Position numbers and translations under genes: made by a program
Assembly (NCBI RefSeq): GCF_014200435.1
Contig: NZ_JACHBR010000002.1
Span: forward strand, 1,309,001 to 1,373,000
Direction of reading: 5' to 3'
From: Sphaerisporangium krabiense
GTDB lineage: Bacteria; Actinomycetota; Actinomycetes; Streptosporangiales; Streptosporangiaceae
DNA length: 64,000 nt
Notes under the pieces: generated by a model
What the model saw: only the letters and a program-made list of their open reading frames with translations
Databases searched by the model: none
What the model was told of the DNA's origin: nothing
Shown here: positions 1 through 64,000 of the stretch, piece by piece
Layout of the letters: every line of letters starts with the position of its first letter
Numbering within the stretch: position 1 is the first letter of the stretch

Positions 1-1
1 G

Positions 2-1117
2 CACGAGCCCTACGAGCGCCCGCCGCTGTCGAAGGCGTGGCTGGCCGGCGCCGTCTCCACCGGCGAGCTGGCCTTCCGCGGCCCCGAGGTGTACGCGCGG
101 CGGCGGATCGAGCTGCGCACCGGCGTGCGGGTGAGCGCGATCGACCGCGGGCCCCGCGAGGTGGTCACCGCGGACGGCGCGCGCCTGCCCTACGACCACC
201 TGGTGCTGGCCACCGGCGCCCGCCCCCGCGCGCTGCCGGTCCCCGGCGCCGGCCTCGCCGGCGTGCACCGCCTGCACACCCTGGCCGACGCCCTGGCGCT
301 GCGCGCCGCCCTGGACGGCGCACGCGCCCTGGCCATCGTCGGCGGCGGGTTCATCGGGCTGGAGGTCGCCGCCGCGGCGCGCAAGCGCGGGGTCCCGACG
401 ACCGTCGTCGAGGCGGCGCCGCGGCTGATGCGGCGCGTCGTGAGCGAGCCGGTCTCGGCCTTCTACCACCGTCTGCACGAGGAGGCGGGCTGCGTGATCC
501 GCACCGAGGCGGCCGTCGGCGCGCTGACCGGCGAGGACGGGCACGTGACCGGGGTGCGGCTCGCCGACGGCGCCACGGTGCCCGCCGACATGGTGGTGGC
601 CGGCATCGGTGTCGTGCCCGAGACGGGCCTGGCCGGCGCGGCCGGGCTGGCGACCGGTGACGGCGTGCTGGTCGACGAGGCGCTGCGAACCTCCGACCCG
701 GCGGTCTTCGCCGTCGGCGACTGCGCCCGCTTCCCGCTCGGCGAGGCGATGGTGCGCCTGGAGTCGGTCCAGAACGCGGCCGACCAGGGACGCGCGGTCG
801 CCGCCGCGATCACCGGCGACGCCCGGCCCTACCGGGACGTCCCGTGGTTCTGGACCGACCAGCACGGATGCAAGCTGCAGATCGCCGGGATCGCCACCGG
901 CGCGGACGAGTGGGCCGTCGTCGGCGACGTCCAGGAGCGGCGCTTCACGGTGCTGTGCTGGCGCCGCGGCGCCCTGGTGGCGGGCGAGTCGGTCAACAGG
1001 CCGGCCGACCACCTCGCGCTGCGCCGGCTGATCGCGGCCAAGGCGTCGATCTCGCCCGCGGCCGCGCGGGCCGGCGGCTTCACGCTCAAGGACCATGCCC
1101 GCTCACTGGCCGGATGA
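2..1117 (+). CDS. FAD-dependent ferredoxin reductase, 5' end missing
   Basis: A 371-codon open frame is already open at the window edge, so the N-terminal FAD-binding glycine motif lies outside. The first visible residues, HEPYERPPLSK, are the typical motif of NAD(P)H:ferredoxin/rubredoxin reductases that serve cytochrome P450s and ring-hydroxylating oxygenases. Further on are the NAD-binding segment IVGGGFIGLEVAA and the second FAD motif VFAVGDCARF, followed by the small C-terminal reductase domain (near QNAADQGRAVA). The enzyme should pass electrons from NAD(P)H to a ferredoxin partner, which is not visible here and may be encoded just upstream. The gene ends 25 bases before a TetR gene on the same strand. 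Confidence 0.9.
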   Translation, partial: HEPYERPPLSKAWLAGAVSTGELAFRGPEVYARRRIELRTGVRVSAIDRGPREVVTADGARLPYDHLVLATGARPRALPVPGAGLAGVHRLHTLADALALRAALDGARALAIVGGGFIGLEVAAAARKRGVPTTVVEAAPRLMRRVVSEPVSAFYHRLHEEAGCVIRTEAAVGALTGEDGHVTGVRLADGATVPADMVVAGIGVVPETGLAGAAGLATGDGVLVDEALRTSDPAVFAVGDCARFPLGEAMVRLESVQNAADQGRAVAAAITGDARPYRDVPWFWTDQHGCKLQIAGIATGADEWAVVGDVQERRFTVLCWRRGALVAGESVNRPADHLALRRLIAAKASISPAAARAGGFTLKDHARSLAG

Positions 1118-1142
1118 GGCCCTGCCCGAGAAGGGACCACCC

Positions 1143-1700
1143 ATGAAGCCCGACCCCGAGAACGTCCCGGCTCCCGAACGCATCAAGGAGGCCGCGATCC
1201 GGCTGATGCGCGTCAAGGCGCCGAGCCGGATCACCGGCCGGGAGCTGGCGGCCGAGGCCCAGGTCAACTACGGCCTCGTCCACCACTACTTCGGCGGCAA
1301 GAACCAGGCGCTGCGCGAGGCGTTCCGCGAGCTCGCCCGGCAGTACGTCGACGCCGTCCAGACCATGCCCGACCACGAGCGGATCCTGCCCAACGCCGGG
1401 CCCGAGCTGAGCGACGTGTGGTTCGTGCTGGCCAACCTGGCGATGGACCCCGACTCCCTGGACATCGTCGACTGGGACTACCCCCTGCTACGTAACCGGC
1501 TCGCCGCCCGCCTGGCCGCGGAAGGCGAGGGCGCCGGCGCGGCGCGGGAGCACATCAGGCAGGACATCGCCGTCGCCTTCGCGCTCGCGCTCGGCTGGAC
1601 GGTCTTCCAGCCCTTCATCTGCGACGCGCTGGAGCTCGACGCGGAGGCCCGCAAGGCCGTCGACCGCGCGACCGCCGACATGGTCGCCGAGCGCTGGTGA
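1143..1700 (+). CDS. TetR-family transcriptional regulator
   Basis: A 185-residue protein. Residues about 11-60 form the TetR helix-turn-helix; its second half, NYGLVHHYFGGKNQALREAF, matches the family signature (Y-H-Y-F then K and L). The remainder is a helical ligand-binding domain with no recognisable ligand. I placed the start at ATG 1143 because AGAAGGGA lies just upstream; an in-frame ATG at 1095 would overlap the reductase and lacks such a site. It lies between a ferredoxin reductase and a StyA-like monooxygenase, all on one strand, so it probably controls part of the upper catabolic cassette. Ligand and operator are unknown. Confidence 0.85.
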   Translation: MKPDPENVPAPERIKEAAIRLMRVKAPSRITGRELAAEAQVNYGLVHHYFGGKNQALREAFRELARQYVDAVQTMPDHERILPNAGPELSDVWFVLANLAMDPDSLDIVDWDYPLLRNRLAARLAAEGEGAGAAREHIRQDIAVAFALALGWTVFQPFICDALELDAEARKAVDRATADMVAERW

Positions 1701-1808
1701 GACGGCGATGCCCGCCCCCCGCGACGACGGCCACCCCATCTCCGGCGCGCACGCGCGCCGGTCACGACCAGGCGACGGGAAGCGGCGCCGGATATCGGAG
1801 GTACACCA

Positions 1809-3077
1809 GTGAGCGGTCGAGCACGCGACATCGCGATCGTCGGAGCGGGGCAGCTCGGGCTCCACCTGGGGATCGGCCTGCTGCGCCAAGGACACCGCGT
1901 CCGGCTGATCACCAATCGCACCGGCGAGCAGATCCGCGAGGGCGGAGTGCTGTCCAGCCAGGCGATGCTGGCGCCGAGCCTGGACCTCGAACGGCGCCTG
2001 GGCCTGGAGCTGTGGGAGGGCGCCTGCCCGCCCATCCAGGGCGTCCACCTCACCTGGGTGGACCGGTCCGGCGCGGAGGTGACCCGCTTCTCGGCCCCCC
2101 GGGCGCGCCCGGCGCTGTCGGTCGACCAGCGGGTGAAGATGCCCGAATGGATGGACAGGTTCACCGCCGCCGGCGGCGACCTGGCCATCGAGGACGTCGA
2201 CGCCGGCGGGCTGAGCGCCCTGGCCGACGGGCACGACCTGGTCGTGGTGGCTGCGGGGAAGGGCGACATCTCCGGGCTGTTCCCCCGGGACACCGAGGCG
2301 ACCGAGTTCGACACGCCGCAGCGCCACCTCGCGCTCGCCTACGTCCGCGGCGTGCGCCCGCACGAGGTGTTCGAGGGCAACGACTTCGGCAAGGCCGACG
2401 GCGTGGGGGAGATGTTCATGTTCCCCGCGCTCACCGTGTCGGGACCGTGCCACATCATCACCGTCGAGGCCGAGCCGGGCGGCCCGCTCGACGTGTTCGC
2501 GCCGCGGACCGCCCCCGAGCGGGTGCTCGACCAGATCAAGGAGGCCGCCGCGGCGCACTTCCCGTGGCTGGCGCGGCGGATCGCCGGCGCCGTGGTCACC
2601 GACGCGGGCGCCACGCTGGCCGGGCGCTTCGCCCCCACCCGGCGCCGGCCGGTCGCGCACACCGCCTCCGGCCGGGCGATCCTCGGCGGCGGCGACGTGC
2701 TCGTGCTCAACGACCCGGTCACCGGGCAGGGCGCGAACAACGCGGCCCGGTGCGCGCAGCTCTACCTGGACGAGATCGCCGGGCGCGGCGACGCGCCGTT
2801 CGACGAGGCGTGGATGACGCGCACGTTCGAGCGCTACGAGCGCCTGGTGTCGGCCTCCACGCGCTGGACCAACCAGGTCCTGCGGCCGTGGCCGCCGCAC
2901 GTGCGCGACCTGCTCGCGGGCGCCCGGGACCGCGGCGACCTCGCGCAGGCGTTCGCGGAGGGCTTCGGGGACCCGGCCTCGATCCTGTCCTGGTGGGAGA
3001 GCCCGCGCGAGGCCGCCCGGCTCCTCGGCCGTGAGGGCGACACCGCCGGGCACGCGGTGACGGGCGGCCCGCGATGA
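1809..3077 (+). CDS. StyA-like (styrene/indole) FAD monooxygenase
   Basis: A 422-residue single-component-FAD oxygenase of the styrene/indole monooxygenase family (group E flavoprotein monooxygenases), close to the family length of about 415. Evidence is the N-terminal Rossmann motif GAGQLGLHLG, the DLVVVAAGKGD segment, the late FAD motif DPVTGQGANNAARCA, and a C-terminal helix with STRWTNQVLRPWPP, all in StyA order. These enzymes take reduced FAD from a separate reductase and epoxidise styrene, indole or related double bonds. The start is GTG, with GGAGGT ten bases upstream. Its TGA overlaps the ATG of the reductase gene in an ATGA, so the two are translationally coupled. Substrate cannot be decided from sequence. 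Confidence 0.85.
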   Translation: MSGRARDIAIVGAGQLGLHLGIGLLRQGHRVRLITNRTGEQIREGGVLSSQAMLAPSLDLERRLGLELWEGACPPIQGVHLTWVDRSGAEVTRFSAPRARPALSVDQRVKMPEWMDRFTAAGGDLAIEDVDAGGLSALADGHDLVVVAAGKGDISGLFPRDTEATEFDTPQRHLALAYVRGVRPHEVFEGNDFGKADGVGEMFMFPALTVSGPCHIITVEAEPGGPLDVFAPRTAPERVLDQIKEAAAAHFPWLARRIAGAVVTDAGATLAGRFAPTRRRPVAHTASGRAILGGGDVLVLNDPVTGQGANNAARCAQLYLDEIAGRGDAPFDEAWMTRTFERYERLVSASTRWTNQVLRPWPPHVRDLLAGARDRGDLAQAFAEGFGDPASILSWWESPREAARLLGREGDTAGHAVTGGPR

Positions 3078-4213
3078 CGGCCGCGGGCGAACCGTCCGGC
3101 GCCGAGTACCGGGATGTCATCGGGCGGTTCGCCTCCGGGGTCACGATCATCACGGCCCGCCACGACGGCATCGACTACGGGATGACGGCGAGCGCGGTGT
3201 GCTCGCTGTCGCTCGATCCGCCCATGGTCGTCGTCTGCGTGAACCGCGACGCGACGACCGGCGTGGCCATCGCGGCCGGCGGCACCTTCGCCGTGAACGT
3301 GATGTCCTCCGACCAGGGCTGGCTGGCCCACCGGTTCGCCACCCCGCTGCCCGACCGGTTCGCCGGGGTCGGCGTCCGCCGCGCCGCCCCGGAGGCGGAC
3401 CCGCTGTTCGAGGACTGCCTCGCCTACCTGGAGTGCGAGGTCGAGGAGGAGGTGGCGGGCGGCACCCACCGGGTGTTCCTCGGCCGGGTGCTGCGCGCCG
3501 CCGCCGCCGAGCTGGAACCGCTGACCTACTTCCGCGGGAGGTTCGGGCGCTTCGAGCTGGAACAGCACGCGCAGGCGTACCGCGACCTCTACCGGATGGT
3601 GGTGGAACGCGCGCTGCCGCTGCACGAGCCGCTGGCGCCGGCGGCGCTCGCCGAGCGGCTCGGCATTCCCGTCTCGGCCGCGTTCCACGCGCTGGTCCGC
3701 CTCACCGCCGACGGGCTCGTCCACCGCGACCCCGAGCGCGGGTTCCTGCAGGTCGTGTTCAAGGCCGAGCAGGCGATCGAGGGCTACGAGGTCAAGCGGA
3801 TCCTGGACATGGCCGTGGTGGACCTGACGGTCGGCGCGGTGCCCGGGGAGGGGTTGCGCCGGCTGGAGGAGCTCTGCGACCGGGCCAACGAGCTGGTCGA
3901 CGACGAGCACGGCGTGCTGGACGTCGCCGCCTACCGCGAGCGCGCGCTCAGGTTCCAGGAGGCGATGATCGGGCTGACCGGCAACGCGACCCTGGTCGCG
4001 ACCTTCCGCACCCTGCGGATCCCCGAGCTGATCTCCCTGCCGCACCAGATCGGCCCCGCCACCGCGCCCAGGATCGCGGCCAACCGCCGCCGCATCGTGG
4101 ACGGCTACCTGGCCGGCGACCCGGCGCTGGTGCGCGCGGCGCTGCTCGACCAGTACGAGCTGTGCAAGAGCCTCACCGTCGCCTACATCGGCCGGTCGGG
4201 CGGTGAACTGTGA
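3074..4213 (+). CDS. Flavin reductase fused to GntR/FCD-type module
   Basis: A 379-residue fusion. Residues 10-165 are an HpaC/StyB-type flavin reductase: MTASAVCSLSLDPP at 37-50, THRVFLGRVL at 131-140 with the conserved His132, and TYFRGRFGRF at 151-160. Ordinary family members stop here. Residues 170-228 are a GntR-like winged helix and 235-372 an all-helical FCD-like domain. The usual recognition segment (SRxPVREAL) reads IPVSAAFHAL, losing its arginines, and the FCD metal ligands are replaced (RFQ for FH, NRRR and DQYE for the later His positions). I infer a sensor module on the reductase rather than a DNA-binding repressor. It overlaps StyA upstream (ATGA) and the SDR downstream (GTGA). 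Confidence 0.85.
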   Translation: MTAAGEPSGAEYRDVIGRFASGVTIITARHDGIDYGMTASAVCSLSLDPPMVVVCVNRDATTGVAIAAGGTFAVNVMSSDQGWLAHRFATPLPDRFAGVGVRRAAPEADPLFEDCLAYLECEVEEEVAGGTHRVFLGRVLRAAAAELEPLTYFRGRFGRFELEQHAQAYRDLYRMVVERALPLHEPLAPAALAERLGIPVSAAFHALVRLTADGLVHRDPERGFLQVVFKAEQAIEGYEVKRILDMAVVDLTVGAVPGEGLRRLEELCDRANELVDDEHGVLDVAAYRERALRFQEAMIGLTGNATLVATFRTLRIPELISLPHQIGPATAPRIAANRRRIVDGYLAGDPALVRAALLDQYELCKSLTVAYIGRSGGEL

Positions 4214-5013
4214 CGGGCGGGGACCGGGTCGCCCTGGTCGCCGGAGGCGCGACCGTGCTCGGCGAGGCCGTGGTGCGCGGGCTGGCCGAGGACGGCTTCA
4301 CGGTGGTCGTCGCGGACATCGACGCAGAGGCGGGCGAGCGGCTGCGCGGGGCCGTCGGCGGGACCTGCGTGTTCATGCCCATGGACATCACCGACGAGGA
4401 CTCCGTCCGCGCGGTGGTGGCCGAGGCCGCGCGGCGGGGGCGGCTGGAGGTGGTCGTGACCATGGTCGCCTCCTACGCCGACCCCGGCCTGGCGGCCGAC
4501 GCGGACGCCTGGGTGCGGAGCCTGCGCGTGAACGTCGTCGGCCCCGCGCTGGTGATCCGCGAGGCGGCGCCGCACCTGGCCGCGTCGGGCCGGGGCGCCG
4601 TCGTGAACGTCGCCAGCGTCAGCGCGGACCGCGCGCAGGCGAACAAGCTGCTCTACCCCGCGGGCAAGGCGGCGCTCGGCCAGCTCACCCGCAACCTCGC
4701 GCTCACGCTGGCGCCGTCGGGCATCCGGGTGAACGGCGTGTCGCCGAGCTGGGTGTGGTCGGCCCCGATGGCACGGCGTTCGGGAGGCGACCGCGCCCTG
4801 GCCGACGAGGTGGCGGCCGGCTTCCACATGATCCCGCGGATGGCCGACGCCCGCGAGGTCGCCGACGCGATCCGCTTCCTGTGCTCGGCGTCGGCGTCGT
4901 TCATCACCGGCGAGGACCTGCACGTCGACGGCGGCTACTCGGCGCTCAGCCCCGAGGGCAAGGTCAACCCGTGGGAGCGGCACGCGCGGGCCGCGGCCGG
5001 TCGGCCGGAATAG
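4210..5013 (+). CDS. SDR-family oxidoreductase
   Basis: A 267-residue classical short-chain dehydrogenase/reductase. The cofactor-binding glycine motif AGGATVLGE is at residues 11-19, Asp36 in ADID suggests NAD(H), Ser136 and the Y149-PAG-K153 motif form the catalytic set, and the C-terminal DLHVDGGYS is typical of the family. The usual NNAG stretch is replaced by TMVAS near residue 84. The GTG start overlaps the stop of the reductase fusion, making a three-gene coupled block of StyA, reductase and SDR. The same trio occurs in known indole-oxidation clusters, where the SDR oxidises the dihydroxylated product; that role here is inference. Confidence 0.88.
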   Translation: MTGGDRVALVAGGATVLGEAVVRGLAEDGFTVVVADIDAEAGERLRGAVGGTCVFMPMDITDEDSVRAVVAEAARRGRLEVVVTMVASYADPGLAADADAWVRSLRVNVVGPALVIREAAPHLAASGRGAVVNVASVSADRAQANKLLYPAGKAALGQLTRNLALTLAPSGIRVNGVSPSWVWSAPMARRSGGDRALADEVAAGFHMIPRMADAREVADAIRFLCSASASFITGEDLHVDGGYSALSPEGKVNPWERHARAAAGRPE

Positions 5014-5043
5014 TAGACACCTCATAATTCTGCTGTGTAATCT
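5014..5043 (+). promoter_or_regulatory. Possible promoter, TAGACA box
   Basis: In the 66-base gap before the arylsulfotransferase-like gene there is TAGACA (5014-5019), an 18-base spacer and TAATCT (5038-5043). A second AT-rich hexamer, TATAGT, lies at 5043-5048. The same TAGACA box with similar spacing recurs near 9080 and 12265. No expression data are available. Confidence 0.35.
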
Positions 5044-5079
5044 ATAGTTATCAGCGCATTTCCCCGAGAGGCGGGACCC

Positions 5080-6276
5080 ATGAAAATCCAGCGGCAAAAG
5101 CTGTTGTCCACGATCACCTATATTCCGGAAAAGGCGTTCGACGGATACACGATCTTCACGCCGCTCGCCGAGACGCCCGGCACCACTTGGCTGGTCGACA
5201 TGCACGGACGCATCATCCACCGCTGGGACCTGCCGGGCCAGGTGCGCCTGCAGTCGCACCTGCTGGACAACGGCAACATCCTCACCGGCCTCGCCCACAG
5301 ATCGAATTACCCGTTCCTGCCGTTCTCCGGCGGCGAGATCGCCGAAATCGACTGGAACGGCGAAACGGTCTGGAGTTACGAGGACAAGGACCTCGACCTG
5401 CACGACTGGGTGCTGCGCGAGAACGGCAACCTCATCGTCCTCAAGTACACCGACGTGCCCGACGAGATCGCGCGCCGCGTGCAGGGCGGGCGCAGCGGCG
5501 GCCTCGCCGCCGAGATCGACGGGAAGATGACCTCCTACGTGATCCAGGAGATCACGCGCGAGGGCGACGTCGTCTGGGAGTGGACCGCCTACGAGCACAT
5601 GGACCCCGAACTCGACGCCGTCGACCCCACCGGCACCCGCTCGATCTGGCCCGGCTGGAACGCCATCGAGGAACTGCCGAACGGCGACCTGATGATGAGC
5701 TCGTACAACACCAGCACCGTCGTCATCGTGAACCGCGAGAGCGGCGAGGTGACCTGGCGCTGGGGCAAGGGCGACATCGCCTTCCAGCACAACCCGACGT
5801 GGCTGGACAACGGCCACATCCTGCTGCTCGACAACCAGCGCGTCAGCACCAGGTGGATGCCGCCGGACTCCAGCCGCGTGATCGAGGTCGACCCGGAGAC
5901 CAAGAAGGTGGTCTGGGAGTACCGCACCGAGAACCCCGTCGACTTCCACAACACCTACATGGGCGGCGCCGAGCGCCTGCCCAACGGCAACACCCTGGTC
6001 TGCGACGCGGCGCACGGCCGCATCTTCGAGGTGACGCTCGACGGCGAGCCGGCGTGGGAGTACGTCGTCCCGTTCTTCGGGCGCAACGACTCCTACGGCC
6101 TGAGCAACGCGATCTTCCGGGCGCACCGGTACGCGCCGGACCACCCCGGGCTCCGCGGACGTGACCTCAGCGGGTCCGCCCACGAGCACCTCAACGCCGA
6201 GTTCGGCCCCGGCGCGAGGTTCGGCGAGAAGAAGGCCGTGCCCACCCGCGCGCCACGGTCGGCGAACGGCGCATGA
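5080..6276 (+). CDS. Arylsulfotransferase-like beta-propeller protein
   Basis: A 398-residue protein of the ASST/arylsulfotransferase superfamily. Its repeats read like propeller blades: TTWLVDMHGRIIHRWDLPG near residue 30, GEIAEIDWNGETVWSYE near 85, NPTWLDNGHILLLDN near 245 and MGGAERLPNGNTLVCD near 295. Several His residues sit at blade edges (LHDW, FQHNP, DFHNT) as in enzymes that pass sulfate through a histidine. Bacterial ASSTs are usually exported and disulfide-bonded; here the N-terminus MKIQRQKLLSTITYIPEKAF is not a signal peptide, so it should be cytoplasmic. It may move or remove sulfate from an aryl sulfate, or be a non-enzymatic relative. Its stop overlaps the next start (ATGA). 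Confidence 0.75.
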   Translation: MKIQRQKLLSTITYIPEKAFDGYTIFTPLAETPGTTWLVDMHGRIIHRWDLPGQVRLQSHLLDNGNILTGLAHRSNYPFLPFSGGEIAEIDWNGETVWSYEDKDLDLHDWVLRENGNLIVLKYTDVPDEIARRVQGGRSGGLAAEIDGKMTSYVIQEITREGDVVWEWTAYEHMDPELDAVDPTGTRSIWPGWNAIEELPNGDLMMSSYNTSTVVIVNRESGEVTWRWGKGDIAFQHNPTWLDNGHILLLDNQRVSTRWMPPDSSRVIEVDPETKKVVWEYRTENPVDFHNTYMGGAERLPNGNTLVCDAAHGRIFEVTLDGEPAWEYVVPFFGRNDSYGLSNAIFRAHRYAPDHPGLRGRDLSGSAHEHLNAEFGPGARFGEKKAVPTRAPRSANGA

Positions 6277-7247
6277 GGCGCGTGCGCGGGGCGGCCGTGG
6301 CGGCCGCCGTCATCGCGCTGGCCGGCGTCACCGCGTGCGGGTCGGACTCCGGCGGGCCCGGCGGCGCGGACGGCAAGACCCTCACGGTGTCGGTCGTGCC
6401 CTCGGCCGAGGCCGCGATGCTCTACGTGGCCCGTGACCAGGGCTTCTTCAAAGCCGAGGGCCTGACGGTCCAGCCGTCGCTGTCCGCCAACGGCCCGGCG
6501 AACGTGGCGTCGGTCGTCAGCAACAGCTCGCAGTTCGGCCACGGCGCGGACACCGTGGTGCTGCTCGGCCGCGCCAAGAACCTGCCGCTGGTCGCGGTGG
6601 CCGCGGCCGCGGGCACCACGGCGGATCCGAAGCTGAACAACAGTCAGACCCTCGTGATGCCCAAGAGCGGGATCACCCGGTACCGCGACCTCACCGGCAA
6701 GGCCGTGGGCGTCGTCGCGGTCAAGAACCAGCTCGAGCTGTTCATCCGGCGGCTCGTCGACGAGGACGGCGGCGATTCCGGCAAGGTCAGGTTCCTGCAG
6801 CTGCCGTTCGCCGACATGCCGGACGCGCTCACCAGCGGCCGGGTCGACGCGGTGACCGAGCTGGAGCCGTTCGTGACCGAGCTGGAGTCCAAGGGCGCGG
6901 TGAGCATCGGCTCGTACTACGGGATGGTCCTCGGCGACCAGATGCCGTACAACTACTGGTTCACCAACGAGAACTACGCCAAGCAGAACCCCGCGGTCGT
7001 CGCCGCCTTCACGCGGGCGCTGGAGAAGGCGGGCCGGTACTCGGTGGACCACCCCGAGGCGGTGCGCAAGGCGCTCACCGAGTACACCGGGCTCCCGGCG
7101 GCCCAGGTCGAGAAGGTCAGGCTGCCGGACTACAACGTCAAGCTCGACGCCGGCGTCCTGGAGAAGGTCGCGGACATGCTGGACAAGTACCGGTTCGGCG
7201 CCGGCAAGGACAGCGTGAAGGGAGCCGTCTTCACCCCCGCCCCATGA
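6273..7247 (+). CDS. ABC transporter substrate-binding lipoprotein (SsuA/NMT1-like)
   Basis: A 324-residue exported lipoprotein. The signal peptide ends in the lipobox VTAC with Cys22, so it should be tethered to the outer face of the membrane. The mature part follows the SsuA/THI5 (NMT1) fold: SVVPSAEAAMLYVARDQGFF, then YRDLTGKAVGVV and ALTSGRVDAVTELEPF. Relatives bind sulfonates, nitrate, pyrimidine precursors or aromatic acids. No permease is adjacent; the only matching permeases and ATPase are at 19804-22331, so this is probably one of two receptors for that transporter. It is translationally coupled to the propeller gene (ATGA) and followed by a strong terminator. Confidence 0.88.
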   Translation: MRRVRGAAVAAAVIALAGVTACGSDSGGPGGADGKTLTVSVVPSAEAAMLYVARDQGFFKAEGLTVQPSLSANGPANVASVVSNSSQFGHGADTVVLLGRAKNLPLVAVAAAAGTTADPKLNNSQTLVMPKSGITRYRDLTGKAVGVVAVKNQLELFIRRLVDEDGGDSGKVRFLQLPFADMPDALTSGRVDAVTELEPFVTELESKGAVSIGSYYGMVLGDQMPYNYWFTNENYAKQNPAVVAAFTRALEKAGRYSVDHPEAVRKALTEYTGLPAAQVEKVRLPDYNVKLDAGVLEKVADMLDKYRFGAGKDSVKGAVFTPAP

Positions 7248-7264
7248 CCCCGTCCCGACGGGAC

Positions 7265-7303
7265 GACGCCCCCGGAAGCCTCACAAGGGCTTCCGGGGGC
7301 GTC
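7265..7303. terminator. Strong bidirectional terminator hairpin
   Basis: A perfect 16-bp inverted repeat (7265-7280 with 7288-7303) with a 7-base loop lies between the convergent substrate-binding protein and cyclase genes. Stem GC content is high and there is no long T run, as is common in actinomycetes. It can act on both strands. Confidence 0.85.
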
Positions 7304-7321
7304 TGTCGTGGGCGCGGCCGG

Positions 7322-8128
7322 TCAGTCCCGGCGCGGCTCGCCGCTGGTGCGGGGGACCAGGGCCATCACGCGGGCGGGGCTGCCCGTGCCGCCGACCAGG
7401 CGCAACGGCGCCACGATCACCACGGCGCCGCGCGGCGGGAGCCTGTCGAGGTTCGTCAGCGAGGTGACGCCGTACTTGCCGGCCCCGAGCATGTAGTAGT
7501 GCACCGGGGTCGGCGGGTCGAAGGTGGGCGCGGCGCCCGCGTCGGTGCCGACCGTCTCGACGCCGACGCCGACCAGGCCGGTCTCCTGGGCGATCCAGCG
7601 GGCGCACTCGGGGGCGATGCCGGGGGTGCGGGGACGTCCGGAGGCGTTGTTGAGGAACAGCGCGGGGTCGTGGACGCGGGCGTCCCATCCGGTCCGGTAG
7701 AGCAGCCAGCCGCCGTCGGGCATCGGCCCGTGCTCGCGCGCGAAGTCCTGCAGCTCCTCCTTGGTGAGCAGGTAGTCGGGGTCGGCCGCCGCCTCCGCGG
7801 ACCTGTCGATGACGACGGCGGGGCCGACCAGGCGCCGCAGCGGCACGCCGGCGACGTCCTCGCCGCCCTGTCCGCTGACCCAGTGGATCGGGGCGTCCAG
7901 GTGCGTGCCCACGTGCTCGCCGAGCTCCAGGTCGTGCCAGCGCCAGCGCGGCCCGCGCTCGTCGTAGTGGGAGATCTCCCGCATGCGCAGGCCGCGGGTG
8001 TTGACGAAGGGCTCGGGCACCCGCATCACGGGCGTGCGCTCCGACAGCGGCTGGGTGAGGTCGACCAGGTCGACCTCACCGCCGGCGAGCGCGGCGAGCA
8101 GGGAGCCGAGCGGCGTGGTGGCGGTCAC
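7322..8128 (-). CDS. Cyclase-family metal-dependent hydrolase (kynurenine formamidase/isatin hydrolase-like)
   Basis: A 268-residue protein of the cyclase family (PF04199). The metal-binding signature HVGTHLDAPIH is intact at residues 72-82. This family includes kynurenine formamidase, isatin hydrolase and other enzymes that open amide bonds or rings on aromatic substrates. The start is GTG 8128, two bases after the stop of the upstream metallo-hydrolase, with GGAGA inside that gene as ribosome site, so the two are coupled. Next to a StyA-like monooxygenase and an aminobenzoate-type CoA ligase, an isatin- or formylanthranilate-like substrate is attractive but not shown by sequence. Confidence 0.85.
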   Translation of the reverse strand: MTATTPLGSLLAALAGGEVDLVDLTQPLSERTPVMRVPEPFVNTRGLRMREISHYDERGPRWRWHDLELGEHVGTHLDAPIHWVSGQGGEDVAGVPLRRLVGPAVVIDRSAEAAADPDYLLTKEELQDFAREHGPMPDGGWLLYRTGWDARVHDPALFLNNASGRPRTPGIAPECARWIAQETGLVGVGVETVGTDAGAAPTFDPPTPVHYYMLGAGKYGVTSLTNLDRLPPRGAVVIVAPLRLVGGTGSPARVMALVPRTSGEPRRD

Positions 8129-8130
8129 TT

Positions 8131-9024
8131 TCAGATCTCCAGAAGGTCGGTGCCGAGCAGGATCTCGCCGTCGAACGTCTTCGCCACGAGGCGCACCCAC
8201 TCGTCGTCGCCGACGAGGTCGTTGTCGGGCAGGATGTGGTTGAGCACGACGGTCCGCACGCCCGCCTCGGTCGCGATGCGACCCACGTCCTCCGGAGAGG
8301 TGTGGTCCTCGCGGTAGTGCCGCAGCACGGCCTCGGGCGCGGCGGGGAAGGTCTGCAGCATGGCCTCGTAGTGCAGGACCTCGTGGACGAGGACGTCGGC
8401 GCCCCTGGCGAAGCCCGCGATGTCGTCCTGTCCGCCGCGGTCGCCGCTGAACACGATGTCGCGGCCGGGCGTGCGGAAGCGGTAGGCCACCGACGGGACG
8501 AGCCCGTGGTTGACCCGGATGGCGCTGACGCTGACGCGCTCGTCGGTCATCACCACCACGGGCTCCCGCTCGATGGGCCCGCTCATCTCGAGCTCGTGCG
8601 CGCGGGGGATGGGGTCGAAGGGGGGCCGGCCGGTCTCCCGCTCCCGCAGCCGGAAGTCGAACCCGTTCTGGCGCGCGTAGTCGGCCAGCAGGCCCTCCAG
8701 GCGGGGCGGCCCCCAGACGTCGACGGGCGCGCGGCGGCCGGCGAACCACGTGTAGGCGAGGAAGTTCCCGAGCTCGCTGTTGTGGTCGAAGTGCTGATGG
8801 GTGACGAAGACGTTGTCCACCTCGGTGAGGGACAGTCCCGCCCGGACGAACTGGCGCGGCGCCCCCTCGCCGCAGTCCACGAGATAGGGCACGCCGTCGA
8901 CGACCACGGCGTTGGCCGGGCCGTGCCTGCTCTCGTTCTTGTGGATGGTCGGGCCGCCGCCGCTGCCCAGGAGGATCAGCCTGCTGCGGGCGGGCGCCGG
9001 CGGGCCCCCGGGGTCGGTTGACAT
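8131..9024 (-). CDS. MBL-fold metallo-hydrolase
   Basis: A 297-residue metallo-beta-lactamase-fold protein. The zinc motif THQHFDHN lies at residues 75-82 (His76, His78, Asp80, His81), VNHGLVPSVAYRF and FSGDRGG supply further ligands, and the end has VLNHILP. The layout resembles the RNase Z/arylsulfatase branch; on context I favour a small-molecule hydrolase over tRNA processing. The ATG at 9024 is chosen because AGAAGGAG lies seven bases upstream; an ATG at 9057 would add 11 residues without a ribosome site. It is the first gene of a two-gene minus-strand operon with the cyclase. Confidence 0.85.
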   Translation of the reverse strand: MSTDPGGPPAPARSRLILLGSGGGPTIHKNESRHGPANAVVVDGVPYLVDCGEGAPRQFVRAGLSLTEVDNVFVTHQHFDHNSELGNFLAYTWFAGRRAPVDVWGPPRLEGLLADYARQNGFDFRLRERETGRPPFDPIPRAHELEMSGPIEREPVVVMTDERVSVSAIRVNHGLVPSVAYRFRTPGRDIVFSGDRGGQDDIAGFARGADVLVHEVLHYEAMLQTFPAAPEAVLRHYREDHTSPEDVGRIATEAGVRTVVLNHILPDNDLVGDDEWVRLVAKTFDGEILLGTDLLEI

Positions 9025-9055
9025 GTGCGCGCTCCTTCTCAGCTCCGTGCAGAAC

Positions 9056-9092
9056 ATTCAACACCTAACTCCGGAAAGGTGTCTACTTAGGT
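9056..9092 (-). promoter_or_regulatory. Probable promoter with nested inverted repeats
   Basis: On the minus strand TAGACA (9085-9080), an 18-base spacer and TTGAAT (9061-9056) precede the MBL-fold gene by about 32 bases. Two perfect inverted repeats cover the spacer: ACACCT (9061-9066) with AGGTGT (9077-9082), and ACCTAA (9063-9068) with TTAGGT (9087-9092). A repressor binding here would cover the promoter. Confidence 0.45.
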
Positions 9093-9124
9093 CCGCCTCC
9101 AGCGCCCGACGTGGAGGAACGCGA

Positions 9125-9157
9125 GAAGGCCCGATCCATATGAGGGATCGGGCCTTC
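9125..9157. terminator. Orphan terminator-like hairpin
   Basis: A perfect 13-bp inverted repeat (9125-9137 with 9145-9157) with a 7-base loop and a pyrimidine-rich right flank has the form of a terminator. It lies upstream of two divergent genes rather than behind any gene, so either a lost gene once ended here or it terminates a short leader or antisense transcript. Confidence 0.6.
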
Positions 9158-9401
9158 CTCCTCCAGGGCGGCGGACACGTGCCCCCGCGGATGACGTGAC
9201 CGTCCTGCCGAAACGGATGGGCCCTCTCACCGCGTCACGGACGCGGCGCCGGTGCCCGCCGTGTTCACCGGCCGGCTACCGTCCATGTGAGCCCGGCCAT
9301 CGCCGGAACAGCGGACGCGCGCATCTGGTACTCCTTTCGCGGTCAAAGGATGAGCTGCGGATTCGGCTCCCGCGACGCGTGGCGGTGATCGGCGGGACAC
9401 G

Positions 9402-9440
9402 TTGATGGGCGGATCCGGTGAAACCTAGGATTCTCACCGG
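9402..9440 (+). promoter_or_regulatory. Candidate promoter within an inverted repeat
   Basis: TTGATG (9402-9407), an 18-base spacer and TAGGAT (9426-9431) form a plausible promoter. The -10 sits between the arms of a perfect 7-bp inverted repeat, CCGGTGA (9415-9421) and TCACCGG (9434-9440). This suggests autoregulation of the HTH gene at 9595, with a leader of about 155 bases. Confidence 0.35.
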
Positions 9441-9594
9441 CGCCGTCCGTCGTCGCTCGGGAGGAAAGTCTGCCGAGAGCGCGCACGGCGCTGAAGAGAG
9501 TTTCGGCGCCGGCTGAAACATCCAGGTCGGACGGCCGGCGGGCACGCGCCGCCGGCGCCCCGGAGCCGCCGCGGACGGCACAGAGAGGTGAGGC

Positions 9595-10611
9595 ATGCTG
9601 CGCGTCCATTTCACCGCCGAGGATCTCGCCCGCACCCGGGTCGCCGCGTCGCCCTGGCCGTACGCCGAGGCGCTGCTGGCGACGCGACTGCTCGGCAGGC
9701 GCGACGGGACGGGGATCTTCGACGGCTGGCGGCGGCAGGTCCGGCGACGGCTCGGCCCGGGCGTGCGATTACTCGGCCGGCTCTACCCCGGACACGGCCT
9801 CATGCTCGACCTGTTCACCATGGTCGGTCCCGGTTCCTCGCTGGAGGAGAGCCTGGACCGGCTGATGTCCGCGCCGCGCGCCCAGCTGCGCCACGAGCTC
9901 TGCGTCCTTGGCGGACGCGACCTGCCCGCGCGGGTCGCCGACCTCGCCGCGGGAGACGCCACGGCGCTCGCCGAGCTCGCGGACGGGATCCGGGAGGTCG
10001 GCTGCGCGCTCGACCCCGGCCACAACGGCGCGGCGGCCTACCTGGACGCCGTCAACGCGCTCCATGCCCGCGACCTGTGCACCGGCGGGGTCGAGAAGCT
10101 GCTGGCCGGACTGCATCACAGCATGGTCTGGCGCTTCCCGGTGCTTCGCATCTCCGATAAACCCGATGTGACCTACGACTTTCACCTGGGTGGCCGGGGG
10201 TTGACCGCGATCCCCTCGCTGTTCTGCTGGCCCACTCCGGTATTCCTGTGGGACCCCTTCGACGACGCGGCTCCGGCCCTGCTGCTCTACCCGGCGGTCG
10301 GCACCCTGGCCGACTTCGCCGAGGCGTGGAGCCCGCCCGGCGGCGGCCCCCAGGCGCTGCGCACGCTGCTCGGCCGCACCCGCGCGGCCGTGCTCGAGAC
10401 CGTCGACGTCGCCGCCACCACCACCGAGATCGCCCGCAGGCTCGGCATATCCCTGCCCTCGGCCAGCCAGCACGCCACCGCGCTCCGCGACGCGGGGCTG
10501 GTCGCGAGCCGCCGGACCGGCCCCGCCGTCCACCACACCCTCACCCCGCTCGGCCGTGACCTGCTCCAAGGGGACCGGCCCGGCAGGGGCGTCAGGAGCG
10601 GACGCCGCTAG
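9595..10611 (+). CDS. ArsR-like winged-helix regulator with N-terminal DUF5937-like domain
   Basis: A 338-residue protein. The C-terminal part, about residues 262-325, is an ArsR-like winged helix: TEIARRLGISLPSASQHATA is the helix-turn-helix and the wing follows with SRRTGPAVHHTLTPLGRDLL. The N-terminal 250 residues match the large domain common in actinomycete ArsR-like regulators (DUF5937), which has no known ligand. AGAGAGGTGAG precedes the ATG. It faces a flavoprotein gene and the two share their stop codons in a single CTAG (10608-10611). It may control the nearby flavoprotein or the MBL/cyclase operon. Confidence 0.8.
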   Translation: MLRVHFTAEDLARTRVAASPWPYAEALLATRLLGRRDGTGIFDGWRRQVRRRLGPGVRLLGRLYPGHGLMLDLFTMVGPGSSLEESLDRLMSAPRAQLRHELCVLGGRDLPARVADLAAGDATALAELADGIREVGCALDPGHNGAAAYLDAVNALHARDLCTGGVEKLLAGLHHSMVWRFPVLRISDKPDVTYDFHLGGRGLTAIPSLFCWPTPVFLWDPFDDAAPALLLYPAVGTLADFAEAWSPPGGGPQALRTLLGRTRAAVLETVDVAATTTEIARRLGISLPSASQHATALRDAGLVASRRTGPAVHHTLTPLGRDLLQGDRPGRGVRSGRR

Positions 10612-12224
10612 GCGCGCGGCGGGCGGCCGCGCAGGGCCGCGCGGAGCCGGTGGGGCCCGCCGAGCAGGTCGGCGGCGGCGGCGTACCCGCTGGCGCCGGA
10701 CAGGCCGGGGCCCGGGTGGGTGCTGGCGCCGATGTGCCACAGGCCCTTGACCGGGGTGCGGTGCGACCGGGTCGAGCCGAGGGGCCGCCACAGGAGGTTC
10801 TGGTCGAGGTCGGTGGCCCCGCCGTACGGGTCCCCGTCCACCAGGTTGACGTCGCGGCGTTCCAGTTCCGCGGGCGGCAGGACGGCCATGGCCGCGATCC
10901 GCGCGCGCAGGCCGGGCGCGTGCGCGTCGATCCGGTCGAGCACGCGGCCGGCGTACCGTTCGACCAGCTCCGGGGTCCAGCCGTCCAGCACCTCCGCGCG
11001 GTCGGCCGCGTCGCCGGTCGGATGGCGGGGCACCTCCTGGAGCTGGATCCAGAGCGCCGCGCCGCCGGGCGGCACCCGGCTCGGATCCAGCACGTACTGC
11101 TGCCCGACCACGATGGTCGGCTGCGCGGGCAGCAGCCCCGCCTCCGCCTCGGCGCAGGCCAGTGCCACCCCCGCCCCGCCGTCGCACAGGTGGACCAGGG
11201 GGACGGCGCGCAGCTCGGCCCGCCGCCAGGCGAGCGGCTCGGTCAGGGCGAGGTGGATCTGCATGGCGGCCCGCCCGTGCCGGAACCTGGACGCCTCGGC
11301 GCGCACCCGGGCCGGCACGGCGGGGGCGCCGGCGAGCAAGACGTCGTAGAGCGCCCGCGGGGTCACCGACGCCATGACCCGGCGGGCCGCGAAGAAGCGG
11401 CCCGCCGCGACCACGCCGCCGACCCTCCTGCCCCTGGTCGCCACGCGGGTGACCTCCGCGTCCACCCGCACCTCGCCGCCGTGGTCCTCGATGACGCCGC
11501 GCAACGCCTCGGCCAGGCGGCCGGCGCCGCCTTCCAGCACCGGAAGCCCGGCCCGGTGCAGGCCCGACAGCATGAGCATGCCGGCCACGCCGCCCGTCGC
11601 GCCGCCGGGAGAGAGGCCCGCGTGCAGCAGCCAGGGGGCGAGCAGCGCGTCCACGTCCCCGCCCGCGAAGCGCCGGGACGCCCACCCGTGGCCGCTGGAC
11701 AGCGCGTCGCGGACGAACTCCTTGATGCCGGGCAGGCCGACGGTGCGGGCGACGCCGAGCAGCGCCCGCGCGGCCGCCGGCGACCGCGGGTCGTGGTTGA
11801 GCACCCCGCCGAGATGGGGGGCGAGCGCGCGGATGCGGGCCAGCTCGGCCAGGTAGGCCCGCCCGTCGCCGGGCGGCAGGCCGGCCGCCGTGCGCTCCGG
11901 GTCGCGGTGCAGGAGCACGGCGCCGCCGTCGCGGCGGACCGTGGCGGTGACGACGTCCTCGGCCGAGCGCCAGCGCAGCCCCCGCCCGCGCAGCTCGGCC
12001 GCGAGCAGCGGCCAGGCGGGGCCGCCGAGGAAGGTGCCGTGCCAGGAGCTGAAGGTGTCGTGGAGGTAGCCGGGCAGCGTCAGCGGTTCGGTGGCCACGA
12101 GCCCGCCCGGCCGTGCGGCGCGTTCGAAGACGACGACCCCGCGGCCCGCCTTGGCGAGCAGGGCCCCGGCGACGAGCCCGTTGATCCCGCTGCCGATGAT
12201 CGCGATGGGGCCGCCGGACGTCAT
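10608..12224 (-). CDS. Phytoene dehydrogenase-like FAD oxidoreductase
   Basis: A 538-residue flavoprotein of the CrtI/PYROXD2-like group. It opens with the dinucleotide-binding motif IAIIGSGINGLVAGALLAKA and GRGVVVFERAARPGG, has an internal SGGHGW-like region, and ends with the family's HIGASTHPGPGLSGASG FAD-binding segment. Such enzymes are FAD-dependent dehydrogenases or isomerases on hydrophobic substrates; the substrate here is not evident and no carotenoid genes are nearby. The ATG at 12224 is overlapped by the TGA of a short leader frame that itself has the good ribosome site (AAAGGAGG), so translation is probably coupled to that leader. It ends in the shared CTAG with the regulator gene. 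Confidence 0.82.
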   Translation of the reverse strand: MTSGGPIAIIGSGINGLVAGALLAKAGRGVVVFERAARPGGLVATEPLTLPGYLHDTFSSWHGTFLGGPAWPLLAAELRGRGLRWRSAEDVVTATVRRDGGAVLLHRDPERTAAGLPPGDGRAYLAELARIRALAPHLGGVLNHDPRSPAAARALLGVARTVGLPGIKEFVRDALSSGHGWASRRFAGGDVDALLAPWLLHAGLSPGGATGGVAGMLMLSGLHRAGLPVLEGGAGRLAEALRGVIEDHGGEVRVDAEVTRVATRGRRVGGVVAAGRFFAARRVMASVTPRALYDVLLAGAPAVPARVRAEASRFRHGRAAMQIHLALTEPLAWRRAELRAVPLVHLCDGGAGVALACAEAEAGLLPAQPTIVVGQQYVLDPSRVPPGGAALWIQLQEVPRHPTGDAADRAEVLDGWTPELVERYAGRVLDRIDAHAPGLRARIAAMAVLPPAELERRDVNLVDGDPYGGATDLDQNLLWRPLGSTRSHRTPVKGLWHIGASTHPGPGLSGASGYAAAADLLGGPHRLRAALRGRPPRA

Positions 12225-12250
12225 CGGGCGGCCTCGCTGCGGGTCCCCAT
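12222..12250 (-). CDS. Nine-codon leader frame overlapping the oxidoreductase start
   Basis: On the minus strand an ATG at 12250 has AAAGGAGG four bases upstream and reads MGTRSEAAR before a TGA that overlaps the next ATG (ATGA at 12224-12221). The oxidoreductase start itself has no comparable ribosome site. This looks like a leader peptide providing translational coupling; a longer in-frame version could begin at the ATG 21 bases further upstream. Confidence 0.35.
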
Positions 12251-12264
12251 CCGTCCTCCTTTGA

Positions 12265-12293
12265 TAGACATAGCAGAGGGTTGAGATGTTACC
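12265..12293 (+). promoter_or_regulatory. Possible promoter, TAGACA box
   Basis: TAGACA (12265-12270), a 17-base spacer and GTTACC (12288-12293) lie between the divergent oxidoreductase and BtpA-like genes. The reverse strand of this segment contains TAACATCTCA, close to the TAACACCTCA seen at 19758. Assignment to one gene or the other is uncertain. Confidence 0.3.
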
Positions 12294-12333
12294 CTTTTGC
12301 CCGGCGCCTTCAACCGGGCGGAAAGAGGATTCG

Positions 12334-13047
12334 ATGAGTTCGTGGACCACGGCAGGCACCCCCCGGATCCACCCGGTGATCCACGTGGCCGGCGTCGCGC
12401 AGGTGCTCTCCGAGATCGGCAAGGCCGTCGCGCACGGGGTGGACGGCGTGTTCCTGATCGACCACGACGCCGACGACGCCCGCCTGGTCCGGTGCGTGGC
12501 CGCCGCGCGCGAGCGCCACCCCGGCCTGTTCCTGGGGGCCAACGTCATCAAGCGCGGCCCGCACGCCGCGCTGGCCCTCCTGCACGAGGCCTTCCCCGGC
12601 GGCGTGCCGCTCGACGCGCTCTGGACGGACCGGGCGGCGGTCGGCCTCGGCGGGCCGGAGCCCGAGTTCGAGCGGTTCGCCGCCCTGCGCGCGGGCATCG
12701 GCTGGCACGGCCTGCAGTTCGGCGGCGTGGCCTTCAAGTACCAGGACCCGGTGCCCGAGGCCGCGCTGCCCGGCCTCGCGCGCGCCGTCCGCGACCACGT
12801 GGACGTGGCGACGACGTCCGGCCCCGGCACCGGCCAGGCCGCCGGCCGCGCCAAGCTGGAGGCGCTGAGGTCGGGGCTCGGGGACCGTCCGCTGGCGCTG
12901 GCCAGCGGTGTCACCCCGGGCAACGTGCGGCTCTTCGCCGGCCTGGTGGACCACATCCTCGTCTCGACCGGCATCAACGCCCCCTCCGGCGGCATCGACG
13001 AGCGGCTGCTCGCCGCCCTCCTGCGCGCGGTGCGCGAGGATCGCTGA
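12334..13047 (+). CDS. BtpA/SgcQ-like TIM-barrel protein
   Basis: A 237-residue protein resembling the BtpA family (PF03437). It has the successive strands expected of the barrel: HPVIHVAGVAQVLSEI, GVDGVFLIDHD, FLGANVIKRG, LQFGGVAFKYQDP, and the C-terminal phosphate-site region TTSGPGTGQAAGRAKLE followed by LASGVTPGNVRLF and VDHILVSTGI. BtpA itself was named for photosystem I biogenesis, but bacterial relatives probably bind or cleave phosphorylated sugars or nucleosides; function here is unknown. ATG 12334 is chosen because GAAAGAGG lies just upstream; a TTG/ATG further up has none. It is divergent from the flavoprotein and convergent with a substrate-binding protein across a hairpin. Confidence 0.7.
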   Translation: MSSWTTAGTPRIHPVIHVAGVAQVLSEIGKAVAHGVDGVFLIDHDADDARLVRCVAAARERHPGLFLGANVIKRGPHAALALLHEAFPGGVPLDALWTDRAAVGLGGPEPEFERFAALRAGIGWHGLQFGGVAFKYQDPVPEAALPGLARAVRDHVDVATTSGPGTGQAAGRAKLEALRSGLGDRPLALASGVTPGNVRLFAGLVDHILVSTGINAPSGGIDERLLAALLRAVREDR

Positions 13048-13054
13048 GAAGCAG

Positions 13055-13086
13055 GTGCGGAGGCCGCCACCGGGCGGCCTCCGCAC
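13055..13086. terminator. Bidirectional terminator hairpin
   Basis: A perfect 14-bp inverted repeat (13055-13068 with 13073-13086) with a 4-base loop lies between the convergent BtpA-like and substrate-binding protein genes. Confidence 0.85.
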
Positions 13087-13104
13087 GCTCCGGGCCGGAG
13101 CGGG

Positions 13105-14061
13105 TCACGGGGCCTGGCGGATCAGGCTCTTGAGGTCGGGGGCGTCCTTGATCCAGCCGTACTCCTTCATGAATCCTCCGAGCACCTCGAAGGTCTTCTC
13201 GTCCACGCCGGTCCGGTAGTCGGCGATGGCCATCCGCGCCGCGACGTCCGGCTTGATCGCCGTGAACGTCGGGATGATCTTCCGCACCTCGTCGGGGTGG
13301 GCCTGGGCGTACTCGTTGGCCTCCCTGAGCGCCGCGACGAAGTCGTCCACCGTCTTGGCGTGCTCCGCCACGTAGGACCTGGAGGAGAAGTACGTGGAGA
13401 ACGCCGTGCCCTTGCCGGCCAGATCGCCCTGCGGGTTGCGCAGGACGACCTCGTCGCCCGCCGCGCTCGCGCCGCTCAGGAACGGCTCGATGAGGAACGC
13501 GGCGTCGACGCGCCCGCCGTCCAGGGCCGCCCGCATGTCGGGGTAGGGCAGGGGGAGGAACTTCAGCGAGCCGGGGTCGCCGCCGGCCTTCTCCATGGCC
13601 GCGCGGAGCACCAGGTCGTTGACGCCCTGCAGCGCGTTGACCGCGACGGTCTTGCCCGCGAGGTCGCCGATCGCCTTGATGGGGCTGCCCTTCCTGACCA
13701 CGATCGCCTGGCTCAGCGGGTCGCCCTGGGCGATGGCCCCGGCGATCACCGTGATGGGCAGCCCCTTCGCCTGGGCCTGGATCTCGGGCACGGGCGCCGC
13801 GAAGCCGAACTGGTACTCGCCGCTCATGACCGCCGCCGTGGCGGCCGCCCCGGTCTGGACCTCCTTGAGCTCCAGTTCCAGCCCGTGCTCGGTGAAGAAG
13901 CCCTTCTGCTTGGCGAGGTAGAGAGGGGCGACGTCGATGGTCGGGATGATCCCGACCTTGACGGTGGTGGTTCCGCCCGCCCCGGGCGCCTGGTCGGCGG
14001 GGCCGCCGCAGGCCGCGGCCGCGATGCAGATGAGGAGAACCGCGCTGGCCAGCTTGCGCAT
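13105..14061 (-). CDS. ABC transporter substrate-binding lipoprotein (SsuA/NMT1-like), second copy
   Basis: A 318-residue lipoprotein with a short signal peptide and lipobox Cys18 (AAAAC). The fold is the same SsuA/NMT1 type as the protein at 6273: GIIPTIDVAPLYLAKQKGFF, IGDLAGKTVAVNALQG, and ALDGGRVDAAFLIEPF. The two differ enough in the binding regions to have different ligand preference. It is a single gene with its own promoter (14131-14160), separate from the permease/ATPase operon at 19804, which lacks a receptor gene. I infer that it feeds that transporter with an aromatic acid, sulfonate or similar anion. Confidence 0.88.
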   Translation of the reverse strand: MRKLASAVLLICIAAAACGGPADQAPGAGGTTTVKVGIIPTIDVAPLYLAKQKGFFTEHGLELELKEVQTGAAATAAVMSGEYQFGFAAPVPEIQAQAKGLPITVIAGAIAQGDPLSQAIVVRKGSPIKAIGDLAGKTVAVNALQGVNDLVLRAAMEKAGGDPGSLKFLPLPYPDMRAALDGGRVDAAFLIEPFLSGASAAGDEVVLRNPQGDLAGKGTAFSTYFSSRSYVAEHAKTVDDFVAALREANEYAQAHPDEVRKIIPTFTAIKPDVAARMAIADYRTGVDEKTFEVLGGFMKEYGWIKDAPDLKSLIRQAP

Positions 14062-14113
14062 GGACCACTCCTTGCGGGTGGGAGTTGCTGATGGGAGGTG
14101 CTCGGGGCGCCGG

Positions 14114-14160
14114 CCACCCGGAGTGGAGACAAGTTACGCATTACTTCGGCGGGGTGTCAA
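14114..14160 (-). promoter_or_regulatory. Promoter and palindromic operator of the second substrate-binding protein
   Basis: On the minus strand TTGACA (14160-14155), an 18-base spacer and TAACTT (14136-14131) form a good promoter. Immediately downstream is the palindrome CCAC-CCGGA-GTGG (14114-14126). The 18 bases at 14126-14143 match 14 of 18 with 16953-16970, at the promoter of the aldehyde dehydrogenase gene. Confidence 0.55.
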
Positions 14161-14176
14161 CGATCCGTCGCCGGCC

Positions 14177-14232
14177 TTGACGGTGGGCGGCTCCGCCGAT
14201 TCAATGGTCAACGCATCACCAGAGTGACATGT
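14177..14232 (+). promoter_or_regulatory. Promoter and palindromic operator of the LLM monooxygenase
   Basis: TTGACG (14177-14182), an 18-base spacer and TCAATG (14201-14206) precede the palindrome TCAC-CAGA-GTGA (14216-14227), which is followed by CATGTT. The same arrangement, TCAC-N4-GTGACA-N-GTT, occurs at 16945-16962. Confidence 0.45.
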
Positions 14233-14250
14233 TCATCGTTGGGAGCGCGT

Positions 14251-15345
14251 ATGACCCGTCCGTTGTCGCGGGAGACCGGCATGAAACTCGGCATCTTCTC
14301 CGCGAACTGCAGTAGCGGGCTGGCCGTGACCAAGGTGCCGGAGCGCTGGTCGGGGAGCTGGGAGGACAACCTGGCCATGGCGCGGCTCGCCGACGCCGCC
14401 GGCATCGACTTCCTGCTGCCCATCGCGCGCTGGATCGGCTACGGCGGCGACACGAACTTCCACGAGGGCGTCCTGGAGCCCATCGCCTGGGCCGCGGGGC
14501 TGCTGGCCAGGACCGAGCGGATCACCGTCTTCTCGACGGTCCACACCGCCTTCAACCACCCGCTCGTCACCGCCAAGCAGATGGCGACGCTGGACCACAT
14601 CGGCGAGGGACGCGCCGGGCTCAACATCGTGGCCGGGTGGAACAAGCCCGAGTACGACGCCTTCGGCGTGGAACTGCCCGAGGGGCACGACGCGCGGTAC
14701 GCGCTCGGACAGGAGTGGTTCGACATCATCCGGCGGTTGTGGACCGAACCCGGATCATGGGATCACCACGGGACGTACTTCACGCTCAAGGGGGCGGCGA
14801 GCGACCCCAAGCCGTTCGCCGGGCCGTTGCCGATCTTCAACGCGGGCGCGTCCCCGCAGGGCAGGGAGTTCGCGGCGCGCAACGCCGACTTCATCTTCAC
14901 GCCCTTCGTCGACCTCGCCATGGCCGCGCGGGTGCGGGCGCGGGTGACCGAGGCCGCGGCGGCGCACGGCCGGACCGTCGGCATGCTCACCTCCAGCCAC
15001 GTCGTCTGCCGGCCCACCCGTGAGGAGGCCAGGGAGTTCTACCGGTGGTACTCCGAGGAGAACGCCGACTGGGACGCGGTGGACAACCTGATGGCGTTGC
15101 AGAACCTGCACGCGCAGTCGTTCTCCAAGGAGATGCTCGCCGGCTACCGCTGGCGCTTCGCCGCGGGGCACGGCAGCTATCCGCTGGTCGGCACCCCGGA
15201 CGACGTCGCCGCCGAACTGGAGGCGATGTACGGGGCGGGGGTCGGCGGCACGACGCTGGCCTTCTTCGACTACGTCAAGGAGCTGCCGTACTTCGCCGAC
15301 GAGGTCCTGCCGCGCCTGCGGAAGAAGGGCGTCCGCCTCGTGTAG
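14251..15345 (+). CDS. LLM-class flavin-dependent monooxygenase
   Basis: A 364-residue luciferase-like monooxygenase of the group containing RutA, SfnG and SsuD. Typical segments are MKLGIFSANCSSG at the N-terminus, GYGGDTNFHEGVLEPIAWAA, ATLDHIGEGRAGLNIVAGWN and KPEYDAFGVELP, in the order found in RutA. These enzymes use reduced FMN from a partner reductase and oxygen to cleave C-S or C-N bonds or oxidise heterocycles. The ATG at 14251 has GGGAG five bases upstream; the ATG at 14281, where family similarity starts, is also possible. It is a single gene with its own operator, ending at a hairpin. The reductase partner could be the fusion protein at 3074, though that looks FAD-linked. Confidence 0.87.
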   Translation: MTRPLSRETGMKLGIFSANCSSGLAVTKVPERWSGSWEDNLAMARLADAAGIDFLLPIARWIGYGGDTNFHEGVLEPIAWAAGLLARTERITVFSTVHTAFNHPLVTAKQMATLDHIGEGRAGLNIVAGWNKPEYDAFGVELPEGHDARYALGQEWFDIIRRLWTEPGSWDHHGTYFTLKGAASDPKPFAGPLPIFNAGASPQGREFAARNADFIFTPFVDLAMAARVRARVTEAAAAHGRTVGMLTSSHVVCRPTREEAREFYRWYSEENADWDAVDNLMALQNLHAQSFSKEMLAGYRWRFAAGHGSYPLVGTPDDVAAELEAMYGAGVGGTTLAFFDYVKELPYFADEVLPRLRKKGVRLV

Positions 15346-15364
15346 GCGCGCGGCGAACCTCCAA

Positions 15365-15397
15365 GGACCCCGCCGGACGCTCCGTCCGGCGGGGTCC
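15365..15397. terminator. Bidirectional terminator hairpin
   Basis: A perfect 14-bp inverted repeat (15365-15378 with 15384-15397) with a 5-base loop lies between the convergent monooxygenase and aldehyde dehydrogenase genes. Confidence 0.85.
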
Positions 15398-15403
15398 CGG
15401 TGT

Positions 15404-16900
15404 TCAGCGCACCGAGAACGGGTCCCGCGTGGCGCCGGTGAGCTCCACCCACACGGTCTTCAGCTCGGTGAAGTCGCGCATCGCCTCGAAGCCGTTCTCA
15501 CGGCCCATGCCGCTCAGCCCGTAACCGCCGAACGGCGCGGCGGGGGAGTAGGCCCGGTAGGTGTTCACCCACACGGTCCCGGCCTTGACCCGGTGCGCGA
15601 CCCGGTGGGCGCGGTGGACGTCGCGGGTCCACACCCCCGCGGCGAGGCCGAAGCGGGTGCCGTTGGCCAGCTCGACCGCCTCGTCCTCGGTGGAGAACCG
15701 CATGACGGTCACGACCGGGCCGAAGACCTCCTCCTGGACGATCTCCATGTCCGGCGTCACGTCCGTCAGCACGGTCGGCGCCACGAACAGCCCCGGGAGG
15801 CCCTCGACCGGCCCGCCGCCGCACGCCACCGTCGCGCCCTCCGCGCGCGCCCGCTCGACGCGGGCGAGGACCTGCTGGTGCTGGGCGGCGTTGACGAGCG
15901 GGCCCATCTGGGTGTCCTCGTCGGTGGGCGACCCCAGCCTGATGGCCTTGGTGCGCTCGACCACCTGGCGCAGCACCTCCTCATGCAGGGAGTCGTGCAC
16001 GAGGAGCCGCGAGCCGGCGACGCACGTCTGCCCCGAGCCGATGAAGACGGCGTTCATCGCCCCGTTGACCGCCGCCTCCACGTCGGCGTCGCCGAACACG
16101 ATGTTGGCGGACTTGCCGCCGAGCTCCAGCGTCAGGCGGGTCATGTTGCCGAGCGCGGCCCGTCCCACGGCGATGCCGGTCGCCGTCGAGCCGGTGAAGG
16201 CGATCTTGTGCACGCCGGGGTGCGCGGTGAGGGCCTGCCCCACGGCCGGGCCGTACCCGGTGACGACGTTGTAGGCCCCGTCGGGCAGGCCCGCCTCGGC
16301 GAGCGTCCTGCCGAGTTCGACCGCGGTGACGGGGGTGTGGTCGGAGGGCTTGACCACCACCGGGCACCCGGCGGCCAGCGCGGGGGCGAGCTTCCAGGCG
16401 AGCAGCAGCAAGGGCGCGTTCCACGGGATGATCGCCCCGACGACGCCGACGGGCTCGTGGCGGGTGTAGACGAACATGTCGGCGCGGTCGGTGGGGATCG
16501 TCTCGCCCTGGAACTTGTCGGCCAGGCCGGCGAAGTAGTGGAACCATTCCGCGACGTAGCCCACCTGCGCGCGGGTGTCCTTCAGCAGGCGTCCGCTGTC
16601 CCGCGACTCCAGGACCGCCAGGTGCTCGAGGTCCCGGAGGATCAGGTCGCCGGCGCGGCGCAGCACGCGGGCCCTGTCGAAGCCGGTGAAGGCGCCCCAG
16701 GAGCCGTCGAGCGAGGCGGCGGCGGCGCGGACCGCGGCGTCCACGTCGGCCGCGTCGCCGTCGGCGACCCGGGCCCAGACCCGGCCGGTGGAGGGGTCGA
16801 GGCTGTCGAACGCGCGGCCGGAGAGCGCGGCGCGCCGTCGTCCGTTGACAAGCATCGGGAAGGTCTGCGCATCGGCGGGAGGGCGGACGTCTGCGGTCAT
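15404..16900 (-). CDS. Aldehyde dehydrogenase (NAD(P)+)
   Basis: A 498-residue member of the ALDH superfamily, full length. The cofactor region IIPWNAPLLLLAWKLAPALA, the catalytic glutamate segment LTLELGGKSANIVF and the nucleophile in GSGQTCVAGSRLLV are all intact, and the C-terminus has KAGTVWVNTYRAYSPAAPFG. It oxidises an aldehyde to a carboxylate. Within this cluster it would supply the acid for the divergently transcribed CoA ligase, and its aldehyde could come from the ThDP-dependent lyase at 22331. The ATG at 16900 lies downstream of a palindrome-containing promoter that it shares with the CoA ligase gene. Confidence 0.93.
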   Translation of the reverse strand: MTADVRPPADAQTFPMLVNGRRRAALSGRAFDSLDPSTGRVWARVADGDAADVDAAVRAAAASLDGSWGAFTGFDRARVLRRAGDLILRDLEHLAVLESRDSGRLLKDTRAQVGYVAEWFHYFAGLADKFQGETIPTDRADMFVYTRHEPVGVVGAIIPWNAPLLLLAWKLAPALAAGCPVVVKPSDHTPVTAVELGRTLAEAGLPDGAYNVVTGYGPAVGQALTAHPGVHKIAFTGSTATGIAVGRAALGNMTRLTLELGGKSANIVFGDADVEAAVNGAMNAVFIGSGQTCVAGSRLLVHDSLHEEVLRQVVERTKAIRLGSPTDEDTQMGPLVNAAQHQQVLARVERARAEGATVACGGGPVEGLPGLFVAPTVLTDVTPDMEIVQEEVFGPVVTVMRFSTEDEAVELANGTRFGLAAGVWTRDVHRAHRVAHRVKAGTVWVNTYRAYSPAAPFGGYGLSGMGRENGFEAMRDFTELKTVWVELTGATRDPFSVR

Positions 16901-16944
16901 CGATGCCTCTTTCGGTGGGGGACCCCGGCAGAATAGTTAACAGA

Positions 16945-16970
16945 TCACTGAGGTGACAAGTTTAGCATTG
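16945..16970. promoter_or_regulatory. Operator/promoter between aldehyde dehydrogenase and CoA ligase
   Basis: The palindrome TCAC-TGAG-GTGA (16945-16956) sits just downstream of a minus-strand -10, TAAACT (16964-16959). Read in the dehydrogenase direction its core is CACCTCAGTG, identical to 19761-19770 in front of the permease operon. A bound repressor would block the dehydrogenase and possibly the ligase. Confidence 0.55.
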
Positions 16971-17062
16971 TGCCTCCCGTTCCGGACCGGCGATATGGGG
17001 GTGGCTATCATGACCCATGGGCAAAACGTGCCATAGGGGTTGATATGGCAAAGGAGTGGTCG

Positions 17063-18745
17063 ATGTTCCAGGGCAGCGCCCATGTGGACACCTTCGTCCT
17101 CGATCGTCTGCCGCCCCGCTCCCAGTGGCCCGAGTTCGGCTACGAGCTGCCCGACCTGCGGCTCCCCGACCGGCTCAACTGCGCGCAGTGGCTGCTCGAC
17201 GACCAGGTGGCCCGCGGCGCCGGGCCGCGTCCCTGCCTGATCGGCGAGGAGACGAGCTGGAGCTACGCCGAGCTCCAGGCCGCCGCCAACCGGGTGGCCG
17301 CCGTGCTGCGCGACGATCTCGGCGTGGTGCCGGGCAACCGGGTGCTGCTGCTCGGCCCCAACACCCCGATGCTCGTGGCCTGCTGGTACGCCGTCATGAA
17401 GGCCGGCGGCGTCGCCGTCACCCTGGTCCCGCACCTCAAGGCCCGGGAGATCGCCGAAGTGGCCCGCCACGCGGCGATCGAGGTCGCGCTCTGCGATCGG
17501 CGGTCGGCGGGGGAGCTGGTCGCGGCCGGAGAGTGGTCGGAGCTGTCCCGGATCGCCGCATGGGGCGCGGCGGCCGGCGACGCGGCGGACGCGGGCGGCG
17601 GGCTGATCGACCTCGACGGGCTCATGGCGGAGCGGCCGGACGACTTCGCGACGGTGCCGACCTTCGCCGACGATCCCTGCCTGATCGCCTTCACCTCGGG
17701 CTCGACCGGCCGCCCCAAGGCCGCCGTGCACACCCACCGCGAGGTCGCCGCCATGTGCGCCTGCTTCCAGGGGGCCGCGCTCAACCCGGCGGCCGGCGAC
17801 GTGTTCACCGGCAGCGCGCCCATCGCGTTCACGTTCGGCCTGCTGGCGCTGGCCTGCTACCCGATCCACTGCGGCGGCTCGGTGGTCCTGCTGGAGAAGG
17901 GCGGCCCCGAGCCCCTGCTGCGGGCCGTGGAGCGGCACGCGGCCACCTTCTGCTTCACGGTCCCGACGGTCTACCGCACCTGGCTGCGCGACCACGAGGG
18001 CGACCTGGCCCGGCGGCTGCCCGCGCTGCGGGTGGCGGTGTCCTCGGGCGAGCTGCTGCCCGCCGCGACCTGGCTGGCCTTCCGCGAGGCCACCGGCATC
18101 TCCCTCGTCAACGTCCTCGGGTCCACCGAGATGCTGCACGGCTTCATGAGCACCGGCGCCGACCCGCCGCGGCCGGGTTCGGTGGGCAAACCGGTCCGGG
18201 GGTACCGGGCCACGATCCTCGGGGCCGACGGAACCGAGCTCAAGGACGGCAGGACCGGGCTGCTCGCCGTGAAGGGGCCCACGGGCTGCCGGTACCTGGA
18301 CGACGCCCGGCAGGCCGAACAGGTGCGCGACGGGTGGAACCTCACCGGGGACCTGGCCCGCCGCGACGCCGACGGCTACTTCTGGCTCGAAGGCCGCTCC
18401 GACGACGTGATCGTCTCGGCCGGGTACAACATCTCCGCCATGCAGGTCGAGGAGACGCTGCTGGAGCACCCCCAGGTCAGGGAGTGCGCCGTCGTCCCGC
18501 GGCCGGACGGGCTGCGCGGGCACGTGGTCAAGGCCTACGTCGTCCCGGGGGAGGGCATGCCGCCGGGGGAGGAGGGGGCGCGCGCCCTGCAGGCGTTCGT
18601 CACCGAGCGGATCGCGGGCTACAAGTCACCCCGCGTGATCGAGTTCCTCGACAGGCTGCCGCGCACGGCCAACGGCAAGATCGCCCGTCAGGCGTTGCGG
18701 CACCGGTCGGCGGGCCACGGGCAGGTGCGGCTGTTCCCGGACTGA
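17063..18745 (+). CDS. Benzoate/2-aminobenzoate-CoA ligase-like acyl-CoA synthetase
   Basis: A 560-residue adenylate-forming enzyme. The P-loop LIAFTSGSTGRPKAAVHTHR, the GSTE motif, the hinge region and the C-terminal lysine in PRTANGKIARQAL are intact. The N-terminus (SAHVDTFVLDRLPPRSQWPE, then LNCAQWLLDD) is characteristic of the benzoate/2-aminobenzoate-CoA ligase group rather than fatty-acid ligases. It should activate an aromatic acid with ATP and CoA for further oxidation. ATG 17063 has AAAGGAG six bases upstream; earlier in-frame starts at 16970 and 17045 lack a site. Convergent with the PaaX gene, divergent from aldehyde dehydrogenase. In Streptomyces, salicylate reaches gentisate through a CoA ester, a useful precedent for this neighbourhood. 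Confidence 0.88.
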   Translation: MFQGSAHVDTFVLDRLPPRSQWPEFGYELPDLRLPDRLNCAQWLLDDQVARGAGPRPCLIGEETSWSYAELQAAANRVAAVLRDDLGVVPGNRVLLLGPNTPMLVACWYAVMKAGGVAVTLVPHLKAREIAEVARHAAIEVALCDRRSAGELVAAGEWSELSRIAAWGAAAGDAADAGGGLIDLDGLMAERPDDFATVPTFADDPCLIAFTSGSTGRPKAAVHTHREVAAMCACFQGAALNPAAGDVFTGSAPIAFTFGLLALACYPIHCGGSVVLLEKGGPEPLLRAVERHAATFCFTVPTVYRTWLRDHEGDLARRLPALRVAVSSGELLPAATWLAFREATGISLVNVLGSTEMLHGFMSTGADPPRPGSVGKPVRGYRATILGADGTELKDGRTGLLAVKGPTGCRYLDDARQAEQVRDGWNLTGDLARRDADGYFWLEGRSDDVIVSAGYNISAMQVEETLLEHPQVRECAVVPRPDGLRGHVVKAYVVPGEGMPPGEEGARALQAFVTERIAGYKSPRVIEFLDRLPRTANGKIARQALRHRSAGHGQVRLFPD

Positions 18746-18766
18746 GCCGTCCCCGGGCCGCGCGCC

Positions 18767-19654
18767 CTAGCGCACGCCCTCGTCCGGCGTGGCCAGCACG
18801 TCGAAGTGCCGGTGCGCCTGCTCCTTGAGCGCCGGGTAGACCGTGTGGAACAGCTCGACCGACCGGTCCCGCGCCGCGTCGGCGGACGGCAGCCCGGGGT
18901 CCAGGAACGGGAACTGCCGGAAGTTGTGCACGAGCTGGGTGCGCACCCGGAACGCCTCGCCGTCCGTCAGCTCGCGGCGCCTCTCCTCCGCGCCGAAGGG
19001 CGAGAACTCGGCGAGGAACGCCTCGTAGCGCGCGGTGAGGCCGGCGAGGTCCCAGGCGCGCTCGATCAGCGGCCCGAGGCCGAAGTCGGGGGAGGGCTCG
19101 CCGGTCATCAGGCTGACGAACCGGTCGATGTCCAGGTCCTTGACGAGGTTGACGACCTCGGGCTCGCGGTCGCCGAGCGAGATCCAGGTGGCGTCCTGGA
19201 CCGAGCCGAAGCCCAGGAACCGCAGCCGGCGGGCCAGGCGGGCGCGTTCGAGGCGGGAGTCCTCGGGGAGGGTGTGCCACAGGACCGTCATCCGTCCCGC
19301 CGACATCTCCTCGCGGCCCAGCCGGAAGATCCGGTCGTCGCCCTCGGCGATGACGCGCTCGGTGCGCTCGGTCAGGCGGTAGGCGACCAGGCGCCCCTTC
19401 TTCGCGCGGGAGATCAGGTCACGGCGGGCCAGCCGCGTCAGCGCCACACGGGAGGCGCCGACGGAGAAGCCGAACTCCCCGAGCAGCCGGACCAGGCCGC
19501 CCGACCACACGCTGTCGAGCCGGTGGCGGACGTTGTCGGCGAGTAACGTCACCACGAGATCCTGGGGCTGCGGCGGCTCCAGCCATCCCGCCATGGGCAC
19601 CCCGGATGCCTCGTTCGTCTCCGCGACCTTGGATGTCTTGCTGTTCTTGGTCAT
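18767..19654 (-). CDS. paaX: PaaX-family transcriptional repressor
   Basis: A 295-residue regulator with the PaaX layout: N-terminal winged helix (PQDLVVTLLADNVRH, then LLGEFGFSVGASRVALTRLA and RLVAYRLTERT), a central Cas2-like domain (WHTLPEDSRLERARLARRLR, GFGSVQDATWISLGD), and a helical C-terminal domain. PaaX proteins repress aromatic catabolic genes and are released by an aryl-CoA, classically phenylacetyl-CoA. Here the inducer could be the product of the adjacent CoA ligase. The 20-residue N-terminal tail before the winged helix is low in complexity, so MAGW at residue 21 may be the true start. It is divergent from the permease operon, whose promoter carries a palindrome. Confidence 0.88.
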   Translation of the reverse strand: MTKNSKTSKVAETNEASGVPMAGWLEPPQPQDLVVTLLADNVRHRLDSVWSGGLVRLLGEFGFSVGASRVALTRLARRDLISRAKKGRLVAYRLTERTERVIAEGDDRIFRLGREEMSAGRMTVLWHTLPEDSRLERARLARRLRFLGFGSVQDATWISLGDREPEVVNLVKDLDIDRFVSLMTGEPSPDFGLGPLIERAWDLAGLTARYEAFLAEFSPFGAEERRRELTDGEAFRVRTQLVHNFRQFPFLDPGLPSADAARDRSVELFHTVYPALKEQAHRHFDVLATPDEGVR

Positions 19655-19725
19655 CTGCGCCCTTTACCCCTTACCTGGCCCCGTGTCCTAGAAGGCTGTC
19701 AAGTGTCCGATTGGTGACCGGCCCC

Positions 19726-19786
19726 TTGACAGGCGCTCCCGCCTGACTGAGTATACCTAACACCTCAGTGCGTTGAGCTGTTTACT
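19726..19786 (+). promoter_or_regulatory. Promoter and operator of the transport/catabolic operon
   Basis: TTGACA (19726-19731), a 17-base spacer and GAGTAT (19749-19754) form the likely promoter. The palindrome ACAC-CTCA-GTGC (19760-19771) follows at about the start site. Its CACCTCAGTG core is identical to the reverse strand of 16946-16955. The position fits repression, presumably by the divergent PaaX protein. Confidence 0.55.
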
Positions 19787-19803
19787 GATTTAGGAGGAGC
19801 GCC

Positions 19804-20652
19804 ATGGCGTCTCCGCGTACTCATGCACCACCGGAGGTCACCGCCGTGCTCGCCCCTCCCTTGCGCGGTCGCGGCCCGGCCCGCCCGGCCCCTCCCTGGG
19901 TGCTGCCCACGGCGACGGTCGTCGGCGTGCTGGTGGCGGCCGAGCTCGTGATCCGCAGCGGCGTGGCCGGCACGCACTTCCCCACCATCACGGCGACGGG
20001 CCGGGCGCTCGGGCAGGAGATGACCAAGGCCGGCTTCTGGACGGCCATGGGCGAGACGACGTACGCCTGGCTCGCCGGATTCGGCCTCGCCACGCTGATC
20101 GCCATCCCGCTCGGGCTCGGCATCGCCTCGTCCCGGTTCGCCTTCCGCAGCAGCCGGCTGCTCATCGACTTCCTGCGGCCCATCCCGCCGGTCGCGGTCC
20201 TGCCGCTCGCGGTGCTGGTCCTCGGCACCGGCACCCAGATGAAGATCTGGCTCGTCGTCTTCTCCGCGCTGTGGCCGGTGCTGTTCCAGACCATCTACGG
20301 CGCCCAGGACGTCGACCCCGTCGCCCGCGACACCGCGCGCGCGTACGGGCTGAACCGGCTGGAGCGGTACCGGTACGTCGTCGTCCCGAGCGCCGCCCCG
20401 TACATCGCCACCGGCCTGCGCCTCGCGGCGACGATCGCGCTGGTCGTCACCATCGCGACGGAGCTGATCGTCGGCTCCGCCGGACTCGGGTACCGCATCA
20501 ACCAGGTCAGGTACGCCGACGACACCCCCGCGATGTACGCCCTCATCTTCGTCGCGGGCATCCTCGGCTGGCTCATCACCGTGGGCTTCCGGTTCTTGGA
20601 GAAGCGCCTGCTGCACTGGCACCACTCCCAGCGCGTGGAGGCCGGCCGATGA
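19804..20652 (+). CDS. ABC transporter permease (SsuC-like)
   Basis: A 282-residue inner-membrane permease with about six hydrophobic segments and the EAA-loop region ARDTARAYGLNRLERYRYVV that contacts the ATPase. The SsuC/TauC group uses such permeases for sulfonates, taurine, nitrate, or aromatic anions. AGGAGGAGCG precedes the ATG. It heads an eight-gene operon and its stop overlaps the next permease start (ATGA). Having two different permeases suggests a heterodimeric channel, unlike the homodimeric SsuC. Confidence 0.9.
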   Translation: MASPRTHAPPEVTAVLAPPLRGRGPARPAPPWVLPTATVVGVLVAAELVIRSGVAGTHFPTITATGRALGQEMTKAGFWTAMGETTYAWLAGFGLATLIAIPLGLGIASSRFAFRSSRLLIDFLRPIPPVAVLPLAVLVLGTGTQMKIWLVVFSALWPVLFQTIYGAQDVDPVARDTARAYGLNRLERYRYVVVPSAAPYIATGLRLAATIALVVTIATELIVGSAGLGYRINQVRYADDTPAMYALIFVAGILGWLITVGFRFLEKRLLHWHHSQRVEAGR

Positions 20653-21488
20653 GGCGCCGCCTGCTCGGCCTCGCGGCCGAGGCGTGGCTGCCGGTGGCGA
20701 TCCTGCTGGTCTGGTGGTTCGCCTCAGCATCGTCCACCTCGGCATACTTCCCGTCCCTGCGGACCATTGCGGTGTCCTTCTACGACACGTGGATCTCCGA
20801 CCGGATGATCACCGACGTGCTGCCGAGCCTCGGCCGGTTCGTCGCGGGGTTCTGCGTCGCGTCGATCATCGGCATCGCCCTCGGCACCGTGCTCGGCACG
20901 ATACCCACCTTGCGCCGCGCGGTGGACCCGATCTTAGACTTCTTCCGCTCCCTGCCCAAGCCGGCGTTGCTGCCGATCGCCATCGTGGCGCTCGGCGTCG
21001 GCGACGGGATGAAGATCTTCATCATCGCCTTCAGCACGCTCTGGCCGATCCTGCTGAACACCATCGACGGTGTGCGGGGCGTGGACCCGCTGCTCCTGGA
21101 GATGTCGCGGGTCTACGGCATCGGCCGTGCCCAGCGCGTCCGGCGCGTCGTCCTGCCCGCGGCGAGCCCGCAGATCTTCGTCGGCGTGCGGGTGTCCCTC
21201 TCGATCGGCCTGATCCTCATGGTCGTGTCCGAGATGGTCGCCTCGACCAACGGCCTCGGGTACTTCGTGCTGCTCTCCCAGCAGACGTTCGCCATTCCCG
21301 AGATGTGGGCGGGCATCATCCTCCTCGGCGTCATCGGCTACCTCACCAACTTCCTGTTCGTGCTGGCCGAACGCCGCGTCCTGGCCTGGCACAAGGGCTG
21401 GCGGGCCACCGCGCTCGGTGAGGCGCCCCCCATGCCCGTGCCCGCGAGGACGACCACCGACACCACACCCCCGGCCGCGACGGCCTGA
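20649..21488 (+). CDS. ABC transporter permease (SsuC-like), second subunit
   Basis: A 279-residue permease of the same group as its neighbour, with DPLLLEMSRVYGIGRAQRVR as the EAA loop and LPAASPQIFVGVRVSLSIGL after it. The ATG overlaps the stop of the first permease (20649-20652). The C-terminal tail after residue 255 is rich in Pro, Thr and Ala and may be unstructured. It should pair with the first permease and the ATPase at 21519. Confidence 0.9.
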   Translation: MRRRLLGLAAEAWLPVAILLVWWFASASSTSAYFPSLRTIAVSFYDTWISDRMITDVLPSLGRFVAGFCVASIIGIALGTVLGTIPTLRRAVDPILDFFRSLPKPALLPIAIVALGVGDGMKIFIIAFSTLWPILLNTIDGVRGVDPLLLEMSRVYGIGRAQRVRRVVLPAASPQIFVGVRVSLSIGLILMVVSEMVASTNGLGYFVLLSQQTFAIPEMWAGIILLGVIGYLTNFLFVLAERRVLAWHKGWRATALGEAPPMPVPARTTTDTTPPAATA

Positions 21489-21518
21489 CCGCCGCGACCA
21501 GCCGATCGGAGAAGACAC

Positions 21519-22331
21519 ATGCTCGAGGTCACAGGGCTGTCCAAGTCCTACGGTGAGGGAGGCGGCGCGGTGCGCGCCATCGACGACCTCACCTTCACGG
21601 TGAACCCTCACGAGTTCGTCTGCATCGTCGGGCCGTCGGGCTGCGGCAAGACGACGCTGCTCAAGTGCCTGTCAGGTCTCATGGCGCCCACCGGCGGCAG
21701 GGCGGTGCTCGCCGGCACCGTCATCAAGGACCCGCCCGAGACCCTCGCCCTGGTCTTCCAGGAGTACACGCGCTCCCTGCTGCCCTGGATGACCGTCCTC
21801 GACAACGTCGTGCTCCCCCTGCGCGCCAAGGGGGTGGACAAGGCCGAGCGGCGCCGGCTCGCGCTGGAATCGCTGGAGGCCGTCGGCCTGGCCGAGTTCA
21901 CCCACGTGTACCCGTGGCAGCTCTCCGGCGGCATGCAGCAGCGCGTCGCCATCGCCCGGGCGCTGGCCTACCAGCCCAAGGTGCTGCTGATGGACGAGCC
22001 CTTCGCCTCCGTCGACGCCCAGACCCGCGCCGAGCTGGAGGACCTCATGCTCCGGGTGCGCGACGCCTTCGACGTCACCGTGGTGCTGGTCACCCACGAC
22101 ATCGACGAGGCGGTGTACCTCGCCGACCGCGTGGTCGTGCTGTCCAAGCGCCCGACGCGCGTGCGCGAGATCGTCGAGATCGACCTTCCCGGCCCCCGCG
22201 ACCAGGTGACCACGAAGGAGAACCCCCGCTTCGCCCAGCTCCGCGGGCACGTCGCGCGGCTGATCGTCGGCGTTCCCGCCGGACGGCCGGAACACGGCGA
22301 GGTCCCGTCCGCGCCCGCCGAGGTGGCCTGA
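21519..22331 (+). CDS. ABC transporter ATP-binding protein (SsuB-like)
   Basis: A 270-residue ATPase. Walker A GPSGCGKTT, signature LSGGMQQRVAIARAL, Walker B VLLMDEPFASVD and the switch His in VTHDIDEAVYLADRV are intact, in the SsuB/TauB arrangement. It energises the two permeases upstream. GGAG lies eight bases before the ATG. The operon contains no receptor gene; the lipoproteins at 6273 and 13105 are the candidates. Its stop overlaps the next ATG by one base (TGATG). Confidence 0.93.
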   Translation: MLEVTGLSKSYGEGGGAVRAIDDLTFTVNPHEFVCIVGPSGCGKTTLLKCLSGLMAPTGGRAVLAGTVIKDPPETLALVFQEYTRSLLPWMTVLDNVVLPLRAKGVDKAERRRLALESLEAVGLAEFTHVYPWQLSGGMQQRVAIARALAYQPKVLLMDEPFASVDAQTRAELEDLMLRVRDAFDVTVVLVTHDIDEAVYLADRVVVLSKRPTRVREIVEIDLPGPRDQVTTKENPRFAQLRGHVARLIVGVPAGRPEHGEVPSAPAEVA

Positions 22332-23977
22332 TGCCCCTCGTCCTGGAGGCCATGGGCCGGGCCCTGCGCGACCTCGGCGTCCCCGTGATGTTCGGCCTGC
22401 CGGGCAGCGGCAACTACGAGCTGGTCCACGCCGCCCGCGCCGCCGGCGTCGCCTATCACGGCGCCAACCACGAGGCCGGCGCGGTGGGCATGGCCGACGG
22501 CTGGGCCCGGGTGACCGGGGCGACCGGCCTCGCCATGCTCTCGCAGGGGCCCGGGCTCACCAACGGGCTGACCGCGCTCACCGAGGCGGTCAAGAGCGGG
22601 ACGCCGCTGGTCGTCGTCGTCATCGACACCCCGAGGTCGTCCCTCCACGGCAACCTCAACATCGACCAGACCGCGGTGGTGACCGCGCTCGGCGCCGGCG
22701 CCACCACGGTCCGCTCGGCGGCGACCGCCGTGGACGACCTGCGGCGCTCCCTGCGCCGCGCCGCGGTCGAGCGGCGTCCCGTCGTGCTGATGGTCCCGCT
22801 CGACCTGGTCCACGCCGAGGTCCCGCGGGACGCCGCCGTCAGGGAGGGGATAGCCCCGCCCTCGGCGCCCTGGCCGGACCCCGAGGCCGTCGCCGAGGCG
22901 GCGAAGCTCGTCAGGTCCGCAGCCCGGCCCGTCGTCCTCGGCGGGCGCGGGGCCGTGCGGGCCGGCGCCCGCGAGGAGCTTCTCGCCCTGGCCGGCCGCA
23001 TCGGCGCGCTGCTGACCGTCTCGGCCCCCGCCAAGGGCCTGTTCGCGGGCGCGGAGTTCGACCTCGGCGTCTCCGGCAGCTTCGCCTCGCCGCTGGCCGC
23101 GGACCTGCTCGCCGAGGCGGACCTGGTGCTGGCGTTCGGGGCCGGGCTGAACGCCTGGACCACCGGAAACGACCGGATGCCGCCCCCCGGCGTGCCCGTC
23201 GTCCAGGTGGACGCCGACCCCCGCGCGATCGGCGCGCACCGTCCCGTCGCGGTGGCGATCCAGGCCGACGCCCGGGTCGCGGCCCGGGCCCTGCACGAGG
23301 AGCTCGGGCCCGGCGACCGGCCGGGCTTCAGGACCGAGGCGGTCGCCGCCCGGATCCGCGGGCACGACCCGGCGCGGGAGTTCACGCCCGCCGACGGCGT
23401 CCGCGGCCTGGATCCGCGCGTGTTCACCCTCGCCCTGGACCGGATCCTGCCCTCCGAGCGCACGGTCACCATCGACTCCGGGCACTTCATGGGCTGGCCG
23501 GCCAAGTACCTGTCGGCCCCCGACGCCGCGGGGTTCCTCTACCCGCAGGCGTTCCAGTGCGTGGGCCTCGGCCTCGGGAACGCCATCGGCGCCGCCGTGG
23601 CACGTCCCGACCGGATCAGCGTCCTCGCCGTCGGCGACGGCGGCATGATGCTGAGCCCGCAGGAGCTCGACACCGCCGTACGCCACGGCCTGCCGCTGCT
23701 CGTCGTGGTGTACGACGACTCCGCCTACGGGGCCGAGGTGCACCGGTTCGAGCCGATCGGCCTGGCGGTCGACCTGGTCCGCTTCCCCGACCGCGACTTC
23801 GCGGGAATGGCACGTTCCGCCGGCGCGCGCGGGATCACCGTCCGCGCCGTCGAGGACCTGGAGGAGCTGCGCGGCTGGCTCGGCGACCCCCGCGGCCCCA
23901 TGGTGCTGGACGTCAAGATCGATCCGACCGTGATCGGCGGCTGGGTCGCCGGCAACTCCAAGGCGGCACTCGCATGA
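22331..23977 (+). CDS. ThDP-dependent decarboxylase/lyase-like enzyme
   Basis: A 548-residue enzyme with the three-domain layout of acetolactate synthase and benzoylformate decarboxylase. Glu48 (ANHEAGAVGMADGWAR) is the cofactor-activating glutamate. The ThDP/Mg motif is VGDGGMMLSPQELDTAVRHG followed by DDSAYG. The position of the benzoylformate decarboxylase active-site histidine is occupied by SQGPGLTN, the acetolactate-synthase style. It may decarboxylate a 2-oxo acid, giving the aldehyde for the dehydrogenase at 15404, or split or form a C-C bond. It is translationally coupled to the ATPase and overlaps the nitrilase start (ATGA). Confidence 0.85.
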   Translation: MPLVLEAMGRALRDLGVPVMFGLPGSGNYELVHAARAAGVAYHGANHEAGAVGMADGWARVTGATGLAMLSQGPGLTNGLTALTEAVKSGTPLVVVVIDTPRSSLHGNLNIDQTAVVTALGAGATTVRSAATAVDDLRRSLRRAAVERRPVVLMVPLDLVHAEVPRDAAVREGIAPPSAPWPDPEAVAEAAKLVRSAARPVVLGGRGAVRAGAREELLALAGRIGALLTVSAPAKGLFAGAEFDLGVSGSFASPLAADLLAEADLVLAFGAGLNAWTTGNDRMPPPGVPVVQVDADPRAIGAHRPVAVAIQADARVAARALHEELGPGDRPGFRTEAVAARIRGHDPAREFTPADGVRGLDPRVFTLALDRILPSERTVTIDSGHFMGWPAKYLSAPDAAGFLYPQAFQCVGLGLGNAIGAAVARPDRISVLAVGDGGMMLSPQELDTAVRHGLPLLVVVYDDSAYGAEVHRFEPIGLAVDLVRFPDRDFAGMARSAGARGITVRAVEDLEELRGWLGDPRGPMVLDVKIDPTVIGGWVAGNSKAALA

Positions 23978-25056
23978 CAGGACGGACACAGGCGCCGGGC
24001 GTCAAGGACTACCCGCGGTTCGTCGCCGCCGCCGTGCAGGCCGCCCCGGTGTTCCTCGACCCGGACGCGACCGTCGCCAAGGCGCGCTCGCTGATCGCCG
24101 AGGCGGCGCGCAACGGCGCCGAGCTGGTGGCCTTCCCCGAGGTGTTCGTCCCCGGCTACCCGTACTGGAACTGGACCATGACCCCCGTCCAGGGCGGCCC
24201 GTGGTTCGAGCGCCTGTACCGGGCGTCGGTGGACGTGCCGGGCCCGCACGTGGACGCGATCCGCGCCGCGGCGCGGGAGCACGGCTGCCACGTCGTCATC
24301 GGCGTCAACGAACGCGGGCCCTACGGGGCGGGCACCCTCTACAACACCGTGCTCGTGATCGACGCCAGGGGCGAGCTGCTCGGCGCGCACCGCAAGCTCG
24401 TCCCGACCTGGGCGGAGAAGCTCACCTGGGCGGGCGGGGACGGCGGCTCGCTGCGCGTCCACGACACCGACGTCGGGCCCCTCGGGGTGCTGGCCTGCGG
24501 CGAGAACACCAACACGCTGGCCAGGTTCACCCTGCTGGCGCAGGGCGAGCTCGTCCACGTCGCCAACTACATCGCCCTGCCGGTCGCGCCCGAGGACTAC
24601 GACATGGTCGAGGCGATCAAGGTCCGCGCCGCCGCGCACGCCTTCGAGGGCAAGGTGTTCAACATCGTCGCCTGCTCCACCGTCTCGGAGGAGATCATCG
24701 ACACGGTCGCGGGCGGGGACGAGGCGGCGCGCGAGCTGCTGAGCCGGAAGCACAGCGCGTTCTCCGGCGTGTTCGGCCCGGACGGACGCCTCATCACCGA
24801 GCCCCTCATCGACGACGAGGGCATCGTCTACGCCGAGATCGACCTGTCCCGCTGCATCCAGCCCAAGCAGATGCACGACATCATCGGCCACTACAACCGC
24901 TTCGACATCTTCGAGCTGCGCGTCGACACCCGCAGCCGGCGGCCGGTGGTGCTGCTGGGCGACGACCTCGCGCCCGTGAACACCCCCATCGCGACCACCC
25001 GCGTAAGCAACGACCAGCAGCCCGTGCGCGCCCGGCGCGCCGACGGCGACGAATGA
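23974..25056 (+). CDS. Nitrilase-superfamily hydrolase
   Basis: A 360-residue enzyme with a complete catalytic triad: Glu56 in AFPEVFVPGYPYWNW, Lys141 in AHRKLVPTWAEKLTW and Cys175 in GVLACGENTNTLARF. The extended length and the PGYPYWNW stretch fit the nitrilase branch rather than amidases or N-carbamoylases, though the CGENTN motif differs from the CWEH of classical arylacetonitrilases. It probably hydrolyses a nitrile to an acid and ammonia. Its position between the ThDP enzyme and gentisate dioxygenase, with a start overlapping the ThDP stop, ties it to the same pathway and suggests a nitrile-bearing growth substrate or intermediate. Confidence 0.87.
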   Translation: MTGRTQAPGVKDYPRFVAAAVQAAPVFLDPDATVAKARSLIAEAARNGAELVAFPEVFVPGYPYWNWTMTPVQGGPWFERLYRASVDVPGPHVDAIRAAAREHGCHVVIGVNERGPYGAGTLYNTVLVIDARGELLGAHRKLVPTWAEKLTWAGGDGGSLRVHDTDVGPLGVLACGENTNTLARFTLLAQGELVHVANYIALPVAPEDYDMVEAIKVRAAAHAFEGKVFNIVACSTVSEEIIDTVAGGDEAARELLSRKHSAFSGVFGPDGRLITEPLIDDEGIVYAEIDLSRCIQPKQMHDIIGHYNRFDIFELRVDTRSRRPVVLLGDDLAPVNTPIATTRVSNDQQPVRARRADGDE

Positions 25057-25067
25057 AAGGGAAGCCC

Positions 25068-26168
25068 ATGAGAGAGGACGTCATCGGCCGTTCCCGTGTC
25101 GAGGACACCGAGGAGCTGGAGCGGTACTACGAGGAACTCAGGAAGTTCGACGCCGGGGCCCTGTGGACCGTGGCGAACGAGATCGAACCCTGGTACCCCC
25201 AGCCCCGCTCCGTGCCCATGCACTGGCGCTACGAGGACCTGCGCCCGATGGTCCTGAAGTCGGCCTCCCTGGTCAGCGGCGACGACGCGGGGCGCCGGGT
25301 GGTCATGCTCGTCAACGAGGGCCGCCAGGAACTCAGCGCCGCCGTCGGCCTCCTGTACACCGGTCTGCAGATCATGAACCCGGGCGAGTCGATGACGGCG
25401 CACCGCCATGCCGCCGCCGCGCTGCGCTTCGTCATCGAGGGTGAGGGTGCCTGGACCATCGTCGACGGCGACCGCCTCAAGGTGGGGCCCGGCGACTTCG
25501 CCATCACCCCCAAGGGCACCTGGCACGAGCACGGCAACGACTCCTCGCAGACCCCCGTCATCTGGCAGGACGGCCTGGACATCCCCCTGGTCAACGCCCT
25601 CGACGCCAACTTCTACGAGGTGCACCCCGAACTGCACCAGGTGCCGGGCAAGGTCGTCAACACCTCCTTGCTCCAGCACGGCGCGGGCATACTCAAGCCG
25701 GACCGCCGCGGCTGGAGCAAGCGGTACTCCCCGCTGCTGGCCTACCCCTGGGAGATGACCTACCAGGCTCTGCTCGACCAGGCCAAGGTCAGCGAGGGCA
25801 CCCCTCACGACGGGGTGATCATGGAGTACGTCAACCCCGTCACCGGCGGCTCGGTCATGCCGACCATGGGCGCCCACATGCAGCTCCTCCAGCCCGGCCA
25901 GGCCACCCAGGCCCACCGGCACACGGGTTCGGTCATCTACCACGTGGCCAAGGGCCGCGGCCACTCCGTCATCGCCGGCCGCCGGTTCGACTGGAAGCAG
26001 AACGACATCTTCGCCGTCCCGTCCTGGGCCTGGCACGAGCACGCCAACGACGACGACCGCGACGACGCCTGCCTGTTCTCCTTCAACGACTTCCCCATGA
26101 TCCACTCGCTGGACCTGTGGGCCGAGGCGGCGTACACCGAGGACGGCGGCCACCAGCCGGTCGGCTGA
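25068..26168 (+). CDS. Gentisate 1,2-dioxygenase (bicupin)
   Basis: A 366-residue bicupin of the gentisate/1-hydroxy-2-naphthoate dioxygenase family. The first cupin holds the iron ligands His112 and His114 (AHRHAAAALRFVIEGEGAWT) and His153 (GTWHEHGN); the second has HRHTGSVIYHVAKGRGHS and SWAWHEHAN. It cleaves gentisate to maleylpyruvate with O2. AAAGGGAAG precedes ATG 25068; an ATG at 25053 overlapping the nitrilase stop is also possible. Gentisate is the best supported ring-cleavage intermediate of this cluster because the next two genes complete the classical route. Confidence 0.9.
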   Translation: MREDVIGRSRVEDTEELERYYEELRKFDAGALWTVANEIEPWYPQPRSVPMHWRYEDLRPMVLKSASLVSGDDAGRRVVMLVNEGRQELSAAVGLLYTGLQIMNPGESMTAHRHAAAALRFVIEGEGAWTIVDGDRLKVGPGDFAITPKGTWHEHGNDSSQTPVIWQDGLDIPLVNALDANFYEVHPELHQVPGKVVNTSLLQHGAGILKPDRRGWSKRYSPLLAYPWEMTYQALLDQAKVSEGTPHDGVIMEYVNPVTGGSVMPTMGAHMQLLQPGQATQAHRHTGSVIYHVAKGRGHSVIAGRRFDWKQNDIFAVPSWAWHEHANDDDRDDACLFSFNDFPMIHSLDLWAEAAYTEDGGHQPVG

Positions 26169-26252
26169 CCCCGTCCCCGCCCGTCCCTTCCGGCTCCGGC
26201 CGCGGCGTCGGGCGAATCCCCTGAAAACCGACCTGATTTCCAAGGAGTTCCC

Positions 26253-27155
26253 TTGCGACTGCTCACCTTCCAGACCGCCAGCCTGGAGCCTCGTGCCGGT
26301 GCGCTCGAAGGCGAGATCGTCATCGACCTGGCCGCGCTCGCGGCGGCGGCGGGACGACGCCTGCCGGAGAGCGCCGGAGACTACGTCGCCGACGAGACCG
26401 CCTTCGCCGCGGCACGCGACCTGCTCGGCGCGCACCGCGGCGCCTGGCCCGCGGGCACGGCGCACCGGCTCGCCGAGGTGACCCTGCGCGCCCCCCTGCG
26501 GCCCGGCAAGATCGTCGGCGTGGGGCTGAACTACGTCGAGCACGTGGCGGAGTCGAGCCGCTCCCTGGACACCGCCAAGGAGCTCCCCACCCGGCCGGTG
26601 CTGTTCTCCAAGCCGGCGACCGCCGTGGTGGGGCCGGGCGAGCCGATCCTGCACAACGCCGCGCTCACCGAGCAGCTCGACTGGGAGTGCGAGCTGGCCG
26701 TCGTCATCGGCAGGACCGCGCGCGGCGTCGCGGCGGGCGACGCGCTCGCGCACGTCTTCGGCTACTCGATCACCAACGACATCAGCGCCCGCGACCAGCG
26801 GCGCTCGGGACAGTGGTTCTTCTCCAAGGGCCAGGACTCCTACGCGCCGCTCGGGCCGTGGATCGTGACGGCCGACGAGATCGGCGACCCGCAGGACCTG
26901 GACCTGTCCCTCCGGGTCAACGGCGAGGTGAAGCAGAAGTCCAACACCCGCCACATGCTCTTCTCCATCGCCGACCTCATCGCCGACATCACCTCCGGCA
27001 TGACCCTGGAGCCGGGCGACGTCATCGCGACGGGCTCGCCGTCCGGCGTCGGGGCCGCGCAGGTCCCGCCGCAGTTCCTGCGGCCGGGCGACGTCGTCGA
27101 GCTGGAGATCCAGAACATCGGCCGCCTCGTCAACCCCGTCGTCGCCCACCCCTGA
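26253..27155 (+). CDS. FAH-family hydrolase, probable maleylpyruvate hydrolase
   Basis: A 300-residue fumarylacetoacetate-hydrolase-family enzyme. The metal ligands are Glu145 and Glu147 (LDWECELAVVIG) and Asp176 (ITNDISARDQRR); FSKGQDSYAPLGPWIV and TGSPSGVGAAQ complete the active-site signature. Between a gentisate dioxygenase and a maleate isomerase, the likely reaction is hydrolysis of maleylpyruvate to maleate and pyruvate, without the glutathione- or mycothiol-dependent isomerase used elsewhere. The start is TTG 26253 with AAGGAG five bases upstream. Confidence 0.87.
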   Translation: MRLLTFQTASLEPRAGALEGEIVIDLAALAAAAGRRLPESAGDYVADETAFAAARDLLGAHRGAWPAGTAHRLAEVTLRAPLRPGKIVGVGLNYVEHVAESSRSLDTAKELPTRPVLFSKPATAVVGPGEPILHNAALTEQLDWECELAVVIGRTARGVAAGDALAHVFGYSITNDISARDQRRSGQWFFSKGQDSYAPLGPWIVTADEIGDPQDLDLSLRVNGEVKQKSNTRHMLFSIADLIADITSGMTLEPGDVIATGSPSGVGAAQVPPQFLRPGDVVELEIQNIGRLVNPVVAHP

Positions 27156-27191
27156 GCGCGGCGCGCCCGCCACCACCACCGAAGGAGGACC

Positions 27192-27947
27192 GTGATCCCC
27201 CGCCGTATCAGGATCGGCCAGATCGTCCCCAGTTCCAACATCACCATGGAGACCGAGATCCCCGCCATGTTGCGGGCCAGGGAGCGGGTCGAGCCCGAGC
27301 GCTTCACCTTCCACTCCAGCCGCATGCGGATGACGGAGGTGACCAAGGAACAGCTGGAGGCGATGGACGACGACGCCGGGCGCTGCGCGGTCGAGCTCAC
27401 CGACGCCCGCGTGGACGTCATGGGCTACGCCTGCCTCGTCGCGATCATGAGCCGTGGCCTCGGCTACCACCGGGACTCCCAGCGGAGGCTGCAGGAGAGC
27501 GCCGCCGCGGCCGGAGCCGACACGCCGGTCGTCACCAGCGCGGGAGCCCTGATCGAGGGGCTGAACGCGCTCGGCGCGAAGAAGGTCGCGCTGATCGCGC
27601 CCTACATGCTGCCCCTGACCAAGGCGGTCGTGGAGTACATCGAGCACGAGGGCATCACGGTCACCGACTACATCGCGCTGGAGATCCCCGACAACCTGGA
27701 GGTCGGCGCGCGCGACCCGCGCGTCCTCACCGACATCGTCCAGGACCTCGACCACCAGGACGCCGACGCCGTGGTGCTCTCCGCCTGCGTGCAGATGCCC
27801 TCCCTGGAGGCCGTGCAGGAGGTGGAGGACGCCATCGGCAAGCCCGTCGTGTCGGCCGCGGTGTGCACCGTCTACCAGATGCTCAAGCGGCTCGGCCTCA
27901 AGACCTACGTGCCGGACGCCGGCGCGCTGCTGTCCGGCCGGTACTGA
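27192..27947 (+). CDS. Maleate cis-trans isomerase
   Basis: A 251-residue Asp/Glu racemase-superfamily protein, the usual length of maleate isomerases. The two catalytic cysteines are Cys81 (MGYACLVAI) and Cys199 (LSACVQMPS). PSSNITMETEIPAML at the N-terminus matches the substrate-binding loop. It converts maleate to fumarate for the citric acid cycle. The GTG start has AAGGAGGACC directly upstream, a strong ribosome site. It is the last gene of the operon, followed by a hairpin at 27971. An arylmalonate decarboxylase-like function is the main alternative, but context favours maleate. Confidence 0.87.
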   Translation: MIPRRIRIGQIVPSSNITMETEIPAMLRARERVEPERFTFHSSRMRMTEVTKEQLEAMDDDAGRCAVELTDARVDVMGYACLVAIMSRGLGYHRDSQRRLQESAAAAGADTPVVTSAGALIEGLNALGAKKVALIAPYMLPLTKAVVEYIEHEGITVTDYIALEIPDNLEVGARDPRVLTDIVQDLDHQDADAVVLSACVQMPSLEAVQEVEDAIGKPVVSAAVCTVYQMLKRLGLKTYVPDAGALLSGRY

Positions 27948-27970
27948 CACCGGCACCGCGGCGCACGCCG

Positions 27971-27997
27971 CGGGCGGACGGCCGCGGCGTCCGCCCG
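27971..27997 (+). terminator. Terminator of the catabolic operon
   Basis: A perfect 10-bp inverted repeat (27971-27980 with 27988-27997) with a 7-base loop begins 23 bases after the maleate isomerase stop. It separates the catabolic region from the ABC/two-component locus. Confidence 0.7.
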
Positions 27998-27999
27998 GG

Positions 28000-28065
28000 A
28001 TGACGAATGTCATCGCGAACGCCGGAGAAGGGGCACTGAGCACGGTCCCCGGCCCTGCCTAGGGT
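28000..28065 (+). promoter_or_regulatory. Palindromic operator and near-leaderless promoter
   Basis: ATGAC-GAAT-GTCAT (28000-28013) is a perfect inverted repeat of the type bound by NarL/LiaR-like regulators. It is followed by TGAGCA (28037-28042), a 17-base spacer and TAGGGT (28060-28065). The -10 ends seven bases before the ATG at 28073, so the transcript should start at or next to the start codon. Confidence 0.55.
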
Positions 28066-28072
28066 CGACTCC

Positions 28073-28963
28073 ATGAACGCGATCACCTTCACGGACGTGA
28101 GCAAGGCCTACGGCGAGGCGCCCGCCGTGGACGGGCTGAACCTCACCATGGAGACCGGGCGCACGGTCGCCCTCCTCGGCCCCAACGGCGCCGGCAAGTC
28201 CACGACGATCAACATGCTGCTGGGGCTCGTCCGCCCCGGCGCGGGCCGCGTCGAGATCTTCGGCCGCACCCCCGACGAGGCCGTCGCGGCCGGGATGGTC
28301 GGCGCCATGCTGCAGGACGGCGCCCTCATCCCCGAGCTGACCGTCCGCGAGACCGTCGACTTCGTCCGCCGCCTGTACCCGGCGCCGCTCCCGCTGGAGG
28401 ACGTCCTGGAGATGGCCGGGCTCACCGGCCTGGCCGGGCGGCGCGCGGGGGCGCTGTCGGGCGGGCAGGCGCAGCGCGTCCGGTTCGCCCTGGCCGTCGT
28501 GGGCGCCCCCCGCCTGCTGGTCCTGGACGAGCCCACCACGGCGATGGACGTCGAGTCCCGCCGGGCCTTCTGGGAGAGCATGCGCGCCTACGCGGAGGGG
28601 GGCCGCACGGTGCTGTTCGCCACGCACTACCTGGAGGAGGCCGACGAGAACGCCGACCGGGTGATCGTCATGGTCCGGGGCCGGGTGGCGGCCGACGGCA
28701 CGGCCGCGCAGATCAGGGCGGGCGCGGGCGGCAGCTCGGTCTCCTTCTCGCTCGGCGGGCAGTCCTTGGCGGGCCTGGACGCGCTGCCGGGGGTGAGCTC
28801 CGTCGAGGTCGACGCCGCCACCGTGCGGCTGCGCACCGCCGACGTCGACGCCACGGTGGACGCCCTCTACCGTGGGACCACGCTCCAGGTGCGCGACCTG
28901 CGCGTGCGGGACGCCGCCCTGGAGGACGCGTTCCTCGCCCTCACCCGGCACGCGGAGGACTGA
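28073..28963 (+). CDS. ABC transporter ATP-binding protein (DrrA/antibiotic-export type)
   Basis: A 296-residue ATPase with Walker [10 protein letters not shown], signature [17 protein letters not shown], Walker [13 protein letters not shown] and switch His in [15 protein letters not shown]. The C-terminal extension after residue 220 is typical of the DrrA/CcmA-like exporters. It pairs with the ABC-2 permease immediately downstream and with a histidine kinase and response regulator, the usual arrangement of actinomycete drug- or envelope-stress exporters. No ribosome site is visible, consistent with a leaderless transcript. Confidence 0.92.
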
Positions 28964-28965
28964 CC

Positions 28966-29778
28966 ATGCCGAACACCATGCCGAACCCGATCCCGGCCGG
29001 CCCCGCCCCCGCCGCCGTGACCGGGCGCGCCCCGAACCCGTTCCCGCGCTACGTCAGGCTCGAAGCGCTCCGCATGCTGCGCAACAAGCGCTACGCCATC
29101 TTCGTCGTGGCGTTCCCCGTCGGCCTCTACCTGCTCTACGCGAACCTGTGGGGCGGCGAGGTGGACGAGGCGTCCGGCCTGCGGACCAGTGTCCTGCTCA
29201 TGGTCTCGATGGCCGCCTACGGCGCGCTCGCCGCGTCGATCATGTCCACCGCCGTGCCGTGGTCGCAGGAACGGCAGGCCGGGTGGCTGCGCCAGCTCCA
29301 GGTCACCCCGCTGCGCGGCCGTACCGTCATCGCCACCAAGCTGGTGTCCTCGCTGCTGCTGGTGCTGCCCGCCCTGGTGCTCGTCGTGGCCGCGGCCGTG
29401 CTGACCCAGCACGTGACGCTGCCCGCCGGGCGATGGGCCGCGCTGATCGCGGTCATGTGGGCGGGGACGGTCCCGTTCGCCGCGCTCGGCCTGATCATCG
29501 GCTCGCTGGCCAGGCCGGACACCGCCCAGCCGCTGGCGATCGCGGGGATGTTCGGCCTCGCCCTGCTCGGTGGCCTGTGGTTCCCCGTCGACATGCTGCC
29601 GGACGCCCTCGGCGCGGTCGCCCGCGCGCTGCCGTCCTACGACTACGCCGACATCGGCCGGCAGATCGTCGCCGGCGGCGCGCCGCACGCCAGGGCCGTG
29701 GGCGGCATCCTGGCCTGGAGCGCGGCGCTGTGCGCCCTGGCGGTCCTGGCCTACCGCAGGGCGACGGCGCGGGGCTGA
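28966..29778 (+). CDS. ABC-2 type transporter permease
   Basis: A 270-residue membrane protein with about six hydrophobic segments and no ATPase motifs, of the DrrB/ABC-2 type. The N-terminal 30 residues are Pro/Ala rich and cytoplasmic. The ATG lies three bases after the ATPase stop, with GGAGGA spanning that stop. Together they should form an exporter; substrate unknown. A second in-frame ATG four codons in is also usable. Confidence 0.9.
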
Positions 29779-29783
29779 CCGTC

Positions 29784-30935
29784 ATGAGCCTCGGCGACCG
29801 CATCGGCAGGACGCTCAACTTCGGCGGGACGGACCGGCCGTCCCGCTGGAGGCGACTGCTCGGCACCTCGCTGGGCCTGGTCTACCTGTTCTACCCGATC
29901 ACCGACGTCACCTCGGGCGAGATCACCGGGGCCAAGGCGGCGTGGGCGGTGGTCGCGCTGGCGGCCTTCACGGCGTCGTACGTCGCCACCGTGCTCAGCC
30001 CCGCCGACTACGGCGAGCCGGGCCGGTGGACCCCGGCGCTGCTCGCGTCGACCGTGCTCATGGCGGTGACGCTGCCGCTGATCTTCGGCGGCGGCTGGCT
30101 GGCGCTGCCGATCTACGTCACGGTCCTGCTCAGCATGGCGCTGCCGCTGCGGCGGGCCGTCGCCGGCGTCGCCGGCATGGCGGTGGTCGTGACGGCCGAG
30201 GGGCTGGTGAAGGGCGCGGACGCCGCCACGATCGGGCTCCTGCTGCTGCAGATGACCACGCTGTCGGTGCTGTTCATGAGCGTGCGCAACACCCGGAGCC
30301 TGCTGGTCCGGCTGCACCGCGCCCAGGGCGAGGTCGCCCGGCTGGCGGCGGGGGAGGAGCGGCTGCGCATCGCCAGGGACCTGCACGACCTGCTCGGGCA
30401 CACCCTGTCGCTGATCGTGCTGAAGAGCGAGCTGGCCGGGCGGCTCGCCGAGCAGGGCTCGCCGCGCACCGCGGCGGAGATCCGCGACATCGAGCAGGTG
30501 GCGCGCACGGCGCTGCGCGAGGTGCGCGAGGCCGTCAACGGCTATCGCCGGCGCGGCCTGGCCGAGGAGCTCGACGGCGCCCGCGCCGCGCTGGACGCCG
30601 CCGGCGTCGCGGTCACCGTCCGCACCGCCGGCACTCCCTTGCCGGACGACCTCGACGGCCTGCTCGGGTGGGCCGTGCGGGAGGGCGTGACCAACGTCGT
30701 GCGGCACGCGCGGGCGCGCAGGTGCGAGATCTCCGTCACCCTGCGGGACGGGGACGCCGTCCTGGAGGTCCGCGACGACGGCCGCACGGGCGCGGCGTAC
30801 ACGCCCGGCACCGGGCTCACCGGCCTGGCCGAGCGGGTCCGCGCCCGCGGCGGCTCCCTGGACGCCGGTGTGGCGCCCGCCGGAGGCTTCCGGCTGCGGG
30901 TCGTCGTGCCCGCGCCCGTAGACTCGCGCACCTAG
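29784..30935 (+). CDS. NarL-type sensor histidine kinase (DesK-like)
   Basis: A 383-residue membrane kinase. Residues 28-165 hold about five hydrophobic segments without a large extracellular domain, so it probably senses the membrane or the transporter. The phosphorylated histidine is His201 ([12 protein letters not shown]), a HisKA_3 site, and the ATPase domain follows with [16 protein letters not shown] and [11 protein letters not shown]. It starts five bases after the permease stop. Its partner is the response regulator at 30987. Confidence 0.92.
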
Positions 30936-30986
30936 ACCCTCCCCCCGGCCCCTGCGCACGCGAGGCCCTTCTCCGAGGAGACCGCG

Positions 30987-31592
30987 ATGATCAGGGTGAT
31001 CCTCGCCGAGGACCAGGCGATGGTCCGGGGCGCGCTCGCGTCCCTGCTCGGGCTGGAGCCGGACATCGAGGTGGTGGGGGAGGCCGCCACCGGCGAGGAG
31101 GCCGTGGCCGTCGCCGTGGCGGCCCGCCCCGACATCGCGCTGCTGGACATCGAGATGCCCGTGCTGGACGGCATCGCGGCGGCCGCCCGGATCCTCGGCC
31201 AGGCGCCCGGCTGCCGCGTCATGATCCTGACGACGTTCGGCAGGCCGGGCTACCTGCGCAGGGCCATGGAGGCGGGCGCCTCGGCGTTCCTGGTCAAGGA
31301 CAGCCCGGCCAAGGAGCTGGCCGCCGCGATCCGCAGGGTGCTGCGCGGCGAGCGGGTCATCGACCCGGGGCTGGCCGCGGCGGCGCTCAGCGCCGGGCCG
31401 AACCCGCTGTCGGGACGGGAACGCGACGTGCTGAGAGCCGCCTCCGACGGCTCCACGATCATGGACATCTCCCGGCGCCTGCACCTGTCGGAGGGCACGG
31501 TCCGCAACTACCTGTCGGCGGCGATCCAGAAGACGCACGCGCGCAACCGGATCGAGGCCGTGCAGCGCGCCGAGGCCCAGGGCTGGCTCTGA
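30987..31592 (+). CDS. NarL/LuxR-type response regulator
   Basis: A 201-residue regulator. The receiver domain has Asp10, the phosphoacceptor Asp54 (LLDIEMPVLDG), Thr in ILTTFG and Lys in FLVKD. The C-terminal LuxR helix-turn-helix is LSGRERDVLRAAS followed by MDISRRLHLSEGTVRNYLS. GAGGAG lies upstream of the ATG. It most likely binds the ATGAC-N4-GTCAT palindrome at 28000 and controls its own operon. Confidence 0.93.
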   Translation: MIRVILAEDQAMVRGALASLLGLEPDIEVVGEAATGEEAVAVAVAARPDIALLDIEMPVLDGIAAAARILGQAPGCRVMILTTFGRPGYLRRAMEAGASAFLVKDSPAKELAAAIRRVLRGERVIDPGLAAAALSAGPNPLSGRERDVLRAASDGSTIMDISRRLHLSEGTVRNYLSAAIQKTHARNRIEAVQRAEAQGWL

Positions 31593-31648
31593 GCCCGCCC
31601 GCGAGCGAATCTACGCTGTAAAGGCGCCGGGCCGGGCGACGGCCCCGA

Positions 31649-32461
31649 TCACGGGAGACGGGCCACGCCGCCGAGGATCGCGGGCTTCGACAGGTCGTAC
31701 TCGGCCTCCCACTCCACCTCCGGCCGCCAGGCGGCCACCGGCACGAGCCCGGGGCGGAGCAGATCCATGCCCGCGAAGTAGGCGGCGATGTCCGCGTGCG
31801 ACCGCGGCTTGGCCGCGCCGCCGGCGGTCCTGGCGTAGAGCGCGCGCACCTGCCGGTCGGCCGGGTCGCCGATGTCGCGGCGGTAGCCGTGCGACAGGAC
31901 CAGGTAGCTCCCGGGCGCCATCTCCGCGCGGAACCGCGCGACGATCCCGCCCGCCAGGGCGTCGTCCGGTACGAAGTGCAGGATCGACACCATCAGCACC
32001 GCGACCGGCCGGGACAGGTCCAGATGCCCGCGGACGGCCGGATCGCCGAGGATCCCCTCCGGCTCGGTCAGGTCGCCGGGCACCACGATCGTGTCGGGGT
32101 TGTCGGCCAGGAGCGCCCGGGCGTGCGCGAGCACGATGGGATCGTTGTCCACGTAGACCACGCGGGAGCCGGGCGCGGCGTCCCTGGCGACCTCGTGCAC
32201 GTTCTGCCCGGTGGGCAGGCCGGTGCCGATGTCGAGGAACTGCCTGATCCCGAGCTCGGCCAGCAACCGCACGGCCCGGCCGAGGAAGGCGCGGTTGGCA
32301 CGGGCCATCTCGCGGATGCCCGGCACCAGGGAGATCACCTGCTCCGCCGCCGCACGGTCGGACTCGAAGTTGTCCTTGCCGCCCAGGTAGTAGTCGTACA
32401 TCCGGGCCACGCTCGGGACGGAGGGGTCGACACCCATGGGAACGTCGCCGCGTTCCGTCAT
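31649..32461 (-). CDS. DUF574-type SAM-dependent methyltransferase
   Basis: A 270-residue member of the actinomycete-specific DUF574 family (PF04672). The N-terminus PSVARMYDYYLGGKDNFESD is the family hallmark, and FLDIGTGLPTGQNVHEVA is the SAM-binding motif, with VYVDNDP as the acidic strand end. The substrate of these abundant paralogs is unknown. GGAGACAGG precedes the ATG. It stands alone, convergent with the response regulator. Confidence 0.92.
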   Translation of the reverse strand: MTERGDVPMGVDPSVPSVARMYDYYLGGKDNFESDRAAAEQVISLVPGIREMARANRAFLGRAVRLLAELGIRQFLDIGTGLPTGQNVHEVARDAAPGSRVVYVDNDPIVLAHARALLADNPDTIVVPGDLTEPEGILGDPAVRGHLDLSRPVAVLMVSILHFVPDDALAGGIVARFRAEMAPGSYLVLSHGYRRDIGDPADRQVRALYARTAGGAAKPRSHADIAAYFAGMDLLRPGLVPVAAWRPEVEWEAEYDLSKPAILGGVARLP

Positions 32462-32564
32462 GCACCTGTCTCCATGCCGCAGATCCTACGGTGGATCGCC
32501 CTTATAGGGATCATCCTGTCCGGTGATGCGCGCGGCTCAGGGTCGGATTTATCCCGCGGTCCCG

Positions 32565-33746
32565 CTACGGGGCGGCGGGGCGCAGGTCGGCGACATGGCG
32601 GATGAGGTCGCCGACATGGACGATGCCCATGCACCGGCCCACCTCGTCCACCACCACCAGGTCGTCGTACACGCGGGCGGAGTCCTTGCCCGCGACCTGC
32701 ATCGCCGCGATGGCGGGCGTGGTCTTGGGGACGATGCGCGGCGGGTCGGCCAGGCGGTGCGCGGGCTTCTTGGCGTGCAGCGCGTGCCCGTACGGGCCCG
32801 CGATCGACAGCAGGAAGCGGCCACGCTCCACGCTCGCCCGCGGACGCTGGTACTCGTCCACCAGGATCACGCTGGTGATCGAGGGTCCCGCGGCGAGCGC
32901 GTCGGCCACCTCCTCGGCCGTGACCTGCGTGCCGAACGTCACCGCGGGCATGAGGAACTCCTGCACGCGCGGGCCGAGGTCGATCGTGGACGGCTCGGGC
33001 TCGGCGGGCACCGGCAGCGGGACGTGCACGCGGCCGTGCGAGGGACGCCAGTCGATCGGGGCCAGCAGCGGGCCATGGGCCAGCCGGATGCCCCAGCGGC
33101 GCAGCATGGTGAGCTGGGCCTCCTCCCGCACCAGGGGCGCGAGCACGTGGATGCCCATGCCCCTGGCCATCTGGGCGACGGCGCGGGCGAGCGTGCCCCG
33201 CCGCGGGTCGCCGGGGATGCGGTCGACCAGCTCGGGGGAGAGCACGGCCGCGTACGGCGAGGCGTCCGCGACCAGGTCCAGGGGCATGTGGGAGGCGCCG
33301 AGGCCGCCGATGGCCACCAGGTAGCCGATCGTGCGCAGGCCCTCGATGCCCACCAGCAGGCCGCGCCGGTGCTCGGGCGGGAAGTCGCCGGAGACGACGA
33401 GGATCACCTCGCGCGGGCGCCGCCGGGTGGCGCGCATCGCCTCGTGGAGGGGCGCGAGGGCGGCCGAGCCGTCGATCACCGCGCCGGAGGGGACGGTGAG
33501 CACGAGCGGCAGCCGCGCCTCCTCACGCCCGGCGGCGTAGGCGGCGGCGACGGCGGGGGTGATGTCGCGCGAGTAGCCCGCGGGCGTGCCGCCCGCGGCG
33601 GCCTCGACGGCGATGACCCCGCCGGTGTCGAGGTCGACGATCGGCCGGAACATCGGGAGACCGCCCGGAGCCGGGTGGGCGGAGCGGGCCTCGGAGGGGG
33701 CCGCCAGGGGTGAAGCGGCCGAGGAGGTCGGACTGTGGACCGTCAC
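32565..33746 (-). CDS. Degenerate EAL-domain protein with C-terminal CBS-like region
   Basis: A 393-residue protein. Residues 32-230 follow the EAL phosphodiesterase fold (FRPIVDLDTGGVIAVEAAAG, RPREVILVVSGDF, RGMGIHVLAPLVREEAQL, GIRLAHGPLLAPI). The catalytic signature is not intact: the EAL/EVL motif reads EAAAG and the DDFGTG loop reads IGGLGAS. It therefore probably does not hydrolyse cyclic di-GMP and may bind it or act through contacts. Residues 250-393 resemble CBS-type regulatory domains (VDEVGRCMGIVHVGDLIRHV). GTG start with a weak AGGAC site. Common as single genes in actinomycetes. Confidence 0.8.
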   Translation of the reverse strand: MTVHSPTSSAASPLAAPSEARSAHPAPGGLPMFRPIVDLDTGGVIAVEAAAGGTPAGYSRDITPAVAAAYAAGREEARLPLVLTVPSGAVIDGSAALAPLHEAMRATRRRPREVILVVSGDFPPEHRRGLLVGIEGLRTIGYLVAIGGLGASHMPLDLVADASPYAAVLSPELVDRIPGDPRRGTLARAVAQMARGMGIHVLAPLVREEAQLTMLRRWGIRLAHGPLLAPIDWRPSHGRVHVPLPVPAEPEPSTIDLGPRVQEFLMPAVTFGTQVTAEEVADALAAGPSITSVILVDEYQRPRASVERGRFLLSIAGPYGHALHAKKPAHRLADPPRIVPKTTPAIAAMQVAGKDSARVYDDLVVVDEVGRCMGIVHVGDLIRHVADLRPAAP

Positions 33747-33963
33747 ATCGCGATTGTCCTGCGGTTTCAGCGGGATCTACCAGTCACAAGGGCGAATTCA
33801 CCCACTTTTCGTTGAGCGTTGGAAGGAAAGTACGTCTTTACAGGAAGTGCGGAACCGGGTAACGGCCCGTGGTCGTGCGGCGTCCGCCGCGGGCCCGGGC
33901 CCGCCGTCGCGCGATAGGGTGTGCCGTCGGCGCGGCGCGCGCCCGGGGCCGGGAGGGGGCATC

Positions 33964-34656
33964 GTGGCGTCACGTCCCGCGGCCGGCGGAGGGCGCTGGG
34001 TTCCGGTCGCGCCGGAGCGCATGGCCGGCTGGGCGCGCGGGTTCGCCGAGCGGCACGGCCCCGCCGAGGCCGTCGTCGCGGGCGCGGAGCGCGATGTGGT
34101 CGTGCTGCACGCCGCGGACGGCGCGGTGGCCGAGTGCCACGTCCCCTTCCCGCCGCTGACCTTTTCTCCGGGCTCCCCGGACTCCCCGGAGCAGGACCCG
34201 CTGGAGGCCCTGGTGGCGCACGCGGTCCGGCCGCGGCGCGTCGGAGTCCTGCTGGTGCGCCTGGGCGGGCACGCGGCCGGCGTCTTCGAGGGCGAGCGCC
34301 TGGTGGTCTCCAAAGTGGGTGCCCGGCAGGTCCACGGGCGCAGCGCGGCCGGGGGATGGTCGCAGCAGCGGTTCGCCCGGCGCAGGGAGAAGCAGGCCGG
34401 CGAGGCCGCGCGGGCGGCGGCCGAGGTCGCGCTGCGGGTGCTCGGCCCCCACGTGCCCGGCATGGAGGCGGTCGTGCTGGGCGGGGACCGGCGCGCGGTG
34501 GAGGCCGTGCGCGGGGACGCGAGGCTCGCCGGGGTCTTCGCGCTGGCGGGCGGCCCGTTCCTCGACGTGCCCGACCCCCGCCTGGCCGTGCTGCGTGAGG
34601 CTCCCGGGATGTTCCGCGCGGTGCGCGTCCGCGTCCTTGATCCGGGCGAGGGCTGA
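33964..34656 (+). CDS. acVLRF1-type (Vms1-like) peptidyl-tRNA hydrolase
   Basis: A 230-residue protein of the actinobacterial Vms1-like release factor family. The eRF1-like core has KVGARQVHGRSAAGGWSQQR, with a GxxQ catalytic loop (Gly131 to Gln134), followed by the basic helix FARRREKQAGEAARAAAEVA and AVVLGGDRRAVEAV. Relatives release nascent chains from stalled 50S-peptidyl-tRNA complexes during ribosome quality control. The GTG at 33964 has GGGAGGGGGC just upstream; the open frame extends far beyond it but with unrelated sequence. Convergent with the sensor kinase, with three bases between stops. Confidence 0.85.
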   Translation: MASRPAAGGGRWVPVAPERMAGWARGFAERHGPAEAVVAGAERDVVVLHAADGAVAECHVPFPPLTFSPGSPDSPEQDPLEALVAHAVRPRRVGVLLVRLGGHAAGVFEGERLVVSKVGARQVHGRSAAGGWSQQRFARRREKQAGEAARAAAEVALRVLGPHVPGMEAVVLGGDRRAVEAVRGDARLAGVFALAGGPFLDVPDPRLAVLREAPGMFRAVRVRVLDPGEG

Positions 34657-34659
34657 CCC

Positions 34660-35619
34660 TCAGGCCGCCAGCGGGATCATGAACACGAAGCACGCCCCGC
34701 CGCTCGGGGAGTCCTCCACGTGGACGCCGCCCTCGTGGGCCCGGGCGATCTCGTCCACGATCGCCAGGCCGAGACCGCTGCCCGCGCCGTCGCGCTCGGG
34801 GTAGGCGCCGAGCCGGGTGAAGCGCTCGAAGATCCGCTGCCGGTCGGGCTCGGGGACGCCGACGCCGTCGTCGGACACCGCGAGCACCGCGACGGCGCCG
34901 CGCCGGCCGACCTCGACGCCCACGTTCCCCCTGGCGTAGCGCTGAGCGTTGTCCAGCAGGTTGGCGAGCACGCGGGAGATCTCGGCGGGCACGGCCTCCA
35001 CGGTCACGTGCGAGGCGATGTCCAGGGAGACCTGGCAGTGGTCGGCCCGGTCCTTCAGCTCCCGGTGGACGCGCTCGCCGAGGTCGAACCGCTCCCGGTG
35101 CCCGGCGCGCCGCACCCGCGTCCGGGCCAGCAGCAGCAGGTCGGCCACCATGGCCTCCAGGCGGTCGGCGCACGGCAGCAGGCGGGCCGCCAGCGTGGGG
35201 ACGTCGGTCTCGTCCGGGTGGGAGATCGCGTCCTCCAGCTCCGTCCGCAGCGCCGTGATGGGGCGGCGCAGCTCGTGGGCGACGTCGCCGGCGAAGCCGC
35301 GTTCGCGTTCGAGGTGGTCCAGCGTGACGCCGAGCGCCTCCAGGAGGCCGGCGATCTCGGCGGGGTCGTCGCCGTCCGGCGCCAGGCGCCGGGCGTGCCC
35401 TTCATTGATGGAGGTCAGGGCGGCGGTGACGGCGGCGACCCGCCGGAGCGGCCGCCTGCGGGCCGCCCGGCCCGCCAGCGCGGCCACCGCGGCGAGGGCG
35501 GCCGCCGGTCCCATGTGGTGGGCGAGGCTCCGCGGGATCCCGCCGGCGTGGCCGTCCGCGCCCGGCCTGGGATGTCCGCCTGCGTGGCGTGACGGCGAGC
35601 GTGTGTGCCCGATGCCCAC
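34660..35619 (-). CDS. Orphan histidine kinase, short N-terminus
   Basis: A 319-residue kinase. It has one hydrophobic segment (residues 36-50, AAALAAVAALAG), a HAMP-like linker, a HisKA dimerisation helix with the phosphoacceptor in FAGDVAHELRRPITALRTE, and an ATPase domain with LANLLDNAQRYA, VSDDGVGVPEPD and GSGLGLAIVDEIARAHEG. The usual first membrane segment and extracellular sensor are absent. The GTG start has a strong GGGGAGG site, so the short form is real rather than mis-called. No response regulator lies next to it. Confidence 0.88.
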   Translation of the reverse strand: MGIGHTRSPSRHAGGHPRPGADGHAGGIPRSLAHHMGPAAALAAVAALAGRAARRRPLRRVAAVTAALTSINEGHARRLAPDGDDPAEIAGLLEALGVTLDHLERERGFAGDVAHELRRPITALRTELEDAISHPDETDVPTLAARLLPCADRLEAMVADLLLLARTRVRRAGHRERFDLGERVHRELKDRADHCQVSLDIASHVTVEAVPAEISRVLANLLDNAQRYARGNVGVEVGRRGAVAVLAVSDDGVGVPEPDRQRIFERFTRLGAYPERDGAGSGLGLAIVDEIARAHEGGVHVEDSPSGGACFVFMIPLAA

Positions 35620-36065
35620 GAGTGCCTCCCCTGCGAACGCTCCCGGCGCCCGTGTCCCCGGCCGGGCCCGCCGGAGCGACCTCCGGCCCGGCGCCGGCCG
35701 GGTCGGCGAGGGCGCCCGCCCGCGCCGCGAACCCGTGGCGCCTCTCAGACAACTGTACGTCGCGATGGTTCTGACCTGCGAGGACGCCCGTCCGGAGGTC
35801 GCCGGTCCCCGCCGCGCGCGCCGGCCGCCGCGGGGACGGGGTGACGTGGCGCGCGAACCGCCTGGGGCGGGGTTCGCCCTCGTGGCGCGGCCGGTACGGG
35901 CTCTCGCGGGGACGCTGGCCGTACACTAGGCGTATGCGCACTCCCGATTGATCGGCGCACTCACGGAGGCGGGCCGTCCCGCGCGGCCGTCCCGCGCCCC
36001 CCGTCACCTTCCGACAGCACGTTCCTCGCCCGAAAGTTCCCCCGTTCTGGGAGTGTTCCCTCATC
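35620..36065. other. Gene-free divergent region
   Basis: This 446-base GC-rich stretch lies between the divergent histidine kinase and ABC-F genes. I see no credible gene. Features of possible use are TACACT at 35922-35927, a likely -10 for the ABC-F direction, and GGGAG at 36049 as its ribosome site. A five-codon frame (MRTPD) near 35935 is too short to interpret. Confidence 0.5.
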
Positions 36066-37664
36066 ATGATCATCGCCTCCGACATCGAACTGCGCGCCGG
36101 TTCCCGCCTGCTCATCGAAGGGGCGTCCTTCCGCGTCAACCCGGGCGACCGCATCGGCCTGGTCGGCCGCAACGGCGCGGGCAAGACCACGCTGTGCAAG
36201 GTGCTCGCCGGGGAGGGCCTGCCCGCCGCGGGCACGGTGACCACCAGCGGAAGCGTCGGCTACCTTCCCCAGGACCCGCGCACCGGCGACCTGCACGTGC
36301 TCGCCTCCGACCGCATCCTGTCGGCCCGCGGCCTGGACGAGGTGCTGCGCGAGCTGCGCGAGGCCGAGGGCGGCATGGCCTCGGCCGACGATCGCGTCCG
36401 CGACCGCGCGGTGCGCGCGTACGGCCGCCTGGAGGACCGGCTGCACGTGCTCGGCGGGTACGCCGCCGAGGCCGAGGCCGCCTCGATCGCCTCCAGCCTC
36501 GGGCTGCCCGACCGGGTGCTCAAGCAGCCCCTGGAGACGCTGTCCGGCGGCCAGCGCCGCCGGGTCGAGCTGGCCCGCATCCTGTTCAGCGGAGCGGAGA
36601 CTCTCCTGCTTGACGAGCCGACAAACCACCTCGATGCAGACTCAATCGGGTGGCTTCGTGATTTTTTACGATCCCACCAGGGCGGCTTGATCATTATTAG
36701 CCACGATGTCGGGCTACTTGAAGCGACGGTCAACCGCGTCCTGCACCTCGACGCCAACCGCGGCGTCGTCGACACCTACAACGTCGGCTGGACCGCCTAT
36801 CTCGCCCAGCGCGAGACCGACGAGCGCCGCAGGAAGCGCGAGCGCGCCAACGCCGAACGCCAGGCCTCGCAGCTCCTCGCGCAGGCCGACCGCATGCGCG
36901 CCAAGGCCACCAAGGCCAGGGCCGCGCAGGACATGGAGCGGCGGGCCCGGCGCCTGCTCTCGGGTGTGGAGGAGGAGCGCCGCAGCGACAAGGTGGCCAA
37001 GCTCCGCTTCCCCGACCCCGCCCCCTGCGGGCGCACCCCGCTGACGGCGACGGGCCTGTCGAAGTCCTACGGCTCGCTGGAGGTCTTCACCGACGTGGAC
37101 GCCGCCGTCGACCGGGGCAGCAGGGTCGTGGTGCTCGGCCTCAACGGCGCGGGCAAGACCACCCTGCTGCGCATGCTCGGCGGCCTGGAGAAGCCCGACA
37201 GCGGCGAGGTCCGCCCCGGCCACGGCCTCAAGCTGGGCTACTACGCCCAGGAGCACGAGACCCTGGACGGCGGGCGCAGCGTGCTGGAGAACATGCGCTC
37301 GGCGGGCCCCGACGTGCCGGACGTGGCCCTGCGCAAGGTGCTCGGCTCGTTCCTGTTCAGCGGCGAGGACGCCGACAAGCCCGCCTCCGTGCTCTCCGGA
37401 GGGGAGAAGACCCGCCTGGCCCTGGCCACGCTGGTGCTGTCCAGCGCCAACGTCCTGCTGCTGGACGAACCCACGAACAACCTGGACCCGGTCAGCCGCG
37501 ACCAAGTACTTTCGGCGTTGAGGTCCTATTCTGGGGCAATTGTCCTCGTTACGCATGATGAGGGCGCCGTGGAGGCCCTGCAACCAGATAGGGTGATCTT
37601 GCTACCGGACGGAGTGGAAGACGCGTGGAGCGATGAATTTTCCGATCTTGTGGCACTTGCCTGA
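36066..37664 (+). CDS. ABC-F ATPase (ribosome-associated type)
   Basis: A 532-residue soluble protein with two ABC domains and no membrane segments. Domain 1 has GRNGAGKTT, LSGGQRRRVELARIL, LLLDEPTNHLD; the linker of about residues 240-320 is charged and helical (ERRRKRERANAERQ); domain 2 has GLNGAGKTT, LSGGEKTRLALATLV, LLLDEPTNNLD. ABC-F proteins act at the ribosomal E site in translation or antibiotic resistance. Two patches, 36598-36725 and 37505-37664, use many A/T-ending codons, including TTA at codon 201, unlike the rest of the gene. Both follow the Walker B motif of their domain. A 71-residue HTH gene follows. Confidence 0.92.
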   Translation: MIIASDIELRAGSRLLIEGASFRVNPGDRIGLVGRNGAGKTTLCKVLAGEGLPAAGTVTTSGSVGYLPQDPRTGDLHVLASDRILSARGLDEVLRELREAEGGMASADDRVRDRAVRAYGRLEDRLHVLGGYAAEAEAASIASSLGLPDRVLKQPLETLSGGQRRRVELARILFSGAETLLLDEPTNHLDADSIGWLRDFLRSHQGGLIIISHDVGLLEATVNRVLHLDANRGVVDTYNVGWTAYLAQRETDERRRKRERANAERQASQLLAQADRMRAKATKARAAQDMERRARRLLSGVEEERRSDKVAKLRFPDPAPCGRTPLTATGLSKSYGSLEVFTDVDAAVDRGSRVVVLGLNGAGKTTLLRMLGGLEKPDSGEVRPGHGLKLGYYAQEHETLDGGRSVLENMRSAGPDVPDVALRKVLGSFLFSGEDADKPASVLSGGEKTRLALATLVLSSANVLLLDEPTNNLDPVSRDQVLSALRSYSGAIVLVTHDEGAVEALQPDRVILLPDGVEDAWSDEFSDLVALA

Positions 37665-37778
37665 TCTTAATTTGAGCGGGTACGGATCTTTTCCCGTGGA
37701 GTAGGTAGCCGATCCGGCAGAAATGACTGATCATGGCGTGAGTAACGCTGCGGAAGTCTGGCACTACAGGAGGTACTC

Positions 37779-37994
37779 GTGGCCGAGACTCTGAAGAAGG
37801 GCACCCGGGTGACCGGAGCCGACCGTGAAAAACTGGCCGCCGATCTCAAGAAGCGCTACGCCGCGGGTGAGAGCATCCGCGCGCTGGCCGCTTCCACCGG
37901 CAGGTCGTACGGGTTCATCCACCGCATCCTCAGCGAGTCGGGCGTGACTCTGCGCGGGCGCGGCGGGGCGACCCGGGGTAAGTCGAAGCGCTAG
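37779..37994 (+). CDS. Small conserved helix-turn-helix protein
   Basis: A 71-residue basic protein. Residues 22-55 form a helix-turn-helix (YAAGESIRALAASTGRSYGF, then IHRILSESG), and the tail LRGRGGATRGKSKR is strongly basic. Near-identical small proteins are widespread in actinomycetes; their role is unknown, but DNA binding is likely. The GTG start has AGGAGG directly upstream. The 114-base gap after the ABC-F gene is AT-richer than its surroundings and may carry its own promoter. Confidence 0.85.
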   Translation: MAETLKKGTRVTGADREKLAADLKKRYAAGESIRALAASTGRSYGFIHRILSESGVTLRGRGGATRGKSKR

Positions 37995-38124
37995 ACGCGG
38001 CCGCCTCGAACGCGCGACCGCACCGCTCGGAGGTTCGGCCGGCGGCCGTTCCCGACACACCGATAGAATCTCATTCTGGAGACTCGGGCGTGCCGGGACC
38101 GCGACTGCACGAACGGAGCGAGCG

Positions 38125-39120
38125 ATGCCGGAAGCGACGGTTGGGGGGAGTGCGGCGAAGATCTCGGCGGACGAGGGCGCCGGACCGGGCACGAGAGGAA
38201 CGCGGACGCGTTCCGCGGGGGTGCGCGGCGAGGCTGACAGGGCCCTCGGCAGCGAGGAGCTCGCGGAGATCGGCATGCGCTTCGAGGTGGACGGCGAGAT
38301 CGCGACGATCACGCTGGACCGGCCGGACAAGCGGAACGCACAGACGTTCGCTACCTGGTCGGCCCTGGCCCGGATCGGCAACACGTTGCCCGGGCAGGTG
38401 CGCGTCGTCGTGGTCAGAGGCGAGGGGCCGTCCTTCTCAGCGGGCATAGACCTGCGAATGTTCACTCCGGAGGGCGTACCGGGGCAGGGCTCGTTCGCGT
38501 CCGTGGCCGCGCTCGACGCCGATGTGTCCGGCGAGCGGATCAGGCAGGCCCAGCAGGGGTTCCTGTGGCTGAGACGTCCGGACATCGTGTCGATCGCGGT
38601 GGTTCAGGGGTACGCGATCGGGGCCGGATTCCAACTGGCCCTGTCCTGCGACCTGCGGATACTCGGGGAAGACGCCAAATTCTGCATGAAGGAGCCCGCG
38701 CTCGGGCTCGTCCCGGACCTGACCGGCACCAAGCCGCTGGTCGAGCTCGTCGGCGTGTCCAAGGCCCTGGAGATCTGCCTGACGGCCCGCGTGGTGGAGG
38801 CCGGAGAGGCGCTGAGGATCGGGCTCGCCGAGCAGGTGGTTCCCGTGGCCGAGCTGGAGGCGGCCACCGCGAGGCTCGCGTCCGCCCTCCTGACGACCGA
38901 CAGGGCGGCCGCGGCGGCGACCAAGCGGCTGCTGCGCGGCGCGCAGGGGCGCTCGCTGGAGGACCAGAGCGCGGCGGAGCGCGCGGAGCAGGTGATGCGC
39001 ATCCAGACCATGTTCGGTGCTCACGGCGCCGCGGGCAATGACGAGCGCACGAAGAGCATGCGAAACGTGCGGGACCACCCGGAGAACGACCCCGGCGGCC
39101 GGGCGCCGTCCGCGGGGTGA
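38125..39120 (+). CDS. Enoyl-CoA hydratase/isomerase-family protein
   Basis: A 331-residue crotonase-fold protein. The oxyanion-hole segments are FSAGIDLRMFTPE and GYAIGAGFQLALSCDLRI, and KEPALGLVPDLTGTKPL holds the glutamate position of hydratases. The first 50 residues are not part of the fold. ATG 38125 follows TAGAAT (38062-38067), a good -10, and CGGAG; ATG 38275 has GGAG six bases upstream and would give a normal-length 281-residue protein, so the start is uncertain. The reaction is probably hydration or isomerisation of a 2-enoyl-CoA. It stands alone between the HTH gene and the ABC exporter. Confidence 0.87.
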   Translation: MPEATVGGSAAKISADEGAGPGTRGTRTRSAGVRGEADRALGSEELAEIGMRFEVDGEIATITLDRPDKRNAQTFATWSALARIGNTLPGQVRVVVVRGEGPSFSAGIDLRMFTPEGVPGQGSFASVAALDADVSGERIRQAQQGFLWLRRPDIVSIAVVQGYAIGAGFQLALSCDLRILGEDAKFCMKEPALGLVPDLTGTKPLVELVGVSKALEICLTARVVEAGEALRIGLAEQVVPVAELEAATARLASALLTTDRAAAAATKRLLRGAQGRSLEDQSAAERAEQVMRIQTMFGAHGAAGNDERTKSMRNVRDHPENDPGGRAPSAG

Positions 39121-39237
39121 TCGTTCGCCCTGAGCTGATCGGGGAATGCCGCGTCCGGCCGGCGCGCTGCGCCCGAAGAAGATGACGGGCATCCCGGGCT
39201 CATAAGACACGGGGAGAAGATTCGGCGAAGGGCGACG

Positions 39238-41124
39238 ATGTCGATGCTGGGCGGGGGAATGGGCGGCGGATACGGCCCCCAGGTGATGCGGTCCCTGCGG
39301 CGGGACAGCTCCGTGACCAAGGAGCGGCTGACCCCGGGCACCGTCCCGCGCATCGCCCGCTACGCCAGGCCCTACCGATGGCACATCGCCGCGTTCCTCG
39401 CGCTGGTCGTCCTGGACGCGGCCATCGTGATCGCCAACCCCCTGCTGCTGAAGGCGATCATCGACCACGGCATCCTCCCGCGCCGCACCGACGTCGTGAT
39501 CAACCTGTCCCTCGTGATCGCGGGCCTGGCCGTGGTGGACGCGGGGTTCGGGCTCGCGCAGCGGTGGTTCTCCTCGCGCATCGGCGAGGGGCTGATCTAC
39601 GACCTGCGCACCGAGGTCTTCGACCACGTGCAGCGCATGCCGGTCGCCTTCTTCATGCGCGCCCAGACCGGCGCGCTGGTCTCCCGGCTGAACAGCGACG
39701 TCATCGGCGCGCAGCGCGCGCTGACCAGCACCCTGTCGGCCGTGGTGTCCAACGTGGTGAGCCTGATCATGGTGCTCGGCGCGATGCTGCTGCTGTCGTG
39801 GCAGGTGACGCTGGTCGCGCTGGTGCTGCTGCCGATCTTCATCCTGCCCGCCCGCTGGGTCGGCCGGCGCATGTCCGGCCTCACGCGTGAGCAGATGCAG
39901 CTCGACGCCGAGATGAGCTCGGTGATGACCGAGCGCTTCAACGTGGCCGGCGCCATGGTCGCCAAGCTCTACGGCCGCCCCGACGACGAGGCGCGCCACT
40001 TCGGCGAGCGCGCCGGGCGGGTGCGCGACGTCGGCATCACCGTCGGCATGTACGGCACGGTCTTCCGCGTCGCGCTCGGCCTGGTCGCCGCGCTGGCCAC
40101 CGCCCTGGTGTACGGCGTGGGCGGCGTGCTGGTCGTCGACGGCGCCTTCGCCATCGGCACGCTGGTCGCGCTGGCCGCCATGCTCATGCGCCTGTACGGG
40201 CCGCTGACCAGCCTGTCCAACGTGCACGTGGACGTGATGACCGCGCTGGTCAGCTTCGACCGGGTCTTCGAGGTGCTGGACCTGAAGCCCATGGTGGCCG
40301 AGCGCCCGGACGCCAGGCCCCTGCCGGGCGGGCCGGTCACGATCGAGTTCGACGACGTGAGCTTCCAGTACCCCTCGGCCGAGGAGGTCTCCCTGGCCTC
40401 GCTGGAGTCGGTGGCCCGCCCCGACACCGGGCCCGGCCAGGAGGTCCTGAAGGGGGTCGACTTCACCGCCGGCCCCGGGCGGCTGGTCGCGCTGGTCGGC
40501 CACTCCGGCGCGGGCAAGACCACGATCACCTCGCTGGTCTCCCGGCTGTACGACGTCACCGGCGGCACGGTGCGGATCAACGGCGTGGACGTGCGCGACG
40601 CGACGCTGGCCTCCCTGCGCGACACCATCGGCGTCGTGACGCAGGACGCCCACCTGTTCCACGACACCATGGGCGCCAACCTGCGGTACGCGCGGCCGGA
40701 CGCGAGCGACGAGGAGATCTGGGAGGCGCTGCGGGCCGCCCAGATCGCCGACCTGGTCGAGGCGCTGCCCGAGGGCCTGGACACCGTGGTCGGCGACCGC
40801 GGCTACCGGCTGTCCGGCGGCGAGAAGCAGCGGGTGGCGCTGGCCCGGCTCCTGCTCAAGGCCCCGCGGGTGGTCGTGCTCGACGAGGCGACCGCGCACC
40901 TGGACTCGGAGTCGGAGGCGGCGGTGCAGCGGGCCCTGAAGACCGCGCTGTCCGGCCGGACGTCCCTGGTGATCGCGCACCGCCTGTCCACGATCCGCGA
41001 GGCCGACATGATCCTGGTCGTCCAGGACGGCCGGATCGCCGAGCGCGGCCGGCACGACGACCTGCTCGCCCGGGGCGGCGCCTACGCCGAGCTGTACCGC
41101 ACCCAGTTCGAGCACCAGCGGTGA
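39238..41124 (+). CDS. ABC exporter half-transporter, fused membrane and ATPase domains
   Basis: A 628-residue type IV ABC exporter. Residues 40-330 hold six membrane helices in the MsbA/LmrA style (YRWHIAAFLALVVLDAAIVI onwards). The ATPase domain, about 355-628, has Walker A GHSGAGKTT, the Q-loop VVTQDAHLF, signature LSGGEKQRVALARLL, Walker B VVVLDEATAHLD and the switch HRLSTIREAD. It should dimerise and export a lipid or drug. A Gly/Met-rich N-terminal 17 residues precedes a charged segment. GAAGGG lies before the ATG. Both its stop and that of the convergent sulfotransferase lie in a hairpin (41121-41150). Confidence 0.93.
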   Translation: MSMLGGGMGGGYGPQVMRSLRRDSSVTKERLTPGTVPRIARYARPYRWHIAAFLALVVLDAAIVIANPLLLKAIIDHGILPRRTDVVINLSLVIAGLAVVDAGFGLAQRWFSSRIGEGLIYDLRTEVFDHVQRMPVAFFMRAQTGALVSRLNSDVIGAQRALTSTLSAVVSNVVSLIMVLGAMLLLSWQVTLVALVLLPIFILPARWVGRRMSGLTREQMQLDAEMSSVMTERFNVAGAMVAKLYGRPDDEARHFGERAGRVRDVGITVGMYGTVFRVALGLVAALATALVYGVGGVLVVDGAFAIGTLVALAAMLMRLYGPLTSLSNVHVDVMTALVSFDRVFEVLDLKPMVAERPDARPLPGGPVTIEFDDVSFQYPSAEEVSLASLESVARPDTGPGQEVLKGVDFTAGPGRLVALVGHSGAGKTTITSLVSRLYDVTGGTVRINGVDVRDATLASLRDTIGVVTQDAHLFHDTMGANLRYARPDASDEEIWEALRAAQIADLVEALPEGLDTVVGDRGYRLSGGEKQRVALARLLLKAPRVVVLDEATAHLDSESEAAVQRALKTALSGRTSLVIAHRLSTIREADMILVVQDGRIAERGRHDDLLARGGAYAELYRTQFEHQR

Positions 41125-41150
41125 GGCGCGCGGCCCCCCGGCCGCCTCAC
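41121..41150. terminator. Hairpin containing both convergent stop codons
   Basis: GTGAGGCG (41121-41128) pairs with CGCCTCAC (41143-41150). The left arm contains the TGA of the ABC exporter and the right arm the TCA that is the minus-strand stop of the sulfotransferase. The 22-base gap between the genes is thus the loop of a shared terminator-like structure. Confidence 0.6.
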
Positions 41151-42100
41151 AGGTAGCCGAGCCGCCCCAGCTCGTCCTTGGCGATCTTCTCCACCAGCGC
41201 GGCCTGCTCGGGGCGCAGCCCGGAGCGCCACACCCCGACCCGGGGAGCGGACGCGCCGTACAGGCCGACCGTGGCGACCCGGGCCTCCAGGAACGCCGAG
41301 ACCGAGGCGATCGTCTCGTTCGGCGAAGCGGCCATGTCCTCGTAGCGGATCGTCAGGAGCTGCTCGCGCGGCATCTCCTGGCGCAGCGCGGCGCTCAGGC
41401 GCACGGCGCTGCGCCAGCGCAGGGCGCACTTGCCCGCCGGGTCCATGCGCGACCACTTGTCGCGGTGCTCGCCCGCGTTGACCCCGAGGAACGGGTTGGG
41501 GAACTCGGTCTCGTCGCTGAGCAGGCCGGGCCTGGCCCACGTCATGGACGACCGGTCGGCCAGCATGTCGGCGGCGACGTCCCTGCCGTCGCGGATCACC
41601 TGCACCAGCCGGGCGTCGGGGAACGCCTGGAGCAGGATCGGCGCGCTGTAGAGCAGGTCGGGGTTGGCGTCGCCGAACCGGACGACGGCGCCGGGGGACG
41701 CGCACGGGCCGCCGCCGCTCACGGCGCCGGCCTCCCGGCACACCACCGGGCAGTCGGCGCAGGCCCCGGGGACGATCTGCCAGGCCTCGGCGAGCGCGTC
41801 GCGCAGCACCCGCACCGCGCCGCCGCCCTTCCTGCGCATGATCGAGGGCCGCCGCGCGAAGGCGTACACCACGTGGGCGACCGCGGCCCGGCCGATGGTG
41901 ACGTGGAAACCCGGGGAGCGTTTCAGCGCACGGGCGAGGAGGTCCGCGCCGGACTGCGGGGCGCCGAGCACGAACACCGGTCGACGGACCTTGATGCCGT
42001 TGACCACGAGAATGTGGGGCGGGGGTCGCATAAGTGAGGACAGTCTGACACCCTTTGCGAGGTGAACGAACCGGCTACGCCCCGCCTCTCGGTGGTGCAT
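41147..42100 (-). CDS. Sulfotransferase-family protein
   Basis: A 317-residue protein of the P-loop sulfotransferase superfamily. The PAPS 5'-phosphosulfate loop is RRPVFVLGAPQSGADLLARA near residue 40, and the 3'-phosphate region is LVQVIRDGRDVAADMLAD followed by LTIRYEDMAASPNETI near 250. Four cysteines in PGACADCPVVCREAG (near residue 115) are unusual and might bind metal. It should transfer sulfate from PAPS to an unknown acceptor. The ATG at 42100 has a weak AGGTGA site; an ATG at 42031 is an alternative with none. Confidence 0.8.
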   Translation of the reverse strand: MHHREAGRSRFVHLAKGVRLSSLMRPPPHILVVNGIKVRRPVFVLGAPQSGADLLARALKRSPGFHVTIGRAAVAHVVYAFARRPSIMRRKGGGAVRVLRDALAEAWQIVPGACADCPVVCREAGAVSGGGPCASPGAVVRFGDANPDLLYSAPILLQAFPDARLVQVIRDGRDVAADMLADRSSMTWARPGLLSDETEFPNPFLGVNAGEHRDKWSRMDPAGKCALRWRSAVRLSAALRQEMPREQLLTIRYEDMAASPNETIASVSAFLEARVATVGLYGASAPRVGVWRSGLRPEQAALVEKIAKDELGRLGYL

Positions 42101-42202
42101 GGCGTCACCTGGGTAAGAGTACTCACCATGGCGGAAGTTTCACCCGATTCGCGGGGCATCGCCGCCATTGATGGCGCGGGCGTCCTCCCGGCGCCGCGGC
42201 CT

Positions 42203-42238
42203 GTCTCCGAAGTCTCCAGAGTCTCCGCGGTCTCCGAA
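42203..42238 (+). repeat. Four 9-bp imperfect tandem repeats
   Basis: GTCTCC followed by GAA, AGA, GCG and GAA makes four units of nine bases just before the LD-carboxypeptidase start at 42265. Its role, if any, is unknown; it could be a replication-slippage product. Confidence 0.6.
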
Positions 42239-42264
42239 GCCCCGCGAGTCCCGGGCGGCGTCCG

Positions 42265-43191
42265 GTGAACGGCCGGCGCCTGTGGGTGCCCTCGCGCCTG
42301 CGGCCGGGCGACCGGGTGGCGATCGTCGCCCCGTCCGGCCCCGTCGACCCGGTCGGCCTCGCGCGGGGCCGCCAGGTGCTCGCCGAGACGGGCCTCGAGG
42401 TCGAGGTCATGCCGAGGGTCATGCACCGGCGCGGCTACCTGGCGGGATCGGACGCCGGGCGGGCGGCCGACCTGCAGGAGGCCTGGTGCGACCCCGCCTA
42501 CCGCGCGGTGGTGTGCGCCCGCGGCGGGTACGGCGCCACCCGGCTGCTGGAGCTGTTCGACTGGCACGCCATGGAGGCGGCCCGCCCGAAGATCCTGCTC
42601 GGGTCCAGCGACATCACCGCCCTGCACCAGGCGTTCGCCGTCCGCCTCGGCGTCGCGAGCTGCTTCGGGCCGATGCCGGCCTGCCAGACGCTCGGCGACC
42701 CCGAGGGGCCGGACCCGGCCTCGCTCGCCCACCTGCGCGCCTCGCTGTTCGAGACCGAGGCGCCCGGCCCGATCACCGGGGACCGGGTCATCGTGCCCGG
42801 CCGCGCCGAGGGCCCGCTGACCGGCGGCAACCTGGCGCTGCTCGCCGCCCTGTGCGGTACGCCGTACGCCCTGCGCGGGCGCGGGCGCCTGGTCCTGCTG
42901 GAGGACGTCGGCGAGGAGCCCTACCGCGTCGACCGCATGCTCACCCAGCTCCTCCAGGCGGGCTGCCTGGACGGCGTGGCGGGCATCGCCCTCGGCTCCT
43001 GGGTGGACTGCGGCGACCCGATGGCGGTGCTGATCGAGCGGCTGGCCCCGCTGGGCGTCCCCATGATCGCGGGACTGCCGGTCGGGCACGGCTCACCACA
43101 GTTCACCGCCTGGATGGGGGCGGACGCGGTTATTGATACGGAATCGTGCTCTTTGGCTTGCCTGTTCCGCGACCCTGCCACGGCAATGTAG
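42265..43191 (+). CDS. LD-carboxypeptidase (peptidase S66)
   Basis: A 308-residue serine peptidase of family S66. The catalytic triad is Ser115 (LLGSSDITAL), Glu213 (LLEDVGEEPYR) and His275 (LPVGHGSPQF), and APSGPVDP near residue 22 is the family start signature. It has no signal peptide, so it acts in the cytoplasm, removing D-alanine from murein tetrapeptides during recycling. The family also includes microcin-immunity proteins of the MccF type. The GTG start at 42265 has only a weak upstream site. The next gene starts 41 bases after its stop. Confidence 0.9.
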   Translation: MNGRRLWVPSRLRPGDRVAIVAPSGPVDPVGLARGRQVLAETGLEVEVMPRVMHRRGYLAGSDAGRAADLQEAWCDPAYRAVVCARGGYGATRLLELFDWHAMEAARPKILLGSSDITALHQAFAVRLGVASCFGPMPACQTLGDPEGPDPASLAHLRASLFETEAPGPITGDRVIVPGRAEGPLTGGNLALLAALCGTPYALRGRGRLVLLEDVGEEPYRVDRMLTQLLQAGCLDGVAGIALGSWVDCGDPMAVLIERLAPLGVPMIAGLPVGHGSPQFTAWMGADAVIDTESCSLACLFRDPATAM

Positions 43192-43232
43192 GCGACGGTC
43201 CGGGGAAAGACAGCGGTAGTTGGGAGCCTCGT

Positions 43233-44135
43233 GTGGGCTTGTTCAGGCGGCGCCGCGACCGGCGGGCCGGCGCGCGGCGCGCGATCGAGGACGTCGACCT
43301 CGACTCGCTGCTCGCGCTGGTCGCCGACGATCTGGGGTACTCCTGGGAGTTCACCCCCGACGGCGCCACGCTCGTGCTGTCCGGCCCCCGGCGGGTCGCC
43401 GTCCCCCTGACGGGCCTGCGCCGTGAGGTCGCGCGCCGTCCCCGCGAGGACTGGCCGACGCTGGCCGCCGGCCATCTGACCCGCGCGGTCGAACGGGGCG
43501 ACCACCTGCCCGACGTGTGCGACCTCGCCCGCGTGCGCCCGCTGCTGCGCACCCGCGTCGTGCTCGCCGACGACCCCCGGGAGGACCCCTCCCGGCTGAT
43601 CGGCCGCCATCTCGGCTCCGACCTGGTCGAGATCCTCACCGTCTACGGCAGGCCGGTGCGCCCGGAGGAGGCGTTCTGCTGGCCCGTCACCCCCGCCGAG
43701 GCCCTGGACCTGGCGGCGGCCAACGTGCTGGCCGACGAGCGGCTCACCTCCGAGCGCGTCGACCTGGACGGCACGCCCGCCTGGATCATGTCCGGCTCGG
43801 ACTCCGGCGCCGCGGTGCACCTGCGCCGCATCGAGGACTACCTGCTCGTGTCGTCCGACGGCGTCATGGTCGCGATGCCGCGCCCCGGCGAGATGATCGT
43901 CCACCCGATCGGCGGGCTGTCGGTGATGCGCGCCATCGAGCGGCTGTGGCTGCACGCCCGCCGCGAGTACCGCTCCCGCGACGACGGCCTCAGCCCGCAC
44001 GTCTACTGGTGGAAGGACGGCAGGCTGACCAGGATCCAGGCCGACCTGGTGGTCCAGGACGGCCAGCGGCGCCTGGTCGTGGCCCCGCCGCCCGAGTTCG
44101 CCCGCATGCTCGCCGACCTGGCCCGGGGCCGCTAG
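43233..44135 (+). CDS. Conserved hypothetical protein, 300 residues
   Basis: I do not recognise a family with confidence. The protein is soluble, has no signal peptide or membrane segment, begins with a basic stretch (GLFRRRRDRRAGARRAI), and shows mixed alpha/beta sequence with YSWEFTPDGATLVL near 45, LGSDLVEILTVYGRPVRPEE near 135 and YWWKDGRLTRIQADLVV near 260. It may resemble DUF1444-type proteins. The GTG at 43233 follows GGGAG. It shares a CTAG stop with the convergent GH15 gene (44132-44135). Confidence 0.75.
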   Translation: MGLFRRRRDRRAGARRAIEDVDLDSLLALVADDLGYSWEFTPDGATLVLSGPRRVAVPLTGLRREVARRPREDWPTLAAGHLTRAVERGDHLPDVCDLARVRPLLRTRVVLADDPREDPSRLIGRHLGSDLVEILTVYGRPVRPEEAFCWPVTPAEALDLAAANVLADERLTSERVDLDGTPAWIMSGSDSGAAVHLRRIEDYLLVSSDGVMVAMPRPGEMIVHPIGGLSVMRAIERLWLHARREYRSRDDGLSPHVYWWKDGRLTRIQADLVVQDGQRRLVVAPPPEFARMLADLARGR

Positions 44136-45940
44136 CCCATGAGGCCGGCGGTGCGGTGCGGGGCGCCCTCGGGCTGGGAGAGGGTGTGGGCGGCGTGGAT
44201 CAGCGGGACGTGGCTGAACGCCTGCGGGAAGTTGCCGACCAGCCGGCCGTAGCGCGGGTCGTACTCCTCCGCCAGGAGCCCGACGTCGTTGCGCAGGGCC
44301 AGCAGCCGCTCGAACAGCTCGATCGCCTCGTCCCGCCTGCCGATCATGGCCCGCGCCTCGGCCAGCCAGAAGCTGCAGGCCAGGAACGCGCCCTCGCCGC
44401 CGGAGATGCCGTCGACGGCGTTGCGCTGGGCGAGGGGGTAGCGCAGCACGAAGCCGTCCGACATCAGCTCGCGCTCGACGGCCTCGACGGTGCCGATCAC
44501 GCGGGGGTCGTGGGGCGGCAGGAAGCCCGTCTGGGGGATCAGCAGCAGCGCCGCGTCCAGCTCCTCCGAGCCGTAGGACTGGGTGAAGGTGTTCCGCTCG
44601 GCGTCGAACCCCTTGGCCATGACCTCGGCGTGGATGCGCTCGCGCAGCGCGCGCCACCGGTCGGCGGGCCCGTTCTGGCCGAACCGCTCGACCTGCCGTA
44701 CCGAGCGGTCGGCGGCGACCCACGCCATGACCTTGGAGTGGACGAAGTGGCGCCGTGGCCCGCGGACCTCCCACAGGCCCTCGTCGGGCTCGTCCCAGTG
44801 CGACTCCAGGAAGTCCATCAGCGAGCGCTGGATCGCCCAGGTGCGCGACAGGGCGGGCAGCCCGGAGGCCCGCGAGACGTACAGGCAGTTGATCACCTCG
44901 CCGTAGACGTCGAGCTGGAGCTGGTCGACGGCGGCGTTGCCGATGCGCACGGGCCGGGAGTCCTCGTAGCCGTCCAGCCAGGACAGCTCCATCTCCGGCA
45001 GGCGCCGCTCGCCCGCGACGCCGTACATGATCTGCAGGTCCTGGGGACGGCCGGCGATGGCGCGCAGCAGCCACTCCCGCCAGTCGCGGGCCTCCTCGAC
45101 GTAGCCGGCGCCGATCAGCGCGTCGAGCGTCATCGTCGCGTCGCGCAACCAGCAGTAGCGGTAGTCCCAGTTGCGGACGCCGCCGAGGTCCTCGGGCAGC
45201 GAGGTGGTCGGGGCGGCCACGATGCCGCCGGTCGGGGCGAACGTGAGGGCCTTCAGGGTGATCAGCGAGCGGGACACCGCGTCGTGCCAGCGCGTCTCGC
45301 CGTCCGGCTGCCACTGCCCCGACCATTCGGTCCAGATGGCCTCGGTCTCGGCCAGTTCCGCGATCGGGTCGATGTCGTGCGGCTTGGGGGAGTGGGAGGG
45401 GTGCCAGGTGAACACGAACGGCAGCCGGTCGCCCGCCCGCATGCGGAACGTGGCGCGGTGGGCGTAGTCGCCGCCCTGCAGCGGGACCGGCGAGTGCAGC
45501 CAGACCGAGTCGGGGCCGCCGATGGCCTGGAGGATGCCGTCGCTGCGGCGCACCCAGGGCACGATGCGGCCGTAGTCGAAGCGGATGCGGATCTGCGTGG
45601 CCATCTCGACGGTGCCGGCCAGGCATTCCACGACCCGCACCAGGTCGGGGTTGGCCTGGCGGGGCGGCATGAAGTCGGTGACGCGGACGGTGCCCTCGGG
45701 GGTGTCCCACTCGGTTTCGAGGATCAGCGTGCCGGGGCGGTAGCGGCGGCGGGTGCTGAGGCGGCGGCCGGGGCCGGCCGGGCCGATCCACCAGCTTCCG
45801 TTGCGCTCGCCGCCGAGCAGGGACGCGAAGACGGCGGGGGAGTCGAACCGGGGCAGGCAGAGCCAGTCGACCGAGCCGTCCCGCCCGACGAGCGCGGCCG
45901 ACTGCATGTCCCCGATGATGGCGTAGTCCTCGATCCGCAT
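44132..45940 (-). CDS. GH15 glucoamylase/trehalase-like protein
   Basis: A 602-residue glycoside hydrolase family 15 protein. The N-terminal beta-sandwich starts IEDYAIIGDMQSAALVGRDG and WLCLPRFDSPAVFASLLGG; the alpha6/alpha6 barrel has NWDYRYCWLRDATMTLDALI, DEPDEGLWEVRG with the general acid, and LLAEEYDPRYGRLVGNFPQA with the general base. Without a signal peptide it acts inside the cell; actinobacterial relatives include trehalases, so trehalose or a glucan are plausible substrates. There is no ribosome site, and TAGCGT lies six bases before the ATG, suggesting a leaderless transcript. Confidence 0.9.
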   Translation of the reverse strand: MRIEDYAIIGDMQSAALVGRDGSVDWLCLPRFDSPAVFASLLGGERNGSWWIGPAGPGRRLSTRRRYRPGTLILETEWDTPEGTVRVTDFMPPRQANPDLVRVVECLAGTVEMATQIRIRFDYGRIVPWVRRSDGILQAIGGPDSVWLHSPVPLQGGDYAHRATFRMRAGDRLPFVFTWHPSHSPKPHDIDPIAELAETEAIWTEWSGQWQPDGETRWHDAVSRSLITLKALTFAPTGGIVAAPTTSLPEDLGGVRNWDYRYCWLRDATMTLDALIGAGYVEEARDWREWLLRAIAGRPQDLQIMYGVAGERRLPEMELSWLDGYEDSRPVRIGNAAVDQLQLDVYGEVINCLYVSRASGLPALSRTWAIQRSLMDFLESHWDEPDEGLWEVRGPRRHFVHSKVMAWVAADRSVRQVERFGQNGPADRWRALRERIHAEVMAKGFDAERNTFTQSYGSEELDAALLLIPQTGFLPPHDPRVIGTVEAVERELMSDGFVLRYPLAQRNAVDGISGGEGAFLACSFWLAEARAMIGRRDEAIELFERLLALRNDVGLLAEEYDPRYGRLVGNFPQAFSHVPLIHAAHTLSQPEGAPHRTAGLMG

Positions 45941-45974
45941 GCCGTCACGCTAGTACCCCGTGGCGGTGGGTGGG

Positions 45975-46616
45975 TCACGATCCCTGCGGCGGGACCTCCC
46001 CGGGCTCCGGGCGCGGGCGGGGGCGCATCCGGGGCATGAAGAACTGGGTCAGCGGGCCGATGGTCAGCGCGAAGACCACGGTGCCCACGCCGACCGTGCC
46101 GCCGAGCAGCCATCCGGCGGCCAGGACCGTGAGCTCCACGAGCGTGCGCGCGGCGCGGATGGACAGGCCGAGCCGGTGCAGGCCGGTCATCAGCCCGTCG
46201 CGGGGGCCGGGGCCGAGCCCGGCGCCGATGTAGAGGCCGGTGGCCGCGGCGACGAAGACCACGCCCGCCAGCAGGTAGGCCCAGCGCAGCGCGAGGTTCT
46301 CCGGGGTGGGCGCCAGCCAGAGGGTCAGATCGGCGAACAGGCCGAGGAAGACGATGTTGCTGACCGTCCCGATGCCCGGCCGCTGCCGCAGCGGGATCCA
46401 GAAGACCATCACGGCCAGCCCCACCAGGATGATCCACGTCCCGATGGACAGCCCGGTGCGCACCGACAGGCCCTGGTGGAACACGTCCCAGGGGCCGTTG
46501 CCGAGGTGCGACTCGACCTGCAGCGCGGCGCCGCCGCCGTAGAGGGCGAGCCCGGCGTACAGGCGCAGGAGCCGCTGGGGGAGAGATCCCAGGTAGGGGA
46601 GGGAGAGTTCGCTCAT
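45975..46616 (-). CDS. YczE/YitT-like membrane protein
   Basis: A 213-residue membrane protein with about five hydrophobic segments and the conserved LYAGLALYGGGAALQVESHL and GNGPWDVFHQGLS stretches of the YczE family. A second glycine-rich repeat, GLYIGAGLGPGPRDGLMTGL, is characteristic. The function is unknown; transport is suspected. It is divergent from a MocR-type regulator, the same pair described as YczR-YczE in many bacteria, so the regulator almost certainly controls it. The tail is Pro/Arg rich and cytoplasmic. Confidence 0.87.
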   Translation of the reverse strand: MSELSLPYLGSLPQRLLRLYAGLALYGGGAALQVESHLGNGPWDVFHQGLSVRTGLSIGTWIILVGLAVMVFWIPLRQRPGIGTVSNIVFLGLFADLTLWLAPTPENLALRWAYLLAGVVFVAAATGLYIGAGLGPGPRDGLMTGLHRLGLSIRAARTLVELTVLAAGWLLGGTVGVGTVVFALTIGPLTQFFMPRMRPRPRPEPGEVPPQGS

Positions 46617-46635
46617 AATGCTGGTAATGGTGTGA

Positions 46636-46664
46636 GCTCATTGGCTTGCTCATAAAGGGCCAAT
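46636..46664. promoter_or_regulatory. Probable MocR operator between yczE and yczR
   Basis: The 64-base divergent gap contains a direct repeat GCTCAT (46636-46641 and 46648-46653, 12 bases apart) nested in an inverted repeat ATTGGC (46640-46645) with GCCAAT (46659-46664). MocR-type regulators often bind direct repeats in such gaps. Confidence 0.5.
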
Positions 46665-46680
46665 CCGAGAAAGTGGCCTT

Positions 46681-48123
46681 ATGGAGCGCTATCTGAGCGG
46701 GCCGCAGCTCGCCAGGCTCATCGAGATCCCCGCCGGCACACGCCCCTACTACCGGGCCCTCGCCGGGTCGGTGCGCACGCTCGTGCTCGACGGCCGCCTG
46801 CCCACGCGGGTGCGCATGCCCGCCGAGCGCCACCTGGCCGACGCCCTCGGCGTCAGCCGCACCACGGTCACCGCCGCCTACGACCGGCTGCGCGAGCAGG
46901 GCTACCTGGAGAGCCGCAAGGGCGCGGGAAGCTGGACGGCGCTGCCCGCGCCCGGCGCGCTCGGCACCGAGAACCCCTGGACGTCCGCCGACGGCGACGA
47001 CGGCCTGCTCCCGCTGCACTCCGCCGCGCCGCCCGCGACGGTCCTGCTCCCCGAGGCCCTGGCGGGCGCCGCCGAGGACTACCCCCGCTACGGGCTCGGC
47101 ACCGGCTACGACCCGATGGGCATCCTGCCGCTGCGGGAGGCCATCGCCGGGCGTTATGTCGCCAGGGGCCTGCCCACCCGGCCCGACCAGATCCTCGTCA
47201 CGCTCGGCGCCCAGCACGGCACCCACCTGCTGATGTCCCTGCTCGCCGGGCCGGGCGACCCGGTGCTCGTCGAGTCCCCCACCTATCCGCACGCGCTGGA
47301 CGCGGCGCGCGGCCGCGGCGCGCGGCTGGTCCCCGTCGGCGTGCAGGAGAACGGCCCGCCCATGGACCTGGTGCGCTCCGCCCTGCGCCAGTCGGGCGCC
47401 CGGCTCGCCTATGTCATCCCCGACTTCCAGAACCCGACAGGGGTGCTGATGCCCGACGCCGCCCGCGCGGCCCTGACCGAGGCGGCGCGCCGGCACGACA
47501 CGACGCTCATCGTGGACGAGAGCTGGACCGAGATGGCGACCGACGAGGCGCCCGCGACCTCCCCGCTCGCCGCCTTCGACACCGACGGCCGGGTGATCAG
47601 CGTCGGGTCGTCGTCCAAGCTGATGTGGGGTGGCCTGCGCATCGGCTGGATCCGCGCGACCGCCGCGCTGGTCCGGCGCCTGGCCGTGGTGCGCGCCTCG
47701 GTCGACCTCGCCGCGCCGCTGTTCGAGCAGCTCGTGGTGACCCGCCTGCTCGCGCGGATCGAGGAGGTCAGGGCCGAGCGCCGCAGCACGATCACCGCCT
47801 CGCGTGCGGCGCTGGTGGAGTCGCTGCGCGAGCGGATCCCCGAGTGGCGGTTCACCCTGCCCCGCGGCGGCGCCTCGCTGTGGGTGCGCCTGGACGCCCC
47901 GGTCGCCACCCCGCTGGCCGACGCGGCCGCCGCCTGCGGCGTGCGGCTGGCCCCGGGCCCGTGGTTCGGCGTGGACGGCACGCTGGAGCGCTACCTGCGC
48001 CTGCCCTACACGATGTCCCCGGCGGCGCTCACCGAGGCCGTCCGCCGCCTGGCCGTGGCGCGCACGCTCGGCCCCGGCGCCGTCCACGGCCGTCCCGCCG
48101 CGCCGCTGACGCCGACGCTGTGA
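46681..48123 (+). CDS. MocR-family regulator (GntR domain plus aminotransferase domain)
   Basis: A 480-residue fusion. Residues 15-85 are a GntR winged helix (MPAERHLADALGVSRTTVTA, then AYDRLREQGYLESRKGAGSW), and 110-470 are a type I aminotransferase-like domain with ILVTLGAQHGTHLL, YVIPDFQNPTG and the PLP lysine Lys313 (GSSSKLMWGGLRIGW). It should sense PLP or a PLP adduct and regulate the divergent YczE-like gene. Transcript probably has a very short leader. Convergent with the peptide transporter gene, with seven bases between stops. Confidence 0.92.
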   Translation: MERYLSGPQLARLIEIPAGTRPYYRALAGSVRTLVLDGRLPTRVRMPAERHLADALGVSRTTVTAAYDRLREQGYLESRKGAGSWTALPAPGALGTENPWTSADGDDGLLPLHSAAPPATVLLPEALAGAAEDYPRYGLGTGYDPMGILPLREAIAGRYVARGLPTRPDQILVTLGAQHGTHLLMSLLAGPGDPVLVESPTYPHALDAARGRGARLVPVGVQENGPPMDLVRSALRQSGARLAYVIPDFQNPTGVLMPDAARAALTEAARRHDTTLIVDESWTEMATDEAPATSPLAAFDTDGRVISVGSSSKLMWGGLRIGWIRATAALVRRLAVVRASVDLAAPLFEQLVVTRLLARIEEVRAERRSTITASRAALVESLRERIPEWRFTLPRGGASLWVRLDAPVATPLADAAAACGVRLAPGPWFGVDGTLERYLRLPYTMSPAALTEAVRRLAVARTLGPGAVHGRPAAPLTPTL

Positions 48124-48130
48124 GGCGGGC

Positions 48131-49615
48131 CTAGGCGGGCACCTCGCCCATCAGCACGCGCAGCCGCCGCGAGAAGCCCAGCAGCACCGCGGCGGCGGCC
48201 ACGGCGATCACGGCGAGCGTGGCGAAGTAGGCGGGCTGGGACATGTGCCCGAGCAGCCGCGCCGTCTGGCCGCCGATCGCGTCGCCGACGGCGAACGACA
48301 GGAACCACACCCCGAGCATCTGGCTGCGGAACGCGCGCGGGGCCAGCTCGGTGGTCACCGACAGGCCCACCGGGCTGAGCGACAGCTCCCCGAACACCTG
48401 GATCAGGTACACCAGGAACAGCCACCACACCGAGATCCTGCCCGCCTGGGCCAGGTGGGCCGCGTAGGCCATCACCAGGAAGCTCGCGCCGACCAGGAAC
48501 AGGCCGGCGGAGAACTTCTGCGCGGCCCCGACCCGGGAGCCGAGCCGCACCCACAGGGCCGCGAACACCGGCACGAAGATCAGGATCAGCAGGGGGTTGA
48601 ACGACTGGGTGGTCGCGGCGGTGATGGAGTGCCCGAAGAGCCGCAGGTCGGTCTTCTCGGCCGCGAAGTCGTTGAGCACGGTGGGGGCCAGGTCGTAGAT
48701 CATCCAGAACACGGCGGCGGCGGCGAACAGCCAGACGTACGCCTTCATCTTCGTTCGCTCGCCGGAGGTCATGTTGTGGCTGCCGAGCAGGATGTAGGCG
48801 AAGTAGGCGATCGGCACCAGCACCGTGATCACGGTGAGCGCGACCGTGAACCGGTCGACGGTGAGCGTGCCCGACAGCGCCCACAGGCCGAGGGCGAGCG
48901 CCACGGTCGCGAGCCCGGCGACCGCCAGGCTGCCGAAGCGGCGGCCCTCCTCGGGCGTGAGGCGATGGCCGGGCTCGTCTCCGGCGCCGCGCAGGTGCCG
49001 CGCGCCGAGGACGTACTGGGTCAGGCCGACGGCCATGCCCACGGCGGCGGCGCCGAAGCCGAGGTGCCACCTGCCGTCCTTGGCCAGGTTGCTGACGACG
49101 TAGGGGGCGGCGAAGGCGCCGAGGTTGATGCCCAGGTAGAAGATGGAGAACCCGGCGTCGCGCCGCGCGTTGTCGCCCTCGGGGTACAGCCGGCCGACCA
49201 TGGTCGAGATGTTCGGCTTGAGCAGGCCGGTGCCGGCCACGATCAGCCCCAGGCCGAGCCACACCAGCGCGGCCCCCTCGATCGGGACGGCCATGCAGAT
49301 GTGCCCGAGCATGATCACGCAGCCGCCGGCGAGCACCGCCTTGCGCGCGCCGAGCACCCGGTCGGCCAGCCACCCGCCGGGCAGCGCCAGCAGGTAGACC
49401 AGCGCGCCGTAGACGCCGACGACCGCGGTCGCGGTGGTCTTGGGCAGGCCGAGCCCGCCGCCGGAGACCGTGGCGGCCAGGAAGAAGAACAGGATGGCGC
49501 GCAGCCCGTAGAAGCTGAAGCGCTCCCACATCTCGGTCATGAACAGCGTGACGATGCCGCGCGGATGACCGAAGATCGTTTTCTCTCGCGCGCGCTGGCC
49601 GGCCTCTACGGACAT
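48131..49615 (-). CDS. POT/PTR2-family proton-coupled peptide transporter
   Basis: A 494-residue transporter with about fourteen hydrophobic segments. The POT signature EMWERFSFYGLRAILFFFL in helix 1 carries the conserved ExxER motif, and FSIFYLGINLGAFAAPYVV in helix 5 is the second PTR2 signature. It imports di- and tripeptides with protons. The short N-terminal tail (MSVEAGQRAREKTIFGHPRG) is cytoplasmic. It is a single gene, and could use peptides released by the secreted carboxypeptidase at 54898. Confidence 0.93.
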   Translation of the reverse strand: MSVEAGQRAREKTIFGHPRGIVTLFMTEMWERFSFYGLRAILFFFLAATVSGGGLGLPKTTATAVVGVYGALVYLLALPGGWLADRVLGARKAVLAGGCVIMLGHICMAVPIEGAALVWLGLGLIVAGTGLLKPNISTMVGRLYPEGDNARRDAGFSIFYLGINLGAFAAPYVVSNLAKDGRWHLGFGAAAVGMAVGLTQYVLGARHLRGAGDEPGHRLTPEEGRRFGSLAVAGLATVALALGLWALSGTLTVDRFTVALTVITVLVPIAYFAYILLGSHNMTSGERTKMKAYVWLFAAAAVFWMIYDLAPTVLNDFAAEKTDLRLFGHSITAATTQSFNPLLILIFVPVFAALWVRLGSRVGAAQKFSAGLFLVGASFLVMAYAAHLAQAGRISVWWLFLVYLIQVFGELSLSPVGLSVTTELAPRAFRSQMLGVWFLSFAVGDAIGGQTARLLGHMSQPAYFATLAVIAVAAAAVLLGFSRRLRVLMGEVPA

Positions 49616-49922
49616 GCCGGTACGCCCCCGTTTCGCTCAGGTGTGCCGCGATCCCCCCCGAGACCGCGTGATCGCTCCCGGACGGGCGTCAGCGCGCCCC
49701 GACCAGATGGACCGACTGTCCTGAATATCCGAAAAAGTGCTCACTGTACAAATATGGGCGCTCGCTGTCCGTCCACATGATCACGGTTCGTGGCCGTCCG
49801 GGCACCCCTCGGCGCCGCCGGGAACAGGGGCGTCCCTTGTCACCCACGAGGTCTTGTCTGCCATGAACGCCTGTGGTGCGATGCATGCCACCTGTGCACG
49901 CGGGATCACCAGGAGGCGCGAC
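49616..49922. other. Gene-free divergent region
   Basis: About 300 bases lie between the peptide transporter and acyl-CoA synthetase genes. I see no gene. TACAAATAT at 49747-49755 is the only AT-rich -10-like sequence and may belong to the synthetase gene, giving a leader of about 165 bases. Confidence 0.5.
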
Positions 49923-51767
49923 ATGGCCGACCCCCGGGTCATTGCGGAACGTTCCGAGATCGAGGCCGAGATCGCCGGCCGCACCATCTGCGATCAGCTC
50001 AAGCTCACGGCCGAGCGCTTCCCCGACGCACCAGCCTACTCCGACCCCGCGCCCGACGGCGGCTGGACCACCCTGACCTACGCCGAGGCCCGCCACCGCG
50101 TGCTCGCGATCGCGGCCGGCTTCGCCGCGCTCGGCCTCGGCCCCGGCGAGGCCGTCGCGCTGATGATGGTCAACCGCAGCGAGCACGTCCTGGCCGACCT
50201 CGGCGCCGTCCACGCGGGCGGCGTGGGCTGCTCGATCTACTCGACCTTCGCCCCCGACCAGGTCGCCTTCGTCGCCGGGGACGTCGGCGCCGGGATCGCG
50301 GTGCTCGGCGGCCCCGAGGATCTCGACCGCTGGCGGCAGGTCCTGGCGGGGCCCGGCGGGCCGCGCAAGGTCATCGTGCTGTCCGGCGCCCCCGAGGGCG
50401 AGCGGTTCATGAGCTGGGACGACTTCCTCGCCCTCGGCGAGCGGGAGCTGGCGCGCGACCCCGCCGCCGTGGAGGCCCGCGCCGCCGCCGTCACCGCGGG
50501 CGACGTGCTCAGCGTGCTCTACACCTCGGGCACCACCGGCGACCCCAAGGGCGTGCCGCTCACCCACGCCGGAATCTTCTACGAGGTCGTGGGCACCGAC
50601 CGCCTGACCCGGCTGCCCGAGCGCGGCGCGCAGATCTCCTACCTGACCTACGCCCACATCGCCGAGCGCGTGCTCAGCCTGTACCTGCCGCTGTTCAAGA
50701 TCTCCCACACCTACTTCTGCACCGACATGGCGCAGCTCGGCGCCGTCCTCGGCCAGGTCAAGCCCGTGCTGTTCTTCGGCGTGCCGCGGGTCTGGGAGAA
50801 GATGATGGCCCGCCTGCAGGCGCTGCTCGGCACCCAGCCGCAGGAGCAGCAGGACCAGGTGCGCGCCGCCATGGCCGCCGGCCTCGCGTACGTGGAGGGG
50901 CTGCAGTACGGCCGCACGCCCTCCGCCGAGGTCACCGCGGCCTACGAGCGCGCCGACGCCGCCCTGCTCGCGATCATCCGCGCCATGATCGGCTTCGAGA
51001 ACGCCCGCTGGCTGGCCACGGCGGCGGCGCCCATGCCGCTGGAGGTGCAGCGCTTCTTCGCCGGCCTCGGCATGAAGGTCCTCGACGTGTACGGCATGAC
51101 CGAGACCAGCGGGGCGTTCACCGCCAACAGCGACGGCGAGTTCAAGCTCGGCACGGTCGGGCGGCCCGGCCCCGGCGTCGAGGTCCGCATCGCCGCCGAC
51201 GGCGAGATCATCACCCGCAGCCCGGCCAACACCCCGGGCTACCTGCACCGCCCCGACGCCACCGCCGAGCTGATCGACGAGGACGGCTGGCTGCACACCG
51301 GGGACGTCGGCTCGATCGACGAGGACGGCTTCGTCAGCATCCTCGACCGCAAGAAGGAGCTGATCATCACCGCGGGCGGCGAGAACATCTCCCCGGCCAA
51401 CACCGAGAGCTACCTCAAGGAGCACCCGCTCATCGGCCAGGCCCTCGTCCACGGCGACCGCAGGCCCTACGTCGTGGCGATCCTCACCCTGGACGGCGAG
51501 GTCGCCCCGGTGTGGGCGCGCGGGCACGGCATCGAGTTCACCACCCTCGCCGAGCTGGCCGCGCACCCCGGCGTGCTCAAGGAGGTCGAGGCCGCCGTCG
51601 CCGCCGCCAACGGCAAGCTCGCCCGCGTCCAGCAGGTCAAGAAGTGGCGCCTGCTGCCCGACGAGTGGACCGCCGAGACGTTCGAGCTCACCCCGAGCCT
51701 CAAGCTCAAGCGGCGCGTCATCCACGCCAGGTACGCCGAGGTGATCGACGCGATGTACGAGGGCTGA
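49923..51767 (+). CDS. Long-chain fatty acyl-CoA synthetase (FadD-like)
   Basis: A 614-residue adenylate-forming enzyme of the FadD15/ACSL group. AMP-binding motif LSVLYTSGTTGDPKGVPLTH, then VYGMTETSGAFTAN, GWLHTGDVGSIDEDGFV and the lysine-bearing C-terminus LTPSLKLKRRVIHARY. It activates fatty acids for degradation or lipid synthesis. It is distinct from the aromatic-type ligase at 17063. AGGAGGCGCG precedes ATG 49923; in-frame upstream ATGs lack sites. Alone in its transcription unit. Confidence 0.93.
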   Translation: MADPRVIAERSEIEAEIAGRTICDQLKLTAERFPDAPAYSDPAPDGGWTTLTYAEARHRVLAIAAGFAALGLGPGEAVALMMVNRSEHVLADLGAVHAGGVGCSIYSTFAPDQVAFVAGDVGAGIAVLGGPEDLDRWRQVLAGPGGPRKVIVLSGAPEGERFMSWDDFLALGERELARDPAAVEARAAAVTAGDVLSVLYTSGTTGDPKGVPLTHAGIFYEVVGTDRLTRLPERGAQISYLTYAHIAERVLSLYLPLFKISHTYFCTDMAQLGAVLGQVKPVLFFGVPRVWEKMMARLQALLGTQPQEQQDQVRAAMAAGLAYVEGLQYGRTPSAEVTAAYERADAALLAIIRAMIGFENARWLATAAAPMPLEVQRFFAGLGMKVLDVYGMTETSGAFTANSDGEFKLGTVGRPGPGVEVRIAADGEIITRSPANTPGYLHRPDATAELIDEDGWLHTGDVGSIDEDGFVSILDRKKELIITAGGENISPANTESYLKEHPLIGQALVHGDRRPYVVAILTLDGEVAPVWARGHGIEFTTLAELAAHPGVLKEVEAAVAAANGKLARVQQVKKWRLLPDEWTAETFELTPSLKLKRRVIHARYAEVIDAMYEG

Positions 51768-51898
51768 CCGGCGGCCCTGTCCGGGTATGTCCAGGCCTGC
51801 GTCGGTCTGTGTCGGCGCTGTGCCGGCGCCGGTGTTTTACCCGAGGCGGCGCGTGTCGGGCTCCGGGGGTTTACCGGCCGGTGCCTAGCCTCCACCGC

Positions 51899-52858
51899 AT
51901 GACCATGAGACGTCTGCTCACGTCCTCGGTGGCCGGGCTGGTGGGGCTCGCCGTCCTGGCGGAGGCCCCCGCGGCGACCGCCGAGGCGCCCCCGCCCTCG
52001 TCCCGGGGCGGCCTGGCGGCGGGGCCCGCGCGGGCGCCCGGAGGCCCGGCCATCCGGTCGGTGCGGATCCGCCCGAGGAGCCCGGTGGCCCGGCCCCGGG
52101 GCGTGGTCCGCCTGGTCGTCGAGGTGGTGGCCCGCGGCGCCTCCGGCCGGAACGGGGTCACCTTGCGCGTCGAGCCCGCACGCCGCGGCGCCGCGAAGCG
52201 CCCCCCGGCGCGCGGGAAACGCTCAACGGCCCGCGGGAAACGCTCAACGGCCCGCGCGAAGCGCTCCCCGGCCCGCGGGACGGGTTCGGTGACCCGTGGG
52301 AAGCGGTCCGCGGCGCGTGGGAGGCGCGCCACGCGCCCTCCGGTGGTGGCGCGTCCCTCCCTGGCCGCCCGCACGGGCGCGCCCGTGGCCGGCGCCGCGG
52401 GGCCGGGCTGGGAGCTGTGGCGGTTCGACCCGCCGGTCGGGCTCAGCCGCTGGTACCCCGCGGGCCGGTGGCGGGTGGTCGCGACCGTCAGGAACGGCGG
52501 CGGAGCGCGCTCGACGGCGTCCTCGACGTTCCTGTTCCGTAAGGCCACCATGTTCAGCGGCGTACGGGTGACCCCGGTGCGCGGGCGGGCGTGGCGGGTG
52601 CGCGTCTCCGGCACCCTCATGCGGGTCGACCCGGCGGGCAGGTACGACTACTGGTCCTTCCCCGGTCAACGGGTCGTCGTGCAGTTCAGGAAGCACGGCG
52701 GCAGGAAGTGGCGCAGCGTCGCCAAGGCCCGCGCCGACGGGGAGGGCCGGTTCGTGCGCCAGGTGAGACGGGCACACGGGACATGGCGCGTTATATATCC
52801 AGGAAACTCGCATTACTCGCGTAGTACCACCTCACAGCGACATGTAGCGAGAAAATAG
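51899..52858 (+). CDS. Secreted basic protein with heptapeptide repeats
   Basis: A 319-residue exported protein of unknown function. A signal peptide covers about residues 1-28 (RRLLTSSVAGLVGLAVLAEA). A first beta-rich segment (residues 47-80, SVRIRPRSPVARPRG) is interrupted by an Arg/Lys-rich region of five 7-residue repeats of the form RGKRSTA. The rest is a second beta-rich domain with YDYWSFPGQRVVVQF and WRVIYPGNSHYS. The protein resembles the next gene in layout. TAGCCT (51885-51890) eight bases before the ATG and the lack of a ribosome site suggest a leaderless transcript. The 3' end uses more A/T-ending codons. Confidence 0.75.
   Translation: MTMRRLLTSSVAGLVGLAVLAEAPAATAEAPPPSSRGGLAAGPARAPGGPAIRSVRIRPRSPVARPRGVVRLVVEVVARGASGRNGVTLRVEPARRGAAKRPPARGKRSTARGKRSTARAKRSPARGTGSVTRGKRSAARGRRATRPPVVARPSLAARTGAPVAGAAGPGWELWRFDPPVGLSRWYPAGRWRVVATVRNGGGARSTASSTFLFRKATMFSGVRVTPVRGRAWRVRVSGTLMRVDPAGRYDYWSFPGQRVVVQFRKHGGRKWRSVAKARADGEGRFVRQVRRAHGTWRVIYPGNSHYSRSTTSQRHVARK
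52211..52315 (+). repeat. Five 21-bp tandem repeats in a secreted protein gene
   Basis: Units start at 52211, 52232, 52253, 52274 and 52295, each 21 bases, in frame. The first two are identical and the others diverge progressively, with a partial sixth unit starting at 52316. They encode the basic heptapeptide repeat. Confidence 0.85.
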
Positions 52859-53019
52859 GACAAATCGACTTGCGTCATGCCATGACCTGTGTGGCGGAGT
52901 GTCCATTTTGTAATAATCAGTGAGGCCGGCCCCGGCAACTTTCCCCGTCCTGAGAGCGTCTATGACGTAGGCACACCCCCGCTTGGGATGCCTTTCTCCA
53001 CGGGGAGAGGAAAGTCCGA

Positions 53020-53862
53020 ATGATGAAACGCATCGCCACCGCTCTGGTGGCGGCCGCCGTGGGCGCCTCGGTGCTCACGGTGGCGGCTCCGGCGCTGGCC
53101 GACCCGGCGCCGGACGCCCCGGTCAGCATCGAATCCGTCAAGGTGACCCCCGACCCGGTGGTCATCCGCGGGTCCGACGACGTCACGGTCACGGCCACGG
53201 TCCAGACCGTGAACGCCGCGGACGTCAAGATCGGCTTCGGGCCGACGGGGCAGGGCGGCGCGCCCGACTGCAACCCGTGCGCCGGCGCCGCGAAGGCGTC
53301 CGCCGGTGGCGCGGAGTGGAAGACGTGGACCCGGAGCATCGTCCTGGACCGCCGCGACCCCGACGGCAAGTGGGTCGTGTACGTCGAGGCGACCGGACGC
53401 GACGGCAAGGTCGTCAAGGCCGAGTCCTCCTTCCAGGTCCGCCACGTCAGGGTCCACAAGCCGTACCGCGGCCCCCGCGCGACGCGGATCGAAGGGTTCG
53501 ACGCGAGCCCCGAGCCGGTCAGGAAGGGCCGCAAGCTGACGCTCGAAGGCCGGCTCACCGCCGCCAGCTGCCGCGGCAACTGGTGGTGGAACGGCGACGT
53601 CTACGTCGTCGGCGACGGCCGCTGCCGTGACGACCACCGCTGGAGCGGCTGGCGTCAGGTCGGCTGGCAGGACATCAAGGTGTACTTCCACCCCGCGAGC
53701 GGCGGCCGGTGGCAGTACGTCGACACGATCGGGACCAACCCGGACGGGACCTTCTTCACGAAGATCCCGGCCTACTGGTCCGGTACGTGGAAGGTCGTCT
53801 TCGAGGGCGCCCGCGGCCTGTACGGGTCGTCGGCGGCCGACTACGTCAGGGTCGTCGGCTGA
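53020..53862 (+). CDS. Secreted two-domain beta-rich protein
   Basis: A 280-residue exported protein of unknown function. The signal peptide ends at AAPALA, about residue 27. Two beta-rich domains follow: residues 35-140 (VSIESVKVTPDPVVIRGSDD onward, an Ig-like strand pattern, with a CNPC pair at about 85-88) and 155-280 (ATRIEGFDASPEPVRKGRKL onward, ending YWSGTWKVVFEGARGLYGSS). The same elements occur in the preceding gene without its basic repeat insert, so the two are probably paralogs. GAGAGGAAAG precedes a double ATG. It ends at a strong hairpin. Confidence 0.8.
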   Translation: MMKRIATALVAAAVGASVLTVAAPALADPAPDAPVSIESVKVTPDPVVIRGSDDVTVTATVQTVNAADVKIGFGPTGQGGAPDCNPCAGAAKASAGGAEWKTWTRSIVLDRRDPDGKWVVYVEATGRDGKVVKAESSFQVRHVRVHKPYRGPRATRIEGFDASPEPVRKGRKLTLEGRLTAASCRGNWWWNGDVYVVGDGRCRDDHRWSGWRQVGWQDIKVYFHPASGGRWQYVDTIGTNPDGTFFTKIPAYWSGTWKVVFEGARGLYGSSAADYVRVVG

Positions 53863-53881
53863 CGGGCCGGTGAGCGAGTGG

Positions 53882-53917
53882 CGGAACGCCCGGTCCCGCG
53901 CGGGACCGGGCGTTCCG
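53882..53917. terminator. Bidirectional terminator hairpin
   Basis: A perfect 17-bp inverted repeat (53882-53898 with 53901-53917) and a minimal loop lie between the convergent secreted-protein and 96-residue hypothetical genes. It is among the longest stems in the window. Confidence 0.88.
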
Positions 53918-53933
53918 TCGTCTCCGCCGAGGT

Positions 53934-54224
53934 CTACGGCTCCCGCGCGAGCTCGAGGGCGGTCAGGTCCAGAGCGCTCAGCGTGAGGATGTTCGCGATC
54001 TGGTCGACCGGCATCCCGGCGTCGCCGAGCTGGGTGATGGTGACGGCCGCCCGCAGGAACACCCGGCCGATCACCACCTCGTCCACGTCCGGCATGTCCC
54101 TGCGGAAGAAGTCCGCGAGCTGCTGCCCCACCTCGCGGTCGGCGTGCACGCGGGGGTGGTTCAGCTCCGGGCTGGACAGGATGTCGGCCAGGTCCCTGCG
54201 CTCGTCGTCGGTGAGCTTGCTCAA
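53934..54224 (-). CDS. Small hypothetical protein, 96 residues
   Basis: A helical, acidic cytoplasmic protein without recognisable domain. It reads as a run of helices (TDDERRDLADILSSPELNHP, REVGQQLADFFRRDMPDVDE, DQIANILTLSALDLTALELA). The start is TTG 54224 with GGGAGG nine bases upstream, and codon third positions fit a real gene. It lies 116 bases downstream of the integration host factor gene on the same strand and may share its transcript. Confidence 0.65.
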   Translation of the reverse strand: MSKLTDDERRDLADILSSPELNHPRVHADREVGQQLADFFRRDMPDVDEVVIGRVFLRAAVTITQLGDAGMPVDQIANILTLSALDLTALELAREP

Positions 54225-54340
54225 AGGTGGTCGCCTCCCGCAGCGGTGTCGGTCACAGGGAGACTATGCGGTGGCGATCTCCGGGAGAACGCCACCCCGC
54301 CGGTGATCGGCGGGGCGGTGCCGAGCCCCGCGCCGCCCGC

Positions 54341-54649
54341 TCAGCGGGTGATCGCCTCGACCAGCTTGCGCCGCTGCTGCGCGCCGAGGCCGCCGACACG
54401 CCGCTTCTCGTCCACGCCGGCCCGCTCCATCAGCGCGGCGGCCTTGGTGGGGCCGATCCCGGACAGGGCGCGCAGCGCCTGCGACACCTTGATCTTCTTG
54501 GCCGTTTCGTCGTCGCGGTCGAACAGCTGGGCCAGCGTCAGCTCCCCGGCCTTCAGACGCGCGAGGAGCGCCGCACGCGCCTGCCGGGCCTCGGTCGCCT
54601 TGACGAGAGCGGCCTGGCGCTGCTCGGGGGTGAGGACAGGGAGGGCCAT
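54341..54649 (-). CDS. mihF: Actinobacterial integration host factor (mIHF/sIHF-like)
   Basis: A 102-residue nucleoid protein. The start MALPVLTPEQRQAALVKATE matches the conserved N-terminus of mIHF/sIHF, and the C-terminal half has the helix-two-turn-helix LSGIGPTKAAALMERAGVDE followed by KRRVGGLGAQQRRKL. It binds and bends DNA, essential in mycobacteria. Canonical copies lie beside guanylate kinase; this one does not, and its middle differs, so it may be a paralog. AGGAGT precedes ATG 54649. A GC-rich hairpin at about 54703-54727 lies in its upstream region. Confidence 0.85.
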   Translation of the reverse strand: MALPVLTPEQRQAALVKATEARQARAALLARLKAGELTLAQLFDRDDETAKKIKVSQALRALSGIGPTKAAALMERAGVDEKRRVGGLGAQQRRKLVEAITR

Positions 54650-54897
54650 CGAGTACTCCTTGCATGGGTCGATGTCGTGGGCCGTATGACCCTTTCGTTG
54701 TGGTCGGGGGTGTGTTACCCCCACGACGGGCGTTAATCATGGGTTCTCCAGGCCAAGGCCTGATCCGGCCCGCCGCCATCCCCCCCGACATGTCAGATAA
54801 GTGGTGAAATTTGGGTCTTCAAAGTTCGGACTCACGGCCTGACTCTCAGTGAAGGCGCGCGGCGAAACCCCCGAGCGCGCGCCTGAGGGAGGAACAC

Positions 54898-56175
54898 GTG
54901 AGACGACGTCTGTACGTCGCGATCGCCGTCCTGGCGTTGCTGCTGACCAGCGGCGTCACGGCCGTGGGCGCCGCCGCCGAGCCGCCGGGCAACTACCAGT
55001 ACCTGGTCCAGGGGCCGAGCACGGCCCAGGAGCGGACCGCCGTGGTCGGGACCGGCGCCGCGATCGACGAGGTGGCCGACACCTCGGTCGTGGTCACCGC
55101 CAGCGAGGCCGAGGTCGCCGCCATCAAAAACCTCGGCTACACGGTGAAGCGGCTCCCGCGGCCGCTGGCCCCGTCGCTGCCGCGCCCGCAGGACTTCCCG
55201 CCCGCGGACTCCGGCTACCACAACTACGCCGAGATGACGGCCGAGATCAACCAGCTCGTCAGCAGGTACCCGAACCTGCTCAAGAAGACCAGCTACGGCA
55301 CCTCCTACGGCGGCCGGGACCTGATCGCGGTCAAGGTGAGCGACAACGTCGGCGTGGACGAGAACGAGCCCGAGGTGCTGTTCACCCACCACCAGCACGC
55401 CCGCGAGCACCTGACCGTCGAGATGGCGCTCTACCTGCTCAACCTGTTCACCAGCTCCTACGGGACCGACAGCAGGATCACCAACCTGGTCGACACCCGC
55501 GAGATCTGGATCCTGCCCGACCTCAACCCCGACGGCGGCGAGTACGACATCGCGAGCGGCTCCTACCGGTCCTGGCGCAAGAACCGGCAGCCGAACTCCG
55601 GCTCGTCCAACGTCGGCACCGACCTGAACCGCAACTGGGCCTACAAGTGGGGCTGCTGCGGCGGGTCCTCCGGCTCCACCTCCAGCGAGACCTACCGCGG
55701 ACCGTCCGCCGAGTCCGCGACCGAGGTGCGGGCGGCGGCCAACTTCGTGCGCGGCCGGGTCGTGGGCGGCGTCCAGCAGATCAAGGCCCACATCGACTGG
55801 CACACCTACTCGGAGCTTGTGCTGTGGCCGTACGGCTACACCTACAACGACACCGCGCCCGGCCTGACCGCCGACGACGCGAGCGCGTTCGCCACGCTCG
55901 GCCGCAACATGGCGAGCACCAACGGCTACACCCCCGAGCAGTCCAGCGACCTGTACATCACCGACGGCAGCGTCAACGACTGGATGTGGTTCACCTACAA
56001 GATCTTCAGCTACACCTTCGAGATGTACCCGCGGAGCGGCTCGCCGGGGTTCTACCCGCCCGATGAGCAGATCGTCCCGCAGACCACCCGCAACAAGGAG
56101 GCGGTCCTGCGCTTCCTGGAGTACGCCGACTGCGTTTATCGCATCATCGGCAAGCAGTCGCAGTACTGCGCGTAG
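54898..56175 (+). CDS. Secreted M14-family zinc carboxypeptidase
   Basis: A 425-residue exported metallopeptidase. Signal peptide about residues 1-27; residues 28-100 form a short propeptide-like region; the M14 catalytic domain follows. Zinc ligands are His167 and Glu170 ([13 protein letters not shown]) and the His in [27 protein letters not shown] is the substrate-carboxylate site and YTFEMYP holds the catalytic glutamate. It should release C-terminal residues from peptides outside the cell. GTG start with GAGGGAGGAA before it. Family members of the T/SG type often carry such propeptides. Confidence 0.92.
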
Positions 56176-56653
56176 CGTCCCGGCGCCGCGCCGGCGGGCG
56201 CGATCCCAACGGTCCCGCCGATTCCGTTATTTCTCACCAGTCACCTGGTAATGCGAAATTTCGGGACCTTTCGCTTTTTGCAGGCAGACGTGACTCTCGG
56301 TACGGAAACCTGCAAACCTCTCGGCGCGGCGCCCTGGCCGTGACCCCGTCCGGAATCGGGGGTGGGGTCACGGCCGGACCGGCGGCGCGGATGCGCGGGC
56401 CCGGAACCGCCGGACCGTCGTGCGGCGATACGGCCCGCCGCGGTCTGAAGTAAGCTTTCCTGTCCCGTAGGCATCAAAGGACCGCTCTCACCACAGGGAG
56501 CGCGGCCTGGCGCGTCCGGGGGCGCCATCCCGGGGCGGGCGTAAGCCGCCGGTGCGGGCCCCCGGCGGACGGTGGGCGTGCCGCGGGTTGGAACCATAGC
56601 ACCTGGTGGGGGAGCCACCCCTGCGCGTCCGCCCTGGAACGAGGAGCCCGATC
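56176..56653. other. Long intergenic region with hairpins upstream of the helicase
   Basis: This 478-base stretch holds a perfect 12-bp terminator stem (56336-56347 with 56364-56375), listed separately, and then about 280 bases leading to the helicase. TAAGCT near 56449 is a possible -10 and would give a leader of roughly 190 bases, rich in potential stems such as GGTGGGGGAGCCACC near 56605. I see no protein gene. The leader may regulate the helicase in the cold or by autoregulation. Confidence 0.5.
56336..56375 (+). terminator. Terminator downstream of the M14 peptidase
   Basis: GGCCGTGACCCC (56336-56347) pairs perfectly with 56364-56375 across a 16-base loop. It lies 160 bases after the peptidase stop and before the helicase leader. 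Confidence 0.65.
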
Positions 56654-58336
56654 ATGACCCCCGACGTCACCGAGGACACCATGGCCTTCGCCGACCTCGG
56701 GCTGCGGCCCGAGCTCCTGCGCGCGCTGCTGGACCTGGGGTACGAGGAGCCGACGCCGATCCAGCGCGAGGCGATCCCGCCGCTGCTGGCCGGCCACGAC
56801 CTGCTCGGCCAGGCGGCCACGGGCACCGGGAAGACCGCCGCCTTCGCCCTGCCGATCCTGCAGCACATGCCGCGGGAGGACCGCGAGGGCGGCGCTCCGA
56901 CGGCGCTGGTGCTCGTGCCGACCCGCGAGCTGGCCGTCCAGGTGTCGGAGGCGATCCACCGTTACGGCCGCGACCTCGGCGCCCGCGTGCTGCCGATCTA
57001 CGGCGGCCAGCCGATCGGGCGCCAGCTCAGGGAGCTGCAACGGGGCGTGGACGTCGTCGTCGCCACCCCCGGCCGCGCGCTGGACCATATGGGCCGCAAG
57101 ACGCTGCGGCTGGAAGGGCTCAAGCTGGTCGTGCTCGACGAGGCCGACGAGATGCTCGACATGGGGTTCGCCGACGACATCGAGGCCATCCTCCAGGAGA
57201 CCCCCGAGGGCCGGCAGACCGTGCTGTTCTCGGCCACGATGCCGCCGCGCATCGACTCGATCGCCCGCGCCCACCTGAAGGAGCCGGTGCGCATCCAGAT
57301 CGAGCGCGAGTCCACCGCCCCCGGCGAGGCGCCCCGCGTCCGCCAGAGCGCCTACGTCGTCTCCCGCGCGCACAAGCCCGCCGCGCTCGGCCGGGTGCTG
57401 GACGTGGAGGCCCCCGAGGCCACGATCGTGTTCTGCCGCACCCGCGAAGAGGTCGACCAGCTCACCGAGACCATGAACGGCCGCGGCTACCGCGCCGAGG
57501 CCCTGCACGGCGGCATGGGGCAGGAGCAGCGCGACCGGGTGATGGCGCGGCTGCGCGCCGGCACCGCCGACCTGCTGGTGGCCACCGACGTCGCGGCGCG
57601 CGGCCTGGACATCGAGCAGCTCACCCACGTCGTCAACTACAACGTCCCCTCCGCGCCGGAGTCCTACGTCCACCGCATCGGCCGGGTCGGCAGGGCCGGG
57701 CGCGAGGGCGTGGCCATCACGCTGGCCGAGCCGCGCGAGCACCGCATGCTCAAGACCATCGAGCGGGTCACCAAGAGCCGCATCGTGGTCGAGAAGGTCC
57801 CGACGGTCGCCGACCTGCGCGCCCGCCGCCTGGAGCTGACCCGCTCGGCGCTGGAGGCCAGCATCCTGGAGGACGACCTCGAGCACTTCCGGGTCGTGGT
57901 GGACACCCTGGCCGACGAGTTCGACGTCATGGAGATCGCCATGGCGGCGGTCAAGCTGGCGCACGAGGCCAGCGGCGCCGCCGCCGACGAGGAGGAGATC
58001 CCCGACCTCCCCCTGCGGCCGGAGCGCGAGGGCCGCGGGCGCCGCGACCAGGGCGGGCGCGAGGAGCGGCGCGGTCGCGCCCCCTCCAGCGGCATGACCC
58101 GCATCTTCGTGGGCGCCGGGCGCAGCGCCGGGGTCCGCCCGCAGGACCTGGTCGGCGCGATCGCGGGCGAGTCGTCCCTGAGCGGGCGCGACATCGGCGC
58201 CATCGAGATCGCCGACCGGTTCTCGCTGGTGGAGGTCCCGCAGCAGGCGGCGGACGACGTCATCGCCTCGCTGCGCCAGAGCACGATCAAGGGCAGGAAG
58301 GTCACCGTGCGCCGGGAGCGCTTCTCCTCCCGCTGA
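56654..58336 (+). CDS. deaD: DEAD-box RNA helicase with DbpA-type RNA-binding domain
   Basis: A 560-residue helicase. Core motifs in order: Q-motif PTPIQREAIPPLL, I ATGTGKT, Ia PTRELAVQ, II LDEADEML, III SATMPPR, V VATDVAARGLDIE, and VI HRIGRVGRAG, with Val where Thr is usual. A charged low-complexity linker (about residues 455-485) precedes a C-terminal DbpA-like RNA-binding domain (TRIFVGAGRSAGVRPQDLVG). This is the layout of DeaD/CsdA proteins used in ribosome assembly and cold adaptation. GAGGAG lies seven bases before the ATG. A long structured leader precedes it. Confidence 0.93.
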   Translation: MTPDVTEDTMAFADLGLRPELLRALLDLGYEEPTPIQREAIPPLLAGHDLLGQAATGTGKTAAFALPILQHMPREDREGGAPTALVLVPTRELAVQVSEAIHRYGRDLGARVLPIYGGQPIGRQLRELQRGVDVVVATPGRALDHMGRKTLRLEGLKLVVLDEADEMLDMGFADDIEAILQETPEGRQTVLFSATMPPRIDSIARAHLKEPVRIQIERESTAPGEAPRVRQSAYVVSRAHKPAALGRVLDVEAPEATIVFCRTREEVDQLTETMNGRGYRAEALHGGMGQEQRDRVMARLRAGTADLLVATDVAARGLDIEQLTHVVNYNVPSAPESYVHRIGRVGRAGREGVAITLAEPREHRMLKTIERVTKSRIVVEKVPTVADLRARRLELTRSALEASILEDDLEHFRVVVDTLADEFDVMEIAMAAVKLAHEASGAAADEEEIPDLPLRPEREGRGRRDQGGREERRGRAPSSGMTRIFVGAGRSAGVRPQDLVGAIAGESSLSGRDIGAIEIADRFSLVEVPQQAADDVIASLRQSTIKGRKVTVRRERFSSR

Positions 58337-58343
58337 CCCCGGC

Positions 58344-59357
58344 TCAGGCCAGCGCGTTGACGGCCGCGGCGAACACGGCGGGCAGCCGGCGGGCGGCCGG
58401 GACGACCAGCCCCGCCGTGCCGGGGCGCCGCCGCGCGGCCAGCAGCGCCTCGGTGAGGAGCCGGTGGCGCAGCGACAGGCGCCGCCACGCCCCCTCGTAC
58501 GCCTGGGGGCGCCCGGCCCGCAGGCAGGCGACCAGCGCGCGGGCCGAGGTCAGCCCGAGCGACACCCCCTCGCCGGTCAGGGCGTCCACGTACCCGGCGG
58601 CGTCGCCGACCAGCAGCACCCGCCCGGCCACCCGGGCGCGCACCCGGCGCCTGAGCGGTCCCGCGCCGCGCACCGGCGTCGCGGCGGGGCCGTCCAGCCG
58701 GGCCAGCAGGTGAGGGAACGCCGCCAGGTGCTCGTCGTAGCGGCGGCGCTCGCCGCTCAGCACGGCCACGCCGACCAGGTCGTCGGCCACCGGCGTCACG
58801 TACGCCTCGCCGCCCCGGGCCCAGTGCACCTCGACGAAGTCGGTCCAGGGGGCCAGGCGGTAGTGCCTGCGCTGCCCGTACCGGCGCGGCGCGCGGACCG
58901 GCAGCTCCAGCCCGAGCAGGGCGCGCAGCGGCGAGTGCAGGCCGTCGGCCGCCACCAGCCAGCGCGCCCGCATCCCCGCCGCCTCGACGTGGTCGCCGTA
59001 CTGGCGCAGGCCCTCCACCCGCCCGGGGACCAGCTTCACCCCGACCTCGGCCGCGCGCCCGGCCAGGGCCGCGTGCAAGGTCGTGCGGCGCACGCCGAGG
59101 CCCGTGCCGTGCCGGAACTCCGCGCCCACCCGGTGGCGCCCGTCGGCGTAGACGATGCCGCGCAACGGGTGGCCGGGCGCGGTGACGCCGAGGGCGCGCA
59201 GGGCGGCCGCGCCGGTGGGCATCAGGCCCTCGCCGCACGCCTTGTCGACGGGCGCCGCCCGGGGCTCCACCACCACGGCCTCCATGCCGGCGAGCGCCGC
59301 GTGGATGGCGGTCGCCAGGCCCGCGGGCCCGCCCCCGGCCACCAGCACGTCGATCAC
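58344..59357 (-). CDS. FAD-dependent oxidoreductase of a phenolic-lipid cassette (SrsC-like)
   Basis: A 337-residue flavoprotein of the geranylgeranyl-reductase/aromatic hydroxylase group. It opens with VLVAGGGPAGLATAIHAALA, has the KACGEGLMPTGAAAL segment, and ends with GRVLLVGDAAGYVDALTGEG. It is the last of three overlapping genes with a type III polyketide synthase and a methyltransferase-like protein. In Streptomyces griseus the corresponding SrsC hydroxylates alkylresorcinols to quinols; the same job is likely here. The GTG start at 59357 overlaps the methyltransferase stop (GTGA). It is convergent with the helicase, seven bases apart. Confidence 0.85.
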   Translation of the reverse strand: MIDVLVAGGGPAGLATAIHAALAGMEAVVVEPRAAPVDKACGEGLMPTGAAALRALGVTAPGHPLRGIVYADGRHRVGAEFRHGTGLGVRRTTLHAALAGRAAEVGVKLVPGRVEGLRQYGDHVEAAGMRARWLVAADGLHSPLRALLGLELPVRAPRRYGQRRHYRLAPWTDFVEVHWARGGEAYVTPVADDLVGVAVLSGERRRYDEHLAAFPHLLARLDGPAATPVRGAGPLRRRVRARVAGRVLLVGDAAGYVDALTGEGVSLGLTSARALVACLRAGRPQAYEGAWRRLSLRHRLLTEALLAARRRPGTAGLVVPAARRLPAVFAAAVNALA

Positions 59358-59965
59358 GCCGCCGCCTCGCCGGGCGCGCGGGCCGGCGAGCCGGGCGGCG
59401 CGAGCGTGGCGAGCGCCGCCGCCTCGCAGCGGACGCGCACGACCATCAGCGCCGCGTTGAGCACGGTGAAGACGGCCGCCGTCGCCCAGGCCCCGTGCAC
59501 CAGCGGCAGCGCGGCGCCCTCCACGGCGACGGCCACGTAGTTGGGGTGGCGCAGCCACGACAGCCGGTAGGGGCCGCGCGTCACGCGGGGCAGGCCGGGC
59601 ACGACGATGACCTCGGTGTTCCACTGGCGGCCGAGCGCCGTGATGCACCACCAGCGCAGCCCCTGGGCGGCGGCCACCAGGACGAGCATGGGCACGCCGA
59701 GGGCGGGGACGAAGGGGCGGTGCGCCAGGCCCGTCTCCAGCAGGCAGCTCACGAGCAGGCCGGTGTGCAGGGCGACCATCCACGGGTAGTGGCCGCGGCC
59801 GAACACCTCGCCGCCCCGGGCGAGGCTCCACCGGGCGTTCCCGCGCGCCACGACGAGCTCGGCGACGCGCTCGGCGCCGACGAGCAGCACCAGAAGGACG
59901 TACCAGGGTGACATGGGGCCGAATGATACGGGCCCGATGGTCTGCGCGAGGGCCTGCGACGACAT
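59354..59965 (-). CDS. Isoprenylcysteine carboxyl methyltransferase-family protein (SrsB-like)
   Basis: A 203-residue membrane protein with four to five hydrophobic segments. The ICMT signature is present: GRQWNTEVIVVPGLPRVTRG, then GPYRLSWLRHPNYVAVAVEG. Members methylate lipid-linked carboxyl or phenolic groups; in alkylresorcinol clusters the equivalent SrsB methylates the phenolic lipid ring. It starts at ATG 59965 (or MSPW at 59914), seven bases after the polyketide synthase, and overlaps the next gene by four bases. Confidence 0.85.
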   Translation of the reverse strand: MSSQALAQTIGPVSFGPMSPWYVLLVLLVGAERVAELVVARGNARWSLARGGEVFGRGHYPWMVALHTGLLVSCLLETGLAHRPFVPALGVPMLVLVAAAQGLRWWCITALGRQWNTEVIVVPGLPRVTRGPYRLSWLRHPNYVAVAVEGAALPLVHGAWATAAVFTVLNAALMVVRVRCEAAALATLAPPGSPARAPGEAAA

Positions 59966-59972
59966 CCGCGCC

Positions 59973-61025
59973 CTACCAGCGCAGCAGGACGAGCTCGGAG
60001 CAGAAGCCCGGCCCCATGGCCACCAGCACGCCCGGCGTGCCCGGCGGGGGAGGACGCAGCGCCAGCGTGTCGCGCAGCACGTGCAGCACCGACGCCGAGG
60101 ACAGGTTGCCGGTGTCGGCCAGCGACCGCCAGGTCAGCTCGAGCGCGGCCTCGGGCAGCGCCAGGCTCTCGGCGACCGCGTGCAGGACCTTCGGCCCGCC
60201 CGGGTGGCAGACCCAGGCCGTCACGTCCCGCTCGGTGAGCCCGTGCGCGGCCAGCAGCGCGTGCACGTCGGCGGGCAGGTGGGCGCGCACGACGTCCGGG
60301 ACGCCGGTGTCCAGGACCACCCGGAAACCGGTGTCGGTGACGTCCCACCCCATCACGCCCTCCGAGCCGGGGTACAGGTGCGCGCGGGTGCCGACGACCT
60401 CGGGCCCGGTGGCCGCCCTGCCGTCCCCGCAGGCGACCACGGCCGCCGCGCCGTCGCCGAACAGGCCGCTCGCCACGAGGTTGACCGGGGAGGCGTCGCC
60501 GCGCTGCAAGGTGAGCGAGCACAGCTCGACCGACAGCAGCACGGCCACATGCTCCGGCCATCCGCGCAGGTAGTCGTGCAGGCGGGCGATCCCGGCCGCG
60601 CCGGCCACGCAGCCGAGCCCGAACACCGGCACCCGCTTGACGTCCGGGCGGAACCCGAGCCGCCCGGCCAGCCTGGCGTCCACCGAGGGCGCGGCGATGC
60701 CCGTGACGGACGTGAACATGATCAGGTCGACGTCGGCGGGGGTCAGCCCGGCGGCCTCCAGGGCGGACGACACCGCCTCGGCGCCGAGCTCGACGGCCAC
60801 CTCGATGAACTTCTCGTTGGCCGCGCCGAAGCCGTCCAGCTTGCCGTACTCCTCCAGCGGCAGGGCCAGGTGGCGGTGCCGGACCTGGGCGGCGGTGTGC
60901 ACCCGGTCCAGCAGGCGCCGGCTCGCCCCCGGGGGCAGGCAGATGCGCGCGAACGCGTCCGTGATCTCGGCCTGGGGGTAGCGATGAGGTGGGAGGGCAC
61001 CGCGGACCGCCGCGATTCGCGTCAT
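59973..61025 (-). CDS. Type III polyketide synthase (alkylresorcinol/alkylpyrone type)
   Basis: A 350-residue chalcone-synthase-fold enzyme with the catalytic triad Cys139 ([12 protein letters not shown]), His274 ([11 protein letters not shown]) and Asn307 (DTGNLSSAS). It extends an acyl-CoA starter with malonyl-CoA units and cyclises the chain, most likely to alkylresorcinols or pyrones for membrane phenolic lipids, given the neighbouring methyltransferase and flavoprotein genes. It is the first gene of the three-gene operon. The ATG at 61025 has a weak GGGAA site. Outside that segment it is of normal family length. Confidence 0.92.
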
Positions 61026-61114
61026 AGGAATGTTCCCGCTTCGCCGACAGTGGGGGACATCTCTGTCTTGCCCACCCCGCCCGCCCGCATACCCCGGCCG
61101 CGGCGGTGAGACGA

Positions 61115-61933
61115 TCAGCCGGGCACGCGCACCCCGGCGATCTGGGTGGCGTGCGCGACCAGGCGGCCCTTGTCGTCCCAGGCGTGGGCGGTCTCGTCCA
61201 GGCGCTCGCCGGTCAGGTCCAGGGCCCGCATGCTCACCCGCAGCGGTCCCGGCGCGGGCAGCCTGCGGATGTAGGCGGTGAACTGCACGGTCGGCGCCCA
61301 GCCGGGGACGCCGAGGTCGTAGGACACCGGCGGCACCGGGTCCAGGGCGACCAGCAGCGACAGCGGATCCCAGCCGGAGCCGTCGGCCAGGCGCTGCCAG
61401 CCGGAGATGACGCCGCGCCGGGCCGGCATGCCCAGGGCGAAGCCGAGGCCGGCGGGGTCGAGCCGCTGTTCGACGACCTCCATGAGCGGGACGGGGAAGC
61501 CCGCGCCCGGGGCCTCCGGGGGCGTGAGGAGGCAGTCCTGCTCGGCGGGGAGCGCGACCGGCTCGGCGTCCGACCACCACGGGTCCTCGGCGGTGAGCGC
61601 CCCCAGCGTGACCAGCGCCTCGACGCGGGGCCTGCCGTCCTGGAGCAGGCGGGCGCGGGCGTGGGTGAGGCTGCGGCCCTCGCGCAGCGGCTCCACCTCG
61701 ACGGTGACGGGGCCGAAGGCGGGGGGTTCGAGGAAGGAGGCGCTGATCGAGGTGAGGTGCGGGTGCGCCTCGCCCGCGCTCACCGCGGCGGCCCGGCCGA
61801 GGACGGCCAGGAGGTAGCCGCCGTGCGGCCTGCCGCCGACGCTCCACCGCGGGTCCACGGCGGCCTCGTACGCGTGGCCGCCGGGCGTCGCGCGCCGGGC
61901 GGAGACCGCCGTCGCCTCCGCGAAATTCCCCAT
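61115..61933 (-). CDS. Acyl-CoA thioesterase-like double hotdog protein
   Basis: A 272-residue protein of the TesB-like/acyl-CoA thioesterase superfamily, two hotdog domains. Residues 24-60 read [20 protein letters not shown], the family start, with [11 protein letters not shown] after it; the second half has [20 protein letters not shown] and [15 protein letters not shown]. It may release a fatty acid from CoA. The ATG at 61933 has AAAGGGG five bases upstream and is preferred over ATG 61948. It lies 89 bases upstream of the polyketide synthase on the same strand and could belong to its regulon. Confidence 0.8.
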
Positions 61934-62033
61934 ATCTGCCCCTTTCATTTCTGGTCAGGGTGACATCCCCGCCCGACGGCGTCACGCGGTGGGGGCCCTG
62001 GCGCGCCGGCCGCGCCGGGAGGACGATGAGGCC

Positions 62034-63140
62034 ATGGAGCCGACCGCCGCGGCCGGGCCGCCGCCCGAGGAGTTCCTGGCCGCCGCCGAGGAACTGCTGG
62101 CCGTGCCCTCCACCGCCGACCGCCCCGCCGACCTGAGCAGGGCCCTGGACCTGGTGCTGGAGTTCGTCGGCCCCGGTTTCACGGTGGAGCGCTTCGAGTC
62201 CGGCGGCAAGCCGAGCGCGCTGCTCTACCCCGGCGCGCGCACCCGGTTCCGGGTCATCCTCAACGCCCATCTCGACGTCGTCCCCGCGGAGCCGCACCAG
62301 TTCCTGCCCCGCCGCGAGGGGACGCGGCTGTACGCCAGGGGCGCCCAGGACATGAAGGTGTCGGCGCTGGTGCAGGCCCAGGTGTTCCGCGAGCGGGCGG
62401 CCCTGCTGCCCTACCCGATCGCGCTGCAGCTCGTCACCGACGAGGAGACCGGCGGCCGCGACGGCACGCTGCACCAGCTCGACCAGGGCGTGCGCGGCGA
62501 CTTCGTCGTCATCGGCGAGCAGAGCGGCCTGCGGATCGTCACCGACTCCAAGGGGATGGTCACCGCCGACCTGCGCGCCACCGGCCGCGGCGCGCACGGC
62601 GCCTACCCCTGGCTCGGCGACAGCGCCGTGCTCAAGCTGACGCACACGCTGCAGGCCCTGCTCGCCCGGTACCCCATGCCCGCCGAGGAGGCGTGGCGCA
62701 CCACCGTCAACGTCGCGAGGATCGACGTCCCCGGCACGGCGCGCAACCAGGTCCCGGCCGTCGCCGAGGCGTGGCTCGACATCCGCTACCCGCCCGAGGA
62801 CGCCGACTTCGCCGGCAGGACGGCCGAGGAGGTCGCCGACCACCTGCGGTCGTTCTGCGAGCCGGGCGTCACGCCGGTCGTCGGCCACCTGGACCCGCCG
62901 CACCACGCCGACCGCGACCGTCCCGAGATACGCGCCCTCTGGAGCGCCGTGCGCGAGCAGGGCCACGACCCCGCCTTCCTGCGCAAGCACGGCGCCGCCG
63001 ACGGGCGCTTCTACCACGCGCGCGGCATCGACGCCGTCATCTTCGGCATCGGCGGCGACGGCCAGCACGGCCCCCACGAGTACGCCGACCTCACCACCGT
63101 CGCGCCGTACCACCGCGCGCTGACGCGCTTCCTCTCCTGA
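62034..63140 (+). CDS. M20-family metallopeptidase/deacylase
   Basis: A 368-residue enzyme of the ArgE/DapE/CPG2 family. Metal ligands and catalytic residues are visible in order: [40 protein letters not shown], and [12 protein letters not shown] at the end, with [14 protein letters not shown] in the dimerisation domain. The usual GEP after strand 6 reads GEQSG. It removes an acyl or amino-acid group; the substrate is not evident. GGGAGG lies a little far from ATG 62034. It is a single gene. Confidence 0.88.
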
Positions 63141-63441
63141 ACGCGGGCGCCGGGGACACGGCCGGGCGCGGCGCGGGAAACTAAAGGCGCGGGCGCGCCG
63201 GACGCGGAATGGTAATTAGGCAGGGTAACGCCGATGTGACGTAGTGCGGCCCGCGACATTCGATAGTGCGCCATTCACGAGCCGCTTTCATATGCGTCGC
63301 GATCTACGGCGGATAGCGTGTTCCGAGGCTGAACGCCGCGTGCGGGCGTGGTCCCTGACGGGGGTGCACGAGGCTCGGGACCTGGCCGGACGCCCCTCCT
63401 ACCGCGAGCGAGACCCCGCACCAGAAGAGAGGCAGGAGAAC
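63141..63441. other. Gene-free region upstream of the ThDP enzyme
   Basis: This 301-base region contains no gene. It includes an AT-richer stretch around 63210-63300, with GATAGT near 63262 and GATAGC near 63311 as possible -10 elements for the gene at 63442. AGGAG precedes that gene's start. Confidence 0.45.
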
Positions 63442-64000
63442 ATGGCCGCCAGCAGACCCGCCCGTGTGGCGATCCTCGAACAGTTCAGAGCCGACGGCGT
63501 CACGCATATTTTCGGAAACCCGGGAACGGTGGAGCAGGGTTTTCTCGATGAACTGCGCGGATTTCCCGATATCGAGTACGTACTGGCCCTTCACGAGGCC
63601 GCCGCGGTCGGCGTCGCCGACGGCTACGCCCGCTCCACCCGCAGGCCGGCGCTGGTCCAGCTCCACTACGGCGTGGGCCTCGGCAACGGCATCGGCATGC
63701 TGTACGAGGCGCTGCGCGGCCAGACGCCGCTGGTCGTGGTGGCGGGCGAGGCCGGCGTGGCCTACGACGGCATGGACTCCCAGGGGTCGGCCGACCTGGT
63801 CGGCATGGCCAAGCTGGTCACCAAGTGGTCCACCCGCGTGGTGAACCCGGCGTCCACGCTGCGCATGCTGCGCCGCGCCTTCAAGATCGCCGCCACGCCG
63901 CCGTACGGGCCCGTGCTGGTGGTGCTGCCCGCCGACGTCATGGACGCCGTGATCGAGGAGGAGGTCGTGCCGACCTCGTTCCTGGACGCCGCGGCCAGGC
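63442..64000 (+). CDS. Benzoylformate-decarboxylase-like ThDP enzyme, 3' end missing
   Basis: The first 186 codons of a ThDP-dependent decarboxylase. The N-terminal domain has IFGNPGTVEQGFLDEL, the cofactor glutamate Glu52 (LALHEAAAVGVADGYAR) and His75 (VQLHYGVGLGNGIG) at the position of the benzoylformate decarboxylase active-site histidine, which the enzyme at 22331 lacks. It is thus more likely a true aryl 2-oxo acid decarboxylase. AGGAGAAC precedes the ATG. The ThDP-binding domain lies beyond the window. Confidence 0.87.
   Translation, partial: MAASRPARVAILEQFRADGVTHIFGNPGTVEQGFLDELRGFPDIEYVLALHEAAAVGVADGYARSTRRPALVQLHYGVGLGNGIGMLYEALRGQTPLVVVAGEAGVAYDGMDSQGSADLVGMAKLVTKWSTRVVNPASTLRMLRRAFKIAATPPYGPVLVVLPADVMDAVIEEEVVPTSFLDAAAR

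Follow-up and report, generated by a model that had tools for sequence, protein, structure and literature searches.

A flavin reductase fused to a GntR/FCD-type tail in Sphaerisporangium krabiense: a candidate substrate-gated enzyme with a regulator-derived tail

The gene at positions 3074-4213 of the window (the whole 64,000-nucleotide stretch of Sphaerisporangium krabiense DNA that was analysed) raises the question of what the fold of a transcriptional regulator does when it is attached to the C terminus of a flavin reductase. The host genome is an 8.5-Mb assembly of four contigs and the window lies on contig C2 (1.58 Mb). The features on which the analysis draws are the following.

1095..1700, + strand: TetR-family regulator (Pfam), candidate transcriptional regulator of the cluster
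1809..3077, + strand: StyA/IndA-type group E flavoprotein monooxygenase, probable partner, with a 4-nt overlap with the start of the fusion
3074..4213, + strand: fusion gene encoding flavin reductase, GntR winged helix and FCD (Pfam, homologous fusions)
3122..3550, + strand: Flavin_Reduct domain, residues 17-159 (Pfam, E 1.1e-39)
3569..3745, + strand: GntR-type winged helix, residues 166-224 (Pfam, E 6.5e-6; tail profile)
3671..3703, + strand: recognition helix, residues 200-210 (VSAAFHALVRL), in which the GntR Arg-Glu pair is Phe-His
3785..4147, + strand: FCD domain, residues 238-358 (Pfam, E 2.4e-9, above cut-off), with A, Q, no His and Q at the metal-ligand positions
4210..5013, + strand: short-chain dehydrogenase (SDR; Pfam), its start overlapping the fusion stop by 4 nt

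The fusion gene is one open reading frame on the forward strand, running from ATG to TGA and encoding 379 residues with no internal stop codon, and the three Pfam domains follow one another within it, as the original prediction of a flavin reductase fused to a GntR/FCD regulator had it. The reductase domain (PF01613) scored 136.5 bits against a curated cut-off of 27. The GntR match reached 26.2 bits on the whole protein, just below the 27-bit Pfam cut-off, and 27.6 bits, above it, on the C-terminal half alone. A tail profile of 12 rows aligned nearly full-length with GntR/FCD regulators of known structure (6z74, E 7e-17 over positions 12-207 of 219; 3sxy, E 4e-15; 3fms, E 6e-15), and by Pfam and by this profile the tail contains both the winged helix and the FCD domain of such regulators. 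FCD and GntR were its top Pfam ranks; the MarR domain of C1-type reductases was not detected in it, MarR_2 giving 22 bits, below its cut-off. GC3 stayed at 0.89-1.0 in each 40-codon block across the frame. HpaC/StyB-type flavin reductases carry a GDH signature near residue 130, which is present in most reductases of the 77-row set described below; the window protein has GGTH there, the fusions listed have GTH or ATH instead of GDH, ATH also stands in the CphB-type row, and GDH is likewise replaced in some of the clade's unfused members. Single-sequence AlphaFold models, one for the full-length protein and one for the tail, were poor (pLDDT 41.8 and 48.1), so that no pocket or interface was visible in them.

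Homologues of the same architecture were sought by profile search, as had been suggested earlier, and the fusion proved to be a family rather than a single oddity: 15 loci were found (the window genome, 13 further genomes and a plasmid of Dietzia lutea), the frame being open in 14. A seven-row profile scored the full-length fusions at 303-648 bits and the best lone reductase at 196 bits, so that the two were easily separated. Eight genomes, including that of the window, carried a fusion in the search of the family (341 genomes; the search of the order, 345 genomes, covered largely the same ones); seven of these copies are intact and that of G103 is split over two frames. Three more fusions came from a class-wide draw of 394 genomes, one from 85 genomes of the family of one of these finds, and two from a draw of 296 genomes across the phylum, with the plasmid copy as the last; the 39 genomes searched from the family of G803 yielded no further fusion. 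The copy in a congener is 96% identical and lies in a syntenic block, and a search of the nine remaining genomes sampled from the genus found no fusion at E 1e-40. The scan of genome_contigs returned only one distant reductase (L038) and that of viral_contigs none. In the G103 copy (L050:4755-5585), which lies on a short 7.5-kb contig, the FCD part is in another frame. A sequencing error, or two adjacent genes read as one, was considered as the origin of the fused frame and was ruled out by the same layout elsewhere, in the 13 further genomes and on the Dietzia plasmid, and by the congener copy.

The recognition helix was compared across the family in an alignment of 15 fused helices, comprising 13 fusions and two CphB-type rows, from which L042 (broken) and L098/L108 (near-copy of L080) are absent; L012 and L006 were tabulated and, having no winged helix, were not counted. 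The controls were 20 proteins of the window genome judged to be GntR-type from the alignment, not from Pfam, with L125 left out (non-GntR N-terminus, Ser at the arginine position). Two of the aligned positions are held by arginines that contact DNA in FadR-type proteins. The window protein has V200 and F204 at these positions, and H205 replaces the Glu. The second arginine (R2, of the VREAL motif), here F204, is present in 20/20 controls vs 1/15 fused helices (Fisher p 6e-9), the exception being L101, and in one of seven lineages by our own grouping; the preceding arginine is present in 14/20 controls vs 3/15 fused helices. The predicted absence of the GntR recognition-helix arginines is thus borne out, and at the level of sequence it extends over nearly the whole family. 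Phe or Tyr occupies R2 in 11 of the 15 fused helices, with His or Tyr next to it in 12. A later arginine, R209 in the window protein, is found in 12/15 fused helices vs 4/20 controls, from which the helix seems to have been rebuilt rather than left decaying; R209 and the arginines of the wing remain in the window protein, which may still bind DNA weakly.

The metal ligands of FCD domains are an Asp or Asn and three His. The corresponding positions in the window protein are A291, Q295, no His at the third and Q at the fourth, so that the usual chemistry of an FCD pocket is not to be assumed for it. The original prediction that these ligands are missing was therefore right for the window protein and its congener, the only ones to have lost all of them, and does not carry over to the family: four fusions (L099, L100, L010 and L043) keep the three His, and one or two remain in the luciferase-linked group. 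Among 21 control FCDs, His occupies the three positions in 18, 19 and 17. Over four pairs of relatives the dN/dS ratio of the FCD domain was 0.04-0.47, and over five pairs that of the winged helix was 0-0.44; in L106/L107, the fifth pair, saturation of dS left the FCD ratio without a value. For L010/L043 the FCD ratio was 0.43, faster than the reductase (0.14). In the closest pair, the window protein and G008, the FCD shows four amino-acid changes in five base changes (dN/dS 1.49) and the winged helix none in six, both with too few sites to read.

Trees were calculated for the reductase and the FCD domains. Retaining the reductase domains that spanned more than 110 residues of the query, one per identical set, gave an alignment of 77 rows, of which 70 were used for the tree (L102, L087, L089, L090, L005, L038 and L042 were omitted as near-copies, a frameshifted copy or odd rows). 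The fusions share one branch of low support (SH-aLRT 83) with CphB, five unfused reductases and the helix-less L012/L054, and the fusion label requires at least three changes on this tree. The FCD tree contained 44 rows, with two CphB-type rows, the duplicate L006 and the reductase-only match L142 omitted. In it the 13 fused FCDs group with the FCD of L012/L054 in a single clade (98/96) that excludes the window genome's 21 other FCD proteins. L054 has kept the FCD and lost the winged helix, the CphB-type protein has kept the winged helix and lost the FCD, and unfused members of the clade are present at L053 and L056. By these trees the tails tested share a common ancestry and either half of the tail has been lost independently; the simplest reading would be one fusion followed by partial losses, with the placement of L054/L012 unsure because it sits on a long branch. 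Close unfused relatives (L011, L044) exist, which means that some clusters can do without the tail.

A second set of reductase-FCD proteins has no winged helix. Its member in the window genome (G000:C1:4113856-4114827) consists of a reductase, 30 residues and then an FCD domain (85 bits). This copy corresponds to L111:7854-8831 on the reverse strand of contig C1, and an HpaB-type gene lies upstream on the same strand (12792-14246). Proteins of this kind are full-length in 9 of the 341 family genomes (L133-L141); 11 genomes matched the query, G337 and G052 in the reductase part only. The three His were kept in 9/9 loci, as judged by eye, and an HpaB-type oxygenase was found in the flanks of all nine, next to the reductase-FCD gene at two loci and some 4-4.6 kb from it at seven. 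The FCDs of this set form their own branch (95/94) on the FCD tree, and the reductase of the window genome has GGDH, vs GTH or ATH in the first set. A separate origin of the second set is favoured, and a common origin of both sets was not rejected by the AU test (p 0.26). We propose tentatively, at somewhat less than even odds, that FCD domains were captured at least twice by actinobacterial two-component flavin reductases, with an aromatic-rebuilt transmission helix in one line and none in the other.

Within the window the fusion lies between the oxygenase and the SDR. The start and stop codons overlap as had been noted earlier, in ATGA at 3074-3077 (oxygenase stop and fusion start) and in GTGA at 4210-4213 (fusion stop and SDR start). 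They had also been taken as support for a protein complex, a step that we do not follow, since overlapping codons indicate translational coupling and allow no inference to a complex. The partner had been called StyA. The group E, StyA/IndA-type assignment holds, and the styrene type looks less likely: the oxygenase scored 397 bits against 7z4x, vs 143 and 127 bits against the styrene monooxygenases 9qi9 and 3ihm. We take 7z4x to be an indole-type enzyme, and by this comparison the window oxygenase looks like an indole monooxygenase rather than a styrene monooxygenase. It is 45% identical to an oxygenase encoded in an A. baumannii record, possibly IifC. Inverted repeats occur within 1690-1830, in a search that had no shuffle control, and could equally be a TetR operator. 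About 10 kb from the fusion, a luciferase-type monooxygenase is encoded at 14098-15342 on the forward strand; an NMT1-type binding protein, an aldehyde dehydrogenase, an AMP-ligase and PaaX lie near it, in what resembles a catabolic island.

Across the first set, a flavin-dependent oxygenase was found in the flanks of 12 of the 15 loci, and these oxygenases are of three unrelated kinds: group E StyA type at two loci (the window and G008), HpaB type at three (L051, L052, L109) and luciferase type at seven (L047, L048, L049, L105, L106, L107, L108). In five loci the luciferase-type gene is the immediate, divergently transcribed neighbour of the fusion, being cut by the contig end in L108; in L047 and L048 the two genes share a strand and stand about 4 kb apart. 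No oxygenase was found with the queries used at L050, whose contig measures 7.5 kb, or at L101 and L110. Separate regulators are encoded near several fusions (TetR in the window, PucR-type at L047, a response regulator at L051). Flavin reductases commonly adjoin oxygenases in any case, and this linkage is therefore no test of gating.

The reading that we prefer, with a probability of about 0.62, is that the protein would be an NADH:flavin reductase whose GntR/FCD tail has become its own small-molecule-gated allosteric domain. The N-terminal domain would supply the StyA/IndA-type oxygenase of the adjoining upstream gene by reducing free FAD or FMN, an aromatic compound of the pathway would bind in the FCD pocket, and the winged helix, its DNA face exchanged for aromatic residues, would act as a mechanical link or interface, the reductase remaining slow until ligand is bound. 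Occupation of the FCD would then be signalled through the converted winged helix and flavin reduction would become faster. This reading builds on the three domains in one frame, the shared ancestry of the tails tested, the loss of R2, the separate losses of tail halves, the second set, the neighbouring oxygenases, the separate regulators, the low dN/dS ratios among relatives and the C1 precedent; against it stand the high FCD ratio of the closest pair, the FCD of L010/L043 evolving faster than the reductase, the lost metal ligands of the window protein, the remaining arginines, the three loci at which the queries used found no oxygenase, and the unfused relatives. Flavin reduced in the absence of substrate is lost to peroxide formation; gating of this kind would spare NADH and avoid peroxide when substrate is lacking. 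The ligand in the window cluster would most likely be an indole-like or a styrene-like molecule, and as the oxygenase and SDR recall the iifC-iifD-iifB trio discussed below, indole-like compounds would be the first candidates.

The tail might instead be a docking or oligomerisation module that joins the reductase into a dimer, or holds it to the oxygenase and the SDR for flavin handover, and senses nothing. Regulator folds of this kind dimerise, the recognition helix with its aromatic residues could serve as a contact surface between proteins, the overlapping codons fit coupled production and the metal ligands have been lost in the window protein. We nevertheless regard a pure docking role as unlikely: one would hardly expect a single docking surface in a tail family whose neighbouring oxygenases have three unrelated folds, each half of the tail is missing from some member, the unfused clade member at L053 adjoins an HpaB gene, and the FCD histidines are kept throughout the second set.

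A bifunctional trigger enzyme that binds DNA near the operon, coupling its transcription to the redox state of the flavin or to substrate, would account for a winged helix that is complete by Pfam, for the frequent R209-type arginine, the Arg in the wing and the R2 retained in L101, and perhaps for the repeats upstream of the operon. The loss of R2 from 14 of the 15 fused helices weighs against it, as do the relative that has deleted the helix, the second set that has none and the separate regulators in several clusters, and the repeats could as well belong to the TetR protein; we consider such a role quite improbable. More improbable still is that the tail is a passenger, the remnant of a past gene fusion persisting without function. 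The high FCD ratio of the closest pair, although from few sites, the loss of tail halves in some members and the existence of unfused clade members would agree with this, but the low FCD ratios in the four pairs of relatives, the open frame at 14 of the 15 loci and the existence of a second reductase-FCD set argue against a passenger.

If the gated-reductase reading is true, the occurrence of another sensor fold next to oxygenases of the StyA, HpaB and luciferase types would imply that the gating logic is general and, together with the MarR tail of C1, that conversion of a regulator to an allosteric domain is a recurring route to substrate-gated reduced flavin, whatever the oxygenase fold. The family offers natural variants for testing gating (helix lost, FCD lost, unfused), and its FCD pockets might report what the neighbouring oxygenases act on.

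Several other reductases carrying additional domains were encountered. Another C-terminal domain of about 150 residues is present in L003 (G000:C1:2122436-2122873, in the window genome), L104:4941-5942, L156, L157 and PDB 3rh7; it is NUDIX-like by eye, with no Pfam match above cut-off in L104, L156 and L157, and a luciferase-type gene adjoins the reductase in L156 and L157. A flavin reductase with a tail of 214-256 residues, HMGL-like by Pfam in L025, occurs in L025:1480-2598 and also in L020 and L086-L090, all but L086 in genome bins of 1.0-1.7 Mb. In L032:1438-2412 the tail of about 150 residues resembles a MarR-type winged helix, Pfam giving only HVO_A0261_N, below cut-off.

Among known systems, the tail profile matches the GntR/FCD regulators (PDB 6z74, 7xp0, 3sxy) nearly end to end; in contrast to these, the fusion tails are without the DNA-reading arginine and stand behind an enzyme, and the window protein is without the metal ligands. 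PDB 3rh7 and a rhizobial relative, which adjoins a luciferase-like monooxygenase gene (L157), are two-domain reductases like the fusion, but their tail is not GntR/FCD. The window shares its set of oxygenase, reductase and SDR with the indole trio iifC-iifD-iifB, in which a group E oxygenase, a reductase and an SDR occur together (PMC4577076, PMC6165268), whereas IifD has a reported length of only 176 residues, vs 379 in the fusion (PMC4577076), and at that length has no room for a GntR/FCD-like tail. Dienelactone hydrolase, the family of IifA, had no Pfam match among the 16 window genes scanned. CphB of Pseudarthrobacter chlorophenolicus A6 falls in the same branch of the reductase tree as the fusions (support 90, not starred), and the CphB-type winged helix is likewise without the R2 arginine; locus L103 is identified as cphB from its organism and gene order, not from a recorded gene name. 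The window protein also has a winged helix after the reductase, but CphB-type proteins (259 residues) end there, without an FCD, while the window protein continues into an FCD that scores above cut-off. Reductases with helix-turn-helix tails have been described for chlorophenol, fluorophenol and nitrophenol monooxygenases, the helix-turn-helix being expected to serve substrate recognition, and CphB is reported as expressed and characterised (PMC6205950). With such tails on phenol-type reductases already in print, the novelty would be limited to the FCD-bearing form; no description of a GntR/FCD-tailed flavin reductase was found in the literature searched, to which most subscription papers did not belong.

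The closest functional parallel is C1 (AbHpaC), the reductase of 4-hydroxyphenylacetate 3-hydroxylase from Acinetobacter baumannii (PDB 5ZC2), which like the window protein joins an HpaC-type reductase to a regulator-derived C-terminal domain and, as proposed here, supplies a two-component oxygenase. The MarR tail of C1 inhibits its own reductase, and binding of 4-HPA relieves the inhibition with at least 30-fold stimulation, a substrate gating of the reductase termed uncommon among flavin-dependent monooxygenases (PMC10816480). The substrate-gated logic carried over from C1 in the original prediction stands as an analogy only, gating having been demonstrated for C1 and being inferred for the window protein. 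The suggestion of an independent solution agrees with the folds: the tail is MarR in C1 and GntR/FCD here, and only the reductase parts of the two proteins align (5zc2, query residues 12-158).
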